Below, in pieces: positions 1 to 64,000 of a DNA stretch of 64,000 nucleotides. The translations under genes and the position numbers were made by a program. Below the pieces are notes generated by a model. That model was not told where the DNA came from and ran no database searches. It worked only from the letters and a program-made list of their open reading frames with translations. Within the stretch, counting starts at the first letter, position 1. The number at the start of each line of letters is the position of its first letter. This DNA comes from Forficula auricularia (Eukaryota; Arthropoda; Insecta; Dermaptera; Forficulidae): contig JALMQS010000321.1 of assembly GCA_024734495.1 (NCBI GenBank), positions 124,001 to 188,000 of the forward strand, given 5' to 3'.

Positions 1-837
1 TGGTTTGAGGTTAATTTAAGTACCTACTCACTTAGTTTTAAGTTTAGTTTGTGAAATCGGGTGTTAGAAAACCAAAATTTAAGTTTTCCTCAATTTTCAT
101 ATTTCAGAAACTCAATATTTATTTCTAAATGAATTTTGGGGAAATGTTTATTTGTGTGTGTGTGTATGTAATCAAAATTTGCTTGATGGTATCTCGAGAA
201 CAAATTGTACCGTTTTATTCATTTCAACGAAACTGATAAATTGTTTTTTTTTTTCGAAAAATCGTTTTTAAGTTTTAAACATTAGAAAAATAAAAATCAT
301 AAAAATTTTGGCTTATTGAGAACGAAGAACTAATTTTGTATTTTGTGTAAAAGGTGATTGATCTATATCTATACAATATGATGTAACTTGAATTGAATAA
401 ATTTTGAACCAAGCCGATTTAGCCATTTTTGAGTAATAAACAATTTTTTTTTAATTTTCCAATGAATTTCTGAATTGTTATAACTATAACAGCTCGATAT
501 CCCTTGATTTAATGTAAACATGATTAGATTTTGACTGAAATTACTTTAGCCGTTTACAAATTAATCACAAACATAATGGATGAATAAAAAATTCTATGGG
601 CTTACATTGATCACTTGTTTTCAAATTAACATAAATTCTAATAAAACAAGTCGATTTGAAAATCTAACTAGTTTTTTTATTTTTTTATTTTTGTGCCAAT
701 TCTATACTAAGCAAATAAATTGGAATATAACATAAACATAATTATTAATATATATTTATGTATGTATGCGTTGTAATTATAACTAAATGAATAAAGTTAA
801 CAAAAATTGAATGAGAATTTTTTTTAGATATTTTCGA
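1..837. other. AT-rich intergenic DNA, no gene seen
   Basis: No ORF of note on either strand and no recognisable element. There is a short (GT)n microsatellite near 153-166 and several poly-T runs. Confidence 0.6.
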
Positions 838-1455
838 ATTTTACGATAACAGAGAGTTATATGGTTCAAAATAAATATAAAAAAAATATCCCCCAAATTT
901 CAAGTCTCTATTTCGATTTTGAACCTGTGACGCACAGCGATGCAAGTTTCCCATTTAAATAACATGGGGTTTTTGGCATTGAATTATCATTTTTTGATTC
1001 CGGCCAAAGCAATGGTTCAAAAAATTTGAAACTCTTTATACTTTATCCATATAATAGAAGCTATTCTTGAGAATTTTTACAGATTTTTAGATATAATAAA
1101 TTTGGAGTTACAGCTAGATAAAAATACTGCTATATCTTAGTGTTAGTATGTTATAGACTCCAAAATTATAATAGCTAAAAATCTGCAAAAATTCTGATGG
1201 ATAACTACTATTATAAGGATAATGTGTCCAGAGTTTCAAATTTTTTGAGCCATTACTTTGGCCGGAATAAAAAAACTGATATTTCAATGCCAAAAACCCC
1301 GTTATTTAAATGTGAAACTTGCATCGCTGTGCGGCACAAGTTAAAATTGAGATAGAGACTTGAAAATTGAGAGATATTTTTATTATTTATTTCTAACCAT
1401 ATGAGTCCTTGTCAGCCTGAAAATTGAAAAATACCCAAAATAAGGACCACCCTAG
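838..1455. repeat. Inverted-repeat element (MITE-like), family A
   Basis: The left half around 850-1060 is the imperfect reverse complement of the right half around 1180-1400, for example GATGCAAGTTTCCC near 940 against a matching inverted segment near 1316. No coding capacity. A half copy recurs at 30720-31075, ending in the same AAGGACYACCCTA-type tail, so this is a dispersed family. A non-autonomous DNA transposon is the simplest reading; superfamily not assignable. Confidence 0.6.
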
Positions 1456-1910
1456 TGTGTATGCAGTGTGATGGCAGAAGAAATAAATAGTCAAAGAAAT
1501 AATCTTTTATTAAATATTTAAGATAAGGCAGTATTTTAAAGTTCTTTCATTAATTTCAATGACAACGTTTCAGAGGTAGAATTAAAGCATGGTTTAAATA
1601 CCAATCTCATTTTTATTATTTTATAAAATATAAATTAATTTTCTGGCGTTTCAATTTATAAACTAAAATTTTTACATTGTTTAAATATTATACTAGGTAA
1701 TTTCAATTTTTTATATATATTATAAAATATAAATTAATTTTCCGAAGTTTTAATTTATAAGCTATAACTTTTAGACAAGATCTTGTTCATATCTTTGGGC
1801 AAATCTAAAAGTTAAAAGTTAATAAATAAATTTTAATTTTAATGAAACTTCCTAAAATCTATTGTAAAATTTTAATAAAGGGTAAATATTTTCAATAACT
1901 TTTAAGGAGT
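1456..1910. other. AT-rich spacer with a short direct repeat
   Basis: Two related copies of an AT-rich segment (around 1615-1690 and 1715-1785) share TATAAAATATAAATTAATTT. Nothing coding is seen. Confidence 0.4.
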
Positions 1911-2515
1911 TCGGTGTTGGTTCTAGGTGAAACATTTTAATATAATAATAAAACTAAGATACGAGGTAGGTTTCACAAAAAAGAAATAAAACAAAATTGA
2001 GTTTTGAATTCGATATATTTCGGGGTTAGCCCATCATCATAAAAATAGCCCTCTCTAATAATTCAAATATTTTAAATAATCAATTGGAAGTGTATAAAAA
2101 TACAATTATTGATTATATGTTATAATAAATTAAATAAACATTCCTTTCATTGTTTGCACATTGAATATACTAGGGTAATTACACTCTCTCATATACCTTT
2201 CAAGTTGTACCTTCTCAGGTACTTGTCCATTCGTTATTATAATAGCAGGTATAGATCCCTTTAAGCCAGCTCAAATCTCAATAGAAAATATTAATTCTTA
2301 GAACAACTTCTCCCCCCCCCTCTTCCCTCACACCACATACATTTTTTAAAAAAATTTTAAAATTCTTACTTGTAAAACTATTTTTCCAATATGTAATCAG
2401 TTTTCTTAGACTCCTGATGATGGGCTAACTCCCGAAATATATCGAATTCAAAACTCAATTTTGTTTTATTTCTTTTTTGTGAAACCTACCTCGTATCTTA
2501 GTTTTATTATTATAA
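1911..2515. mobile_element. Paired Penelope-like terminal repeats in inverted orientation
   Basis: Two arms (about 1911-2041 and 2413-2512) are reverse complements sharing GTGAAACCTACCTCGTATCT and a CCCGAAATATATCGAATTC segment. The same segment family lies 3' of a GIY-YIG Penelope endonuclease at 20757-21415, which is why I assign this to a Penelope-like retroelement (PLE) terminal repeat. The interior (2042-2412) is AT-rich and non-coding. Opposed PLE terminal repeats are a known product of their integration. This copy has no reverse transcriptase. Confidence 0.6.
2409..2447 (+). ncRNA. Hammerhead-ribozyme-like core in PLE repeat
   Basis: CTGATGA (2414-2420), one extra T, a GGG/CCC stem II (2422-2424 with 2431-2433), GAAA (2434-2437), then the short self-complementary ATAT stem III and a predicted cleavage after C2443. 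Stem I is weak here, with only two proximal pairs. The opposed copy in the left arm has lost the leading C of the core. Inferred from pattern; activity unknown. Confidence 0.4.
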
Positions 2516-2520
2516 ATATT

Positions 2521-2815
2521 TTCACTTTATCCAATGCGAATCGATACGATACCGATCGATCGTTATTTTTGATTTTAAGTCAATTCCTCCATGTCTTCAG
2601 CAATGGTTGCCAATAATAATCGAAGCGTCAAAAATCTAATGTAGAATTGTCATTCCTCGACTGTTAAATAAGAATTGATCATTATTTTTGAATTAAAGTT
2701 AACATGAACTGCAAATAGCAAGTGATATCTGATTAATAATAAAAGAATTACCATATTAATATTTCAAATGAATTTGGATAAAGTTTAGCAACGATCCGTT
2801 GCAGTTTATTTTATT
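2521..2815 (+). repeat. Dispersed repeat R1, short copy
   Basis: Begins ACTTTATCCAATGC and ends at the hairpin GCAACGATCCGTTGC followed by AGTTTATTT. Other copies lie at 10503-12503 (same strand), 17341-17850, 27165-27330 and 54195-54580 (opposite strand). No coding capacity. The superfamily is unknown; the hairpin close to one end recalls Helitrons but the expected CTRR end is not seen. Confidence 0.65.
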
Positions 2816-2860
2816 TTTCTGTGTAGGCATTCAATGTATTAAAAATATTCAATTTTCCTT

Positions 2861-3627
2861 TTAGTCCAGGCAAATTACGATTTAACAGGAAATAGTTCCC
2901 AGTAAAGATTTTATTGCTGGAATACCTTTATTGGTACTCCAATATTACTAATGCTGATATCTAGAAATCTAAGAGTTTTATCAGAAAAGTGGCCAAATAG
3001 ACATTCAAGTCAACAAAATTTACTAGAGAATGTGATAGAAATCAAGTGACTAGGATGAGTGGTTTTCATTTTCTGAAGGAAAAACTGTGATTTTTTGCAA
3101 AAAATTGCATTTTTTCAAAACTTCAACCTCATACTACCATCATCCAATTAAGATGAAACTTTATTTAAATTGTAGCAAATTAAATCTAGTTTAAAAATGT
3201 AAAGAGTTGTCTCTGTCGCAAACGTCCTCCTTCATGATCAAAATGGTGAAAAATCGAAAAAAGTACGAGTTTTAGGGATATTCAAAAGTGATCCCGGGGG
3301 CTGTTTTTTGACAGGCGCTAGTACCAATTCTATTAAACCTAAATAGATGAAATCTTTATTATTTACGCATAATTTAAAGAGCTTTAATTTATCTAATAGA
3401 AATCTTTTTGATTTTATAAGCTGTTTTTTAGAGTTATTCAAGAAAAACTGAAAAAACTCCGAAATTTTCTCATTTTGAGGCGCGTATAAAAATTTCCACA
3501 ACACAGATTTGAGGGAAAACTTAGGGTAGTAGTATTGGTGTACCAATAAAGGTATTCCAGCAATAAAATTTTTACCGGGAATTATTTCCTGTTTATGCCG
3601 TTTTTTCACGTAATTTGCCTAAACTAA
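2861..3627. mobile_element. Non-autonomous DNA transposon with about 90-bp TIRs
   Basis: Left end TTAGTCCAGGCAAATTACG is repeated in inverted orientation at the right end (3610-3627). The TIRs run about 90 bp and include TGGAATACCTTTATTGGTAC. A longer relative is at 41114-42540. The 123-codon open frame on the minus strand inside shows no recognisable domain and probably reflects repeat composition. Confidence 0.75.
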
Positions 3628-4854
3628 TTCCATTGTAATTGGAAAATGTATTTGTAATTATGACCGATTACCATACACATAGGTTAGAGCCCGCGGTAAA
3701 TATTTTATTTAATTACTTAATTCTATAAACATTGTTGTAATTGTAAGGGGACTATACAAATTTATCGGGTTGCTGTGTTCTGCATTTCGGTAAAATATTG
3801 TTGGTAATTGAAATTCAATAGAGGTGTATTAAATAATTTTATATTAGCAAGAGAGTGAAGCTAGTTACTAACTAGGTCTCTATTTCCTTACCATCTTTTT
3901 CTTTTATTCGTAATTCTATTAGGGAGTTGGTAATTTCATTTTTTAACTTGAAGACTCCCATTTTTTTCTTTTATTCTTTAAAAATACTTTTTCTTCTATC
4001 CTTTTTCTTGATGGCGTGGGAGTGCGAAAAAGAAAGATAGATGGCCAAGACATTTTGAGAAAGAAAAAGAAGGGTTCTCCCCGGGATTGCGAGCGAGATG
4101 GTGAGGGAGGGGGTTAACTTCGTTTGGGTTCCTTTTTAATTCAATTACTAACATACAGATAGACGGACTGGGAGACGGACACCATCCATCCCCAAAAGCC
4201 CCCCCCCCCCCCTCATACTTCTCATATCTTTTTATTATTTTTACTTTCTCGCTTTTTCTACTTTTTTTTTTATTTTTTATTCTTTGACTGGCTCTCGATG
4301 TCATTACCAATAAGCAACCAAACAGAATATTCAAAATAAATCAATAATTCCAATAATTAAAAAAACGAGAAAATAAATTGATTTTTTTTTTCAATAAATA
4401 AAATTTCATGTGTTGAATTTAAATTGGAAAAGATTTAATTACGATTGAATGGAAGATAGCTAGAGAAATTTTAAATCAAAAATAAATTAACATGAATTTT
4501 ATTCAAGTATAATCATATATACTACATTTAGGGAAAAATGTAAACTTTTTCAAGACTTGTTTTAGGAAAATGGCCACCGTACTTTGACGAAGTTATTCCA
4601 ACTAAAATTATAATAGTACCAGCTAGGGTATCTCATTTCCCGGCAAATAATAATTTCCGAGAATGTTCCGAAGATTTCCCCTGGATTCCCGAGAAAACCG
4701 GTTTTAATATTTACTAATTAAAATAAATTTATTAATTTAAAAAGGCAATTAAAATATTCATTTATTTTTTCGTTAAAACAAAAACTTAATTACTAATAGA
4801 GCAAAAAAAAGTTATTTATCAGAAGAGTTTTTAAAATAATATGGAGGGTAGGGT
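3628..4854. other. Non-coding AT-rich stretch
   Basis: No supported gene. Contains a 14-base C run near 4200 and T-rich tracts. A minus-strand 112-codon frame (3996-4334) is low-complexity and unconvincing. Confidence 0.5.
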
Positions 4855-4925
4855 TCGTGGGTTGGGGGTCCAGGGGTGTGTCCCCTGGCTAGGAAGAAGG
4901 CCGCCGAAGGCGGGCCTTGCAGCTA
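4855..4925. other. GC-rich island with two adjacent hairpins
   Basis: In a strongly AT-rich neighbourhood, GGGGTCCAGGGGTGTGTCCC pairs CCAGGGG with CCCCTGG, followed by AAGGCCGCCGAAGGCGGGCC, which also folds. It is followed by TTGCAGCTAGTC. Probably the tip of an old transposon or an inserted foreign segment; identity not known. Confidence 0.4.
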
Positions 4926-6370
4926 GTCAAATATAATATTTTAAGAGAGTTGAATTCAATATATTTTGTTGGATTTATTCAATTTACAATTAAGGGTTTT
5001 GCAAAGGTAAAGAGAAAGTATTAGTAAGATAAAGAAGGGAAGAGAGTTAAAGTCGAAGAGAGAGAGAGATATATATATAGATATAGAAATGTTGGATAAG
5101 AGATTTGAAATTCAAGTAAATAGTTTTGTTCCAAGTTTCCATACTTGAAAACTTTACTTATTGAATAACTTTAGGATGTAAGTAACAAACAACAAGAACA
5201 ACACATACTCCTTGTCTCTACTATTGCTCTAGTAATATATCCCTCTGTTTGTCAGCTTTATTTTGCTCTTCGTTATTTTCCGTGAAAAGTTTTTATAAAA
5301 CAAAAAAAAAATTGAAAATTTTTCATTCTTTCGAATATAAGTTTTATAACTTTTTATTTGTAGAATTACAATAAAAGATTTATTTGCCAAAAAAATAAGA
5401 TTAATTCGCGGTAGTGAAATAAAAATAAATTCGTTCTCCCTTTCAATGTTTGACTTTCAAGTAAGTCAGCTGTTTTTTTACAAAAAGTTTAGTTTTACTA
5501 TAATATAATTCTATTATAATTCGCAGAGTCGAGGAGAAGGAATTTAAGATGCACAGTATATCGAAAGGGAAGACGTTAAGAAAATCCCATCAACGATGCC
5601 AAAGACACAAATTACTACTGACAGTTTCCTTCTTTTTGGAAAACCAGAAATAAAAAGAGAAAAAAATATTCCTAGAGATTACAATGAGAATAGAAATAGA
5701 AAAACTAGGTTTAAAAGAATATTTAAAATTATTCCTTACGGACGTTCTCTAATAAATCGATTTTCTTGCAATCCTTTTAAATCTTTGAATACACAAGTGT
5801 CCTTTATACGTAGAAATTTTTTTCAATATTCCTTCCGGCACTAAATTTTTAAATATTGACCATTGACATTTTCACATTTAACACGCGAACCCTATCCCGA
5901 TTAATGTTAAAACGACTGTTTCATTAAATAACAATCGTAATTTTCTTGAAATTATTTTGAAAAACTGAGAATCATTAACTGAAGATATAACAAATATTTT
6001 TCTGTTAAAATAATAATATCAAGCGGTATTCGTTTTGTATAAAAGTTGTTAAAAAGTTAGGTACTTTTGTTGGTTTTCATTTTTTCTCTCATGGCATGGC
6101 AAGTGAGAGATGGTGACTTGGCAAAGTCGCACTAAAATCACTCAATTTTTCCATATCTAAAAAATTTCTACAGCTGGTGTATTTGAGATTTTTAGCTAAT
6201 TCTCTCAACGTTCTTACATGTCAATAGATAATGGATAGTCAGGGATTATTATATCCGTGACCTTTTTAAAAAATAAATGATCATACCTCATATCCTTGTT
6301 TAATCCCATTCGATTTAAACCAGGACTATCCAACCCGTGGCCCAAAATAAAGTCATAAGATTCCTTAAAA
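4926..6370. other. Non-coding stretch with purine-rich microsatellite
   Basis: Contains an (AG)n/(AT)n run near 5058-5085. An 82-codon frame at 5596-5844 has no recognisable domain and was not accepted as a gene. Confidence 0.45.
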
Positions 6371-6500
6371 CTATTATTATCATTTCCGTCCATAATTTGT
6401 ATTAATTTGAAAGTTTATAATAGGAAAATAAGGACAAGTTTTTATGTGTGAATTTTTATTTATCAGCAAACGTTTCGTCGACTTTGCTGACATCTTCAAG
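6371..6500 (-). repeat. PLE-type terminal repeat fragment
   Basis: Shares ATTATTATCATTTCCGTCCA and the GACGAAACG segment with the insertion at 20051-20220. On the minus strand it keeps a degenerate hammerhead-like core (TTGAAGA ... GACGAAACGTTTGC). Confidence 0.5.
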
Positions 6501-6525
6501 GCTTCAAATAATCATAGATTTTTAA

Positions 6526-6870
6526 TTTTTAACCCCCCTCCACCTCCCTTAATTTTGGGTCGATATGCACCAAAATCTAATCAGCTCTTAATGTCAATTA
6601 AATAAAACTACGTGTGAAATTTGGTTTCGATATTCACACTAGTTTTTGAGCTAGCTCGTGCACAAAAATTTGGTAACGCACAGACTAACAGACATTTTGA
6701 CACAACAATTATTATCTCGAAAAATATAATTTTTTCGATGTTCACTTATCAAGGCTTTTTTGTAGACCTAAATGCCATAGTTTCGCTCAATTTTTTTAAT
6801 CAAAATAGTTTGAGCCGTTTTTGAGATATTTCGAAAAAAAGAAAGTAAAAACCCTGTATGGTAAACTAAA
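6526..6870 (+). repeat. Dispersed repeat family B
   Basis: Starts with a C-rich tract and TTAATTTTGGGTCGATATGC. Close relatives occur at 15038-15430, 57155-57260 and 59960-60365. Non-coding; likely the UTR of a retroelement. The two frames open here are repeat composition. Confidence 0.6.
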
Positions 6871-6897
6871 AAGTCACACATAAAGACTTGTCCTTAT

Positions 6898-7632
6898 TTT
6901 TAACCGACTTCAAAAAAGGAGGAGGTTCTCTATTCGATTGAATTTTTTTTTTTTTTTGATCCTATGTTACCTCATATCTCCGCCAATTGTCAACCGATTT
7001 TGAAAATTTTTTTTGCATTGGGTCCAGTCTAGCTTCCGATTGGTCCCATTTTTTTTCGATTTTTTTTCATAGGTATTAGACCTTTTTTATTAGGTTTGTT
7101 TAGACCTAACCTCTTTGTTTATGAACCGATTTCGATGGTTCTTTTTTTATCCGAAAGGGGGTGTCTTAGGGATGGTGTCATATTAATTTGGTCAAGTTCT
7201 GATGATATAATCACTATTAATAACATCACTAAAAGAGAAAAATAAAAATTTTTAAGAAAAAATAAAAACCGACTTCAAAAAATTAAATGCAACAAATATA
7301 AAAATACACTAAAAGGTATAAAATAATTATTATCTTATTTAGTTACAACTAAACGACGAAATATTAACACGAAATTACTTTTTAAAGTCGGTGCCAAACA
7401 AACTATACCTATAAGCGAGCGTACCGCCAAACGTACTAAGTAAGATCCGTCGAGTGCGATTCATAAAAGGTATATGTTTGGCACCGACTTTAAAAAGTAA
7501 TTTCGTGTTAATATTTCGTCGTTTAGTTGTAACTAAATAAGATAATAATTATTTTATACCTTTTAGTGTATTTTTATATTTGTTGCATTTAATTTTTTGA
7601 AGTCGGTTTTCATTTTTTTCTTAAAAATTTTT
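6898..7632. mobile_element. Long palindromic repeat, family C
   Basis: Opens with ACCGACTTCAAAAAAGGAGG, then a long palindrome (about 7244-7632) with arms of roughly 150 bp around a core near 7430. The arms include GTTACAACTAAACGACGAAA and its inverse. A second copy begins at 63394 and runs off the window. The opening motif is common in arthropod genomes. No transposase seen. Confidence 0.65.
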
Positions 7633-7739
7633 ATCCTATTATAAACTTTCAAATTCCTTAAAACATTGAGATGAGAGCATCACTCGATATTCCAGGTATT
7701 TAGGATTATAAAGCTAAAGAAAAAATTGAAAGAGTTTGT

Positions 7740-7746
7740 ACTCACC
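7740..7746 (-). promoter_or_regulatory. 5' splice site of the Kazal exon
   Basis: GTGAGT directly after TGTG on the minus strand; splits a Gly codon in phase 1 and excludes the in-frame intronic continuation that otherwise ends at 7714. Confidence 0.7.
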
Positions 7747-8064
7747 ACATTTGCCATGGTATTTAACTTGAATGTCCTTGGACTGGCGACAGGATGCCAT
7801 GTTGAGGTGACAGAGGTCCGGGTAATCGACGCCATCTGATCCGCAGACAGCTCTTGAGCCAGAATGGTCCCCAAAAGTGGGACAGGATTCGGGACATTGG
7901 CACTGGGCAGAGAGTCCATCCAAAGAAGGGACACAACGGGCCCCATAACGACATTGGTGGCTGATGCACGGGTCTTGAGTTTCGGCTGGGAACACATAAC
8001 AACCCGAAACAACAGTGAACAACGGGGATAACAAACAGAATGACATCAATGCAGCAATAACCAT
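7746..8064 (-). CDS. First coding exon of agrin/follistatin-like Kazal protein
   Basis: This exon encodes a secreted, cysteine-rich extracellular module. I start at the ATG at 8064 because it opens a clear signal peptide (MVIAALMSFCLLSPLFTVVSG), ending just before CYVFPAE. Then comes a follistatin-like EGF-type half (DPCISHQCRYGARCVPSLDG) followed by a Kazal domain with the typical CGSDGVDYPDLC core and the closing HGKC. The exon ends at a strong donor (TGTG|GTGAGT, intron from 7745), in phase 1, as is usual for extracellular modules. Kazal domains of this kind inhibit serine proteases or act as structural units in agrin and follistatin-like matrix proteins. Only one module is here, so agrin-like is an inference from the FOLN-Kazal pairing; downstream exons should lie left of the exon, possibly outside the window. 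Confidence 0.78.
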
Positions 8065-9250
8065 GACGAATTCACCAAAATCCCTTCTTAAATATATCAC
8101 TGGCACTTTAAAAGTCTACTTAGTTCTTAAATCCATTAAAAAAAATCACCAACAAATCAGTTTTTTTTCACAATTTAAACAAACAAAAAGTTTTTATGAA
8201 TATAAAAATCAATGGAAAATGTATAATATTTTAAAATTTAATATATAATTAATATAAAAAAGATCATCCTTAATTAAAACATATTCTATTTTGCCAATTC
8301 GTATAAACTATCAACACACATTTTTATTATTTTATAATAAACTATATAAATTAAAAAATAAATTAATAATATTATTAATTTAGTAATCCATTTCATGATG
8401 AAATGATAATTAATTTTCGATGTATCTTTAATGAAGAATTAATTGTAAAGTATGTTTTTCATGACTTTGATTGTTTCCCCCGAGAAGGAATTTACTTATT
8501 GGAACAAACTCGAACGTTTTTAATATTAAAAATTCTTTAAAACACTTGTAATTTAATTTACTCATTTTGTGAACCTCGTTCTATGAATAAATTATATTTC
8601 ATTGATCGTTAAAAATACGAATTGACTTAAATTTTTTTTAATCAAGTTTTTTCTTCATTTAACCAATAAAAATTCTTCTTTAAGCGATGTAGTAAGATGT
8701 GGGTAAATTTTACGTATTCTCTCTTGAAGAAATTTTATGATATATTGTTAAAATTCATGTTTTTAACTTTTTTTTTTCTAGATAGCGTCGTCAGATTTAT
8801 GAATATTTTTTTTTTATTTTTTATTTAATTCATCTGAAAAAGAGAAACAGAATCATTTAATTGAAAAATGGAAAAGTATAAAAATAGAATAAATTAGCTA
8901 AAAAATATGAGCAATTTTTCTGTATTTGGAATTTAAACATTTTTTTTTCTAAAGGAAAAAAAAATAATATGGAAATTATTGCGGAGTTTTAACAATTCAC
9001 TCACTCTCTATTATACTCGTTTAACCCTCATTCTTTATTATTATCATATCTCTATTCATATATTTTTAACGTTACGAGGAAAAAAAGTATCGATAAATTA
9101 TAAATTCCAAATTGACATTTACAATGTGCATCCATTGAAGTGAACAAGATGTACATTTAAAGTTTGCTTAATCGTTTATAAAACACAAGATGAGCATTTT
9201 ATCAAGGAAAAGCTTCTATATGCCAAATAAAAAAAATTAGTTAAACTTCT
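8065..9250. other. AT-rich region upstream of the Kazal exon
   Basis: Should hold the 5' UTR and promoter of the Kazal gene if the exon at 7746-8064 is the first coding exon. No confident TATA or initiator is visible in this AT-rich sequence and no other gene is seen. Confidence 0.35.
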
Positions 9251-9316
9251 TTAATTAATAAAGTAAAGGGAGTGTAGTTCCACTGTGAAACTACACTCCC
9301 TTTACTTTATTAATTA
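9251..9316. repeat. 30-bp-arm perfect hairpin
   Basis: AATTAATAAAGTAAAGGGAG through GTAGTTC is mirrored after a short loop (CACTGT). It is followed by ATGTTTCAC and CCTACACCAC, a downstream context shared with the larger hairpin at 22484-22582. May be a MITE or a hairpin RNA. Confidence 0.55.
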
Positions 9317-9379
9317 ATATCATGTTTCACTTAAAACCTACACCACTTTCTCTAAGTAAAAAAATAAAAAATAAAAATA

Positions 9380-9470
9380 AATGAAACTTCTTTAGCGACT
9401 TATCTTTTTGAAATTATTTGTTATAAAAAAGGGGAAATGACGCAATAAAGGGGAAATAAGAGACAATCCT
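9380..9470 (+). repeat. Dispersed repeat shared with 43908-44000
   Basis: GAAACTTCTTTAGCGAC ... AAGGGGAAATGA ... AGGGGAAATAAGAGACAA matches the reverse complement of 43908-44000. Non-coding. Confidence 0.5.
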
Positions 9471-9479
9471 AGAGCATGA

Positions 9480-10115
9480 GAAAGGAAGTATGTGTTGAAA
9501 ATCGACTCTCAGCGATTTAAGTATTTTACTTTTATTAGTATTTTATTAAATTAAATGAGAAAGTTATTCGCGTAAGAGGTATATTTATTTTTAGGGATGA
9601 AATAACTAATAAATAAAGATATTCATAACTAACAGTAATATATGGTTATAGTCGCTGACTTAAGAAGAAGAAAAATAAATATTTTATTATTAATTTCCCT
9701 CGCAGGTTTATTAATTCCAATAAGCAAAATACGAATAATCCTTGAAGTTATGCAACCTAATCGACAGAAAAGGCAACGCTTAAGCTATGCTATAGGAGGA
9801 TCCAATTTGTAAATAATAGAGATTGTGTTACTTTTATCTGGATTCAATTTGTTTCATTTAAAAAGTTCGAATTATCAAAGGTTAAACAACATGTAGGACT
9901 GTTAATTCTTAGATGGATCTAAAAGACAGCAGCCTTTCATTATTTAAAGCCGTCGTAATACCAGATATCGTACTTGAATTACTCTGAAATTGATTGGGGA
10001 GGCCCATAGGCCAAGATTTAAAATAAAAATACATAAATACTAAATTCGGAATAAAAAAAAAAACAACTAAAAATTGTTTATTAAGGAAGTTTTTTTATAG
10101 CTGTAGTAATTTATT
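9480..10115. other. Non-coding AT-rich stretch
   Basis: Nothing supported on either strand. Confidence 0.5.
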
Positions 10116-10257
10116 TGTTTAGGTTTAAAATAAGAGACGTGCAGCTTCAATTTTTTCTTTTTATTTATTTCTCAATTCCCACTAACGTTTCGGCCATTGG
10201 ATATGGCCATCTTTAGAGAGGGAATTAGTCAATATTTATATAAAAAATTTTTTTTTT

Positions 10258-10492
10258 ACACTTGTCATTAGTTAAAATTATATACAAGAAACATAAATAG
10301 GATATATACAAAACTTTTTACAGGGTTCGCCAGAAGGCCGAAAGTTATAATCAATTCAATTGACATTTCGTCTTGAAAGAAAAAGACAATTGAGAAGATT
10401 ATATCTTTCGGCCTTCTGGCGAACCCTGTAAAAAGTTTTGTATATATCCTATATATGTTTCTTGTATATAATTTTAACTAATGAAAAGTGTA
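10258..10492. repeat. Inverted-repeat element with about 100-bp arms
   Basis: Arms contain TTTTTACAGGGTTCGCCAGA and AGGCCGAAAG with their inverse; loop near 10350-10390. No coding capacity; MITE-like. Confidence 0.65.
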
Positions 10493-11403
10493 TCAAAATT
10501 TTTTTTACTTTATCCAATGCAAAGCATGGGTAAAGTATTGTAATCGCTCTCGGGGCAAGCGTGGCTTCAAAGGGTCCTCAGGTAAAGACTACGGAACCCA
10601 TGAACTCAATTATAGTCACAAATTGTACTATTCAATTAGGTTGAATTTTAGCATGTGAGGAATTTGCCAAAAATTACATGGGGTCTCGTCGAGAGGCCAA
10701 AAAGTGCCATTTTTTCATTTAGTGCGTGCGGATGTATGGATGGATGTATGTTATCGTTTTTTTGGCCCACGATTTTTTCCACACCGTTACACCGATTGAA
10801 ATGAAATTGAAAACCTAACATTACTTTAACAAAATGAAGCGCTGATTAGTTTTTGGTACATATCGGTCGACAAACATTAGTACTTTATTTCGGTACTTTT
10901 TAGTTTTTTCTAAATATCTTGAAAATCACTTAACCAATTTTGATGAAATTTAATATCCTAATTAAGTACCTTGGGGACCACAAAAAAGGATAAATAAACT
11001 TTTTAGTAAAATTATATTTTAAAGTACTTTACTCTAGAGTGAGATAGTACATTTTTAAATTCTTTAAAATTTATTCATTTGATCGTTTTAATATAGCTCA
11101 TTAAACCTAACTTAAGGAAGAATGGATAGGCTTCTCTCTGTGAAATGCTAAATATTTAGGAGGAAATTTTATAAGCTTGAGTTGTTTGCCATAAAAGAAT
11201 TTAGTCTTTTTGATTTTAAGTCGATTCTTCCACGTTTTCAGTAGAGGTTGCCATTAATAGTCAAAATATCAAATATGGAATGCAATAAGGTTATTCATCT
11301 AGTAATAGATAAGAATCGATAGTTATTTTTGATTTTAAGTCGATTCCTTCATGTCTTCAGCAATGGTTACCAATAATAATCGAAACGCCAAAAATCCAAT
11401 GTA

Positions 11404-12335
11404 TAGGGTGTTTTTTTTAGAGGTATAGAACTTCGAATTGAAATAAAACACAAGAAAATCGTTTTAATGTCCGTCAATTTGGCTTTATTGGAAGGATAAT
11501 TTTATGCCATTAATGTTTAAATATGATTTCGGGCATGTGGCCGCCGCGGCTGGCTCGAATAAATCCAATTCTACAGGTCCAATTTTCAACCACTTTTTCG
11601 AGCATATGGGGCCGTATGTTGGCAATAACGCCACGAATGTTGGCTTCCAAGTCCCCTAACGTTTCTGGTTTGTTGGCGTAGACGAGCGACTTCACATATC
11701 CCCAAAGAAAATAATCCAATGGTGTCAAATCACACGATCTTGGTGGCCAATTGACAGGTCCATTCCGCGAAATTATGCGCTCATCGAATGTTTCCTTCAA
11801 TAAATCGATTGTGACGTGCGCTGTGTGGCATGTAGCGCCGTCTTGTTGGAACCACAACTCATCCACATTCATGCCATCCAATTCGGGAACAAAATAGTCG
11901 GTTATCATGGCTCTATACCGGTCTCCATTAACGGTAACTGACTCTCCAGCATTATTTCGGAAGAAGTATGGCCCAATGACTCCACCAGCCCATAGAGCAC
12001 ACCAAACAGTCAGTTTTTGTGGATGTAATGGCGTCTCAAGGGTCTCATGTGGATTCTCTTCACTCCAAATGCGGCAATTTTGCCAACATTGGAAGCCAAC
12101 ATTCGTGGCGTTATTGCCAACATACGGCCCCATATGCTCGAAAAAGTGGTTGAAAATTGGACCTGTAGAATTGGATTTATTCGAGCCAGCCGCGGCGGCC
12201 ACATGCCCGAAATCATATTTAAACATTAATGGCATAAAATTATCCTTCCAATAAAGCCAAATTGATGGACATTAAAACGATTTTCTTGTGTTTTATTTCA
12301 ATTCGAAGTTCTATACCTCTAAAAAAAACACCCGA
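11404..12335 (-). mobile_element. Tc1/mariner (DD41D-type) element with inverted 3' end
   Basis: Flanked by TA on both sides (11402-11403 and 12336-12337), with ends TAGGGTGTTTTTTTTAGAGG and its near-perfect inverse. The terminal inverted repeats are about 250 bp, far longer than normal, because the left and right arms both contain the 3' coding end of the transposase. The remaining single-copy core is the middle of the gene. Uninterrupted R1 copies elsewhere show the empty site. Confidence 0.85.
11510..12085 (-). pseudogene. Truncated DD41D mariner-like transposase
   Basis: Encodes the C-terminal half of an IS630-Tc1-mariner DDE transposase, the enzyme that cuts and rejoins the element at TA. 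Visible landmarks: a WCALWAGGVIGPYFF strand, QQDGATCH with the second catalytic Asp, and CDLTPLDYFLWGYVK with the third. I count 41 residues between these two Asp residues, which is the DD41D spacing known from the insect rosa-like group. The first catalytic Asp and the DNA-binding N-terminus are absent: the upstream side is replaced by an inverted copy of the gene's own 3' end, so the open frame continuing to 12235 is antisense there. Not autonomous. Confidence 0.8.
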
Positions 12336-12518
12336 TACAATGGTTATTCCTCGACTATTAAATTAGAATCGATCATTATTTTTGAATTAAAGTCAACATG
12401 AACTGCAAATCACAAGTGATATCTGATTAATAATAAAGGAATAAACATATTAAATATTTCAAATGAATTTGGATAAAGTTTAGCAACGATCCGTTGCAGT
12501 TTATTTATATAAATATTG

Positions 12519-12574
12519 ACTAATTCCCGCTCTGAAGATGGCCATAACCAATGGCCGAAACGTTAGTGGGAATT
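12519..12574 (+). ncRNA. Hammerhead-like motif, best stem I
   Basis: AATTCCCGCT (12522-12531) pairs with AGTGGGAATT (12565-12574) over ten continuous pairs, one of them G-U. Between them lie CTGAAGA (12532-12538), an extra T, a six-pair stem II (12540-12545 with 12551-12556), GAAA (12557-12560) and CGTT, giving a predicted GUU cleavage before 12565. The inverted copy near 10171-10226 keeps the fold with one stem mismatch and a core change to CTAAAGA. Confidence 0.5.
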
Positions 12575-12639
12575 GAGAAATAAATAAAAAGAAAAAATTG
12601 AAGCTGCACGTCTCTTATTTTAAACCTAAACAACTAAAA

Positions 12640-13715
12640 ATTGAATATAATATTAATATACCAATTTAAAAATAACATAGCAATTCAATAACATCTCAAA
12701 AAAAAAAATTAAAAGTGTTTGTAAAAAATTTTTAAGCTTAATATGTTTTGTGAATTATTTTTTTATTTCTATAAAAAACATTTTATTTGTTTTGAAAGTA
12801 TATTAGTTCTGGAAATGAAATTAATAAAATTGTTGCATAGTTTCAAGGGGCAATTAAAATGAATTATTTTTCCGTAAAGGGTGCGTTTAGAATGTTTGAA
12901 GTCCCTGTCTGATATATTTTCCAGTTCAAGCATGTCAAAGACAAGTCCACACGAGTTTTGGCAAAATAAAAATTGTTCTCGCTGAAAAACTATTAAAATA
13001 GAAATAATACAAAAAAGGAATAAATAAAGTTGATTAGGGAATTTCTGAACTAATCCATTTCTAATAACTCTCAATATATAAGATCGGAAATAATAGCTAA
13101 GAGCCCTATATACAAGTCATAACTTGCTTATAGCAATAGAATTAAGAGAAATATAAGATTTTCTTATAGGACAATGTGATTCATTGTGGAAGATGGTCGA
13201 CAACACTGTTTTATTATTTTTATAATACCGAACTTAATAATAAAATTATTTTTCCACTTTCATATTTGACAATCGTTCTATATTTTACACAAGTCTTTGT
13301 CGAGTCTTTTTTTCCATCATTAGTTCTATATGGGTATCCGATATGTTATTTTTCCTATAATCTTTTTCAAGCATACTGCACAATAATTCCCAGCCCATTT
13401 GCCAATCCGTTGTTTCATTTTCTTGACAGTAAAATATATTTGGAATTCGAAAAAAAAAATCTTTGAACTAAATCATTTTTCAAATTTATAAAATTCTGTG
13501 AAAAACAATTTTTTAAGAAAACACCAAAAAATCACCACAGGACTTTCACATTCTTACTTATAGCCCAAGAGCCCACGACGGCCAGACCTTCGTTATTTTA
13601 TAAAAGCTGAAAGTTTTTCTGTGCATGTCCCCTATACAGGTAAGAACGACCAGCGACTATAGAGTTTGGGTTGTGGTTACTTTGGCAGGTAACAGGTAAT
13701 AAAGGTGTATAAAAT
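12640..13715. other. Non-coding AT-rich stretch
   Basis: Two ~100-codon frames (12769-13074 minus, 13176-13466 plus) show no domain and no codon structure I trust. Nothing else seen. Confidence 0.4.
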
Positions 13716-13719
13716 AGTA

Positions 13720-14218
13720 CAAAGAGAAACAAAGAGGTTGTCCTCTGCTTGATGCAAACAAACATATACACATATATATCAAGATGATATATCTGTATAT
13801 ATATTATTTATTTGTTTGAGACTATAGTTTCGAAGACTTGGTCTTCATCATCAGTCTTTCTTCAATTATAAATGTTTTTCATGGAGTCAATATCATATGG
13901 ATATTGAAAACTTGGCGTTCCTTCGTCACTGGAATGCTAGAAACTATTAAAGTTTCTAGCATTCCAGTGACGAAGGAACACCAAGTTTTAAAAGTTTCTA
14001 GCATTCCAGTGACGAAGGAACACCAAGTTTTCAATATCCATATGATATTGACTCCATGAAAAACATTTATAATTGAAGAAAGACTGATGATGAAGACCAA
14101 GTCTTCGAAACTATAGTCTCAAACAAATAAATAATATATATACAGATATATCATCTTGATATACATGTGTATATGTTTATTTGCATCAAGCAGAGGACAA
14201 CCTCTTTGTTTCTCTTTG
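13720..14218. mobile_element. Near-perfect 499-bp PLE palindrome
   Basis: Outer ends CAAAGAGAAACAAAGAGGTT and its inverse; arms run to the centre near 13955 with only small differences. Each arm carries a hammerhead-like core. A 42-bp unit beginning TTTCTAGCATTCCAGTGACG is duplicated at the centre. Single-arm relatives sit at 22795-22870, 51655-51770 and 56100-56245. I read it as two PLE terminal repeats joined head to head. The mirrored 73-codon frames on both strands are by-products. Confidence 0.7.
14078..14122 (+). ncRNA. Hammerhead-like core, right arm of palindrome
   Basis: CTGATGA (14084-14090), extra T, a six-pair stem II GAAGAC/GTCTTC around loop CAA, GAAA (14107-14110), self-complementary CTATAG, and a classical GUC triplet ending at 14118. 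Stem I has only two proximal pairs. The left arm repeats the motif on the minus strand (13818-13860). Confidence 0.45.
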
Positions 14219-14458
14219 TGAATCAACAACTCTGCTACTCTCGGCAAAACAAAACCTTTTCAATTATATAAAATAGTACTTTAAATTCGTTAAAGTATAA
14301 AGCTCAATTTTTTTATATTTTCTTCAGGATAACTTTAGAAATCTCGTCATCCATTGCCGGACACTTATGACAGTTGCTACCCCCTGCCAGACACCCCTAA
14401 ACTTTAATAAATTATAATTATACTTTCGTTATAATATAAAAGATAAATTTTATATATG

Positions 14459-14702
14459 TTACTTGGCGACCTATAAAAAAATGTTACCTCAATAGGCGGA
14501 CAATTTTAATGGTTTTTACATAGATTTTTGACATTTCGGTTATTATTGATAGCCATTGGTGAAGACATGGAGAAATCGACTTAAAATCAAAAATTAAAAT
14601 TACCAATGGTTATCAATAATAACCGAAATGTCAAAAATCTATGTAAAAACTATTAAAATTGTCCGCCTATTGAGGTAACATTTTTTATAGGTCGCCAAGT
14701 AA
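14459..14702. repeat. Inverted-repeat element with about 100-bp arms
   Basis: TTACTTGGCGACCTATAAAA at the left is mirrored at the right end. The interior (GACATTTCGGTTATTATTG) is related to the internal subrepeat of R1, so this is probably an R1 derivative folded back on itself. Confidence 0.65.
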
Positions 14703-15037
14703 AATTCATAGTTGACACGAATGATATTAATATATAAAGTTAATTCATTTACTTGTAGAGATTACTCGGTTAAAACATCATTACTTGTTTGTAGAATTGA
14801 AAAAAAAATAGTAAAAATTCACTATAAATATCTAAATAAACTGACACGTTCTGATGTGGCCATCCACTTGACTTTACCATACAACCTGGCCCCTCACTTA
14901 TATTTAATATTTAATAAAATTATTTATAATCATGTGGGGTGGTTAGTTTTAGCATTTTTAGCATTTTTAGACTTTTGGAGGCCCACTGATTATGTATACA
15001 AAATTTGGTTGAGTTTGCTCAAATGGTCTAGATTTTT

Positions 15038-15430
15038 AATTTTTAACCCCCCCCCTTAATTTTGGGTCGATATGCACCAAAATCTAATCAGCTCTTAATC
15101 GAATGGACCAAAACTACGTGTGAAATTTGGTTTTGATATTCACACTAGTTTTTGAGCTTATCTCGTCCACAAAAATTTGGTAACGCACAGACTAACAAAC
15201 TAACCGGCATTTTGACAAAACAATTATTATTTCGAAAAATATAATTTTTTCGATGTTCACTTATTAGGGCTTTTTTGTAGACCGAAATGCCATGGTTTCG
15301 CTCAATTTTTTTTAATCAAAATAGTTTCAGCCGTTTTTTAGATATTTCGAAAAAAACACGCAAAAACCCACTATTTTCATGCACGATTACAGTACTTGAC
15401 CATACCCTGTATGGTAAAGTAAAAATTAAA
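15038..15430 (+). repeat. Dispersed repeat family B, second copy
   Basis: Close relative of 6526-6870, extending further to CATACCCTGTATGGTAAAG. Non-coding. Confidence 0.6.
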
Positions 15431-15439
15431 TTGATTGAT

Positions 15440-16115
15440 TGAAAGGTAATTTCATAATTTAGTATAATGTAAAGATGAACTTCAAAGGGACGAAGTGGTT
15501 GCCGAGAGAAAGAGGACCTTTTTAATGCACGTCTCTCTTCTGGCTTACCACATTCTAACAGCATTAAATAGTTTCGAATGACGTCATATACGAAAGGCTC
15601 TGAGCTTCATGATTTAATCAATCGCCTTTCATATTCTCTCCTTCTTCCTTAAATTCTCTCAGATAATTTAAATTGCACTAAAAGATTCATGGCTCGAAAA
15701 TAACATAGCAGTGTGTGTATAAGCAATGGAAGGATAAGAGTTCAGATACTATTTTTTTTTTTAGTTTGGTGATTAACTTTTAACAATTTCATAAAGAGAG
15801 AGATTGCTGCCTCATCTTCTGTTTGAATTAATTATACAGAATGTTCCTTTGGAGGGTACGTAGTCTTTCTATAATACTTAGAAACTGCTCTTTTGTTCTT
15901 CGTTCAAAAGGCTCGAAACTTAACAAAAAGGAGAAATAATAATTATAAAAAGGAGAATTACCACAGAAAATATATTCATTGTTATTTCAATGGATACATA
16001 GGTTTGTCACCAGAACTAGAAATAGAATAGCAAATCTTCTTAAAGTTCCAAAAAGCTCTTAATCCTTAGTAAATCGATTAATAAATAACAAATTCTATAA
16101 GCGTGCCCTTTATTA
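15440..16115. other. Non-coding stretch
   Basis: No gene, RNA or repeat that I can support. Confidence 0.45.
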
Positions 16116-16120
16116 GTATA

Positions 16121-16583
16121 CAGTGAAACCCCTCAAATCCGAACCCCATAAATCCGAAATCCCAGGAAATCCGAACGAGTTTTTTTTTGGACAAATTTAA
16201 GTGTGACACAAAAAACTATTTCATCAATTTTTTCATTTACTGAAACTGTTACGTGATGGCATTCTTTGAAGGTTTTATCACTTTTTACATTGCAAAACTG
16301 TTCAATTTTGACACGATTTTTTTCCAATCACTGATTGTTGATTTACCAACACCAAACACCCTAGCCAACTTTGTCTAAATTTCCCCAGCGTCCTGACGCT
16401 TTAAACCTTTCACTTTTTGTTCTTAGGTACAAGAACTGTATTTTCGTTTTCTTGCCATAATTTAAAATCAAAGCATTAATCAACACCGTTCACTTAATTA
16501 AAAACTTTTCGCCTAATCCGAACAAATTGAAAACCGAACAGGCTACAGCCCCACAATTAGTTCGAATTTGAGAGTTTTCTCTG
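16121..16583 (-). mobile_element. pogo/Tigger-like DNA transposon relic
   Basis: Ends CAGTGAAACCCCTCAAATCC and the inverse at the right side, flanked by TA target duplications (16119-16120, 16584-16585). Contains the start of a pogo-type transposase. A shorter relative, still with both TIRs, is at 19485-19892. Confidence 0.8.
16133..16458 (-). pseudogene. Tigger/pogo transposase N-terminus, broken
   Basis: From an ATG at 16458 the frame opens MARKRKYSS and continues into a CENP-B/psq-type helix-turn-helix (KLARVFGVGKSTISDW), the DNA-binding part of pogo-family transposases. Two in-frame stops and a frameshift near 16325 separate it from the following stretch (KKNRVKIEQFCN), which is in another frame. 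The DDE catalytic domain is missing altogether. The remnant is about 100 codons where a full Tigger transposase has several hundred. Confidence 0.7.
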
Positions 16584-16872
16584 TAGTATAGTTTTGATCT
16601 ACCGAGAAGATTAGTTTTTCAAAATTTATTACATAAAATAAAATAAATGGTAATGTATAATCCAAATAAAAATCATACTTATTTTATAATTTTTGTTACA
16701 TATATAATAATACTATTCAAAAAACATCCACATAAAATTCAACCCTTCCCAAAGTCATCATTCGATTAAAATTTTAATATGATTTTTGATTTGAGGGAGA
16801 ATGAATACATAAAGATCCTAAAATTCAAGCTTTTAATAAGATGGAAGTAATTTTTAGAGACGGACTGATAAG

Positions 16873-17201
16873 TGAATTGGGTAGATATTGATGAGGTAGT
16901 CCAAAATTCAAAAAAATAATACAATTTAAACTATCTTTTTATTCATAAACCGACGTTTCGAAGGCTTATTCCCTCTTAACACTAAATTCTGCTGAGAATG
17001 AAATATGATTTAATATTGTTACTGCCACTGAGAGAGGAGACAGAGGGGAATGTCTCATTGGATTTCCTTCACTGACCTTTCAAAACCCTGAAGAAGGAGG
17101 GAATAAGCCTCCGAAACGTCGGTTTATGAATAAAAAGATAGTATAAACTATCTTCTTTTTATTTTAATTTTGGACTGCCTCATCAATATCCACTCAATTC
17201 A
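16873..17201. mobile_element. PLE-type terminal repeats in inverted orientation
   Basis: Arms starting TGAATTGGGTAGATATTGAT and ending in the inverse each contain CCGAAACGTCGGTTTATGAA or its degenerate form. The centre (near 16985-17075) is unique. Same layout as 1911-2515. Confidence 0.6.
17082..17126 (+). ncRNA. Hammerhead-like motif with five-pair stem I
   Basis: AAACC (17083-17087) pairs with GGTTT (17121-17125). Between them CTGAAGA (17088-17094), extra A, five-pair stem II GGAGG/CCTCC, GAAA (17113-17116), CG, and a UC cleavage position at 17120. The stems differ in sequence from the 12519 and 63211 loci but keep pairing. Confidence 0.5.
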
Positions 17202-17340
17202 TGCTTTTATTTTATTTAGTTTATGAACTGCAATGCACCGACAGACGAGCAGTCAGATATCAAGAGACATATATGACACTAATAGGGTCTAGTTTAACTT
17301 TTTAAACGGAACCCTAAAAAAACGACAGGATGGCTATAGT

Positions 17341-17850
17341 TAAAATAAACTGCAACGGATCGTTGCTAAACTTTATCCAAATTCATTTGAAATATTAATA
17401 TGTTTGTTCCTTTATTATTAATCAGATATCACTTGCAATTTGTAGTTCATATTGACATTAATTCAAAATAATTCTCATTTAATAGTTGAGGAATAACCAT
17501 TCTACATTTGATTTTTGACATTTCGGTTATTATTGTAACCATTGCTGAAGACATGGAGGAATCGACTTAAAATCAAAAATAGCCATCGATTCTCATCTAA
17601 TACTTGAGGAATAACAATTCTACATTAGGTTTTTGACGTTTCGATTATTATTGGTAACCATTGCTGAAGGCATGGAGGAATCGACTTAAAATCAAAAATA
17701 ACGATCGATTCTCATCTAATACTAGAGGAATAACCTTATTGCATTCCATTTTTGATGTTTTGACTATTAATGGCAACCTCTACTGAAAACGTGGAAGAAT
17801 AGACTTAAAATCAAAAAGACTAAAATCTTTTATGGCAAACAACTCAAGCT
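17341..17850 (-). repeat. Dispersed repeat R1, copy with tandem subunits
   Basis: Begins with AAACTGCAACGGATCGTTGC (inverse of the R1 end). Contains about three copies of a 120-bp subunit each with GAGGAATAAC ... CATGGAGGAATCGACTTAAA. Confidence 0.6.
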
Positions 17851-18589
17851 TGGATTCATTTTAGGCCTTTTTTTCAAAATTTAATTTTATAAACAAAAAT
17901 GTCAAAAATTAGAATCCAAGTTGTAGAGGATGTAATTTTTGATATTTTCGTTTAAAATTTTTTGAAAATAAAGGCCTAAAATAGGGGGGAGGTCAAAAAT
18001 GAAGTTTCTAGACCTTTGAAACAAACTCAAACAACACCAGTAAATTCTAGTTGCCACAAAGGTATTCTCTGAAATGCGTCCTTACTAAAAACGGGTTTTT
18101 ACTGCAACATATATATAGCAATTGCGCTACTCTGGTAAAAATATAAATAAATATGATCAATTTTGCTTTTTCACAAACATGACGTCATTCATTAATGTTT
18201 AGTTAATAGTTAGATTTAACTATTTATTTTAGAAAAGCAAAATCTATATCCAATTAAAGAGAAGAAAAAATTAGTATTTCTTGTTAAAAAATCGTAAATA
18301 AGAATGAAAAATAACAGAACACTTTGTTAAATTATTTAAGCGGAATTTTTTAAAAACATTTTTAAGATATTACAAAATCAGTATCTTGAGAATAATAAGT
18401 AAATGAAGGGAAATTTTTAATATTCTTCTTTTTGGCTTTTAATTTTTTTACCTTAAAGGGTTTGGAATTTCATTAATAATAAAGTTAAGAATTAATCTTT
18501 TACAGAAGAATGAATTTTTTAAAAGATTTAATCAATTATAATAAACTTTTAAGAAAATAAAAAAGTAAAAAAAACAATATAAAACAAGA
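17851..18589. other. AT-rich spacer
   Basis: Nothing coding. The stretch precedes the exon candidate at 18590. Confidence 0.4.
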
Positions 18590-18793
18590 GCGATCCCGAA
18601 TGTCTTTGTTCTAATTCTGGAGCTTCGAGGGAGCCTGCTAGAACGATTGAAAGGACAAAAATCGACTGATAAAAAAGAGCGACTGAATGTGACTGAGCCC
18701 TCTCTGCAAAAGCCTTTTGAAAAAGTCCTGGACAGTGAACAGGAGAGTTTAGAAAAGGACAAAGTCACCAGCATTTCTTCTCTTCAAAGAAAA
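18590..18793 (+). CDS. Possible internal exon, product unknown
   Basis: A 77-codon frame without stops (closing at 18821) reads as a soluble, highly charged segment, for example RLNVTEPSLQKPFEKVLDSE, on a background where open frames are usually low-complexity. A possible donor (AAAA|GTACAG at 18794) lies before the stop; an acceptor could be one of the AG dinucleotides near 18588 or 18623. I do not recognise the protein. The overlapping minus-strand frame of 80 codons is Ser/Arg/Phe-rich and looks like the shadow. Evidence is only composition and length. Confidence 0.25.
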
Positions 18794-19484
18794 GTACAGC
18801 ATTTTATCCCCCCTTTTATTTAACTATGAAATAATAAATTAGATTTAATTAAAAGCATTTCTTTCAGAAGACAATGTCATTTCCAGTCTAATTCTTTAAA
18901 CGAATTTAAAATTATGCGATCACTTTTTTGCAAGATAAAGCACATAATCGGTAATCTAAAAAATTCTCCCTCCATTATCTTTTTAACCCCAAGAGTGCTA
19001 CTAATGGCTTCTAAGAAAAAAAAAATTAAAGCACAAGGTATTCAGCTATTCAGTTTTTCTTTAACAAGGGTTGAGGACGATTTCTATAGAAAATATGTTA
19101 AGCTCAAGTTAGTAAAACTTTTTATAATATTATGTTTAATAAGGATACGTATAAGTGAAAGAACATTTTTAAGTTCAAAAACTTCAATAACCATTAATAT
19201 TTAACCAAACTCCAAAGATAACAATAAATAAAATGTCCAAACTTTGTCTTCTAGTCTTTAAAAACATTTATTTATAATTAATATATAAAATAATAATAAT
19301 AATTCATTTGAATAAACTAAATTCATCTGCTCAAAATGTGATGTGCAAATTCTGGACACAAAATACGGAAAAATTGAAAATGTCCCACAATTTAAATACT
19401 ATGGGGAAATCCTCGAACCAACCAGGAGGGAAAAGGAAGTGCAAAGAAGTCGCCTACAAAAATTTAAGAAAGCATATCGAAGTA

Positions 19485-19892
19485 CAGTGAAACCCCTTAA
19501 ATCCGAACCCCGGAAATCCGAACGCAAAAAAGAGAAACTTATTTATTTAGTCATAAAACAATTATGTATATATTTTGCATTATAACCTTATTTTACATAA
19601 TTAGTTGAAAAATTAACAAAGAAGTACAGTTAGCATACCTAACAAAGTGTAAATGTGTCTACATACTTATGTCATCCAGGATTGATAAACGGTAAAAATT
19701 GGTTATTGAAATTCTTTAGGTTAATCACTTTTCAAAAACAATGAAATAATAATAGAAACACACAAAATATCACTTAATCTTTCACTTGATATCGGGTATC
19801 TTCAATTGTCGAAGCTGCTTTCGGCTAATCCGAATAAATTGAAATCCGAACAGGCAGCACCAATATTAGTTCGAATTTGAGGGGTTTCACTG
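19485..19892. mobile_element. Tigger-type MITE inside the LINE
   Basis: Both TIRs present (CAGTGAAACCCCTTAAATCC and inverse), flanked by TA at 19483-19484 and 19893-19894. Right part resembles the right part of 16121-16583. No coding sequence left. Confidence 0.8.
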
Positions 19893-20050
19893 TATATGCA
19901 ACATCTATAAAAAAAGTGCTTGTCTAGGAATACAAAGATTAGACATTACAACACAGTCGTGAAAACAGAAATCACATATGGCAGTGAGAACCTCATAATT
20001 AATAGGAAAAACGACCTGAAAAACATCTTGAAGGTTGAAAGGAAAATAAT

Positions 20051-20220
20051 TATTATTATCATTTCCGTCCATGATTTTAATTAATTTGAAAGTTTATAAT
20101 AAGAAAATAAGGACTTCAGGACTTGAAGAAGTCGGCAAAGTTGACGAAACCTTAGCTGATAAATAAATAAGTCTCACATAAAAACTTGTCGGTATTTTCC
20201 TATTTTAAACTTTCAAATTA
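20051..20220 (+). mobile_element. PLE-type repeat with exact 11-bp target duplication
   Basis: AGGAAAATAAT stands on both sides (20040-20050 and 20221-20231) and the LINE reads on across it, so this 170-bp unit was inserted. It carries ACTTGAAGAAGTC ... GACGAAACC, a degenerate hammerhead-like core, and AGCTGATAAATAAA, as does the fragment at 6371-6500. Confidence 0.7.
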
Positions 20221-20863
20221 AGGAAAATAATGAGGAAGATTCTCGATTCTCGGCAGAAGAAGGGTATAGAATAAGACCTCTGAAAGAAACGGAAGAACTT
20301 TCGAACATAGCAGCGGATATCCAAAAGTAAAGAGTAAGATTTTATGGGCATATCAGCAGGCTCCGAGCAAATAGATTAATCTACAAGGTTCTCACCTATA
20401 TAAAGACATTGAAGAACATCCAGTGTATAGAAGAAGTAAATATAGATCTAGAGAGGGCCGGAATCGTTCATTGCAAAACATCCGATAGAAACCTCTATAG
20501 AAATAAGATAAATACGTAGATGGGAGTTTCAGTCGGAGAGAGAGATCAAGAAGAGAACTGGAATTAAGTGGATAGAAGACAGTGGCGTAGCTTGTCCTAA
20601 ACGGGCCCTGTATCAAAATTTGTTGGGGGGGGGGGCTTCTACCCGACTGTGGCGAAGCCCATATGGATGGCATGGTAGGATAATCAAAAAAGTGGTTTGA
20701 TATATGACCAATCAAACAAATGAAATCAATAACTATAGTAATTTTTAAGGATTTAGGTGTCGGTTCTAGGTGAAACATTATAAGTAACTTATGAGGAGAA
20801 TTTTCTAGGTTAGGTTTCACAAAAGGAAATATTAAAACAAATGTATGTTTTTTTTTGAGTTTG

Positions 20864-20910
20864 ATTCACTCGATATATATTTCGGGTTATTAGCCCATCA
20901 TCAGGAGTTC
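20864..20910 (-). ncRNA. Hammerhead-like motif downstream of GIY-YIG endonuclease
   Basis: On the minus strand ACTC|CTGATGA, extra T, GGG/CCC stem II, GAAA, self-complementary TATATA, then UC and GAGT. ACTC pairs with GAGT as stem I. Predicted cleavage between 20872 and 20871. Hammerhead motifs in PLE terminal repeats are established knowledge; this instance is my reading. Confidence 0.5.
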
Positions 20911-21112
20911 AAATGAAAACTGAATACAAATTTGTAAAAACATTCAACAGGTAAAATTTAAAACAAATTACAAACACCAAATATGTAATCGAATTTAGGA
21001 ACCAATTTTTAGTTTATTAATTTTAGCCAAATTAGAATCAATGATTACATCTTTGTCAAAGTCCAATTGATTATTGAGAATACTGAATTTATTCATAAGT
21101 GCCAATTTAATT

Positions 21113-21411
21113 TCAGTTGATTCTAGAAGAAGAGTCTGGGACCACTTCTTTCAAAATGAATTGGGGTAGGATTGGAAGTAGAAGCAGTGTGATTTTCGAA
21201 TGTAAATGAAGAGCGAAGGCAGGGGTAGAATCTGAATTAATATCGTTAGATCTGTTAAGGACTCTAAGAGCATATTCATGTTCAGAATAACGTTTTTTAA
21301 AGGAACGACCAGTCTGACCAATATAAAAGGAATCACATCCATCGCAGTCCAATTTGTAAACCCCTGACTTATCTAGTTTATCAATTTTATCAAGTTTGTT
21401 GTTAATAACTA
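21113..21411 (-). pseudogene. Penelope GIY-YIG endonuclease domain
   Basis: Encodes the C-terminal nuclease that nicks target DNA for PLE integration. SGVYKL gives the GIY-like half and SFYIGQTGRSFKKRYSEH gives YIG with the catalytic Arg and the following EH. The CDGCDS stretch between fits the zinc-finger-like CCHH spacer typical of PLE nucleases. After FALHLHS the reading is out of frame, so the C-terminal end is damaged. Upstream RT sequence is not present. Confidence 0.8.
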
Positions 21412-21618
21412 TATAACTAATTATATAACTATAGCATGAAAATTATTAGGTATAAGGCCTTAGAAACAAGTGTTAATGATTTCAAATAGTGAAGAAAAAG
21501 ATGACAAGCACTATAAAATTGTAGCTCTCTAAAATGTTAATTATATTTTTAAATTCTTTTTTAGTGGAAATTAAATTTAGTTTGTACAAAGTTTTCATTA
21601 TTAATGAATAGTTTTTCA

Positions 21619-22130
21619 TTAAAGAGTCGTAATTTTATATTTTTCAGATGAATCGTTACTCAACATTGACCAGCGTTTTATACTATTGCCAAAAAAACTA
21701 TATATTTCTTCCAAATTATCGAAATAAATTGGCACTTCTGGAACACGTTTCGCAGCATCATTTAAAATTAAATTTAATGCATGTGTCGCACAATGAACAT
21801 AATCGGAATTTGGCGCATGCTCTTTTATAAGGGCTTGTAATCCTCCATATACACCCGACGTAACCCTGTCCTCTACATTTGGACAAATCAATTCCCTAAT
21901 TCTTTTATGGTATTTAAAATTTAAGTTTTAATCCCTTCTCCACTACCATCGGCTACTGATTAAATCCCAAAAATGACTCGCAGATTTTTATTTCTTCAGG
22001 TACAGGATCATCATTTTCTGTTATCGAGATGTATCGAAAACCTACAGAAAGTTGGTCAATTTTTGACAGGTCTTGTATTGTATCCAAAATAATCTCCAGA
22101 AATGGAGATTTTTTTAATTTTTAAAACAAT
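21619..22130 (-). pseudogene. hAT/ZMYM-like transposase fragment
   Basis: Two collinear pieces. The upstream piece (about 22130-21950) contains DQLSVGFRYISI-type sequence in a broken frame; the second (21891-21619) reads GVYGGLQALIKEHAPNSDYV followed by HCATHALNLILNDAAKRVPE and FFGNSIKRWSMLS. This is the central region of TTF/ZMYM-type hAT transposases, including the region after the second catalytic Asp. Several frameshifts; no start codon or dimerisation domain remains. Confidence 0.75.
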
Positions 22131-22483
22131 ATTTTCTCTAAGTTGATTTTGAGTGAGATTATGGATAACATTTTACAAATATTTGTTTACTGCCCCTGTA
22201 TCCCGAGGGCCCTGTATCATTGATACGGCCGATACGGCGGTGGTAGCTACACCCCTGATCTGAATGAAAGTGGATCCACTGAGAAAAAATGAAATCTGTA
22301 TGACAGATCAGAAAACAGAATCAATGATCGTGATCCTAAGGGCGCATACGCAATTAATAATAATACAATAATAAAATAAATGAATTAAATCTAGATAAAT
22401 TTAATGTTTTTAGAATTTAGAGATTAATCTAAGAATTCATCAATATTCTTTTACCTCTATGAATTCTAGTGACTAGAATTCCT

Positions 22484-22582
22484 AAAGATAAGAGTAAATA
22501 GATATTTTATTTAATATGGATTTACTATGAGTTAAGGATAGTAAATCCATATTAAATAAAATATCTATTTACTCTTATCTTT
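22484..22582. repeat. Perfect 44-bp-arm hairpin
   Basis: Left arm 22484-22527 and right arm 22539-22582 are exact inverses around loop TGAGTTAAGGA. Followed by ATGTTTCACCT and ACCAACACCAC, as after the 9251 hairpin. Length and perfection suit a young foldback insert or an siRNA/miRNA-type precursor. Confidence 0.65.
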
Positions 22583-22589
22583 ATTAAAG

Positions 22590-23299
22590 ATGTTTCACCT
22601 TGCACCAACACCACAATCTCTACTGATTACTAGAATTCCTTTCTTGTTTCCGACTTTTCCGAATGATACAAACTCTTCAATCCCTTAAGTACAACATCGG
22701 TTAACTCTTGTTTTCAATTTGAAATGCAATTGAATAATTATTTGAAATTATCTTAATAATAAATATATAACCAAAAGTTAACTACTTAGGAGAAATCAAT
22801 GACGTTGTTCTCTACTTGATGCAAATATACCTATATATAAATGAATATACCATATATATCAAAGTAATTTGTTAGAGACACACTTAGAAACTTACAAATC
22901 AATTAATTACGCCATGGGAATGAGAAGTAGACTTGTAGTGATACATTATTCAATTAAAGTTAAAGTATTTTTGTAGGGTTTCACAGTATAAAAATAAAAC
23001 ACAAGTTCAATCAACTGGTGTGGGTACCACTCGACTTTCATATTAATTTGTCCTTTAATTGATCATCATACTAATTTTCTTTTTACAAATTATTAATTTG
23101 GGCTGCTCCCAAGTCGTTTGAGAAAACCAGAAAAAAACCAAAAAAGGCTTAAGTAGACTAAATAGGTACTCCAATTTCACTTAAAAGCATAGGATAGGTA
23201 TTTCTTCAAGCGATAGATATCTTAAGTTTCAAAATTCAAAGATCTACAACTTACCAACTCCGATATTTTAAAATATTTAAAATATTGTTTATTTGCGAC
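22590..23299. other. Non-coding stretch with a PLE repeat scrap
   Basis: 22795-22870 is related to the palindrome arm (GTTGTTCTCTACTTGATGCA). No gene seen elsewhere. Confidence 0.45.
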
Positions 23300-23640
23300 A
23301 CGACTAATTAATTAATTTATTTATTTATCTATCCAAAAAATACACAACATACAATATGTCGTGTCCTATTGGGTTGACAAGTCAACTGTACATAGGACCG
23401 GATTAAAATTAATAATTATTTAATTTTACAAATAATTACAATAAAGAAATATGGTGTACATTCCTAACCATTAGTTCACATTACACATTTACATACATAT
23501 CACAGCGATTCGATCCATTTAACCAATTTTTTCTTCAATACTTTCTTTTCACACGACAGATTTTTTAGATCATTTGGGAGTTTATAAAAATATTTAATTG
23601 CCACAAAATAGGCATTTTTTGGGCAATTGACTTATTAATA
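23300..23640 (-). pseudogene. LINE 3' end (last codons and UTR)
   Basis: On the minus strand a 42-codon frame ends at the TGA 23502-23500 with FYKLPNDLKNLSCEKKVLKK and KLVKWIESL. The aromatic-N/K-LP...I/L...KK pattern is typical of the extreme C-terminus of jockey/CR1-like reverse transcriptases. Sequence to 23300 would be its 3' UTR. Confidence 0.6.
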
Positions 23641-24354
23641 ATCTTTGGCAGTACAATTTACAACTTACTCCCCTTCTTTAATTACAATCGAAATTTGAAG
23701 AACTAAAAATATTTGATAAATGTACGGATTACTAAAATAAAAAAATCGTTAAAACCTTTATTTAGAAAATAGCAAAACAACAAACATTTTCGAGCAAATA
23801 GGTACTTCCGGTTTTTCGAAATTAACCATAATTTAGGGGTATTTGTTCTAGCCTCTAGGATAGCTTAAGTTTCAAATCCCGAAGTTCTGCGAATTACTAT
23901 TAACGAGATATTAAGAGGCGCTTAAAATATTTTTTTCCGACTGCCTAATTCATTCCCCAAAACTTGGCTTTTACGCATTGAATTATTATTATTATTATTA
24001 TTAAGCTATTGTATAGCTTTTATTATTGTTTGATAGGGCCTCCACTTCTCTCATTTAGCCATTCCACCCAGTCTTATTATAATCTCATGATAATATGGTA
24101 AAATAATTCGTGACATACATAAACATGCATAAAAGCCAAGTTTTAGGAAAATAAATTCAACAAAAATATGAAATCAATAAATATAGATGGACATGTAAAA
24201 TGAAATGAAATACATGCGTTTTAATTGAAGTTACTATATTCTCGCCTCATTTAATAAATTGATGATGTTGAAATTGGCAGGACATTACATCTCACTACTT
24301 TTTTGCCAAATAGTTTTTATTAATTGAACTTGGCCTTTTTACACACTTGAGAAG
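23641..24354. other. Non-coding stretch with (ATT)n
   Basis: An (ATT)n microsatellite near 23984-24002 followed by TAGGGCCTCCACTTCTC, also seen near 52229, suggests the 3' tail of a LINE on the minus strand. Confidence 0.4.
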
Positions 24355-25425
24355 ATGAGGATGGAAAGGAATATGGAATTGGAATAATTATCGGAAAATA
24401 GGTTTTTTTTTAATTAGTTTTTTCCTCTTATTAAAAACAAGGACTAAAAAGATGATCAAGGACAGTCGATGGTGGGGAAGTAATCTTCGGAGTCGAAGCT
24501 CAAATACAATGTATACATTGATTTTTTTTTTAATGGCATATTAAATACGGAATTTTCCCCAAAAAATTCTTGAATTTATTCTATATTTTTGGAATCAAGC
24601 TTTGATAATGTATACATTGATCAATGTAAAATAATTGGTTTAATAAATTTATTTATACACTTCATATTAACTTCACCTGTATGTATGTATGTAAGTATTT
24701 ATCTATGTATCAATATATATGACTTTTGTTCTGTTAAATTCCGCAAACATTTCTCTATAAAAATAATTGTTTACCTACTCAATTTAGATTCAAATTCTAT
24801 TTGACAACTGAACTTATTGCCAACTCAACACACCAACAAACGGTCAGAGATTTATGAAAGAGTCTTTAACCTTGAATGTTTATACACAAATAATTGTTGA
24901 ACAAAAGAATAATGTTACATACTCTAATAATTTCGATGTGAGAGAATTTTTTCCCATCTTTAGATTGTTCCACGGTATGTCATTTTGTTGTTATTTTTAA
25001 GTTGTTGTTGTGTGGAGAAATTGTCAATGTATAAAAATTATGTAATGATTGAAATGTTTTAGGCTGATGATGACATATTTGAAAATGTCGAAACGTTCCT
25101 GGCAACAATAAAATAAAATAAAGATAAATGATAAAAATGTGTTTTTTTGTCAAAAAAGAATAAAACCAACACCTATTTATATGAGAATTTGTATCCTCAA
25201 GAAGTTTGGTTTTTTTTTTTTATAAATTTTATTAAACCAATTATTTTACATTAATTAATGTATACATTGTATTTTTTGCTTCGATTCCGGAGATCACCTC
25301 TCCACCATCGAGTGTCCTTATTCATCTTTAGTCCTTGTTTTTAATAAGAGGAAAAATCTAATTAGATAAAAAAACCTCTTTTCCGATAATTATTTCAATT
25401 CCATTATTCCCCAATCAAGTCGATT
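24355..25425. mobile_element. TIR element with about 200-bp arms
   Basis: Left arm 24358-24640 and right arm 25205-25420 are inverted (TTTTTAATAAGAGGAAAAA type, TGTATACATTG). A hammerhead-like segment CTGATGATGACAT ... ATGTCGAAACG lies inside at 25064-25100. Frames inside are not convincing. Confidence 0.6.
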
Positions 25426-25449
25426 GGTGTAAACCTCCCAACCCAGAAA

Positions 25450-26775
25450 TCAAGAAGTTTGGTTATATATAGTTATATAAATAAATAAAAAAATTCTCAA
25501 AAAACTAATCAAGAAATTAAAAATTTAAGCTTGACTAAAGTATATACCTATATAAAAAACACTCTCAAAAGAAATATTCTTGCTTTTTGCTGTTAATACA
25601 ATCTTTTATTTTTTTAGAAAGATATTAGGTAGATTCATTATTTACAGAATCAGGTAAAAGGTTGTTTTACTAATTATTAGAAAGCTTATGAAAAATAACT
25701 TAGGTTCAGGAAAATGATTAATTCACTTTGTAGTCTTAAATAAATAGAGACGGAAATTTGCCTGAGCTAATCTCTTCCGTTTTAAAAGGAGCTTAACTTT
25801 AGAAACAAAAAGAATCTCTCCCGCTCACCGACTAATTCCCCCAATGAGTGTAGAAATATCATTTTGAAAAATGTTATTTTTTTCTTTATTTCATTCATCA
25901 TTATCTTGGCTATTTAAACATTTTCTTAGGGCTTTTGTTTTATAAGTGAAAGCAAACGGAAAATATCTTCCTAAAGACCTAACTAAAATAGGTTATTAAT
26001 TTATTTTAAGTGGTGAATATTTTATCTTTAAAAAAATTCATTTCCAATAATCTCCGAATTTCATTTTGAGCTTTGCTTAAAACCAATTATTCAGATTAAC
26101 ACCTAATAAATTATATAATTGAATTAAATCCGATTATTTAAATTTAAAAAGTGTTTTTTTTTCAATATTTTTTATAACAATTTGTTACAAAATGAACGCT
26201 TAATGTATTATACTTAAAGTATTATATAAGTTATATGCAAGTTTTTAATGATAAATTAAAAGACAAATTTCCCTGGATTTTTATTTTAGGAGAGGTCGAA
26301 TTTTAAATTGATAGAGTAATTAACAAATTCGCCAAGTGTAGTGAATAATATTGTAAATCCCCATCTATATGTAGTATGAAGTAAAAATTTCATAGCGTGA
26401 AAAATGTTTAACAAACCAGTTTTATGTAAATATCTCATTATCTATTTATGATAAAAAAAATTGTTCAAATAAATTTTATAGAGTATAAAATTCTCTAGGA
26501 AAAAGGTTATGTACATTTTTTTGATTGGAGCAATAATTTAGGAAATAATACGACTTAAATAGAATCTATCCTTTTTATGAATGAATGGCTTTTTTGTATT
26601 TATTTTGTTTCATTTCTTGGAAATGTTGATCAACAAAGTGTAGTATTAGCTCCTTTTCTAGGTCACTATACTAATTGTGATTTATTGCCTTCTAATTCAT
26701 TCATTTTTATCCATAGAGGAATTTTTATGACAACTGAAAAATAAAAATATAAAAGATACAAATGTTCACGAAGTA
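25450..26775. other. AT-rich, nothing identified
   Basis: No ORF, RNA gene or repeat supported. Confidence 0.5.
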
Positions 26776-26779
26776 TCAA

Positions 26780-27165
26780 TATGGCCTGAAATAAGTTTTT
26801 TGACCGATCCTTCATCTCCTAAAATGGATGATTACCTTTAATTTAAAATTTCTTAAAAAAAAAAAATGATTTCTACTAGATTCTGGAGAAATTCCAAGTC
26901 CTAAGTATAAATATGACCCGAAATAAGTTTTCTGATCAACCCTTCATCTCCTAAAGGAGGTGACTAACCTTAATTTAAAATTTCACTAAAAAAATAATTT
27001 CTACTAGATTCTAGAAAAATTCCAAATTACTAAATGTAAATATGACCTGAAATAAGTTTTTTAATAGACCCTTCATCCCCTAAATGGGGTGACTACCCTT
27101 AATTTAAAATATTGCTAAAAAATGATTTCCACTAGATTCTAGAGAAATCCTAAACCACTAAGTGT
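26780..27165. repeat. Three tandem copies of an about 130-bp unit
   Basis: Units start ATGRCCYGAAATAAGTTTT near 26781, 26911 and 27040 and contain CCTTCATCYCCTAAA and TCTAGAGAAATYC. They adjoin an R1 end, so they probably belong to the R1 interior. Confidence 0.65.
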
Positions 27166-27330
27166 AAATCAGGTCCTAAAATTCAACCTAAATGAATACT
27201 ACAATTTGTGACTTTAATTGAGTCCATGGGTTCCGTAGTCTTTACCTGAGGACCCTTTGAATTTGCGCTTGGCGCAAGACCGATCACAATATTTTACTCA
27301 TGCTTCGCATTGTATAAAGTAAAAATACTA
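27165..27330 (-). repeat. Dispersed repeat R1, 5' end only
   Basis: Inverse of 10503-10670: GGGTTCCGTAGTCTTTACCT and TTTACTCATGCTTCGCATTG. It ends in TAAAGTAAAA, matching the start of R1. Confidence 0.7.
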
Positions 27331-27807
27331 ATAATATATATCCTATTTAATTGAAGGATTTTGATTATTAAAATTCAAAGAACTTTTAAGATATGCAAGA
27401 GTAATATTTTCTAACAGAAAATGGTAATTTTCTTATAGTTTCTAGCTTAAAAAAGTCTCAAACTGAAACGAAATTTTGCAAAATTAACTTATTAAATTAA
27501 ATTATTTTCTTAAACTACAAGAAACTATAGGTACGAGAATATATGTTAGAACAAAAAGGAATAACAATTTTGACTTTCAAATAGAGCCTTAAAACAATCC
27601 GACAGCGAAGTGGGAAAATTACTATTATTCAGTAACATTGACAGGATTTGTTATTGGGCAGAAAGTTTGTAACTTATTCATATGATAATATCGAAGTAGA
27701 AAATTTATTTGATTATTTTTTTGAGTAAATTAAAAAAAAACATTTAATGTTTGTTTATTTATTGAGTTACTTTGTGAAGCTACTCATATATTAGGTATAT
27801 TAGACTT

Positions 27808-28325
27808 AATAAAAATATCTTGGGAATTTATATTTTATTTTTATAAAAAAATTAAGGATTGAGACCACAGGGGGGACCCTTTGCATTCATTCCAGATTTT
27901 TTCGAGGGTGAAAAGTCCAATTTTTGGGTTAATATCAAAATAAATAGCGTATTTATTGTCTCTAAATAATCATTTATTAGAATTAATAAAAATATCTTGG
28001 GAATTTATATTTTGTTTTTCTAAAAAATCAAAGATTGAGACCACAGGGAGGGACCCTTCCCAAATTTTTTCGAGTGTGAAAAAGTTTAATTTTTTCGTTT
28101 AAAATCAAAATAAATAGCGTATTTGTTGTCCCTAAATAAACTTATATTAGAATTAATAAAAATATCTTGGGAATTTATATTTTATTTTTCTAAAAAATCA
28201 AGCATTGAGACCACAGAGGGAACCCTGTGCCTTCATTCCAGATTTTTTCGATGGTGAAAAAGTTTAATTTTTTTGCTTAATATCAAAATAAATAGCGCAT
28301 TTGTTGCCTCTTAAAAACTTAGATA
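27808..28325. repeat. Three tandem copies of an about 173-bp unit
   Basis: Each unit opens AAAAATATCTTGGGAATTTA (27811, 27988, 28158) and contains TTGAGACCACAG and AAAATAAATAGCG. Spacing 177 then 170. Copies have diverged but stay in register; satellite-like. Confidence 0.7.
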
Positions 28326-29040
28326 TATTGAACATTCAAAATTATACCTGCTAGATAAACTAATTCCAGTATTCTAAAATATAATCACTTATTTGTTAGT
28401 TATTTGGAATTTCCTATTTCATAAAGAATTCTCTTCAGAAATTAAGGCCTAGAAAAATTATATCAAAACAATAACTTTATGTTTACAATGTACATATATA
28501 CCATATATAGCTATTCAACTACCACCCACAAAATATATTATTGGCTCTAACTCGTTTTTAATGGAAGGAAATCTCTCTCTATCATTCATTTCCGTATTTT
28601 CTCTCAGTGAAGAAAAACTTTTAAAAAAAGTTTTCTAATAAAAAAACAAAAAACAAAATAACTTTGGTGAAGAGAGGGAGAAGGCATTATTTACGAACAT
28701 ATTTTTGACTTTTTTATGGCATAAGCCTCTTTTTCGTGCTTTCTTCGATTTTTTATTACCACAAAATGGGTCATTATTAAATTTTATCTATTTTTTTTTT
28801 TTTTTTAAATTATTGATTTTTTTATTATTAAGAATTCAGCTAAAATTTATTAGTGCTATATTAAAAAAAAAATAATAATAATTCTCCTATCTATAAACAA
28901 TTATAGGTACAATTTTTTAATTAATTGTTTAGCACAATAGATGATTGTTAAATAATATTGTGATGTAAGATTATTCGTTCAATTGTTCTTAAATAAAGTA
29001 AATAAAACAACTCTGGGCAAAATATAATTAAAGTTGACTT
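28326..29040. other. AT-rich, nothing identified
   Basis: Poly-T run near 28791-28806; no gene. Confidence 0.45.
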
Positions 29041-29048
29041 TTGTAAAA

Positions 29049-29985
29049 CTAGTAGGCAGTGGAGTAGCCAGAAAATTTTCATGGAAGGGGGTCAATCCAC
29101 AAAGCAAAATATTTTGTGGGAATTTTGTTTTATTAAAACAAATAGTCCAGTTAAATTGTGTTTTTACCCGGAAAGTTTTGGAATAGTTGTAATTTCTTCG
29201 ACCCTTTATGTTTTTGTTTGTACTGAATCCGAATTTGAGGTTTGTTAACAAAATTTCGTGACGGAACATTGTCAAAAATGCCAAAAAATGTAAAAATCAC
29301 ATTTTTTGGTGGTTTTTTGCTTATAACTTCAAAGCTATCAACTTTTTGTAAATAACCTTACTATTCAAAATGAAAGTACATAAAATTTCCTACAAATTAT
29401 ATCATTTAGGTTTTTTTCTCCAACCAACCGTTCGGGCTCAAACGCTAGTTGAAAATTGGCGTATTTTTTTAGTTTCCGCAAATCCCCAAAAAACTCGCAA
29501 TTTTTTGGATTTTTGTAGCAAATTTTATGAACTTTCACCCTGAAAAGGAATGTTATTTACGAAAAGTTAATAGTTTTTGAGTTATAATCAAAAAACTGCC
29601 AACAAATGAGATTTTTTACCTTTTTTGCATTTTTGACAATGTCCGTCACGAAATTTTGTTATCAAACCTCAGATTCAGATTCAGCACACCACAAAACATA
29701 TAAAATTCTTGATTTTATCAATTTATTAATCAATTTATTAATCAAAACTACCCCAAAACTTTCTCGCGAGGGACCCTTTAAGAGAACAATTTAATTGGAT
29801 TGAAAAGGTACTTCAAGAAATTAAAAAAGAACATAATTCTTGATTAAACATATGAAATATAATATATTTAATTACGGTTAGTTTGCCATAAGAAACGGTT
29901 TGTCTTTGCCGTTATTCATCCCATGAGCCCTGCCATTGGAGGGGATTCTGCCCCCACCCCGAGGCTACGCCTCTTATAGTAGGTA
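29049..29985. mobile_element. hAT-like non-autonomous element
   Basis: Left end GCAGTGGAGTAGCCAGAAA and right end GAGGCTACGCCTC are inverted relatives of the CAGTGGCGTAGC ends at 20580. The interior is an imperfect palindrome centred near 29460 (GACAATGTCCGTCACGAAAT at 29636 against its inverse at 29258). Short frames inside are by-products. Confidence 0.6.
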
Positions 29986-29989
29986 TAGG

Positions 29990-30719
29990 TATATTATTAT
30001 GATAAATCAAATAATTTTAAAATTCAAATAATGAGGAAAAGTGCTTACTAAATCAGCTGATTAAAATTTAGTTCTATTGAATATAGATTATGAAGCCGCA
30101 TAATTCATATTTCCATTAAATTAAATTAAAAAATATTTATTAAGTACTTTTTTTTAGATTTTTGTCAGTTGATTGCTATTTTTTGTTGATTTAATCTTTT
30201 ATTATCTGGGGAAAATCATTTCGACTTGTCATTTAGTGGAATTGATTTTCAATCCTGGTTCATTTATTTTAGGACTTGCGTAATGTATATTTTATATTTT
30301 ATATATTTTATATTTCATTTACAACATTTTCCTTTTTATATATATAGGTTTATTATGAATAATATATTATATTACTTGTAGATTTGATGCTTTTGTCGTT
30401 GAGTTGTCTTTGAAAAGAGAAGTTTCGACTAAAAATAAGTATATTGTACATTTTTAATAAGATCTTTGTGGTTCTAGTTTTAATTTTTCAAGAATATTCA
30501 TAGCATCACTAATGCCTCTCCACCACTACCTTTTAAATTTCCATTTTTTACGTTTCAGTAGCATTAAATTATTATTTAAACATAATATGATAAAGGGAAC
30601 AATTTCCTGGGACATCGTGTTCTAATTTCTGTAATGGAACTGGCTCGTGTAGATTTGCGACATTGCATAGCGACAGATCAGGGACAATGTATCGCGACTG
30701 TCTTGATACAATGTATCCT
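29990..30719. other. AT-rich, nothing identified
   Basis: Only simple AT runs are seen. Confidence 0.45.
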
Positions 30720-31075
30720 AAGTCTATATCTTTTACTAACACTAAGATTTAGCAGTATTTTATCTAGCTGTAACTTGAAAATTATAATAGTTAAAAATCT
30801 GTACAAATTCTTAAGGATAGCTACAATTATAAGGATAAAGTCTAAAGAGTTTTAAATTTTTTGAACCATTACTTTCCCCGGAATAAAAAATTGATCGTTC
30901 AATTCCAAAAACCCCATGTTATTTAGATGGCAAACTTGCATCGCTGTGGGCAGAGGTTAAAATTGAGACTTGAAGCTTGGGGGATATCTTTTTTATTTAT
31001 TTCGAGCCATATATGAGCCTCTGTAAGCGTAAAAATTCGAAAATACCTAAAATAAGGACTACCCTATTCCAGACT
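30720..31075 (+). repeat. Family A element, right half
   Basis: Matches 1120-1455 including GGAATAAAAAA, AACTTGCATCGCTGTG and the tail AAATAAGGACTACCCTA. Confidence 0.6.
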
Positions 31076-31326
31076 TGGTTGCTAGGTGTATGTAAAGCAC
31101 TCGAGGTGAACAAGTTATATAATTTTAATTCATTTTTAACAAAAATACTTTATTCTTGTTTTTTATAAGCTACATACATCGAAGCGATTTTAGTTCGCTA
31201 AGGTTAATTTATTTCGGTTCGAATGTTCCCTTGAGCAAGTTTTGTTTCGAGGTATGTTAAGGGAGGTCCAGGGCCAACTAAATCTGCTCCAATCAAACAA
31301 CCGCTCTGAAATGAATACAACCTAAC

Positions 31327-31420
31327 CAGGGGCGGATCTACATAATTATATGGGCTTTTTGGGCTGCAGCCCAGGGCCCTGTGGATATAAAGGGCCCCCC
31401 AGCCCTCATGAAGACAATGG
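31327..31420 (+). mobile_element. hAT-like end fragment
   Basis: CAGGGGCGGATCTACATAAT followed by GGGCTGCAGCCCAGGGCCC, the type of end seen on ZMYM-like hAT elements. No partner end found nearby. Confidence 0.45.
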
Positions 31421-31752
31421 ACAATAATGTTTTTCCAAATTGCTATAGAGGTACTATCTTAAAGATTTTTTAACTTTGCCAAACACTAGCTGTGAAGCGG
31501 AGCGCTCTTTCTCCAGAATATCGTATATAGAAAACAAATATAGGACAACAATGTCAAACAATCGTCTAAATTAGTTATCAGTTCTTTCTATAAATTGTGA
31601 TTTAACAAAGGACTTAGAATTTGATGAGCAAATAAAGGAATTTGCAGAGCAGAAATGCAGAAAGATTGCTTTAAAATTTAAACTACAAATAACCTGTTAA
31701 TTACTTTTTCAATAATATCTTACAGTTGCTGTTTGTGGATCTAAGGGCCAGT

Positions 31753-31946
31753 AGTTGTATGTCGGTTGGTAAACTCGTTTTAAACGTTGACAAAGGGTAA
31801 AACCTTATAATTCACCTTGTGGCGGGGATGGCCAATCAGATGATAGGCACTTTCATCTGATTGGCCATCCCGTCAGGCACAAGGTGAATTATAAGGTTTT
31901 ACCCTTTGTCATCGTTTAAAACGAGTTTACCAACCGACATACAACT
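31753..31946. mobile_element. Young MITE with near-perfect arms
   Basis: AGTTGTATGTCGGTTGGTAA at the left is mirrored exactly at the right; arms of about 90 bp differ by only a few bases around a short centre near 31850. Non-coding. Confidence 0.75.
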
Positions 31947-31971
31947 GTCCCTATGTCACATTTGCGTATAC

Positions 31972-32655
31972 GATCAAATAGACTAAACCACTGAAAGTAT
32001 CAAAAACATATTCACACCATATGTTCGTTTGGTGCTCCGGATGGTTTATGTAATTTTTGGTCCCAATAGGTGGCCCTGCGGTCGAGATAGATATATCTGT
32101 AAATGTGACCTTCTCCGAGAAAAGGGACCTAGTGTGTGAAAATGAAGTTTTGAGAAAAACGCATTTAAAGTTTCATAACGCATTATCACTTTGAACACAC
32201 CTTCAGTTGGGAGATGCGATTTGGTATGGTTAGTTATGATTGGGTGCCGACTTTGGTGACGTCATGCCTATGTGGTGACGTATTTTTTGTAAAAATAACT
32301 ATAAGAAAGGAAAAGAATAAAGTGACGCTTCAGTCTTGTGCCAACTGTATAACGAGTGTTATCAATATCACAAAAGTTGTTTCGTTTTGAACGTTTTTAT
32401 GGGGTAAATAAATTTTTATCAGAAATCTAACTCATTTCAACTTATTCTACACCCTTTTAGGTACCAGAATCCACTCTTAAGTCGAAACCCGTTTTTTGAC
32501 ACACTAGGTCCCTTTTCTCGGAGAAGGTCACAAATAGTTTTTATGGTCCGATTAGTTCAAAATACAGATAAACCACCTGAAGCACCAAACAAACATATGG
32601 TGTGAATATGGTTTCGATACGTTTAGTGGATTAGGCGTGGGTCTATTTCAAATCT
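31972..32655. mobile_element. Non-autonomous element with about 170-bp TIRs
   Basis: Arms share AAATAGACTAAACCACTGAA, ATTCACACCATATG and TTCTCCGAGAAAAGGGACCT in inverted orientation. Between them about 320 bp without coding capacity. Confidence 0.7.
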
Positions 32656-32659
32656 AATT

Positions 32660-33390
32660 TTTTTTTTTTTTTTTTTGAAAAAAAAGTTTTTATTTACAAA
32701 TTAAAATTTACATGATTATTTTTTTATTTTACAATTATTTGAGAATTGAGCAATAAATACTACTTACCCATGTTCATATTTACAAGAATGTTCTTTTAAA
32801 TTTCACATCTATCTTGAAATACCTTACATTTTACATAATTTGAGTTTTGGGGTTTTTTTTTCTAAATTTTGGCCTTTCTAGGAGTTTTTGGCATCACTCT
32901 TAGGAGGGAAAAAATTTTATATTGACGACAATGAAACCCCAAAATATATACTTACAGATTTATATATCTTTAAATTGGAGTTTGATTAAATTAAATATAT
33001 TTATATAAAATACCTACAGTTAAACAAAATTATATTTCAAACAAACTTTTGGCCGTCCTGGGACGCTGGCCGCCAGGGCCACCTAGGCACGCCTGGCGCA
33101 GCTTGTACTAAATAAAGTACCTGGAGCCACCGAGCGATGCACGGTAACCAAATTAAAAAAAATACAAATATATATATTACACGCCCCCTGGACCCCCCCG
33201 AAACCACCCACCTCGCCCCCACCATTGCACCCCCAACCCAAATGTAAACAAACTTTTTTATTGATATTTTCATCTATAAATAAATAATTAATTTAATTAA
33301 GAAAAGATCAATTAAGCTGAAATTTGTCGAGGTCAAAATCGGTAGAGCCGTTTTCAAAATAGAACTAAGATACAAATATATATATATATA
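32660..33390. other. Non-coding; one GC-rich patch
   Basis: Poly-T at 32659-32677. A GC-rich patch at 33050-33250 includes CTGGCCGCCAGGGCCACC and a C-rich run; a 78-codon minus frame there is not recognisable. Confidence 0.4.
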
Positions 33391-33811
33391 TTTGCTATAA
33401 AGTCCATCTGTCTGATTCTTTGGGGAATCGAAACAGATGAATTTTGTTCAGATATTCAATAATAAATTTTATTTGGAATGTTTAATGTTAACGTTAGATG
33501 AAAACGTTAGACGTTAGACTTAAAAAGTTTTAACTTTCGCGTTCATCTTGGTTCAGTAACAAAACGAATCAGGTCCCAATTGCACCAAAATAGGGCAGTG
33601 ACCTGATAAAAAGTTTTAACTTTCGAGTTCATCTAACGTTAACATTAAACATTCCAAATAAAATTTATTATTGAATATCTGAACAAAATTCATCTGTTTC
33701 GATGGACTTTATAGCAAATTTATAAGAACCATACTATTAGGAAAATAGTTGAATACGCGCCTGAACTAAGGAGTTGAATATATATAAAATTTGATTATAT
33801 GACCTATTCGG

Positions 33812-33885
33812 GGATCCATCGCTTAAATGGAAAAGGCATTTGCGGGCTTAACGCAGAGGATGCCGGATCATACCCGGCTGGGTCC
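33812..33885 (+). tRNA. tRNA-like cloverleaf, copy 1 (CTT in anticodon position)
   Basis: Seven acceptor pairs GGATCCA/TGGGTCC (one G-T), D arm GCTT/AGGC with a GG in the loop, anticodon stem TTGCG/CGCAG around loop GGCTTAA, and T stem GCCGG/CCGGC around a seven-base loop. CTT in positions 34-36 would be Lys. Non-standard points: G instead of T33, two bases before the anticodon stem, and T loop ATCATAC instead of TTCRANY. I read it as a decayed tRNA gene or tRNA-derived SINE head. Confidence 0.45.
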
Positions 33886-34186
33886 TATCTTTTTTCAACT
33901 CTTGGTTCAGTATCAAAACGAATCAGGTCCCAATTGCACCAAAATAGGGCAGTGACCTGATAAAAAGTTTTAACTTTCGCGTTCATCTAACGTTAACATT
34001 AAACATTCCAAATAAAATTTATTATTGAATATTCGAACAAAATTCATCTGTTTCGATTCCCCAAAGAATCAGACAGATGGACTTTATAGCAAATTTATAA
34101 GAACCATACTATTAGGAAAATAGTTGAATACGCGCCTGAACTAAGGAGTTGAATATATATAAAATTTGATTATATGACCTATTCGG

Positions 34187-34260
34187 GGATCCATCGCTTA
34201 AATGGAAAAGGCATTTGCGGGCTTAACGCAGAGGATGCCGGATCATGCCCGGCTGGGTCC
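34187..34260 (+). tRNA. tRNA-like cloverleaf, copy 2
   Basis: Same fold as copy 1; the T loop reads ATCATGC. It lies in the second tandem unit, followed by a pyrimidine-rich TCTTTTTC, which is a weak pol III terminator. Confidence 0.45.
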
Positions 34261-34298
34261 TATCTCTTTTTCAACTCTTGGTTCAGTATCATATATAT

Positions 34299-34769
34299 TG
34301 TAATGAAATAAGCACCCCTTGGCCCTTATATTCATAATCGGCATATAGCTTGCCAGGTTTGTTTTATTGTTTCTTTTAGTAGGTGCAGTTGGCAGTCTGT
34401 CATTGCTCCCCGCCCCGTTGCTATCATGAGTTGCGCGTGGAAGGCTATCTCGACTGGCGGAGTCAGTCAGCCGGAGGCACGCTAGCGGACACAAACTCTA
34501 TGACTCAGCTGATGCACGCTGTCCACCATTATTGTTCACTTTCTTTGTTAATTAAACTTATATTAAATTCAGTCACTTTACACACACACAGTTTCAACTT
34601 GTTTCAATCGCTGTATTCATTGTCTTTCTTTACTTATATACATAATTATTCTATTACTACACATTGTACAAATTGATTATTCTTCGTTGCATAAATTAAA
34701 TCTTTTCTCTCAAAACTTCTATCTATTATTCCAGAGTGCTAAATATACCATTACACAATAAAATCCTAA
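34299..34769 (+). repeat. 5' LTR
   Basis: 471 bp, begins TGTAATGAAATAAGCACCCC and ends near AATAAAATCCTAA. The 97-codon frame inside is a chance LTR frame present in both copies. Confidence 0.85.
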
Positions 34770-34790
34770 ATTGGGCCTCACCCAGATTTA
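34770..34790 (+). promoter_or_regulatory. Probable primer binding site
   Basis: TTGGGCCTCACCCAGATTT starts one base after the LTR and contains the TGG expected for pairing with a tRNA CCA end. The tRNA is not identified. Confidence 0.45.
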
Positions 34791-34985
34791 ACATAAGTAG
34801 GTTAAATCGCCACATGGAGGACCGCACCGATATGACGAATGAAACAAGTTCAACCTGTGTGTGTTTGTTGTAATTAATTATCATTTTATTTTTTTAGTCC
34901 AAAATCTTGTGATATAATTGGCGTGAAAGGCCTAATTAATTTGATTTATTTTTTTAATAGTGATACCATCTGTCCTGAAATAACA

Positions 34986-35535
34986 ATGCCGTCAATCGCA
35001 GAACTGTTGGAAGAAGGAGAGCAACAACCATTGGCACACTCCTCGGCGTTAAACAACCTCGACAGCCAACCAAACCAGGCCCAAATGGAGACGATATCAT
35101 GTGAGTTGCAGGGCATTTCACAGCCCAATATTACACAGAATTTTTCACAACCTAGTCTCCCACAAACACAAATTGATATGGCACAAATAACGGCACTGTT
35201 TAAGGGCTTAGAGAGTAAAAATGAATAGATACAAATGGTTCAATAAACTGCTTAAAAATCGATTTAGAAAAGAAAATGGATAGCAATATGAATACTTCAA
35301 CTATTAACATGGCGGGTTTAAGGACTGAAATGAAGGAAATGGGTAAAGACCTAAAAAGTCAAATAGATGGGCTGGAAGGCAAGGTAGACTATTATGTTCG
35401 GGACAGGGAACAAAGGAGAAGGGAGGTTGACGAGATAAAACTTGAGCAGGAAAACCTCGTAAAACTATCCTTTCAGTCCCATGCTGTAGCAATTGAGATA
35501 AAGGGTCAAAATTATAGTGTTCCCGAGGTCCCGGT
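34986..35535 (+). pseudogene. gag-like region, broken in two frames
   Basis: A frame from the ATG at 34986 (MPSIAELLEEGEQQPLAHSS) runs to a stop at 35226, Gln/Asn/Ser-rich as in gag N-termini. A second frame (35276 on) is a coiled-coil-like segment (LKSQIDGLEGKVDYYVRDRE). No zinc knuckle or major-homology-like region is seen, so most of gag is lost. Gag would form the particle. Confidence 0.5.
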
Positions 35536-35556
35536 CCATTTTCAAGAGTCTTTGCG

Positions 35557-36140
35557 GTGGCCCTTTGTGAAACCAGGACAAAGAGTCTATCCCAACAACT
35601 GCTGCCTCTGGAGGATGTGCCTGAGCCCGCATCCTCTCTAGAGAGGCGACAGTTACATGAACTCTTAAATGAGTTCCAGGATATATTTTCCCCCGAGCCT
35701 GGGTGTAAGAAGGGCTACCAACATGTGATTGAAATAACTGATGTAGTTCCTTTCAAGACCAAAACCTACCCGATTCCCATAACCCTTCTAACTGATCGCG
35801 GAACTCAATTCACCTCTAAGAAATTTCATGATTTCATTGGTGAAATGGGCACTGAATTGCGATTTGTCGCCATCCGCAATCAACAGGCCAACCCGGCTGA
35901 GCGTACCATCAAAGAGTTAAACCGGCTTTTTCGTGCTTATGTGCACCATAACCATCCAAAGGTACTGTCATCATTACATTGACAAGAGTTTGTCAAAAGT
36001 TCTTCCTACTGTATGACGGCCCGTTCCGAGTGGCTGAAATCCGCCCCGGGGTACGTATGTATTGGAGACCACCCGTGGTAAAAAGCAGGGTGTCTACAAT
36101 ATCCGGTTATTAAAACGATTCTACCCTCGCCCAGAGCAGT
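35557..36140 (+). pseudogene. pol remnant: RT start joined to integrase core
   Basis: The frame reads the segment just before the RT palm (LNEFQDIFSPEPG ... VVPFKTKTYPIP) and then, without a break in frame, integrase core sequence (LLTDRGTQFTSKKFHDFIGE). About the whole RT, RNase H and integrase N-terminus are therefore deleted at about 35780. The DRGTQF strand keeps the second integrase Asp; the catalytic Glu region is NPAERTIKELN. After 35982 the frame shifts; the GPFRVAEI part of the integrase C-terminal module is in another frame. Function lost. Confidence 0.75.
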
Positions 36141-38190
36141 AACCTCAAAGAAGGTTACAAACCACACGCTAATTCAGTGTGGGGCTTGCTTCTAATGAAT
36201 TCTATATTTTCTTCTTTTTCCCCCCCTTCTTTTTTTAAAATCCCACTATTTTTCATTATTTGTAAAATTTGTAAATAATTTTGTTTATTTTATATTTTTT
36301 TATTCTCTTATACTTTAGAGGTAATTCAATAGTCTGTCTGTCTCTTAATAAATTTTGTTAAAATTTAATTAAGTCCTTTTTTTATTTAAAATTAGGAAAT
36401 TTAAAAATTTTCTTTTCTATAAAGAAAAATCTTTAATATAATTAAGATTTAAAAAGTCAGTCTGTCTCTTTCTAAAGAAAAATAAAATTCGAATAAATAT
36501 TTCTTTGTCGTCAAATTGATGAATTGTAGTTATAATTTCATCAAGTCATTTTTTATATGAAATTGAAATTTAAAAATTCATTCTATTAAGAAAAATCCTT
36601 ATATAATTAAGATTTAAAAGTCCGTATTTTTCTTCCTAAAGGAAAATACATTTCAAGTAATTATCTCTTTATCCTTCAAAAATAATTTTTTAAGTTTTCT
36701 AGTTGGAAAATTTAAAATAATATTATAATCTTTACTATAATATTTTGAAATTTATAAAGTCTTGATAATTCCAAAAATTTCAATATAATAATGAATCTAA
36801 TCCTTATCAGTAACAGATAATTTTCATTAATTAGTCATAAAGAGATAAGCCTAATCCTTGAATAATTAAAGTTTCAAGTTAAAAGAATCAATTGAATTGG
36901 TTCTAATGTAAATTTATAATTAGTTAATTTCATTTTACTTACAAATACTTATAATTGTATTTTTTGACAATCTGTCAGTCTGTCCACAAAAATTGAATTA
37001 TCTCATATTATTCTTTAAATTATCAACTCTTTCTTTCGCGTGATAAAAGGCTCACATCCGTTAATATGAAATTCGTTTGTAGCTAATTCCATATTCCGCT
37101 CATTTTCTAACTCACGTTAAACCTAGGTAATTTTCCAATGGATAATAATTCTAATCTACACTATGCTTGGTATGGTGCTGGTTATTCAAACTAGTCATGG
37201 TCCACCGATCGACAAACTTCAGCTGAGTCCAGTGGAGTATTCTCGTAGCAAATTCTGCAGGCTGATTGGCCATCCGACGGGCGTAGCCTGAGTCGCCTGA
37301 AGGCAAGCGGCAAAGTCCCATGGAGTAAAACAAGCCTATAGATACAATGTCTGCAACTTTATCAAAATGTTTTCATTTCTATATTTACTTTTATTAATCA
37401 ATTGCCGAAGCAAAATTTATTCAATTCTGAAAACAGATATCAAATGATATAAAAAAAATATTTGGTTCAGTTGTTATGGGGACCACTAGTATATTTGTAA
37501 TACTAGTAAAATTTTTTATTTACATCGAAGTTAACGCTATATCCAAGCAAGGTACCATACAATTGTTCCGTAGTAAGTGCTGCGTGGAACTACTGAACAG
37601 AAGTATTTGACTGTATGAGTAAACAAACCAAAGGTGTGTTAATCAAATGATTAGGTTCATTCATTTTTTATATGAAGAATGCTCCATCTAATTTTTTATT
37701 GGACAATTCTTTAATAAAGTCTGGATTCCATTATCTAAAAATAAAGGGTCGAATCCCGTTAGGGACATTTTTTTATTTAATTGTTTACAATTGAAATTTA
37801 AAACGATAATGGTTAGATATCCGCCTGTTAGCCAATTATTCTATTAGTAATCAATATTAAATTTCTATAGTTCAACAAATTTTTTTATGGATGTTAAATT
37901 ATTTCAAAACATTTATTTGTGATTGAGTGAAATCTCCGCTCCGAGCATTTTTATTTAGTTTATATACAATTTATTTTGATCAAGAATTAATTAAATAATT
38001 AAATGCAACCCACCTTAAATAATGAGTTCTATTAATAACAAATGCAATCTACAAAAGCCTAGTCTAGCTATTTTCGTGAATTTCCGAGTATATAGGAGCA
38101 TCTATGAGAGTAAATAACTTCCCGCTCATTATTCTATGTTTATATAGGCAGTTTTGATATATTCCCAAACAAGTCCAATTTGTTTATTGA
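36141..38190. other. Non-coding interior of the LTR element
   Basis: AT-rich, with CAGTCTGTCTGTCTC-type runs at 36330-36990. A GC-richer patch at 37170-37330 (GCCTGAGTCGCCTGAAGGCA) is not recognised. Confidence 0.45.
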
Positions 38191-38199
38191 ATGCATAAC

Positions 38200-38263
38200 A
38201 AGTAAAGGTCAGCATAGTTGCCTTCCAAGCAGTTGGTACGGGTTCAAATCCCGCCAAAATGAG
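38200..38263 (+). tRNA. tRNA-Gly(TCC)-like pseudogene
   Basis: GGTCAGCATAGTTGCCTTCC followed by AAGCAG and a T arm CGGGTTCAAATCCCG closely resemble arthropod tRNA-Gly with anticodon TCC. The D arm is two bases short and the acceptor stem does not pair, so it is a decayed copy or a SINE head. Confidence 0.55.
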
Positions 38264-38798
38264 ATGCATTTGTCAACAAACATTCTTGCAATCCTTTTTC
38301 TATAGTAGTCTATTTTATTGAAAGTCTCTTTCAAATATTTTTTGTATAACTACATTTAGACAGTCGTTCCAAGGGAACAAACAAACTAAGGGTTAATAGT
38401 CATATCAAATAATTTAAATCCTGTGGCCTGTTAACTGTGAATAAAAGATCTGTGTTGGGAAGTGAAATGTTTTGCAGCCTCACGAAGGTTCTCTAAACTT
38501 TATAAGGCTCTATAATCTGAGAGCCATGGTTGTGTTGTTTATTATTTTTGATCAATCAAAGAATTCAAGGACGGATGGTCGCTATTAAATACGCGTATTT
38601 TAATTCTTTAATTTAATGATTATTTTGATTAAATATTTTTACATTAATTTTTCACTAATTTTTTTATAATTTTTATTTTATTAATCGCAAAAAGAAAGAG
38701 CAAAAGTGAGATAATGTGTTGAGGTTGCTGGTTATTGGCGAGTTGATGTTGTGGAAGCGAGCGGTCTAAATTCTGCCATGCTTTAATGGTTTAATATT

Positions 38799-38850
38799 GT
38801 AAGTTGAGTATAATTGTTTTTTTATAAATATTTAATTTTTTTGTTTTCAG
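38799..38850 (+). other. Possible 52-nt intron
   Basis: GTAAGT donor and a T-rich tract ending TTTTTGTTTTCAG, between two GC-richer blocks. Could splice a subgenomic transcript of the element. No long frame on either side. Confidence 0.3.
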
Positions 38851-39053
38851 TCAAGGTCATTAATGGTCCAGTTTAAAGAATGTAGAGCACTGTTGAGTGT
38901 TCATCCTGCGTGATTTTTTGAGTGGAACTGGAATTTGAAGCCAGTTTAAAAGGACGTTCCGCTATGGTCGTGGGTCATTGGCGTGTGTGTGGGACCGGAG
39001 ATTCGTTGTTGTCAATTCCCCCCCCCTTTTTTTGCTGTGTGGAAGATGGAGAA

Positions 39054-39186
39054 AAGAGGCCTAAGAGCCTAGTTATTGGCGGCTAAGTCCGCAGGGCATA
39101 GACCCTATTGAGTGTAGTGAAGAAGGCCTAAGAGCCTAGTTATTGGCGGCTAAGTCCGCAGGGCATAGACCCTATTGAGGAATGAG
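39054..39186 (+). ncRNA. Two tandem copies of a triple-hairpin RNA element
   Basis: A 67-bp unit, repeated from 39061 and 39128, holds three short hairpins with six-base loops: AGGC/GCCT (loop CTAAGA), GCGG/CCGC (loop CTAAGT) and GGG/CCC (loop CATAGA). GAGGCTTTAAAGCCTC at 39256 adds another. Lies 0.6 kb before the 3' LTR; could be a packaging or transport element. Structure only. Confidence 0.4.
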
Positions 39187-39778
39187 CTGACTGCAATCCC
39201 ACCGGGACGAGTTCTGGAGAAATGGGAGGCGGGCCATTCACTCTGAGCAGTGGAGGAGGCTTTAAAGCCTCGTAAATTATATTAAATTTTGTGCCCAATT
39301 GGAGGCGTTGTGGTTGGCCACCCCGACAGCTGTATTCAGCTGTCTAGCATCCACTCTGGTTCTGATTTGGCAGCGGCTCGTTTTGAGGACATGCTAGTGT
39401 CCGCCCTGTAGGCTTCAGAGACCACAGGGTAGGGCTGTGCGCTCTTAACAGCCATCCCGAATTCCCTTTTTTGTTTGACAATGAATCTTTGCTCCCACGT
39501 CTTGGCCGTGACGGGCGCTTGTTGTGGTGCGTCTGGCCCATACTGGTGGATCTGGAAAGTTCCGTTCCGATTTGAAACCAGTCATGTCCATTCAACACCT
39601 ATACATTCATTGTTATTTTTTATTGTTATTTTAACGTAGCTTCAGTACAGTAGATTTTCTTATGTGTCAATATTATTCCATGAAAGGAGGCATTTGAATG
39701 CTGTCTGAAGGCTGACTAAAGCCATTAAAATTGTCGCTACTTAATTCTGTGAGTGGCTCCAGTTTTAATGTTTCCGGC

Positions 39779-39786
39779 CGGGGGGA
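39779..39786 (+). promoter_or_regulatory. Polypurine-like tract before 3' LTR
   Basis: GGGGGGA directly before TGTAATG. Short for a primer tract, but at the correct place. Confidence 0.45.
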
Positions 39787-40257
39787 TGTAATGAAATAAG
39801 CACCCCTTGGCCCTTATATTCATAATCGGCATATAGCTTGCCAGGTTTGTTTTATTGTTTCTTTTAGTAGGTGCAGTTGGCAGTCTGTCATTGCTCCCCG
39901 CCCCGTTGCTATCATGAGTTGCGCGTGGAAGGCTATCTCGACTGGCGGAGTCAGTCAGCCGGAGGCACGCTAGCGGACACAAACTCTATGACTCAGCTGA
40001 TGCACGCTGTCCACCATTATTGTTCACTTTCTTTGTTAATTAAACTTATATTAAATTCAGTCACTTTACACACACACAGTTTCAACTTGTTTCAATCGCT
40101 GTATTCATTGTCTTTCTTTACTTATATACATAATTATTCTATTACTACACATTGTACAAATTGATTATTCTTCGTTGCATAAATTAAATCTTTTCTCTCA
40201 AAACTTCTATCTATTATTCCAGAGTGCTAAATATACCATTACACAATAAAATCCTAA
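39787..40257 (+). repeat. 3' LTR
   Basis: Same sequence as 34299-34769 as far as I can compare. Followed by TTAGTTCATCTAACGTTAAC, cassette DNA. Confidence 0.85.
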
Positions 40258-40274
40258 TTAGTTCATCTAACGTT

Positions 40275-40277
<3 letters not shown>

Positions 40278-40308
<31 letters not shown>
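40278..40308. repeat. (AT)n microsatellite
   Basis: About 15 AT units following cassette sequence. Confidence 0.9.
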
Positions 40309-40309
<1 letters not shown>

Positions 40310-40313
<4 letters not shown>

Positions 40314-41113
40314 TGCTCGTTTAATAAGATTAGATAAATATTTTATTGTCCTAATATTTTCCTATATCGTATACATCATTATAGAAAACAGTTTTTCGAC
40401 AAAATGGCAATTAGTTTGAATAATTACATAGGCCCCCAAGTAGTGTTAGCCACAAATTCACAGACCGCACCTGAACTTAACCGAACCGAATAAGAATTGC
40501 CTGTAATGTAACTTGTTATGAATCGAACTTTTAATTGAAAACAGAACCGAAACTGAACAAAAGTGAAATACATCTTTAAAATAAAAACTTTTCAATTAAA
40601 TACATCTCTACTGATTTTTAGTGTAATCTGTCAAATGAATATTGTTAATGATACTACAACAAAAGATGGATGATGGACTATTTATTTAACTCAAGTGAGC
40701 GTATAAACAATGAATCATAGAACGAGAAGAGGTACAGAGACGGCGGGCAGATAACAGGAAAGGATCAAATAGTTTGATAAATTACTCAAATAGAAACATT
40801 GGTCCGGGATATTCTAATATTTTTTTTATATTTATATGTGAATTATGCTTATCAGGATGGTTGAGCCTAATTTCAGCACTAATTAGTAGGTAGTAATGGA
40901 GGTTTATTCATTATCAATCCCAAATTATAATTATCCAAATGTGTGATTATATTTTCTAATTTTAACCACTAATATTGATATATTAGTTTGAAACCGACAA
41001 ATATTCACAGAGATTAATTTAATAGAATGAACTCGATTTAACTATGAATTTATTAAACAATTAAGCAGAAAATGATAATAATGATAACACATTTATTTAA
41101 ATGGAATCCATTT
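40310..41113. other. Non-coding stretch
   Basis: CCGAACCGAA-type degenerate runs at 40470-40500; no gene. Confidence 0.45.
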
Positions 41114-42540
41114 TTAGTCCAGGCAAATTACGATTTTAACAGAAAATAATTTCCGGTAAAGATTTTATTCCTGGAATACCATTATTGGTACTCCAATATT
41201 ACCACCCTAAGTTTTCCCCCCAAATCTGTGTTGTGGAAATTTTTCTTCACGTCTCAAAATGAATTTTTTTTTACATTTTTAAACTAGATTAAATTTGCTA
41301 CAATTTAAACAAAGTTTCATCTTAATTGGGTAATGGTGAGGGGTGATCCGCGATTTGAAGTAGGTGTACACCTCTTTGGAAGTATTTTGGAAGTACTTGG
41401 AAATTTTTGGAAGTACTTGGAAACATTTGGAAGTACTTGGAAATATTTGGAATTACTTGGAAATATTTGGAATTACTTGGAAATATTTGGAAGTACTTGA
41501 AAATATTTGGAAGTACTTGGAAATATTTGGAAGTACTTGGAAATATTTGGAAGTACAAGTGGAAGTAGGTGTACAGCATATTAGGTCGCGGTTCACCCCT
41601 CGGGTAATGGTAACCCGTGCCGCAATGAGGTTGAAGTTTGCAGTTTTTTGAAAAATCCCTTCATAAAATGAAAACCACTCATCCTAGAAACCTGATTTTT
41701 ATCTCATTCTCTAGTAAATTTTGTTGACTTGAACGTTTACTTGGAACACTTTTTTGATAAAACTCTTATATTTATAGATATCCAGCATTTTCCATGACGC
41801 TTTTGAGGATTCGGATTATATCCTGTCCGGAAAATGTAGGGTATCTATAAATTTAAGAGTTTTATCAAAAAAAGAGTCTAAGTAAACGTTAAAGTAAATA
41901 AAACTTCCTAGAGACTGAGATAGTAATCAAGTTTCTAGGATGAGTGGTTTTAATTTTATGATGGAAAAACTGCGATTTTTTTGAAATGGATCATTTCCAG
42001 TCATGGAAAATGTCGGAAATCTATAAATCTAAGAATTTGAACAAAAAAGTGGGCCAAGTAAACGTTCAAGTCAACAAAATTTACTAGAGAATGAGACAAA
42101 AATCAAGTTTCTAGCATGAGTCCTTTTCATTTTATGAAGGAAAAACTGCGATTTTTTGCAAAAAACTGCAAACTTCAACCTCATTGCGGCACTGGTTACC
42201 TTTAGCCAATTAAGATGAACCTTTGTTTCAATCGTAGAAAATTTAATATAGTTTAAAAATATGGTATATAGTATGGTCTTTGTCAAAAACGTGCTCCTTC
42301 ATGGTCAAAATGGGGAAAAATCGAAAAAAGTACAGTACCGGTTCTACTTAACCTAAATACTATAGATGAAATTGTTATCATTTTACGCGTAATTTAAACA
42401 TCTTTAATTTATCAACACAGATTTGGGGGAAAACTTAGGGTAGTAATATTGGAGTACCAATAAATGTATTCCAGCATTAAAATCTTTATCGGGAATTATT
42501 TCCTGTTTATGCCATTTTTTCACGTAATTTGTCTGGACTA
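41114..42540. mobile_element. Larger relative of the 2861-3627 TIR element
   Basis: Same ends (TTAGTCCAGGCAAATTACG and inverse CGTAATTTGTCTGGACTA). Interior holds inverted and direct duplications (AAAATTTACTAGAGAATGAG) and a 20-bp minisatellite. No transposase recognised. Confidence 0.75.
41375..41557. repeat. 20-bp minisatellite, about nine units
   Basis: Unit TTGGAAGTACTTGGAAATAT with a few A/T exchanges. Since 20 is not a multiple of three, the frames open here (85 and 95 codons) cycle through all phases and are not genes. Confidence 0.85.
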
Positions 42541-42714
42541 TTTGTGTTATATTTTACTTTTAAAAATATAAATGTATTATTAAGAATTAGGTAAAAGAAA
42601 TTCAGATTAATTTTTTTTTACAAAAATAACAACTTTCCTATTTCATGATCCATTTTGAAGTGTTGATAGATAATATATGTCAATAATACTTTAAATATTC
42701 TATTCAAAGTCATG

Positions 42715-42800
42715 ATGTGAATATTGAGAAAAGCTCCAGGGCGACTGACAACTCCAGAAATAGGAGCCGAAACATTTTCTATTCAAAAGTAAATTTGATT
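42715..42800 (+). repeat. Degenerate PLE-type repeat end
   Basis: GACTGACAACTCC ... GGAGCCGAAAC keeps stem II (CTCC/GGAG) and GAAA but the core is CTGACAA. Related in layout to the other hammerhead-like loci. Confidence 0.35.
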
Positions 42801-42959
42801 TATTCCCTTGTACACATTGTCCCGTCAATCAAGGTTGACATTCAATGAAATTTCAAGAAATTTATTTATCAAGAGAAATACATGACGTTGTTTTGTACTT
42901 AAATATAGGTATTTTAATTTACATTTTTTTTTATTACTAAAAAAATGTTTAGAATTTCA

Positions 42960-43320
42960 ATATTTTGACCTCATGCGATTATTTAGGAGAGTTTATTTGT
43001 GCAGCAATTTTATATTATTCGAAAGAGTAATTGTACTATTTTGGTCCAGGTCAAACAAAATATTTAAAATTTCAATATTTTGCCCACTCTTTCGCTCCCT
43101 CGCGCTTATTTTGAAGAGTTTACTTTTGCAGAAAGAAATTCATACTTTTCTAAAGAGTGTGTGTACTAAATTTGGTCCAGATCGAATAAAGCGTTTAAAA
43201 TTTGAATATTTTCCCCTATTTTACCCCCACGGGTTTATTAAATGGAAAATAATATATATTATAAAAGATTTTTCTTATCCAATTTTGGTGCCAATGAATA
43301 TGTGTAGTGAATTATAACCT
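42960..43320 (+). repeat. Two diverged tandem units of about 125 bp
   Basis: Both units contain TTTGGTCCAGRTC, AAAATTTSAATATTTT and AAAGAGT. The 114-codon frame across them is repeat sequence. Confidence 0.5.
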
Positions 43321-44207
43321 TCTAGCTATTCTGGAAGTACTCAAAAAAACTTATTTTCTATCCGATATGGAAGGATTTTATTTATATAGATATTAATTGC
43401 AAGAAATTTTAAAGACTTTTTTAGGATCTGATAAGCTATCCGCAAAATCAATCGTCGTCATTATATTATGCGATGTCACCAAACGGTTTGAGCCAAAAAG
43501 CTAAAATTTGTAACAACATTAGTCCTAGATTTTATGATACGATTTTTTTAATTTCAGTTTATCAAAGCTGGAACGCTCAAAATCTTAATAGCAGAAGAGA
43601 AATATTTTAGCGCTAGAAAAAACTTTATATGAGCTACTGTGGATATCGCATTCAAGAATGAAAGAAAATTATCATGGAAAAATGATTTTTCTTAGATATT
43701 TTTAAACCCGAGCATAAAAAATCTGTGGGCTTTATCCACATAAGCTCAAGAGGGAAGTGGAACTTAAATTTTAAAACCCACTAATAGCTCATGACAAATG
43801 AAATTTATTAAAATTAGGAAAATTAAATTATTCTTTTAAAACCCACAAATTGTTTATGACAAATAAAATTAATTAAAATTATGAAAATTTAAATTATTAT
43901 TTTAAAATCAAGGCTTGTCTTTTATTTCCCCTCTATTAGTTCATTTCCCCTTTATTGTAACAATAAAATTCAAACAGATACGTCACTAAAGAAGTTTCAC
44001 TTCAAAAACAGTCAAAGAGCGTACTATATATATTATATACCTACCTATTAGTAAAATAAATTCAAATCTTTTACAAAACAATCTTTAGGCGTTTAATTAA
44101 ACTCAAACTTTTGCTTTTTAAGCCTTAGAAAAAGGCAACTTTTTTCTCTTTTAATTCGAAAAATTTTCCATCGATAAACGGGAGAAATTTTCCCCAAAAC
44201 GTTTCGT
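43321..44207. other. Non-coding; repeat shared with 9380-9470 at 43908-44000
   Basis: TTATTTCCCCTCTATTAGTT and TTTCCCCTTTATTG are the inverse of the 9380 repeat. Nothing else. Confidence 0.45.
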
Positions 44208-44620
44208 TTTTTTTTTTTTTTTTTTTTTTTATTTATTTATTTCAACTTGCATGAGCCTCTTAAAAAACATTACAAAAAGTAATACTAAAGAAACACTACT
44301 TAGTAAAAAGTAGAGAAAAAACAACAAAGTTAAACATACAAATAATAAACAATAATACAGAGTAAATCAGATATAATAATAATGATAGTGAGTATTTAAA
44401 TATATGAAAGTGTGTTTATTTTTATAATTCTATGATCATTCTGTTGGCACTCATAGTAGTAAAATTCAAAACGCATGTTTTTTGGAAAGGGCTATAAGCA
44501 ATGCTTAATCTATAAATAGGGTTGTTTCTGAATGACGCGTAAATGGAACTGGTGGATAGAATGGTTGATTATGTCGTAGTGAGTACGAAGGATTGTCCAG
44601 TGGAAAAGAATTCCAAGCTC
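44208..44620 (-). repeat. Possible LINE 3' end (poly-A on minus strand)
   Basis: A run of about 20 T followed by ATTTATTTATTTCAACTTGC reads as a polyadenylated tail on the minus strand. No certain coding part upstream of it. Confidence 0.35.
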
Positions 44621-44867
44621 AGGACAACGAATGGTATCAGACATTAATTTTAAAAGTGAATAAGTTGTCGGAAGCAATCATAGATCTAAAGAATAGTGGA
44701 CATGTCGAAAGTTTCAGCGATTTTCGAGCAGTCATGATCGTATCTAGACATATACGTGTGTTGATTAAATGTTTAAAAAATGTTTTATAATACTTTTATA
44801 TTTATAATACAAGGTACTAGTATGTACAAAAAAAGAACAAACGAGACAGGAATGCATCAAAATTAAC

Positions 44868-45482
44868 TCAAGAAAACCTAGAAGGAGTTAAGGAATTCCG
44901 CTACTCAGGAAGTAAAATAACATGGGATGGGAGGAGCGAAAACGAAATTAAATCAAGAATTGCCCAAGCAAAAATGGGGTTTAATTCAAAACAAAAACTA
45001 CTATGCTCCTCCTCAATCAGCTTAGAAAAACAGGAAGTTGCTATTGAAGACATATGTATGGAGCATAGCCATGTAATGGGTGTGAAACCTGGACAATTGG
45101 AAAAGCAGAGAAAGAGATTAGGAGGCTTTCAGAAAATGTGGTGCTACAGAAGAATGATGAATATCAAATGGATGGATAAAATTACGCAATGAAGAAGTTC
45201 TTGGAAGAATCGGAGAAAGAAGAACCTTGTGGAAGAGTCTGAAGAAGAGAAGAGCTGAGATGATGGGACACACACTGAGACATGGGGGACTGCTGTAGGG
45301 ATATCTTGGAGGGGGAGGTGGGAAAGAAAAGGGAAGGGCCCAGATTAGAATATTTCAACCAAATAATTGGGGATATGGGATGCCAGACATTTAGAGAGGT
45401 CTAAACAGCTGGCGGGGACAGAGTCGAGTGGAGACGGATTGTTAGCATCAAACCAGTCTTAGGACTGTATACTCAACGATGA
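44868..45482 (+). pseudogene. LINE reverse-transcriptase C-terminus
   Basis: Pieces in several frames: NLEGVKEFRYSGSKITWDGR, EIKSRIAQAKMGF, a FQKMWCYRRMMNIKWMDKIT stretch, and NEEVLGRIGERRTLWKSLKK then RRAEMMGHTLRHGG, ending at a TGA at 45480 followed by GATGATG. This is the standard C-terminal region of endonuclease-RT LINEs of insects. Frameshifts and a stop within make it inactive. The (GATGAT) tail suggests an RTE-like 3' end. Confidence 0.75.
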
Positions 45483-45489
45483 TGATGTA

Positions 45490-46954
45490 TTACTTTTGTA
45501 TTTATTTTAATAAATAATATAACAATCAATAATATTTTTTTCTTTTATATATTAGCATATACTTCAAATTTAAATGCATATTTTAAATATGTAAATTTCG
45601 ATAGTCAATAAAGATGGATGAGCTGCAAAATTCAATAAATAATTGGAAATCTTTTCGAAAAATTGAAAAAAGATTTCGAGCATACAATCTTGGAAGTTTT
45701 TCTATTTTTTTGTTCCCTCTTCTAACTTTACAACCATTTACTAAACTCCCTCATCAGTCTTGTGACATCTTTTCAATTTCCACTACTATTTGTCACTCAT
45801 TCATCTCATCCCCACCTCCTTCATGTTTTACTCCATCTACTTCCCGCTCCTATTCATATATATAGGCTACCCTTCTAGACCAACACATTCACACAAAACA
45901 TACATAAACTCTCGCAATATTGTAAAAAGTTTAAAATTTAATACGCAGGTAGGATATTTGGATTCTAAATATATCAAAACAAAATTAGTTTAATTACAAC
46001 GCTTCGTAGTTTTTATTTGAGACATTTTCAATCTTTAAAAATTGAATTGATTGTTTCATGTTAGTCTTATTATGGTAGTTCTTTCACAAATGCAAAAGTT
46101 CAAGAAGTCTTCGAAACTTGCAATATAAGTCATTAAAATCATAATAAACACACTTTTAAAATTTGAAGACGATTTACCACACCAAACATGAAATAATTGC
46201 AATTAAAAATGAAATTTTTGTGCATATCGGAAAAATGGTGGGAAAATTATCATTATTTATTTTTTTCTTACTGAAAGTCTTACACTATCTTGGTGAAAAA
46301 CTAATATTTGTTAGAATAATATGTTATACCGGAGTAAATTTAAAAAAGAAAAAAATTGAAATTATTTACCACGTAGTTTTGATAAAAAACAAAAAAAAAC
46401 TTATTTGGGGATTAATTTTTGTGGAGGGGATATAAGAACAGTCGCTTGGAAACGATCCGGCAACGTTTGCAGCGTGAGTATTTAATATGGCGGAATAAAA
46501 GAAAAAGGGACGAAAATATGAAATAATTAAAAATTTTAAACAAAATACTTAGAAACTGGATTTGGCATAAAATGACATGAAAAAATAGTGTGAGAAGTAC
46601 AGTCACGTTAAAAAACATAGCCTAAAATTGTAATACCCTTCATATATGTATAGCCTGATTACGAGGCTAAAACTTTTTATGTGGATTGTCGCGAAAAAAC
46701 TACCTTAAATATTTATTGCTAAAAAATTCACACTGTCAATCAATGTAAAATAATCGATTTTAATAAGACTAACAGTCAATTTAAGAACTAGAAATAAATC
46801 GTCGCAATTAGATTAATTATGTTTTGATTTTGCTTACGTCTAAATACACTGTTCTACAAAAAATTTCTCTCCGTAAACCTAACAAATTTTGAGATATTAT
46901 CGGTCAAAATGACGAAAAAGGCCAAATTTGACCTATTTTCGAGTCTCATTAAAT
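45490..46954. other. Non-coding stretch up to the gap
   Basis: Short open frames here are low-complexity. No gene supported. Confidence 0.4.
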
Positions 46955-47054
46955 NNNNNNNNNNNNNNNNNNNNNNNNNNNNNNNNNNNNNNNNNNNNNN
47001 NNNNNNNNNNNNNNNNNNNNNNNNNNNNNNNNNNNNNNNNNNNNNNNNNNNNNN
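46955..47054. other. Assembly gap (100 N)
   Basis: Exactly 100 N, the usual placeholder for a gap of unknown length. It removes the 5' part of the retrovirus-like element to its right. Confidence 0.99.
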
Positions 47055-47057
47055 TTA

Positions 47058-47792
47058 GTGGACCAGGTCTCCCACTTCGTACAGAGGGATGGACACGATT
47101 GGGACAAGTGGCTATACCCATCGATAGCGGCCTACAACGGCACGCCACACTCATCCACCGGGTTCTCGCCCAACAAACTTATGTTTGGACGGGAGCTTCG
47201 ATTTCCGTTCAGCTGTCCCTTAGAACCGAAAACCAACCCTCTAGAGAAGGGGGACTATTTAGAAGAATTGGAGGGGCGGTTCGAGAAGGTCAATGAGGAA
47301 GCCCGGAGAAGAGACCAGCAGAAGAGGGAGCGGAGGAACAAACAAAAGAACCAAGGACGGCGACAGAGGTCCTTCAACCAAGGGGACTGGGTCTATTTGT
47401 TTGTCCCCGCCCTGAAACCGAACCACGCGAAAAAGTTCCACCGGCCGTGGAGAGGCCCCTACCGAGTATTAGGGCGGAAGTCGGATGTGACTTATGAGCT
47501 CGAACTGAGACCCGGCGAGAAGACGGTGGTGCATATTAACCGAATGAAGCCGGCGGGACCCAATTACCACCCAGAGCCAATACAGGTACACGAGGTAGAG
47601 GGCAACCTATTCGACCATCCGCCACGGGGAGCCATCGGGCATTGCGTAGCCGCTGACCTACATATGTCAGCCGGGATCGCCGTCGACTTCAAAGAAAAAT
47701 TTGGGGGGAAGAGGACTTACGTTCCCAACATCCGGAACCAGGACGTTGTCTCGTCCTCCGGAAGAACGACCGGACAGTCTACTACCTGGTGA
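47058..47792 (+). pseudogene. Integrase C-terminus fused to first half of a macrodomain
   Basis: Residues 1-70 are the end of the integrase core (YPSIAAYNGTPHSSTGFSPN, LMFGRELRFP), which inserts the cDNA; the catalytic Glu is in the gap. Residues 70-110 are a basic coiled stretch. Residues 115-170 are the GPY/F module (KFHRPWRGPYRVLG, HINRMKP). From about residue 180 the same frame enters a macrodomain: GNLFDHPPRGAIGHCVAADL then MSAGIAVDFKEKFGG, the two adenosine/ADP-ribose-binding segments of the TARG1/OARD1 type. The frame is lost near 47740-47755 and ends at 47792 in unrelated residues. The remaining half lies in the overlapping frame. First codon shown is where the sequence resumes after the gap, not a start. 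Confidence 0.82.
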
Positions 47793-48691
47793 CCAAGGCC
47801 CGTAGTATGGGGAAGCCGAGCTACCCGGAGGTGAGATCAGCCATAGCGGACATGGTTAGACTGGCCTTGAGGGATCAAGTGGACTCCGTGGGTCTCCCCA
47901 AGATAGGGTGCGGACGTGACCAACTAAAATGGGTCAAAGTAAAGGGAATTCTGAGGAAGGCAGTAGCCGGTACCCCTATACACATCACGGTCTACACACC
48001 ACCCCCAGTACAGCCAGATAGCACGCGCCCCGGCGGCGTGGACGCTAGCTACGAATCCCGGACTTTCACTTCGTCAAGACAACCATCCTTCCGCCTAACA
48101 TTACCATCCAGGGATGGCCCCACTCGGATAAATATCAATTACCGAGCGCCGACGACACCCGAACAGTCACCAACACCAATATCAACCCCATCCCGTGAAA
48201 GTTCGACAGAACCTGAGGCCGAGGGCGACTCGTGCTGGAGCCCTCAAGGTACACCAAGCCCCGTAGCCAGGTCACCTTACGCCTTAAGACCTCGCGGCCC
48301 GGGCCGGTCAGAGGAAATTCAATTAAGCCCGGGCGGAGGAGCAGAGGGGAGCACGGAGAGAGTCCTTCCCGTAACGGTTCCTCAGGATTTAAGTTCCAGT
48401 GAAGACAGGACGCTCACGGTTTCGGACGACGTAAGTATTCCTCCTAGTCCGGAGCCAACGATGGAACATTCAGGGTCACCGGTAAGCGACAGATGCTTGG
48501 GAGGGGATAGGGTCCCCCTAGCTCAGGGGAACCAAGGGCCAAGTCCTCAACCTGGACCTTCAGGAATTGCGGGGGGAACCAGGGGTACGGCCGGCACTTC
48601 ACGCGGCCAGGGTGTAGATAGGGGCGTAAGAACTAAGGGAAGACCGCCGAAGAGAAAGCTTTTCAATTTTAGCGTAGGTAAGAAAAAATGA
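47760..48691 (+). pseudogene. Second half of macrodomain plus Pro/Ser-rich pol tail
   Basis: Reads TVYYLVTKARSMGKPSYPEV and then VGLPKIGCGRDQLKWVKVKG, ending at ITVYTP. In the human TARG1 family the catalytic pair is a Lys in the YYLITK-like strand and an Asp in the IGCGxD loop; both are present here. From about 47995 the frame is Pro, Ser, Thr and Glu-rich without structure, with SPYALRPRGPGR, a motif common near the end of gypsy pol. Stop at 48689. It is linked to the previous frame by a one-base register change around 47745; whether this is mutation, assembly error or ribosomal frameshifting cannot be told from one copy. The 5' limit given is approximate. Confidence 0.8.
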
Positions 48692-48708
48692 GTGAGGTCG
48701 CGGAATCT

Positions 48709-48722
48709 AAAATTTTGTTGCA
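48709..48722 (+). promoter_or_regulatory. Possible env splice acceptor
   Basis: AAATTTTGTTGCAG followed by GAGAGT, just after the pol stop; gypsy envelopes are usually made from a spliced RNA. Confidence 0.4.
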
Positions 48723-50283
48723 GGAGAGTCCTGGATCGTGACCGCAGAATTCGGCCTGGCGGAGTTGAAGGGAAGGGAGGACCAAATCCGGAGGCAGCTA
48801 AAGGCCATAAGGGATTTTGTCCCCCCTACCCATGGACACTTAGAGTCCCCAATATCGTTGGAGGAGGATATCCAACATCTGGTGGTAGAGTTGAGCGGAC
48901 TGTAGACATTATCACGAGTTAAGATATTTGCTACCTCCGGCGAGGAACAAACGCGGTCTAGTCGATGTAGGGGGTAAAGTCTTGAAATTTCTATTCGGAA
49001 CGCCCGATTCGGATGATCTCATCATAATTAACGATCAACTAAGTCCCCTCAATGAGGCCCGCGCTGAAATTATTCGTCATTTTAAAAATCAGATAACAGT
49101 ACTAGACCGGGTTGACAAAAAGACCAATTTTAAATTTTGATAAAATACAGGAGTTAACCCGTGTTATTCTGAAACCTGCTGACACGGCTAGTTTTAATGT
49201 CAACGCGATGGAAGCCGAGATTGAAGGGCTACGCGAAAATTTTTACATTGGATCAACTTCACGGTGCAAGTACGCCGCCTGGGGCAAAGCATCCAGTCCG
49301 CTCACAATTGGATGATGGAAATCCTGGGGATGGTTCAGCCGGCTGCATCCGGCAGGTTGGATGCCCGACTGATCAATCCCAGAGAACTACTAATACTAAC
49401 ATTAGAATTAAGCCAGGGGATACCCACCGGACTAAAATGGGTCACCCCGAGTGAATTAGAGAATATGTTTAGGTTGTATGACTGGTGCACCGTCCAAATG
49501 TATAGTGTAGGTAGTGCAGTGCGATTCGTGATCAACATTCCCCTAAGGGACGATCGTCTGACAAGTGATCTTTTCAAGGTACACTTACTACCCACTATTC
49601 CCCATCGAACCTGCCTCAGCGGGCTGTTCTTCCGGCAGACTCAGGATCTGGACAAATACTGCCGATGGACAATTGTCCTGGGTTCTGTCGGAGACGAATG
49701 GCAACCAGCGTGGGCGGGGCCCAGATGGTTTTACGGCCTGGACGATACCCGGAACTCTTACGTCCGATGCCGGGTTCACGACGACGAGGTCCAGCACAGC
49801 GAGACAGCTCTGAGTCGGGCCGGGTGCTACGAGCTGAAGGATGGGTGCCGGCTAAGAACGGATCTCACTCTGATCCTTCCCTGTGGTTCTACCACTAGCC
49901 GGCACCATGTCAATGCTCCCACGATCTTCGTTCCCCCCAATGTCGACTTGGTCCAGCTACACCAGCTTCCGAGAGACCCACGCGAACTAAGGGAGGCGCT
50001 AGACGGCCTCGATGCACTCCGAGCCGAACGAGGGTGGTCGAGGATGGAATTACCCAATGAACGACTACGCGAGGAAGCCGACCGCCTGTCACGCAGGGAG
50101 CGCCTGCAATATTTTACATTACCAATCGGAGGAGGTACCCTGCTACTGGTCCTGGGGGGAACTGCCGCCTTTCTTTGGTGGTGGCGGCGTCGAGGGTTAC
50201 CACGGCCGACTCAGGAGCATCCCGAACTACAGCAGGAGGACGACCACGAGGACCCTCCGGGAGTAGTGCCTTCGTCAGTGTAA
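48723..50283 (+). pseudogene. Envelope gene, baculovirus F-like, frameshifted
   Basis: A class I-like fusion glycoprotein of the gypsy/baculovirus F family. The first segment (to about 48910) is open in one frame and ends in a stop. The second (48928-49140) has a furin-type site RNKR (after 48954) followed by GLVDVGGKVLKFLFGTPDSD, the fusion-peptide region typical of the family. The third (49112-49250) and the long last segment (49264-50283, about 330 codons) are in other frames; the latter has Cys-rich ectodomain sequence, a membrane span GGGTLLLVLGGTAAFLWWW near 50130-50185, a basic stop-transfer RRR and a short acidic tail. At least three frame changes make this copy unable to give one protein. 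Confidence 0.75.
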
Positions 50284-50358
50284 AGTGCTTCCCCACCCTA
50301 TCCTCAAGAAAGTGTGCCCAGAGAAAAGTGGATTCCCTACAGGGAAGTCAACTTTTAG

Positions 50359-50372
50359 AAAACGGAGGGTAG
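50359..50372 (+). promoter_or_regulatory. Polypurine tract
   Basis: AAAACGGAGGGTAG directly before the LTR TG. Confidence 0.55.
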
Positions 50373-50849
50373 TGTAAATATGGGCGGTGCACCAACCATT
50401 AGATATAAGGACAATACCTGGTTATTTTCCGTTATTTCTTTTAAGAAGGTCTAATTTGTTAAAACGGAGAATATACCAGGAATTCGCTGATAAGCGAATC
50501 TCACGGCGTCGGCCAAGCGCGAGTGTAGGACAGGGGCTAGCGGGGAGCGGAGGAGGGGAGGGGTGGGGCAGCAGACGCCGGGCGCGTGGAACGAGAGACC
50601 GGGCCTAGCTTGGAGAGGAATAAGATCGAGAGCGGGGCTGAGCGTTGACGCAGAGAGTTTGAGCTTAGGGAATCGTGCAAGGATTAGGGGTTGGAAAGGG
50701 GTGAAACGACTGGTGGAGTGAGTAGTGAAATAAAACGTGAACCAGGAGTATACAACTCAGGGTGTGATCATCCTATGAGGATATCAAGGGTGTTGAGAGG
50801 AGATCAGATGACGGCCGTCGAATAGCGTGAGCTCACTAATATTATTACA
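50373..50849 (+). repeat. 3' LTR of the env-bearing element
   Basis: Begins TGTAAATATG and ends ATATTATTACA, so the tips TGTAA/TTACA are inverted. About 477 bp with an AATAAA at 50729. GC-rich centre. The 5' partner is not in the window, so the borders are by inspection. Confidence 0.65.
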
Positions 50850-50864
50850 AGTAGAATAATCATG

Positions 50865-51030
50865 TATTGTAACTAATACCTAAATAATCAAACATAATTT
50901 TAATGTTATTAGTTAGTAAGTTAATTAGATGTAAAAATCATTATATTATTATAACTAATACTAAATAATCAAATATAATTTTAATGTTATTAGTTAATAA
51001 GTTAATTATATTTAAAAATCTTAAATTCAT
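50865..51030. repeat. Two tandem AT-rich units of about 80 bp
   Basis: TTTTAATGTTATTAGTTARTAAGTTAAT occurs in both (around 50900 and 50980); shown motif is split by one A/G difference. Confidence 0.6.
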
Positions 51031-51239
51031 AAAGTAAATATTAGATAAAACAAACAAACCCTTGTGTTCCTTAAATTACCAAATTGGCCTAATAAATATA
51101 TTTAAATTATTTGTATGCATTATTAAAATAAATTGTAAATATAAAAATAAATGTTAATCAACTAGTTAAGAAGACTACCTATAATTTTATCCTCACTACC
51201 TACCCTCCGCGGACAGGGCGCAGAGGGCTTATCCCCTTG

Positions 51240-51543
51240 AGGGGCAACGCGGGGAATTACACTAATACGATTAAGATTGGGACATACAACAACTCCTAAA
51301 CACCTATTCCAAATGAAAATAAAGGACAATCCTTTATGTAACTGTGGCGAAATTGGCGATATTAACCACCTGGTACTAAATTGTATAAACACAAAGCATA
51401 AAATTGATAAATTTTATTCTGAGATTTCGCGATGTATTTCATTTCCAATGAGCGTAGAAACAATTTTATATCACTTATTCAATGAAAATGAAATGACTAA
51501 AGAAATAGTAAAATTCATAATTTCACTTAAATTATTTATATAA
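51240..51543 (+). pseudogene. LINE C-terminal fragment with cysteine motif
   Basis: Reads LIRLRLGHTTTPKHLFQMKI then NPLCNCGEIGDINHLVLNC and ends at 51543. The C-x-CG...H..L.C pattern with the preceding RLGHT is the conserved extreme C-terminus of jockey/I/R1-type LINE polyproteins. Upstream RT is absent, so this is a 5'-truncated insertion. Confidence 0.7.
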
Positions 51544-51654
51544 ATTGAACATTTTGAATGAATACATTTTATGAGTGACTCCTATATTAAGTACAAATGA
51601 TGGCCAACTGGTGTCCACCAAGGCCAAAGGAAAAAAAAAAAAATATATACAAAT

Positions 51655-51770
51655 ATATCATCTCGATATATATGTGTGTATGTTTATTTGCATCAAGCAG
51701 AGGACAACCTCTTTGTTTCTCTTTGTGAATCAACAACTCTGCTACTCTCGGCAAAACAAAACTTTTCAAT
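51655..51770 (+). repeat. PLE palindrome arm, single copy
   Basis: Matches 14140-14260: TTTATTTGCATCAAGCAGAG, GACAACCTCTTTGTTTCTC and the following CTCTGCTACTCTCGGC. Confidence 0.7.
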
Positions 51771-52585
51771 ATACACTATTATTGAATTAATTTAATTATT
51801 ATTTTTCTTATTAAATAAATACAATTCTTTTAGAAAAACAATCTCAGAACGTTTAACCGTTTCAGGAGAAATTCTTCCTTTATCAATGAAAATTTGAGAA
51901 AAATTATGAATAATAATGAATATATTACAAGGTTTTCAGCCTAGAATGATCTGATTTCTAGTTTATTTAGTTGTTCAATATCAATTCATTTTCTTACTGT
52001 AAAACGTGCAATGAATCTAACTCTGGGTTTTATTGATGGAAAATAAAACAAAATGTCAATGTGAATGAATTTAAATTTATATAGAAAATAAAAATAAAAA
52101 AAAGAAATTGAATATATAATGATTTTAAAATTATAAATGTTTTATTTGAACTTTGAAGGCAGAATAATCGCGAAGCTGCTAGCGAATGAGAGGCAGCAAA
52201 AATGCAGGAATCAATTTTTTTTTTGTAGGGCCTCCACATCTCCCCTTATAGCCCTCCGATCCTCCCACCTAGGATCCGGTTGAGTGGCTCAGGGTGTGGC
52301 CACAGCAGAACGGTATGAAACCTTAGTATGCTGCGACCAAGAATAAAATAATAATAATAATAAAAATAAAAAAGGGAATACCGCACGTCGTCCAAACAGT
52401 CACCCTAATAAACATACAATGAGAGAAAATAAATAATTGATTAGTGGGACAACAAATATACTAGAAGTGATAAATCTTATAATATATTCAAAATTACAAC
52501 ATGAAGATGTTCAAACAAAAATACACTCTTAGGGAAATTGAACGGAGATTTGAACTTATTTGTGAATATAAAATGAATCTGAAAA
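51771..52585. other. Non-coding; LINE-like tail at 52220-52380
   Basis: TAGGGCCTCCACATCTCC and a terminal (ATA)n run, as at 23984-24060, mark a LINE 3' end. The remainder is downstream of the zinc-finger gene and holds its 3' UTR; no AATAAA close to the stop was found. Confidence 0.4.
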
Positions 52586-52589
52586 TTTC

Positions 52590-53440
52590 TCAAGGATTTC
52601 TAAAATGTATTTTTAAATGTTTTATGAGAGTTGACCTTAGTGCGAAGGCATTTGAGCAATGAGCACATTTAAAGGGTCTCTCTCCGGAATGTATAAGTAA
52701 ATGGCTATCAAGGGTGGACTTGCGTGCAAATCTATTGGGACACTCAGTACATTTATAAGGTTTCTCCCCCGTATGTATTAGCAAATGATTATCGAGATAG
52801 TACTTCTGGGCAAATGTTTTGGGACACTCACTACATTTATAAGGTTTCTCTCCAGTATGTATTCTTAAATGTTTTGTGAGATTAGATTTACATGAAAAGC
52901 TTTTTTCACACTGATCACAGGCAAAAGGGTTTTGCCCGGAATGTATCAGAAAATGATTATCGAGAGTGTTCTTTTGTGCAAATATTTTGGGACACTCAGT
53001 ACATTTATAAGGTTTCTCCCCCGTATGTATTAGCAAATGCTTATCGAGATTAAACTTCTGTGCAAATGTTTTGGGACACTCACTACATTTATAAGGTTTC
53101 TCTCCAGTATGTATTCTTAAATGTTTTGTGAGATTAGATTTACATGAAAAGCTTTTTTCACACTGATCACAGGCAAAAGGGTTTTGCCCGGAATGTATCA
53201 GAAAATGATTATCGAGAGTGTTCTTGTGTGCAAATCTTTTGGGACACTCAGTACATTTAAAAGGCTTTTCTCCGGAATGTATCCATAAATGCCTTGTGAT
53301 TAAATATTTATATGAGAAGCGTTTGTCACAATGGGGACATCCAAAGGCCCTCTTACCGGAATGTACCAGCAAATGTCGTGTTAACTTATATTTTGATATA
53401 AATTTTTTTTGACATTCTGTACATTCGAAGAATTTCTGAC
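52590..53440 (-). CDS. C2H2 zinc-finger protein, last exon (ten fingers)
   Basis: Encodes ten consecutive classical C2H2 fingers joined by TGEKPYKC-type linkers, the hallmark of DNA-binding transcriptional regulators of insects. First finger FFECTECQKKFISKYKLTRH, last FKCAHCSNAFALRSTLIKH, then a short tail IHFRNP and stop. Fingers 4-6 and 7-9 are a recent 252-bp duplication: FACDQCEKSFSCKSNLTKH occurs twice unchanged. The exon starts after TTCATTTAG at 53441; the codon split (phase 1) fits the exon upstream. An upstream half-finger (QHFLIHLG) visible in frame before the acceptor is intronic if this splice is used. No repressor domain (KRAB, BTB) in the window; a ZAD could be in missing upstream exons. 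Confidence 0.85.
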
Positions 53441-53509
53441 CTAAATGAATGAGAAAATGTTGAATTATTTTTCATAATGGTTTCAATGGATATTAAGAAT
53501 TAAATTTAC

Positions 53510-53647
53510 CTTTAGTTAATACATTAATATTCAAATAATTTTTGAATAAACAGTATATTTTCGTTTGAATACATTTCTTTTGATGTTTTTCTAAGAATTC
53601 TTCGCTAATAAACATCATGCTACAGTAGCAGCACGGATGAAGGGTCC
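53510..53647 (-). CDS. C2H2 zinc-finger protein, penultimate exon
   Basis: A 138-nt exon between acceptor TTTTATTTCAG and donor AAAG|GTAAAT. Encodes one atypical C2HC finger, HPCCYCSMMFISEEFLEKHQ followed by KKC, and a linker ending NINVLTK. It joins the last exon over a 69-nt intron (53441-53509) in phase 1 on both sides. The preceding exon and start codon are not identified; the ATG seen in frame at 53678 would be in the intron. Confidence 0.65.
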
Positions 53648-53649
53648 CT

Positions 53650-54194
53650 GAAATAAAATAGAAATCACTTAAAATCATAAAACTAACCTTAATAAATACT
53701 TAATGACTTAATAAATCCTAATTTTTTGAGGACACAAATTTAATTTATGATTTTAAATTGATACTAAATCATAATTTATTACAGAATAAACTAATGAAAA
53801 TATATCAAAACAAAAATAATAAATACTTAAATCAATATTAAATAATTGGATTACACAATGGAAGTAGGTAAGGATAAAAATATCAGAGATCCCAATTTAA
53901 TTTATCATCATTTAAATCTCTATTTGGCCAGACAGGAGGGCCCCATCCAGTCTGACAAGAAATAAGTGCTTTCTAAACTATAGTTTATTCTTAAATGGGA
54001 GTGCAAACACTGGACTTGCGACCTGAAGGGATTGGCTGGATGATTATTTGGTTAGCCTGAACACCAAAAAGACTGTGTATATCCTTTTCTCTTTGACCGT
54101 GGCAGGATCGCCACCGGTAGATGGGGATCATAACATTATTATACATGAGACTGGCTGCATCGGGATTGAATGTAACTGAACCCCCTCAAACCAA
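53650..54194. other. Upstream of the zinc-finger exons; no exon identified
   Basis: Should contain intron or 5' exons of the zinc-finger gene. 53900-54180 is richer in GC (CCAGACAGGAGGGCCCC) and may be another repeat. Confidence 0.35.
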
Positions 54195-54580
54195 ATGAAA
54201 TAAACTGCAACGGATCGTTGCTAAACTTTATCCAAATTCATTTGAAATATTAATATGTTTATTCCTTAATTATTAATCAGATACCACTTGCAATTTGCAG
54301 TTCATGTTGACTTTAATTCTAAAATAATGATCGATTCTCATTTAACCATTCTAACATTCGATTTTTGACATTTCGGTTATTATTGGTAACCATTGGTGAA
54401 GAAATGGAGGAATCGACTTAAAATCAAAAATAGCGATCGATTCTCATCTAATACTAGAGGAATAACCTTATTGCATTCCATTTTTGATGTTTTGACTATT
54501 AATGGCAACTTCTACTGAAAACGTGGAAGAATCAACTTAAAATCAAAATGACTAAATTCTTTTATGGTAAACAAGTCAAG
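54195..54580 (-). repeat. Dispersed repeat R1, opposite strand
   Basis: AAACTGCAACGGATCGTTGC at the right-end side, then the TCGACTTAAAATC subunits as in 17341-17850. Confidence 0.65.
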
Positions 54581-54591
54581 CTTGATTTAAT

Positions 54592-54726
54592 ACCAGCGCA
54601 GCTGCACGTCATCCAGCATTCAGGGGTCCTCGTATTTATAATGGACTGCCAGCGAGCATCACTGGGCTGCCAATCTTTGGTTTATTTAGGAGGAGGTTGA
54701 GGAGGTATGTGGGGGAAGGACTTTAG
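54592..54726 (+). pseudogene. LINE polyprotein C-terminal tail
   Basis: A 45-codon frame ending at TAG 54724: HPAFRGPRIYNGLPASITGL then LFRRRLRRYVGEGL. The R-x-YN-LP...F...L pattern is the extreme C-terminus of jockey/CR1-type LINEs. It is cut at its left side, apparently by R1. Confidence 0.6.
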
Positions 54727-54772
54727 TTTTGATTTAACTTTGGAAGTTTCGGGTTTTATTTATTTATAATAA

Positions 54773-55560
54773 TGTGGGATCCAGCCAAGCCAACCTGCCC
54801 TGGTCCTACACACCATGACACCGCCCTGATTCCAGCCACCTCGCAGCCGCCTGACTGGCTGCCCGTCAATCTGAGCAGCAGCTTGGCAATTCTCCAGTGG
54901 CTCCGCCACCCCATTCTCCCCCGTTCAACACCCTCCAGCGAAGAGCTAGCTTCCCCTCCAGTTGCGCACGCATGCCCCCTCTCGCTGCCAGCATCCAGAA
55001 GAAGTGTGTGAGTGAACCGCCCCCAGTGCACGAGTCCATTCCTCTTTTCCTTTAACTTGTTCACCTTTGCCTCATCCAGACAAATGTTCTACCAACCCGC
55101 AAGATAGCGCAAGCTATGCTCCCCCGCCACTTCTCCAGGCTGCGCGCGCCTATCCCCTCTTCTCACCGCCGTCGCCGCATTGAACGTTTAACGAATCACG
55201 ATCCCTCCTAAGATATTCTCATTAAGTGTATAAAGATTTCCTCGCATTATTTCAAATCAGTTCTATCGATTAAAGCAGAGTTCCATCAGTTTAAGCAGAG
55301 TGTAAATTATTTCAGCCGTGTGTGTAAAGTATATTATCCGAGTGTAAAGAGTCAGTTATAAGTTTATGAGTGTTAAAATCCCAAGTTCAAGTTAACAGTT
55401 TATTTCAACTCAAGACACGATACATGAACATCTCCAGTTTTATATTACATTTATAAAGCATTTGTTATTATTATTTTGAAAAGCATTAATAAACCAATAT
55501 TATTGAATATACTTGAGTCTTTCTTCACCTGGTAAAAGTCATCCAAGAATAATCCCTACA
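54773..55560 (+). repeat. Solo LTR with 4-bp target duplication
   Basis: 788 bp, TGTGGGATCC to AATCCCTACA (inverted tips), flanked on both sides by ATAA (54769-54772 and 55561-55564). AATAAA near 55489 fits a polyadenylation signal. First half GC-rich. Four-base duplication is normal for gypsy-type insertion; loss of the interior by LTR recombination. Frames of 79 and 102 codons inside are chance. Confidence 0.8.
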
Positions 55561-55564
55561 ATAA

Positions 55565-56099
55565 GTTATATAAATATATATATAAGTTAGAACTAACAAA
55601 CAACGCTATGATTCGGACCATTCCTTTACACAAGCTTTGCTTAATGAGTGGTGTTGCGATAATTATTGAATTTGATTTGTTTTATTGTCTTTAATTAGTT
55701 TAAATTTTTTATATTTGCAATGTATTTACTTACTTCTTTGCAAATAATATTCTATTCTATTTTATTCTATATGCTGGATGAACCTAATCAGTGATTGATA
55801 TATTATATCCTCTCTTTCGTCAGAAAAAAGATGCGGCAAATTCGATGGATTTTATTAGGGTCATTCCAGGTCAAATCAACACAATTTTCAAAAAAGGGGA
55901 ATTAATTAAGCAAGAAGATTTTTGAGCCAGACCTGATCGAAAGCCTTTGAAATGTCTAAGCTTATTAGGATTTTCTAGCCTTTTATTCCATATATGAGTT
56001 ATTTATTTATGCTAGAAAGAAATAGAATAGAAAACCAAGCTTTAGCAGCAGAGGTGATTTGGTCATTGTATTCTTATATTAGAATAATATTTATTTGAA
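55565..56099. other. Non-coding stretch
   Basis: Nothing supported. Confidence 0.45.
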
Positions 56100-56245
56100 A
56101 AGATTTAGCTTGCCGAGAGTAGCAGATTTATTGAGTCATTAGGAGAAATCAATGAGGTTGTCTTCTGCTTGATGCAATGAATATAAATAATTTATGTTTT
56201 AGAGAGTATAGTTTCGAGAGTTTGACCTTCATCATCAGTCTTTTT
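56100..56245 (-). repeat. PLE palindrome arm, diverged single copy
   Basis: TGCCGAGAGTAGCAGA, GTTGTCTTCTGCTTGATGCA and AGTATAGTTTCGAGAG relate it to 13720-14218. On the minus strand CTGATGATGAAGG ... CTCGAAACTATAC is a decayed hammerhead-like core. Confidence 0.6.
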
Positions 56246-56636
56246 ATTTAGAAATAACAAATTAAACAATTGATTTTAAATTATAAACCTTATCAGAATT
56301 ATATCCTAGAATCCCTATCTAAGATTTATCATTTAATGAAAAAAAAACAACTAATTTTACATGAATCTGACATTTATAAGACAATACGCTCTAAGATGAA
56401 TTAATATTTATATTATGAGAGAATCTCTGTTCTTGATGGTAGTGTGGCTCCTTCTATATAAAAAATGGATTTAGCAGGTTTACACTCTAAGGCGTGATGC
56501 AAACAACGCATACTTGATGTAAATGTTAATCGATTGTTGTGTAATGCAATCGAATGCAAGAAGGGGTGCACCAGTAAAGATGCAGCCCCTATGGATCTCG
56601 AAAGACCCTTGCATTACCGAAGAGAAGGAAAGTTGA

Positions 56637-56825
56637 TTAAGTGAGAGGGTGTAGACGTAGGTGTCTATGCACTCCGGTTTTGAAGGTTTGAAGATTATAG
56701 GTGCTGGGAAAGATAGAGGCTGGAAGAGAGTTCAGTTCCTTGAAGTCATGGGGATATATGTATTCGCGAATGAAGTGGTCCGGCACTTTCTAATTTGACC
56801 GCGAGAGAGTGCTGGGAGTCGGCAA
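56637..56825 (-). pseudogene. LINE reverse-transcriptase C-terminal tail
   Basis: Minus frame ending at TAA 56639-56637 reads HSRIHISPHDFKELNSLPAS then IFPSTYNLQTFKTGVHRHLR. The NSLP...F...YNL..FK pattern is that of LINE C-termini. Only the last 60 codons survive. Confidence 0.65.
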
Positions 56826-57154
56826 AACGCGTGCTAAGTGCAAAGCATTTTTTATTCGTTGTATTTATATATTGATATTATTGTAAAATAAATGTGGGGA
56901 AATAAGATTACGAGTTTTTAATTAATTTAATCGTAATAGGCGACGATATATAATCAATTGTATATTGGTATAAGAGGTAGATACAGGGTGGTTCAGGTGG
57001 TGCAAGACACCAGGGCGCTCAAACTCGAGGGGTGGACTTGTAAAGTCCAGTATAAAATCAAGAATTTTAAGAAAATATTATTTAAATTTATTTTCGATAA
57101 AATATCAATACTATCAGCCAGAGAGCCCAAATTTATAATTATTTACGAAAGAAC

Positions 57155-57260
57155 CCCCGGCCCCCCTTAATTTTTGGTTCGATTTCAACCAAAATCTAAT
57201 CAACTCTTAATCTCAATGCCCCGAAACAACATATGAAATTTTGTTTTGATACTTATACTA
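57155..57260 (+). repeat. Dispersed repeat family B, third copy
   Basis: CCCCCGGCCCCCCTTAATTT, then ATCTAATCAACTCTTAATCT as in the other copies. Confidence 0.5.
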
Positions 57261-57289
57261 GTAAATAAATAAAAAATAAATTTTAAATA

Positions 57290-58440
57290 AAAATTAATAG
57301 GAATGTCAAAATAATTAGAATATAAAATGCTAGAAATGTTTTTACTATCCATTTATCATATTATAGTTTATTGTTGAAATGAATAGAATGTTTTTTTCTT
57401 CAATTAATTTGTGTCCTACTTACTTTTCATTGTAAAAATTTCGTCACCTTAATTAAATAACCTCATATGTTTCGTTTAAGATTAATATATCTTTAAATGT
57501 CCCTCATAGAGGGCTAAATAGATTATATTTTAATTAATATATATTATAAATAGATAAATAATTATTCTCTAAAAGTGATATTTTAAATTATTTGATAAAT
57601 TAAACAATATCTACTAACCTTTATGAATAGGGTAATTGTTTGGATTGTTGAGAATTTTATTGATATCAACAATCTGAAAGGTACCCATTATGGTTGTTTA
57701 TAAATATATTAAAAAAAACTTATATAAATAATCGAAAGAAATAAATTATTCAATTATTAAAAGTTATCAAATGACAGAGAATAGATTAAAGAGTTAAGTT
57801 GTCAAGGAAGGTAAATAAGCTGAGAACAAGGGAAACCCGAAGGTTGCCGAACGGCTCCGAACAAAGCCGAATCGAATTGAGAGGAAAGATTGAAATATTG
57901 ATTTCAATTTATATCACTAAATTAGATATTTATTAAATAATAATAATTTAGAGAAATTATCGAAAGATTTTAATTAGATGTGAAAAAATATATAGGAGGT
58001 CTACTGCTAGGTTGTTTTATTCGCTTAGGATAATATAATCGTATTAATGCAGTATTTATTAGCGTTCAGCTCCGCCATCGAATAAGGCTAATTGCAAGTT
58101 GAAAGAGAAAAAAAAATTAGAATATCTATATCATATGAGAAGATCAGAATTTAAAAGACCAAACAATCGATCAGACTTCTTCAGACATCTTGGATACTTT
58201 TGTAAAGATAAAATTTGAATCCTTTTACAAAATCCACTGCCAACATCGTACATATATTCTGGGCCGGAGGAAGACGGTAAGCGAGGTGTAATGCCAATGG
58301 CTCCAACATGAAAAGACACCAGATTAGAATCCAAAAGAGAATATTAGATTTCAACTGTACCATTTCCTAAATCTTGTTGTAAATGATGTTGCCCTATCCT
58401 GCACCTTGTAGTGGAATTTTAGTAACATTCAAGAAGAGAA
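57290..58440. other. Non-coding stretch
   Basis: CCGAACGGCTCCGAACAAAG-type sequence at 57845. A minus frame at 58131-58363 has mixed composition but no recognisable domain. Confidence 0.4.
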
Positions 58441-58648
58441 CAGGCGCGGATCAAGACCTCTGATTTGGGGGGGGGCAGAGACGCCCCCCCCCCACACACA
58501 CACACATAGAACTTTATTTTCTTCGGATTTTAAAATTTAATGTTATAAAAAAAATTGAATAAACACATAAAAAATGATGAACTCCAATGGTTTATGGTTT
58601 GGGGGGGGGGGGGTCGCTCCCCATCGCCCCCCCTGGATCCCGGCGCAT
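58441..58648. mobile_element. Small hAT-like MITE with homopolymer tracts
   Basis: CAGGCGCGGATCAAGACC at the left and the inverse-like CCTGGATCCCGGCGCATGG at the right. Contains C10 with (CA)n and G13/C6 tracts. Confidence 0.45.
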
Positions 58649-58967
58649 GGAAGAGAATAACTTATTTTTCATTATCATTCATACCGCTGGAGCATGTTAA
58701 TGGAACATTCATCCCCACCGAGAGTAAGATCTCTCAGAAGCATTCGTAGGAAAAGTAGAATTGAGATCATATTGCCCTTAAGGTACTGTGGAAGATAATC
58801 ATGATATGTGTATGAAGGCTCTCAAGACGAAAAAATTGACGCTTTTGGCAGAAATACTGCTTTGAGAATTGATCAAAAACTGCACAATTGTAATAGAATG
58901 TTACAATAAGTCATCTCTGATCTACAAAGTTGAATAAAAATTTTCTACGAGACCAATAAATATTCAC

Positions 58968-59850
58968 AAGCTGGAAATAATTTGAAACGACGTTAAGCAT
59001 CCAAAATAAGAGTTATATGAGTTTCTGACGGTTTCTGGCTAGTGCTAAATTTTTGAGGGCTACAAAAACAAAGAAAATTTTTGACTTTTTCACAATTTTG
59101 CTTATAACTCCTTCAGAAAATTTTAGTCTTACCAAAAAAAAAAAGCTCAAAATTTCACGTCGAATAATAACGTACTTAAACGTTAAAATCGGTTAAGCTG
59201 TTTAGCCAACAATTGCTCATCAAAGATAGGCAATTTTTACCAAGTTGACGGAAAAGTGAATTATACACATTAGTTGGTCATAAGAAACTATAGTCTTCGA
59301 ATGTTGGTGCTGACTTCCATAATAGTTGCCAATTGGCTAAAAAGTCAAAACGACAGTGTTTCATTATCTTAATTGGACAATGGTTTTACTTGAGCCATTT
59401 TTTTGTTAAAACTTTTAGATTTGAAGATATCCAGCATTTTCCAAGACAGGACATGATCCGACCTCATTGCGGCAGGGGTTACCCTCATTTTTTAGCCAGT
59501 TGGCAACTATTATGGGGGTCAGCACCAAAATTCGAAGAGTGGTTTCTTGTAACCACCTAATGAGTATAATTCACTTTTCCACCAAGTTGGTAAAAATTGC
59601 CTATCCTTGACGATCGATTGTGGCTAAATAGCTGAACCGATTTCAACGTTTAAGTACGTTATTCGAAGGGAAATTTTGATAAAAGTGAAATCTTCTGTAG
59701 GACGCATGGTTTTCGAGTTATAAGCGAAAATCTGAATAAAGTCGAAAATTTTCCTGGTTTTTATGCCTCTCAGCTGGCGAAGAAACCGTCGCAAACTCAT
59801 ATAACTCTTATTTGGGATGCCTAACGTCGATTAAATTATTTCCAGCATGT
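58968..59850. mobile_element. Large imperfect palindromic element
   Basis: Left half (CAAGCTGGAAATAATTTGAA, GAGTTATATGAGTTTCTGAC, TTTGCTTATAACTCC) is mirrored in the right half to 59850. Centre near 59410. The segment CCTCATTGCGGCAGGGGTTA near the centre is also in 41114-42540 and in diverged form in 2861-3627, so these families are related. Confidence 0.6.
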
Positions 59851-59959
59851 AGCATAATATTGATTGGCCAGCGTGGCTTTTTCCGGTCTAATTTGTCTGG
59901 GCTATTAATCAATATTTTAAATATAAATTAAGACAAAAAAAAAGAATTATTTAATTTTT

Positions 59960-60365
59960 TTTATTAGCCCCCCCCCCCCCCCCCCCCGCCCCTTCATTTT
60001 GGGTTCGATTTCAACCAAAACTCGAATCAACTATTAATCTCAATATAAAGAATCTATACATGTGAAATTTTGTTTTAATATTCACACTATATAGTTTTTT
60101 AACTAAAGAGCGTATACAAAATTTGGTAACATACACTTAAGTAGACATTTTGACAAAACAATATATCTGGTAAAATATAATTTTTATATGTTAATTTATT
60201 AATAAATTTCTTGTAGACCAAAACGATATGATTTTTCTCAATTATTTTTTCAAAATAGTTTCAGTCGTTTCAAATTTTTGAAAAAACCAAACGAAGTAAA
60301 CAACAAATACTTTTTTCATGCAGGATTACAATACTTGACCGTACCCGCTATGGTTGCGATAATCA
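59960..60365 (+). repeat. Dispersed repeat family B, fourth copy
   Basis: A C-tract of about 20, then TTCATTTTGGGTTCGATTTC and the ACACTTAAGTAGACATTTTG part; ends at TACTTGACCGTACCC. Confidence 0.6.
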
Positions 60366-60369
60366 TCAC

Positions 60370-61080
60370 CATTCCATCTCAGATCTAATAGATGACACAC
60401 CCTCCTATAATTTTCTTAGACATTTCAATTCTATTTCTATCGGCCACTTGAACTTGTGTATTAATAAAAAAACTTGAATTAACATATTTGCAGATTTCCA
60501 TATTCATTTGCTATTTTTCTCAGCGAAAATGAGTAATCTATCTTTCTCTGTCAATTTTGAATATTCTTAATTTTGTTCCAGTCTGAGGCCGGCAACCTTC
60601 ACACAGACGGAAGAGCCAAAAGTTACAATTTTACAAAATTTTCCAGTTTTTAAAGAGCCACCAACATTTTTGTTTCAATATTATGATTAGGATTAGGTAT
60701 ATAAATTTGATTTTTTTATTTAAAATAAATAGCTTTAAATATGAAATAATATTTATTCATATTGTCGCCTTAAGAAGTAAACCTGCTAACTCACAACAAG
60801 AAAATTTTACAGGGCAGAGAAAAAACAAACAAAATTTAATATTGTTATGGAAAAGAAAAATATTTTCACATTTTTTTTCTATAGCTTACGATCGCATTTT
60901 AAGTATCAGTTTTACTTGGACGATGCTGGATCACTTTTTCTTTCGAACGGTATTTGTCAAGTAGAGATGGCTTCAAATTCGCGCCATGAAGTTTGGTTAG
61001 GGTTTTTGAATGAGCCAATCTGTGTGTTGGCACCTCTGAAATTCAAAAAGATGAGATGACATGTTTTGGAACAAAAGAAG
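60370..61080. other. Non-coding stretch
   Basis: Two overlapping frames (60683-61059) without recognisable domains. Confidence 0.4.
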
Positions 61081-61084
61081 TTAG

Positions 61085-62570
61085 TTTAAGTCAGGGAGGT
61101 AGGGAGGGAAGGCTAGCTCGAGAAAGTGTCTCCACCTGACGTCACCAGCCGCCATCTTGCAATTGGAAAGAATAGAGAATGCCCATAAGAGCAATGCTAA
61201 TATTTATATAGTTTAAACTATATATCTTTAAATAAAAAGGTTCTTAAATAGAACATATATATAAATAAATATTCAAAAATGTTATTTCTTAGATCTGCAA
61301 TGAATTTAAATAGCTACTTTCAGTAAAAATTTGATAAAACAAAGAGCGCACTCGTACCCATTATTAGGTAGATTTCGAAGAATATATGTGTATGTATGTA
61401 TCCCAATTTTGTATGTGCGCTGCAGGCCGCAACATTCAACCGATTGCAATAAAATTTGGCTCTAAATTCAGTCTTGATGTAAACAAGAAAGGAGTAGTTT
61501 TTGGTGACTTCAGCCCCAAAGGGTTGCAAATGGTGGGTGATTGAAATCTTAAAAAATTCATGACAGCGTTAATATGCCTGATACCCAATTTGGTTGCAGA
61601 TACCTAATATTCTGATAATTAACCTCTACAACTTTTGTCTGAAATTTTTTTATAGGAACAGTCTAAAAAAGGGGCAGAACAATAGGGTTCGAAATCTAAT
61701 CTAAACTGAAGGAGGGGTTCCTTCGTAAAAGATTAAATATTTTTTTATTAAATACTAAATATAAGGGAGGAAATAGGTGTATGGTAAATTTATATGGATA
61801 AGCAAATCAATTTTTATTTATTTATTAAACCAATGTTTTTTACACAATTCAAAGATTAAGAATTAATAAAGTTATAAAACAAATAAAAAATTTAAATATA
61901 TATTATAAAAATACCAAAAATATAGTTTTTTAAATCAGGTACAATTGTAAGAAAAAGCGAAAAACAATTAAACCCATGAATGGGTTATTCAACAATTTTT
62001 AAATACATATTATAAAAATAACTAAAAAATATAGTTTTTTAAATCAGGTACAATTGTAAGAAAAAGCGAAAAACAATTAAACCCATGAAATTTGGGTTAT
62101 TCAACAATTTTTAAATTGCATATTATAAAAATAACTAAAAATATAGTTTTTAAATCAGGTACAATTGTAAGAAAATTTTGACGAATTAATATTTGGAACA
62201 CGAGAAATAGAATAAATACCCGTAAAGTGCGTCAATTAAACTAACTCTAGTGTCAAAAAACTTGAAACTAGTTTATTGTTTTAAAGGAAAATTAAAATAT
62301 ATACAGTCTAATCTAAAACATAAACAATTTTAATAAAAAACAAAAAATATATGAAGAAATTCAAACTTGTTTTTTATCACTGTTAATAATAAAAAGAACT
62401 GTCTTAAAGATGGATACTATTAACATACGTTCAGATGGAAAGAGAAGGTTTTGTACCAATCGCAAGATGGCGGCTGGAGGGGAAATGCCTGTCCTGACTG
62501 GAGACACCCCCACTCCTGCTTTTCTAGCCTAGCTGTTCCTCCTTAGCTCCTTGGTTTAAGTTTATAGATG
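61085..62570. mobile_element. TIR element of about 1.5 kb, no transposase
   Basis: CAGCCGCCATCTTGCAATTGG near 61146 is mirrored at 62457-62476 (CCAATCGCAAGATGGCGGCTGG, one difference), with GGTGTCTCCA and AGCTAGGC segments also inverted. Interior holds a tandem repeat. Confidence 0.6.
61880..62180. repeat. Tandem repeat, about 122-bp unit, 2.5 copies
   Basis: Unit contains AATCAGGTACAATTGTAAGA and AAGCGAAAAACAATTAAACC (61936, 62044, 62155). Confidence 0.75.
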
Positions 62571-63189
62571 AAAGTGGTCAAATAATTGTTATTGTATAGT
62601 CAAGTTATTGTTCAGTTATTATTTGTATTTAGAAAAAGTTTTGTTATATATATATATATATATAATCTTCAAGTTGTTATTAAATATTAATTGTTAAAAC
62701 AAATTTATTAACCCATTTATTTCCTTTGTTAATATTCGTTCAGGATTCAAAATTCGAATCCCCATACCTTAATCTAATATTGAATAAGTAATTCGACAGT
62801 ATTTATATGTCATATATGATAAAAATGGAGTTAGCAGGTTTACACTCTAAGTCGTCGATATGTTTCGCAAAGAATATATTAAAGTATTTTAGCTAGCTCT
62901 GCTAGAATAATAAAATTAGTAATCAAATAATATAACTATAATTAACGCCAACCCAACCGCTTAAAAGCCATCCAGAAATGAAGGTATACGAACCGAACAA
63001 CCGAGCCGAACTGAATATATCTTAACCGAACCTTACAAGGTTTGTTTGGAAACCCATTTTTTTATCTAATCGAACCGAGATCATAAACCGAACCTGTTCA
63101 AGTTGTTTTTTGACAATGGGCAGCTGATCTTCGTTTTAAAATAATATAATTATTAATTAATTAACAGGAATAGCAGGGAATTGGACAAA
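62571..63189. other. Non-coding; (AT)n and CCGAAC runs
   Basis: (AT)n at 62646-62664. 62985-63095 has repeated CCGAAC/CGAACC hexamers. GGAGTTAGCAGGTTTACACTC at 62826 also occurs near 56467. Confidence 0.45.
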
Positions 63190-63300
63190 AATAAAAAACA
63201 GAGTTTTATTGAATGGGCCAGACGTTTCGTCGATTAATTTCGACTTCCTCAGTGGCTAGAATGACAAAATAGGAAATCAGAAAAAAACTTATTATAAATA
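63190..63300 (-). repeat. PLE-type repeat end
   Basis: Carries the hammerhead-like motif and a following AATAAAACTCTG on the minus strand. Confidence 0.5.
63216..63256 (-). ncRNA. Hammerhead-like motif with four-pair stem I
   Basis: On the minus strand GCCA pairs with TGGC on either side of CTGAGGA (63251-63245), extra A, five-pair stem II GTCGA/TCGAC, GAAA (63228-63225), CG and a UC cleavage position. Core N7 is G, unlike the other loci, so it is an independent family. Confidence 0.5.
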
Positions 63301-63393
63301 TAAATTGATTACATAGAAAGACTCAAATACCTCATTCTATCACTTCTTTGTCAAAAGAACAATTCCTCTACGCGACAGAAACTCCTCTTTAAT

Positions 63394-64000
63394 CCTTTTT
63401 TAACCGGACTTCAAAAAAAGGAGGAGGTTCTCTATTCGATTGAATTTTTTTTTTTTTGTGCCTATGTTACCTCATATCTCCGCCAATTGTCAACCGATTT
63501 TGAAAATTTTTTTGTATTTGGTCCAGTCTAGCTTCCGATTGGTCCCATTTTGTTCGATTTTTTTTATAGGTATTAGACCTTTTTTATTAGGTTTGTTTAG
63601 ACCTAACCTCTTTGTTTATGAACCGATTTCGATGGTTCTTTTTTATCGAAAGGGCGTGTCTTAGGGATGGTGTCATATTAATTTGGTCAAGTTCTGATGA
63701 TATAATCACTATTAATAACATCACTAAAAAGAGAAAAATAAACATTTTTAAGAAAAAATAAAAACCGACTTCAAAAATTAAATGCAACAAATATAAATAC
63801 ACTAAAAGGTATAAAATAATTATTATCTTATTTAGTTCCAACTAACGACGAAATATTAACACGAAGTTACTTTTTGAAGTTGGTGCCAAACATATACCTT
63901 TTATGAATCGCACTCGACGGATCTTACTTAGTATGTTTGGCGGGTACGCTCGCTTATAAAGGTATAGTTTGTTTGGCACCGACTTTAAAAAGTAATTTCG
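63394..64000. mobile_element. Family C palindrome, partial at window end
   Basis: Matches 6898-7500 from ACCGGACTTCAAAAAAAGGA on; the right palindrome arm is cut by the window end. Relative to the first copy the small centre is in the opposite orientation (GACGGATCTTACTTAGTATG). Confidence 0.65.

Follow-up and report, generated by a model that had tools for sequence, protein, structure and literature searches.

A TARG1/OARD1-type macrodomain, split by a frame break, behind the integrase of a decayed gypsy-type retroelement

The 3' part of an envelope-carrying retroelement

The 64,000-nt stretch of DNA analysed here (the window) contains, on its forward strand from 47055 to 50283, sequence that is well supported as the 3' part of a decayed, env-carrying Ty3/gypsy-type retroelement in an animal-like genome; a probable LTR then runs up to about 50840 (Table 1). 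The edges of the element are marked by base composition, since it forms a GC-rich stretch within a window of mean GC 0.321: the GC content is 0.276 at 46000-46954, 0.56 at 47055-48691 and 0.523 at 48692-50283. A 100-N assembly gap truncates the element upstream, and beyond the gap lies AT-rich, unrelated-looking DNA; of the element, the window holds only the final part of the integrase and what follows it, and neither protease nor reverse transcriptase was seen here. As assembled, the copy is broken in both the macrodomain and env, and its 5' part is lost in the gap.

Table 1. Features of the retroelement and its surroundings in the window
Feature	Position	Strand	Basis or remark
Assembly gap, 100 N	46955..47054	.	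GC jump from 0.276 to 0.56 across the gap
Integrase core end and C-terminal GPY/F module	47055..47579	+	Pfam Integrase_p58_C at 47454-47552
N-terminal half of TARG1/OARD1-type macrodomain	47589..47723	+	Integrase frame; phmmer to OARD1
Stretch between the macrodomain halves, across which the reading frame breaks	47724..47755	+	Open-frame limits
C-terminal half of macrodomain	47756..47998	+	Adjoining frame; phmmer to OARD1
Pro/Ser-rich C-terminal pol tail with ARSPYALRPR	47999..48691	+	C-half frame; stop at 48689-48691
env fragment, furin-like NKRG followed by a fusion-peptide-like stretch	48895..49137	+	Motifs by eye; Pfam below cut-off
env main fragment, hydrophobic stretch near the C terminus (by eye)	49225..50283	+	Baculo_F above cut-off
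Probable 3' LTR, approximate bounds	50372..50840	+	GC falls from 0.512 to 0.278 after 50841

The C terminus of the integrase matches the Pfam family Integrase_p58_C (PF22938) above its cut-off (E 7.3e-11) and SH3_Tf2-1 below the cut-off (E 8.5e-5). An RGPYR motif, recognised by eye, gives it the GPY/F module of Ty3/gypsy integrases, and the preserved part is 47% and 35% identical to two gypsy pols. No chromodomain was detected with Pfam in 47055-47789 or 47756-48115 (E up to 10) or in 47999-48688 (E up to 0.1), and the pol tail (47999-48691) matched no Pfam family. The main env piece matches Baculo_F above the cut-off (E 4.2e-7), as in env-bearing gypsy elements with a gypsy/baculovirus-F-like envelope; the shorter fragment stays below the cut-off with both Gypsy env (E 0.00041) and Baculo_F (E 0.00051), and six stops separate the two fragments in their common frame. 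The integrase and Baculo_F matches thus flank the macrodomain, in agreement with a preliminary description of this DNA that had placed such a domain between integrase and envelope; the peptides that it quoted were also found where it had located them. The probable 3' LTR comes after a purine-rich stretch (by eye), and no repeat partner for it was found within the 64-kb window, the 5' side of the element being lost.

Elsewhere in the window, two identical 471-base direct repeats (34299-34769 and 39787-40257), about 5 kb apart and beginning TGTAATG, are probably the LTRs of another LTR element, a recent one. Between them, at 35521-35982, an integrase is matched weakly (E 9.3e-5, below the cut-off), and a tblastn search of this second element (34299-40257) with the macrodomain pieces gave no match. 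The reverse strand carries a C2H2 zinc-finger array of about ten fingers with a 252-base tandem unit (open frame 52590-53471), a Kazal domain (E 9.1e-12) in an open frame (7717-8115) that is probably a host-gene exon, and a long open frame (11510-12271) that reads by eye like a mariner-kind transposase and had no Pfam match at E 0.1.

Identity and conserved residues of the macrodomain

Sequence comparison identifies the region directly behind the GPY/F module as two collinear halves, in two frames, of one TARG1/OARD1-type macrodomain. The N half, which starts about a dozen residues after the integrase profile match and in the integrase frame, matches human OARD1 (C6orf130) with a phmmer E value of 9e-8; the best chain other than OARD1 (E 0.33) is not a macrodomain by name. 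The C half matches residues 65 to 145 of the solved OARD1 chain (E 1.1e-14), and the best chain other than OARD1 reaches E 0.011. OARD1 is therefore the best match over both parts, and the domain type proposed in the preliminary description was confirmed. Of its span, originally given as 47580 to 48000, the domain itself stands, whereas the limits are amended to 47589-47998 and the domain is split by a frame break as assembled. The PHROG phage profile phrog_335 was likewise matched collinearly, at profile positions 56-98 by the N half (E 0.00015) and 126-205 by the C half (E 6.8e-10).

Profile searches gave more uneven results. A hidden Markov model of 50 OARD1-like proteins scored the C half at 83.5 bits (E 1e-27) and the N half at 2.5 bits (E 0.014), E values that refer to a search of two sequences only; the low N-half score is probably due to the many rows of the 50-protein set that start later. 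Pfam Macro, which was scored on the halves apart, a procedure that lowers the score, reached 18.7 bits for the C half (E 0.0017; cut-off, 22 bits) and did not match the N half; Pfam Macro alone would miss this domain at its cut-off. NCBIfam DarG also matched the C half (E 3.3e-9), at 36.5 bits far below its cut-off of 250 bits. Of the profile comparisons proposed earlier, the one with Pfam Macro is thus weak, while the comparison with OARD1 is strong.

Catalysis by TARG1 uses Lys84 and Asp125, as stated in a passage of PMC9411070; a passage of the review PMC7050489 prints the second residue as Glu125. Both are kept in the window, as had been suggested from the sequence: the equivalent of Lys84 is a K at 47795-47797, the equivalent of Asp125 is a D at 47918-47920 within GCGxD, and their spacing of 41 residues is the same as in TARG1. 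The GCG loop of TARG1/OARD1 is also kept in the C half. In 68 OARD1-like rows, 16 C-half columns reach at least 90% conservation, and the window domain keeps 12 of them; the others show replacements of T by S, L by I and F by V, as well as one of L by R, which places an R immediately before the catalytic Asp, where an L is near-invariant elsewhere. Of the 11 N-half columns with at least 80% conservation in 92 rows, 80 of which are viral, 8 are kept; the other three change from I to V, L to Y and Gly to Ser, so that the loop reads MSAGIA instead of the conserved MGAGIA, whose Gly is near-invariant. It is plausible, judging from these residues, that macrodomain activity has been retained; however, activity may be lost, because 4 of 16 near-invariant C-half positions are changed and the MGAGIA Gly is replaced by Ser.

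Fusion to pol, capture and donor

The N half is in frame with the integrase (frame open from 47055 to 47789, without a stop) and the C half with a tail of 230 residues (open from 47657 to 48688, without a stop). Both outer junctions of the macrodomain are therefore in frame, the single break lies inside the domain, and the two pol frames around it have no other stop over 1.6 kb. An error in sequencing or assembly may account for the break, and a programmed frameshift within a domain seems unlikely. An intron was also considered as an explanation for the two frames and rejected: judging from OARD1, the halves lie about as far apart as expected, and an intron would not fit between them.

The GC content at third codon positions (GC3) is 0.674 in the integrase, 0.667 in each macrodomain half and 0.496 in the tail, compared with 0.395 and 0.591 in the short and main env pieces and 0.289 and 0.463 in the zinc-finger and Kazal-domain frames of the window. 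A recent insert of AT-rich host sequence would differ from the integrase in GC3, whereas an insert from a GC-rich donor would not, and the match could also reflect such a donor. Taken together, the frames, the GC3 values and a relative that lacks the domain (see below) support the conclusion that the macrodomain is fused at this position and is not there by chance. An artefact, whether a chimera made in assembly or a stray copy of OARD1 that landed in this copy of the element alone, is highly improbable: an assembly gap lies 0.5 kb upstream and a second copy was not seen, but integrase, both halves, tail and env all lie on one stretch free of N, with in-frame outer junctions and matching GC3.

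Relatives were sought with the integrase plus the N half as the query among proteins of about 470 to 1490 residues (2340 candidates), and four pols matched with E values of at most 0.001. The best of them, P0086 (1354 residues), is 46% identical over 69% of the query; we take it to carry protease, reverse transcriptase, RNase H and integrase, as its precomputed Pfam domains indicate. Its GPY/F module is followed by an acidic, Pro-rich tail containing ARSPYALRSR, to be compared with ARSPYALRPR in the window tail. The alignment of the two tails scored 74, against a mean of 51 for shuffled sequences, and 9 of 500 shuffles scored as high; for sequence of such low complexity, this result is only suggestive of homology. 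The tail gave no signal against P0087 (330 of 500 shuffles).

Neither macrodomain half was detected above chance in any of the four pols (P0086 to P0089): the best phmmer E value for the C half was 0.24, the N half returned no row, and the best match of the OARD1-like profile, in P0089, was at chance level (E 0.093, 0.8 bits), all these E values applying to a search of four sequences. Because P0086 runs from GPY/F into the tail without a macrodomain, the simplest reading of these sequences is that the domain was inserted between the two; alternatively, P0086 may have lost it. In the viral contigs, no second macrodomain-bearing retroelement was found with the C half alone, the integrase plus N half, an env piece or an integrase alignment. 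The integrase alignment found no relative in a prokaryotic contig collection, nor did the C half alone in a protein collection of limited length range; the missing relatives in these collections are weak evidence of rarity.

With a profile built from the C half and human OARD1, 84 OARD1-like proteins and 85 viral contigs with such domains were retrieved, and 80 of the contigs were kept (L001 to L080, from IMG/VR; contigs of 4 to 394 kb, open reading frames of 119 to 188 residues). The first tree was built on 81 C-half columns from 70 of the 84 proteins (proteins with numbers higher than P0075 and those of fewer than 80 residues being excluded), the 80 viral open reading frames and the window row; after removal of identical rows and rows with over 20 gaps, 68, 69 and 1 rows were left (138 in all). 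In this tree, the window row stood beside fish OARD1 rows at open forks, no starred set held it, and protein and viral rows were not cleanly apart (nine label changes). The highest identity to the window C half among the 137 other rows was 43% over the 81 columns. A second tree, with 47 protein rows (up to P0050) and 35 viral rows, from which L002 was left out because it had fallen among the protein rows, separated viral rows from the rest with 99/95 support, a split that partly reflects the choice of rows.

In both trees, the window row formed a very long branch nearest to the fish OARD1 rows without support, and no row was recognised as insect OARD1. On the second set of rows, the approximately unbiased (AU) test rejected neither a place for the window row inside the viral set (p 0.484) nor a grouping that kept 21 vertebrate-type rows together without it (p 0.276). 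From these comparisons, we lean towards a cellular animal donor of the macrodomain. The earlier proposal of a captured host hydrolase is therefore supported in part: the pol that lacks the domain makes capture the simplest reading, while the host as donor is a leaning from an unsupported tree.

The viral domains merit a comment of their own. The Lys column is K at a frequency of 1.00 in the 69 distinct aligned viral rows, and the catalytic Asp is present in all aligned viral rows, a result that is partly built in, since one of the two scan patterns demanded Asp. The TARG1-type macrodomains of these 85 contigs are possible erasers of DarT-type DNA ADP-ribosylation. In addition, a contig from a Desulfobacteraceae metagenome-assembled genome (L081) contains a stretch 44% identical to the window C half, which is about as close as the OARD1-like proteins.

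The very long branch is also compatible with the possibility that this lineage once took up an OARD1-type message, from a host or another source, and has since carried it without function, as are the changes at conserved positions and the fact that only one copy, a broken one, was seen. Nothing shows selection on the domain, because the single copy is broken as assembled. Against such a passenger, the pol frames around the break lack further stops, the dyad is kept, and the integrase-like GC3 fits long residence (a GC-rich donor would fit as well), over which an insert of some 135 codons should decay if it were useless; we regard a passenger as unlikely.

Proposed function and comparison with known systems

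The whole claim rests on one broken copy. We favour over all rivals, with a probability of roughly 0.42, the reading that a captured hydrolase keeps the integration complex free of ADP-ribose, a function that we infer. TARG1 frees Asp and Glu residues of proteins from ADP-ribose (as summarised in part of PMC7050489); it also removes ADP-ribose from phosphorylated DNA ends, its D125A mutant being inactive on DNA (in the passages seen of PMC5725667), and reverses thymidine-linked ADP-ribose on DNA (likewise from a passage of PMC8501950). In mammals, L1 is silenced by SIRT6 through mono-ADP-ribosylation of KAP1, according to a passage of PMC4695847.

In intact members of the lineage, which we infer to exist, the macrodomain would be made as part of Pol and would enter the particle with the integrase. 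Using the Lys/Asp dyad, it would work as a mono-ADP-ribosyl hydrolase. It would strip ADP-roibose-type marks, that of ADP-ribose itself, from the element's cDNA, at its ends or on its bases, or from acidic residues on proteins of the complex and of chromatin, and host ADP-ribosylation might then be unable to block integration or to silence the element. Carried on Pol beside the integrase, such an eraser would come into contact with the ends of the cDNA, with proteins of the complex and with the target chromatin. We know of no ADP-ribosylation defence against invertebrate retroelements.

The domain might instead be a reader that tethers the integrase to ADP-ribosylated chromatin, at damage or sites of active PARP1, and so chooses the insertion site in the manner of a chromodomain. 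Such a role would suit its location behind the integrase on the C-terminal side of Pol, where chromoviruses carry their chromodomain (in the part seen of PMC12440569), the inclusion of readers besides erasers in the ALC1-like class (in that of PMC7050489) and the changes at conserved positions, one of them beside the catalytic Asp. However, the domain keeps both catalytic residues, although a mere reader could dispense with them, and among the 11 solved sequences with a match of E 1 or lower, none is named as a reader such as ALC1 or macroH2A; we regard tethering as unlikely.

The host has its own ADP-ribose erasers for integration nicks, which counts against another idea, namely, that the domain clears PARP-made ADP-ribose at integration nicks and gaps and thereby aids joining, without any counter-defence. 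TARG1 is tied to the DNA damage response (a passage of PMC7050489) and clears DNA ends (one of PMC5725667), but direct evidence for such help in repair was not found here, and we consider it unlikely. A bolder reading is unlikely as well. In it, the animal host attacks reverse-transcribed DNA by ADP-ribosylation, and a gypsy lineage with env therefore brings in a DNA-ADP-ribose eraser together with its integrase. Bacteria would offer the parallel, in the DarT-type attack on DNA and the eraser that undoes it; here the eraser would be a captured TARG1 domain.

With the ALC1-like hydrolase TARG1/OARD1, the window domain shares the best match of both halves, the Lys84 and Asp125 equivalents and the GCG loop; it differs in being fused behind a retroelement integrase, in four near-invariant positions of the C half and in being a broken copy. 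The DarG antitoxin, which erases ADP-ribose from DNA, resembles the C half through a match below the family cut-off (E 3.3e-9), but it keeps only the Lys of the dyad, whereas the window domain has both Lys and Asp (DarG as described in a passage of PMC7050489). Errantiviruses and other env-bearing gypsy elements share the Baculo_F-type Env (the Gypsy env match being below its cut-off); unlike the window integrase, which has GPY, errantiviruses lack the GPF/Y motif (PMC12440569). In the main text of that one paper, no word begins with "macro."

The earlier statement that no gypsy element with a macrodomain had been described agrees with the open-licence papers listed by searches that named the domain, among which none reported one, and with the titles and beginnings of abstracts of the papers listed by broader open-licence searches, in which none was named. 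However, epsilon-like endogenous retroviruses of fish with macro-domain open reading frames have been reported (Basta et al. 2009, as cited in a passage of PMC4977317). Like the present element, these are reverse-transcribing elements that carry a macrodomain; unlike it, they are vertebrate and carry the domain in additional open reading frames, whereas the window has a gypsy-type Pol fusion, a comparison that relies on a one-sentence description in PMC4977317. Macrodomain-carrying retroelements are thus already known, and it is the fusion to a gypsy-type integrase that appears to be new.

Macrodomains of RNA viruses are known to counter PARPs. A TARG1-type domain on an integrase would move this conflict to the nucleus and to DNA, and it would allow a test of whether LTR retroelements of invertebrates are restricted by ADP-ribosylation. 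The substrates of TARG1, DNA ends (PMC5725667) and bases (PMC8501950), could be exposed by the pre-integration complex, as far as the portions seen of these papers describe them. The Ty3/gypsy chromoviruses offer a parallel, in that they too have a captured chromatin-signalling module on the C-terminal side of Pol (in the part seen of PMC12440569); the window differs in having an enzyme-type ADP-ribose domain, followed by a long tail.

In conclusion, the chromodomain reads histone methylation, and the macrodomain described here would be a second kind of captured module on the C-terminal side of the integrase. The fusion suggests a new way for envelope-carrying elements to handle ADP-ribose-based host responses.
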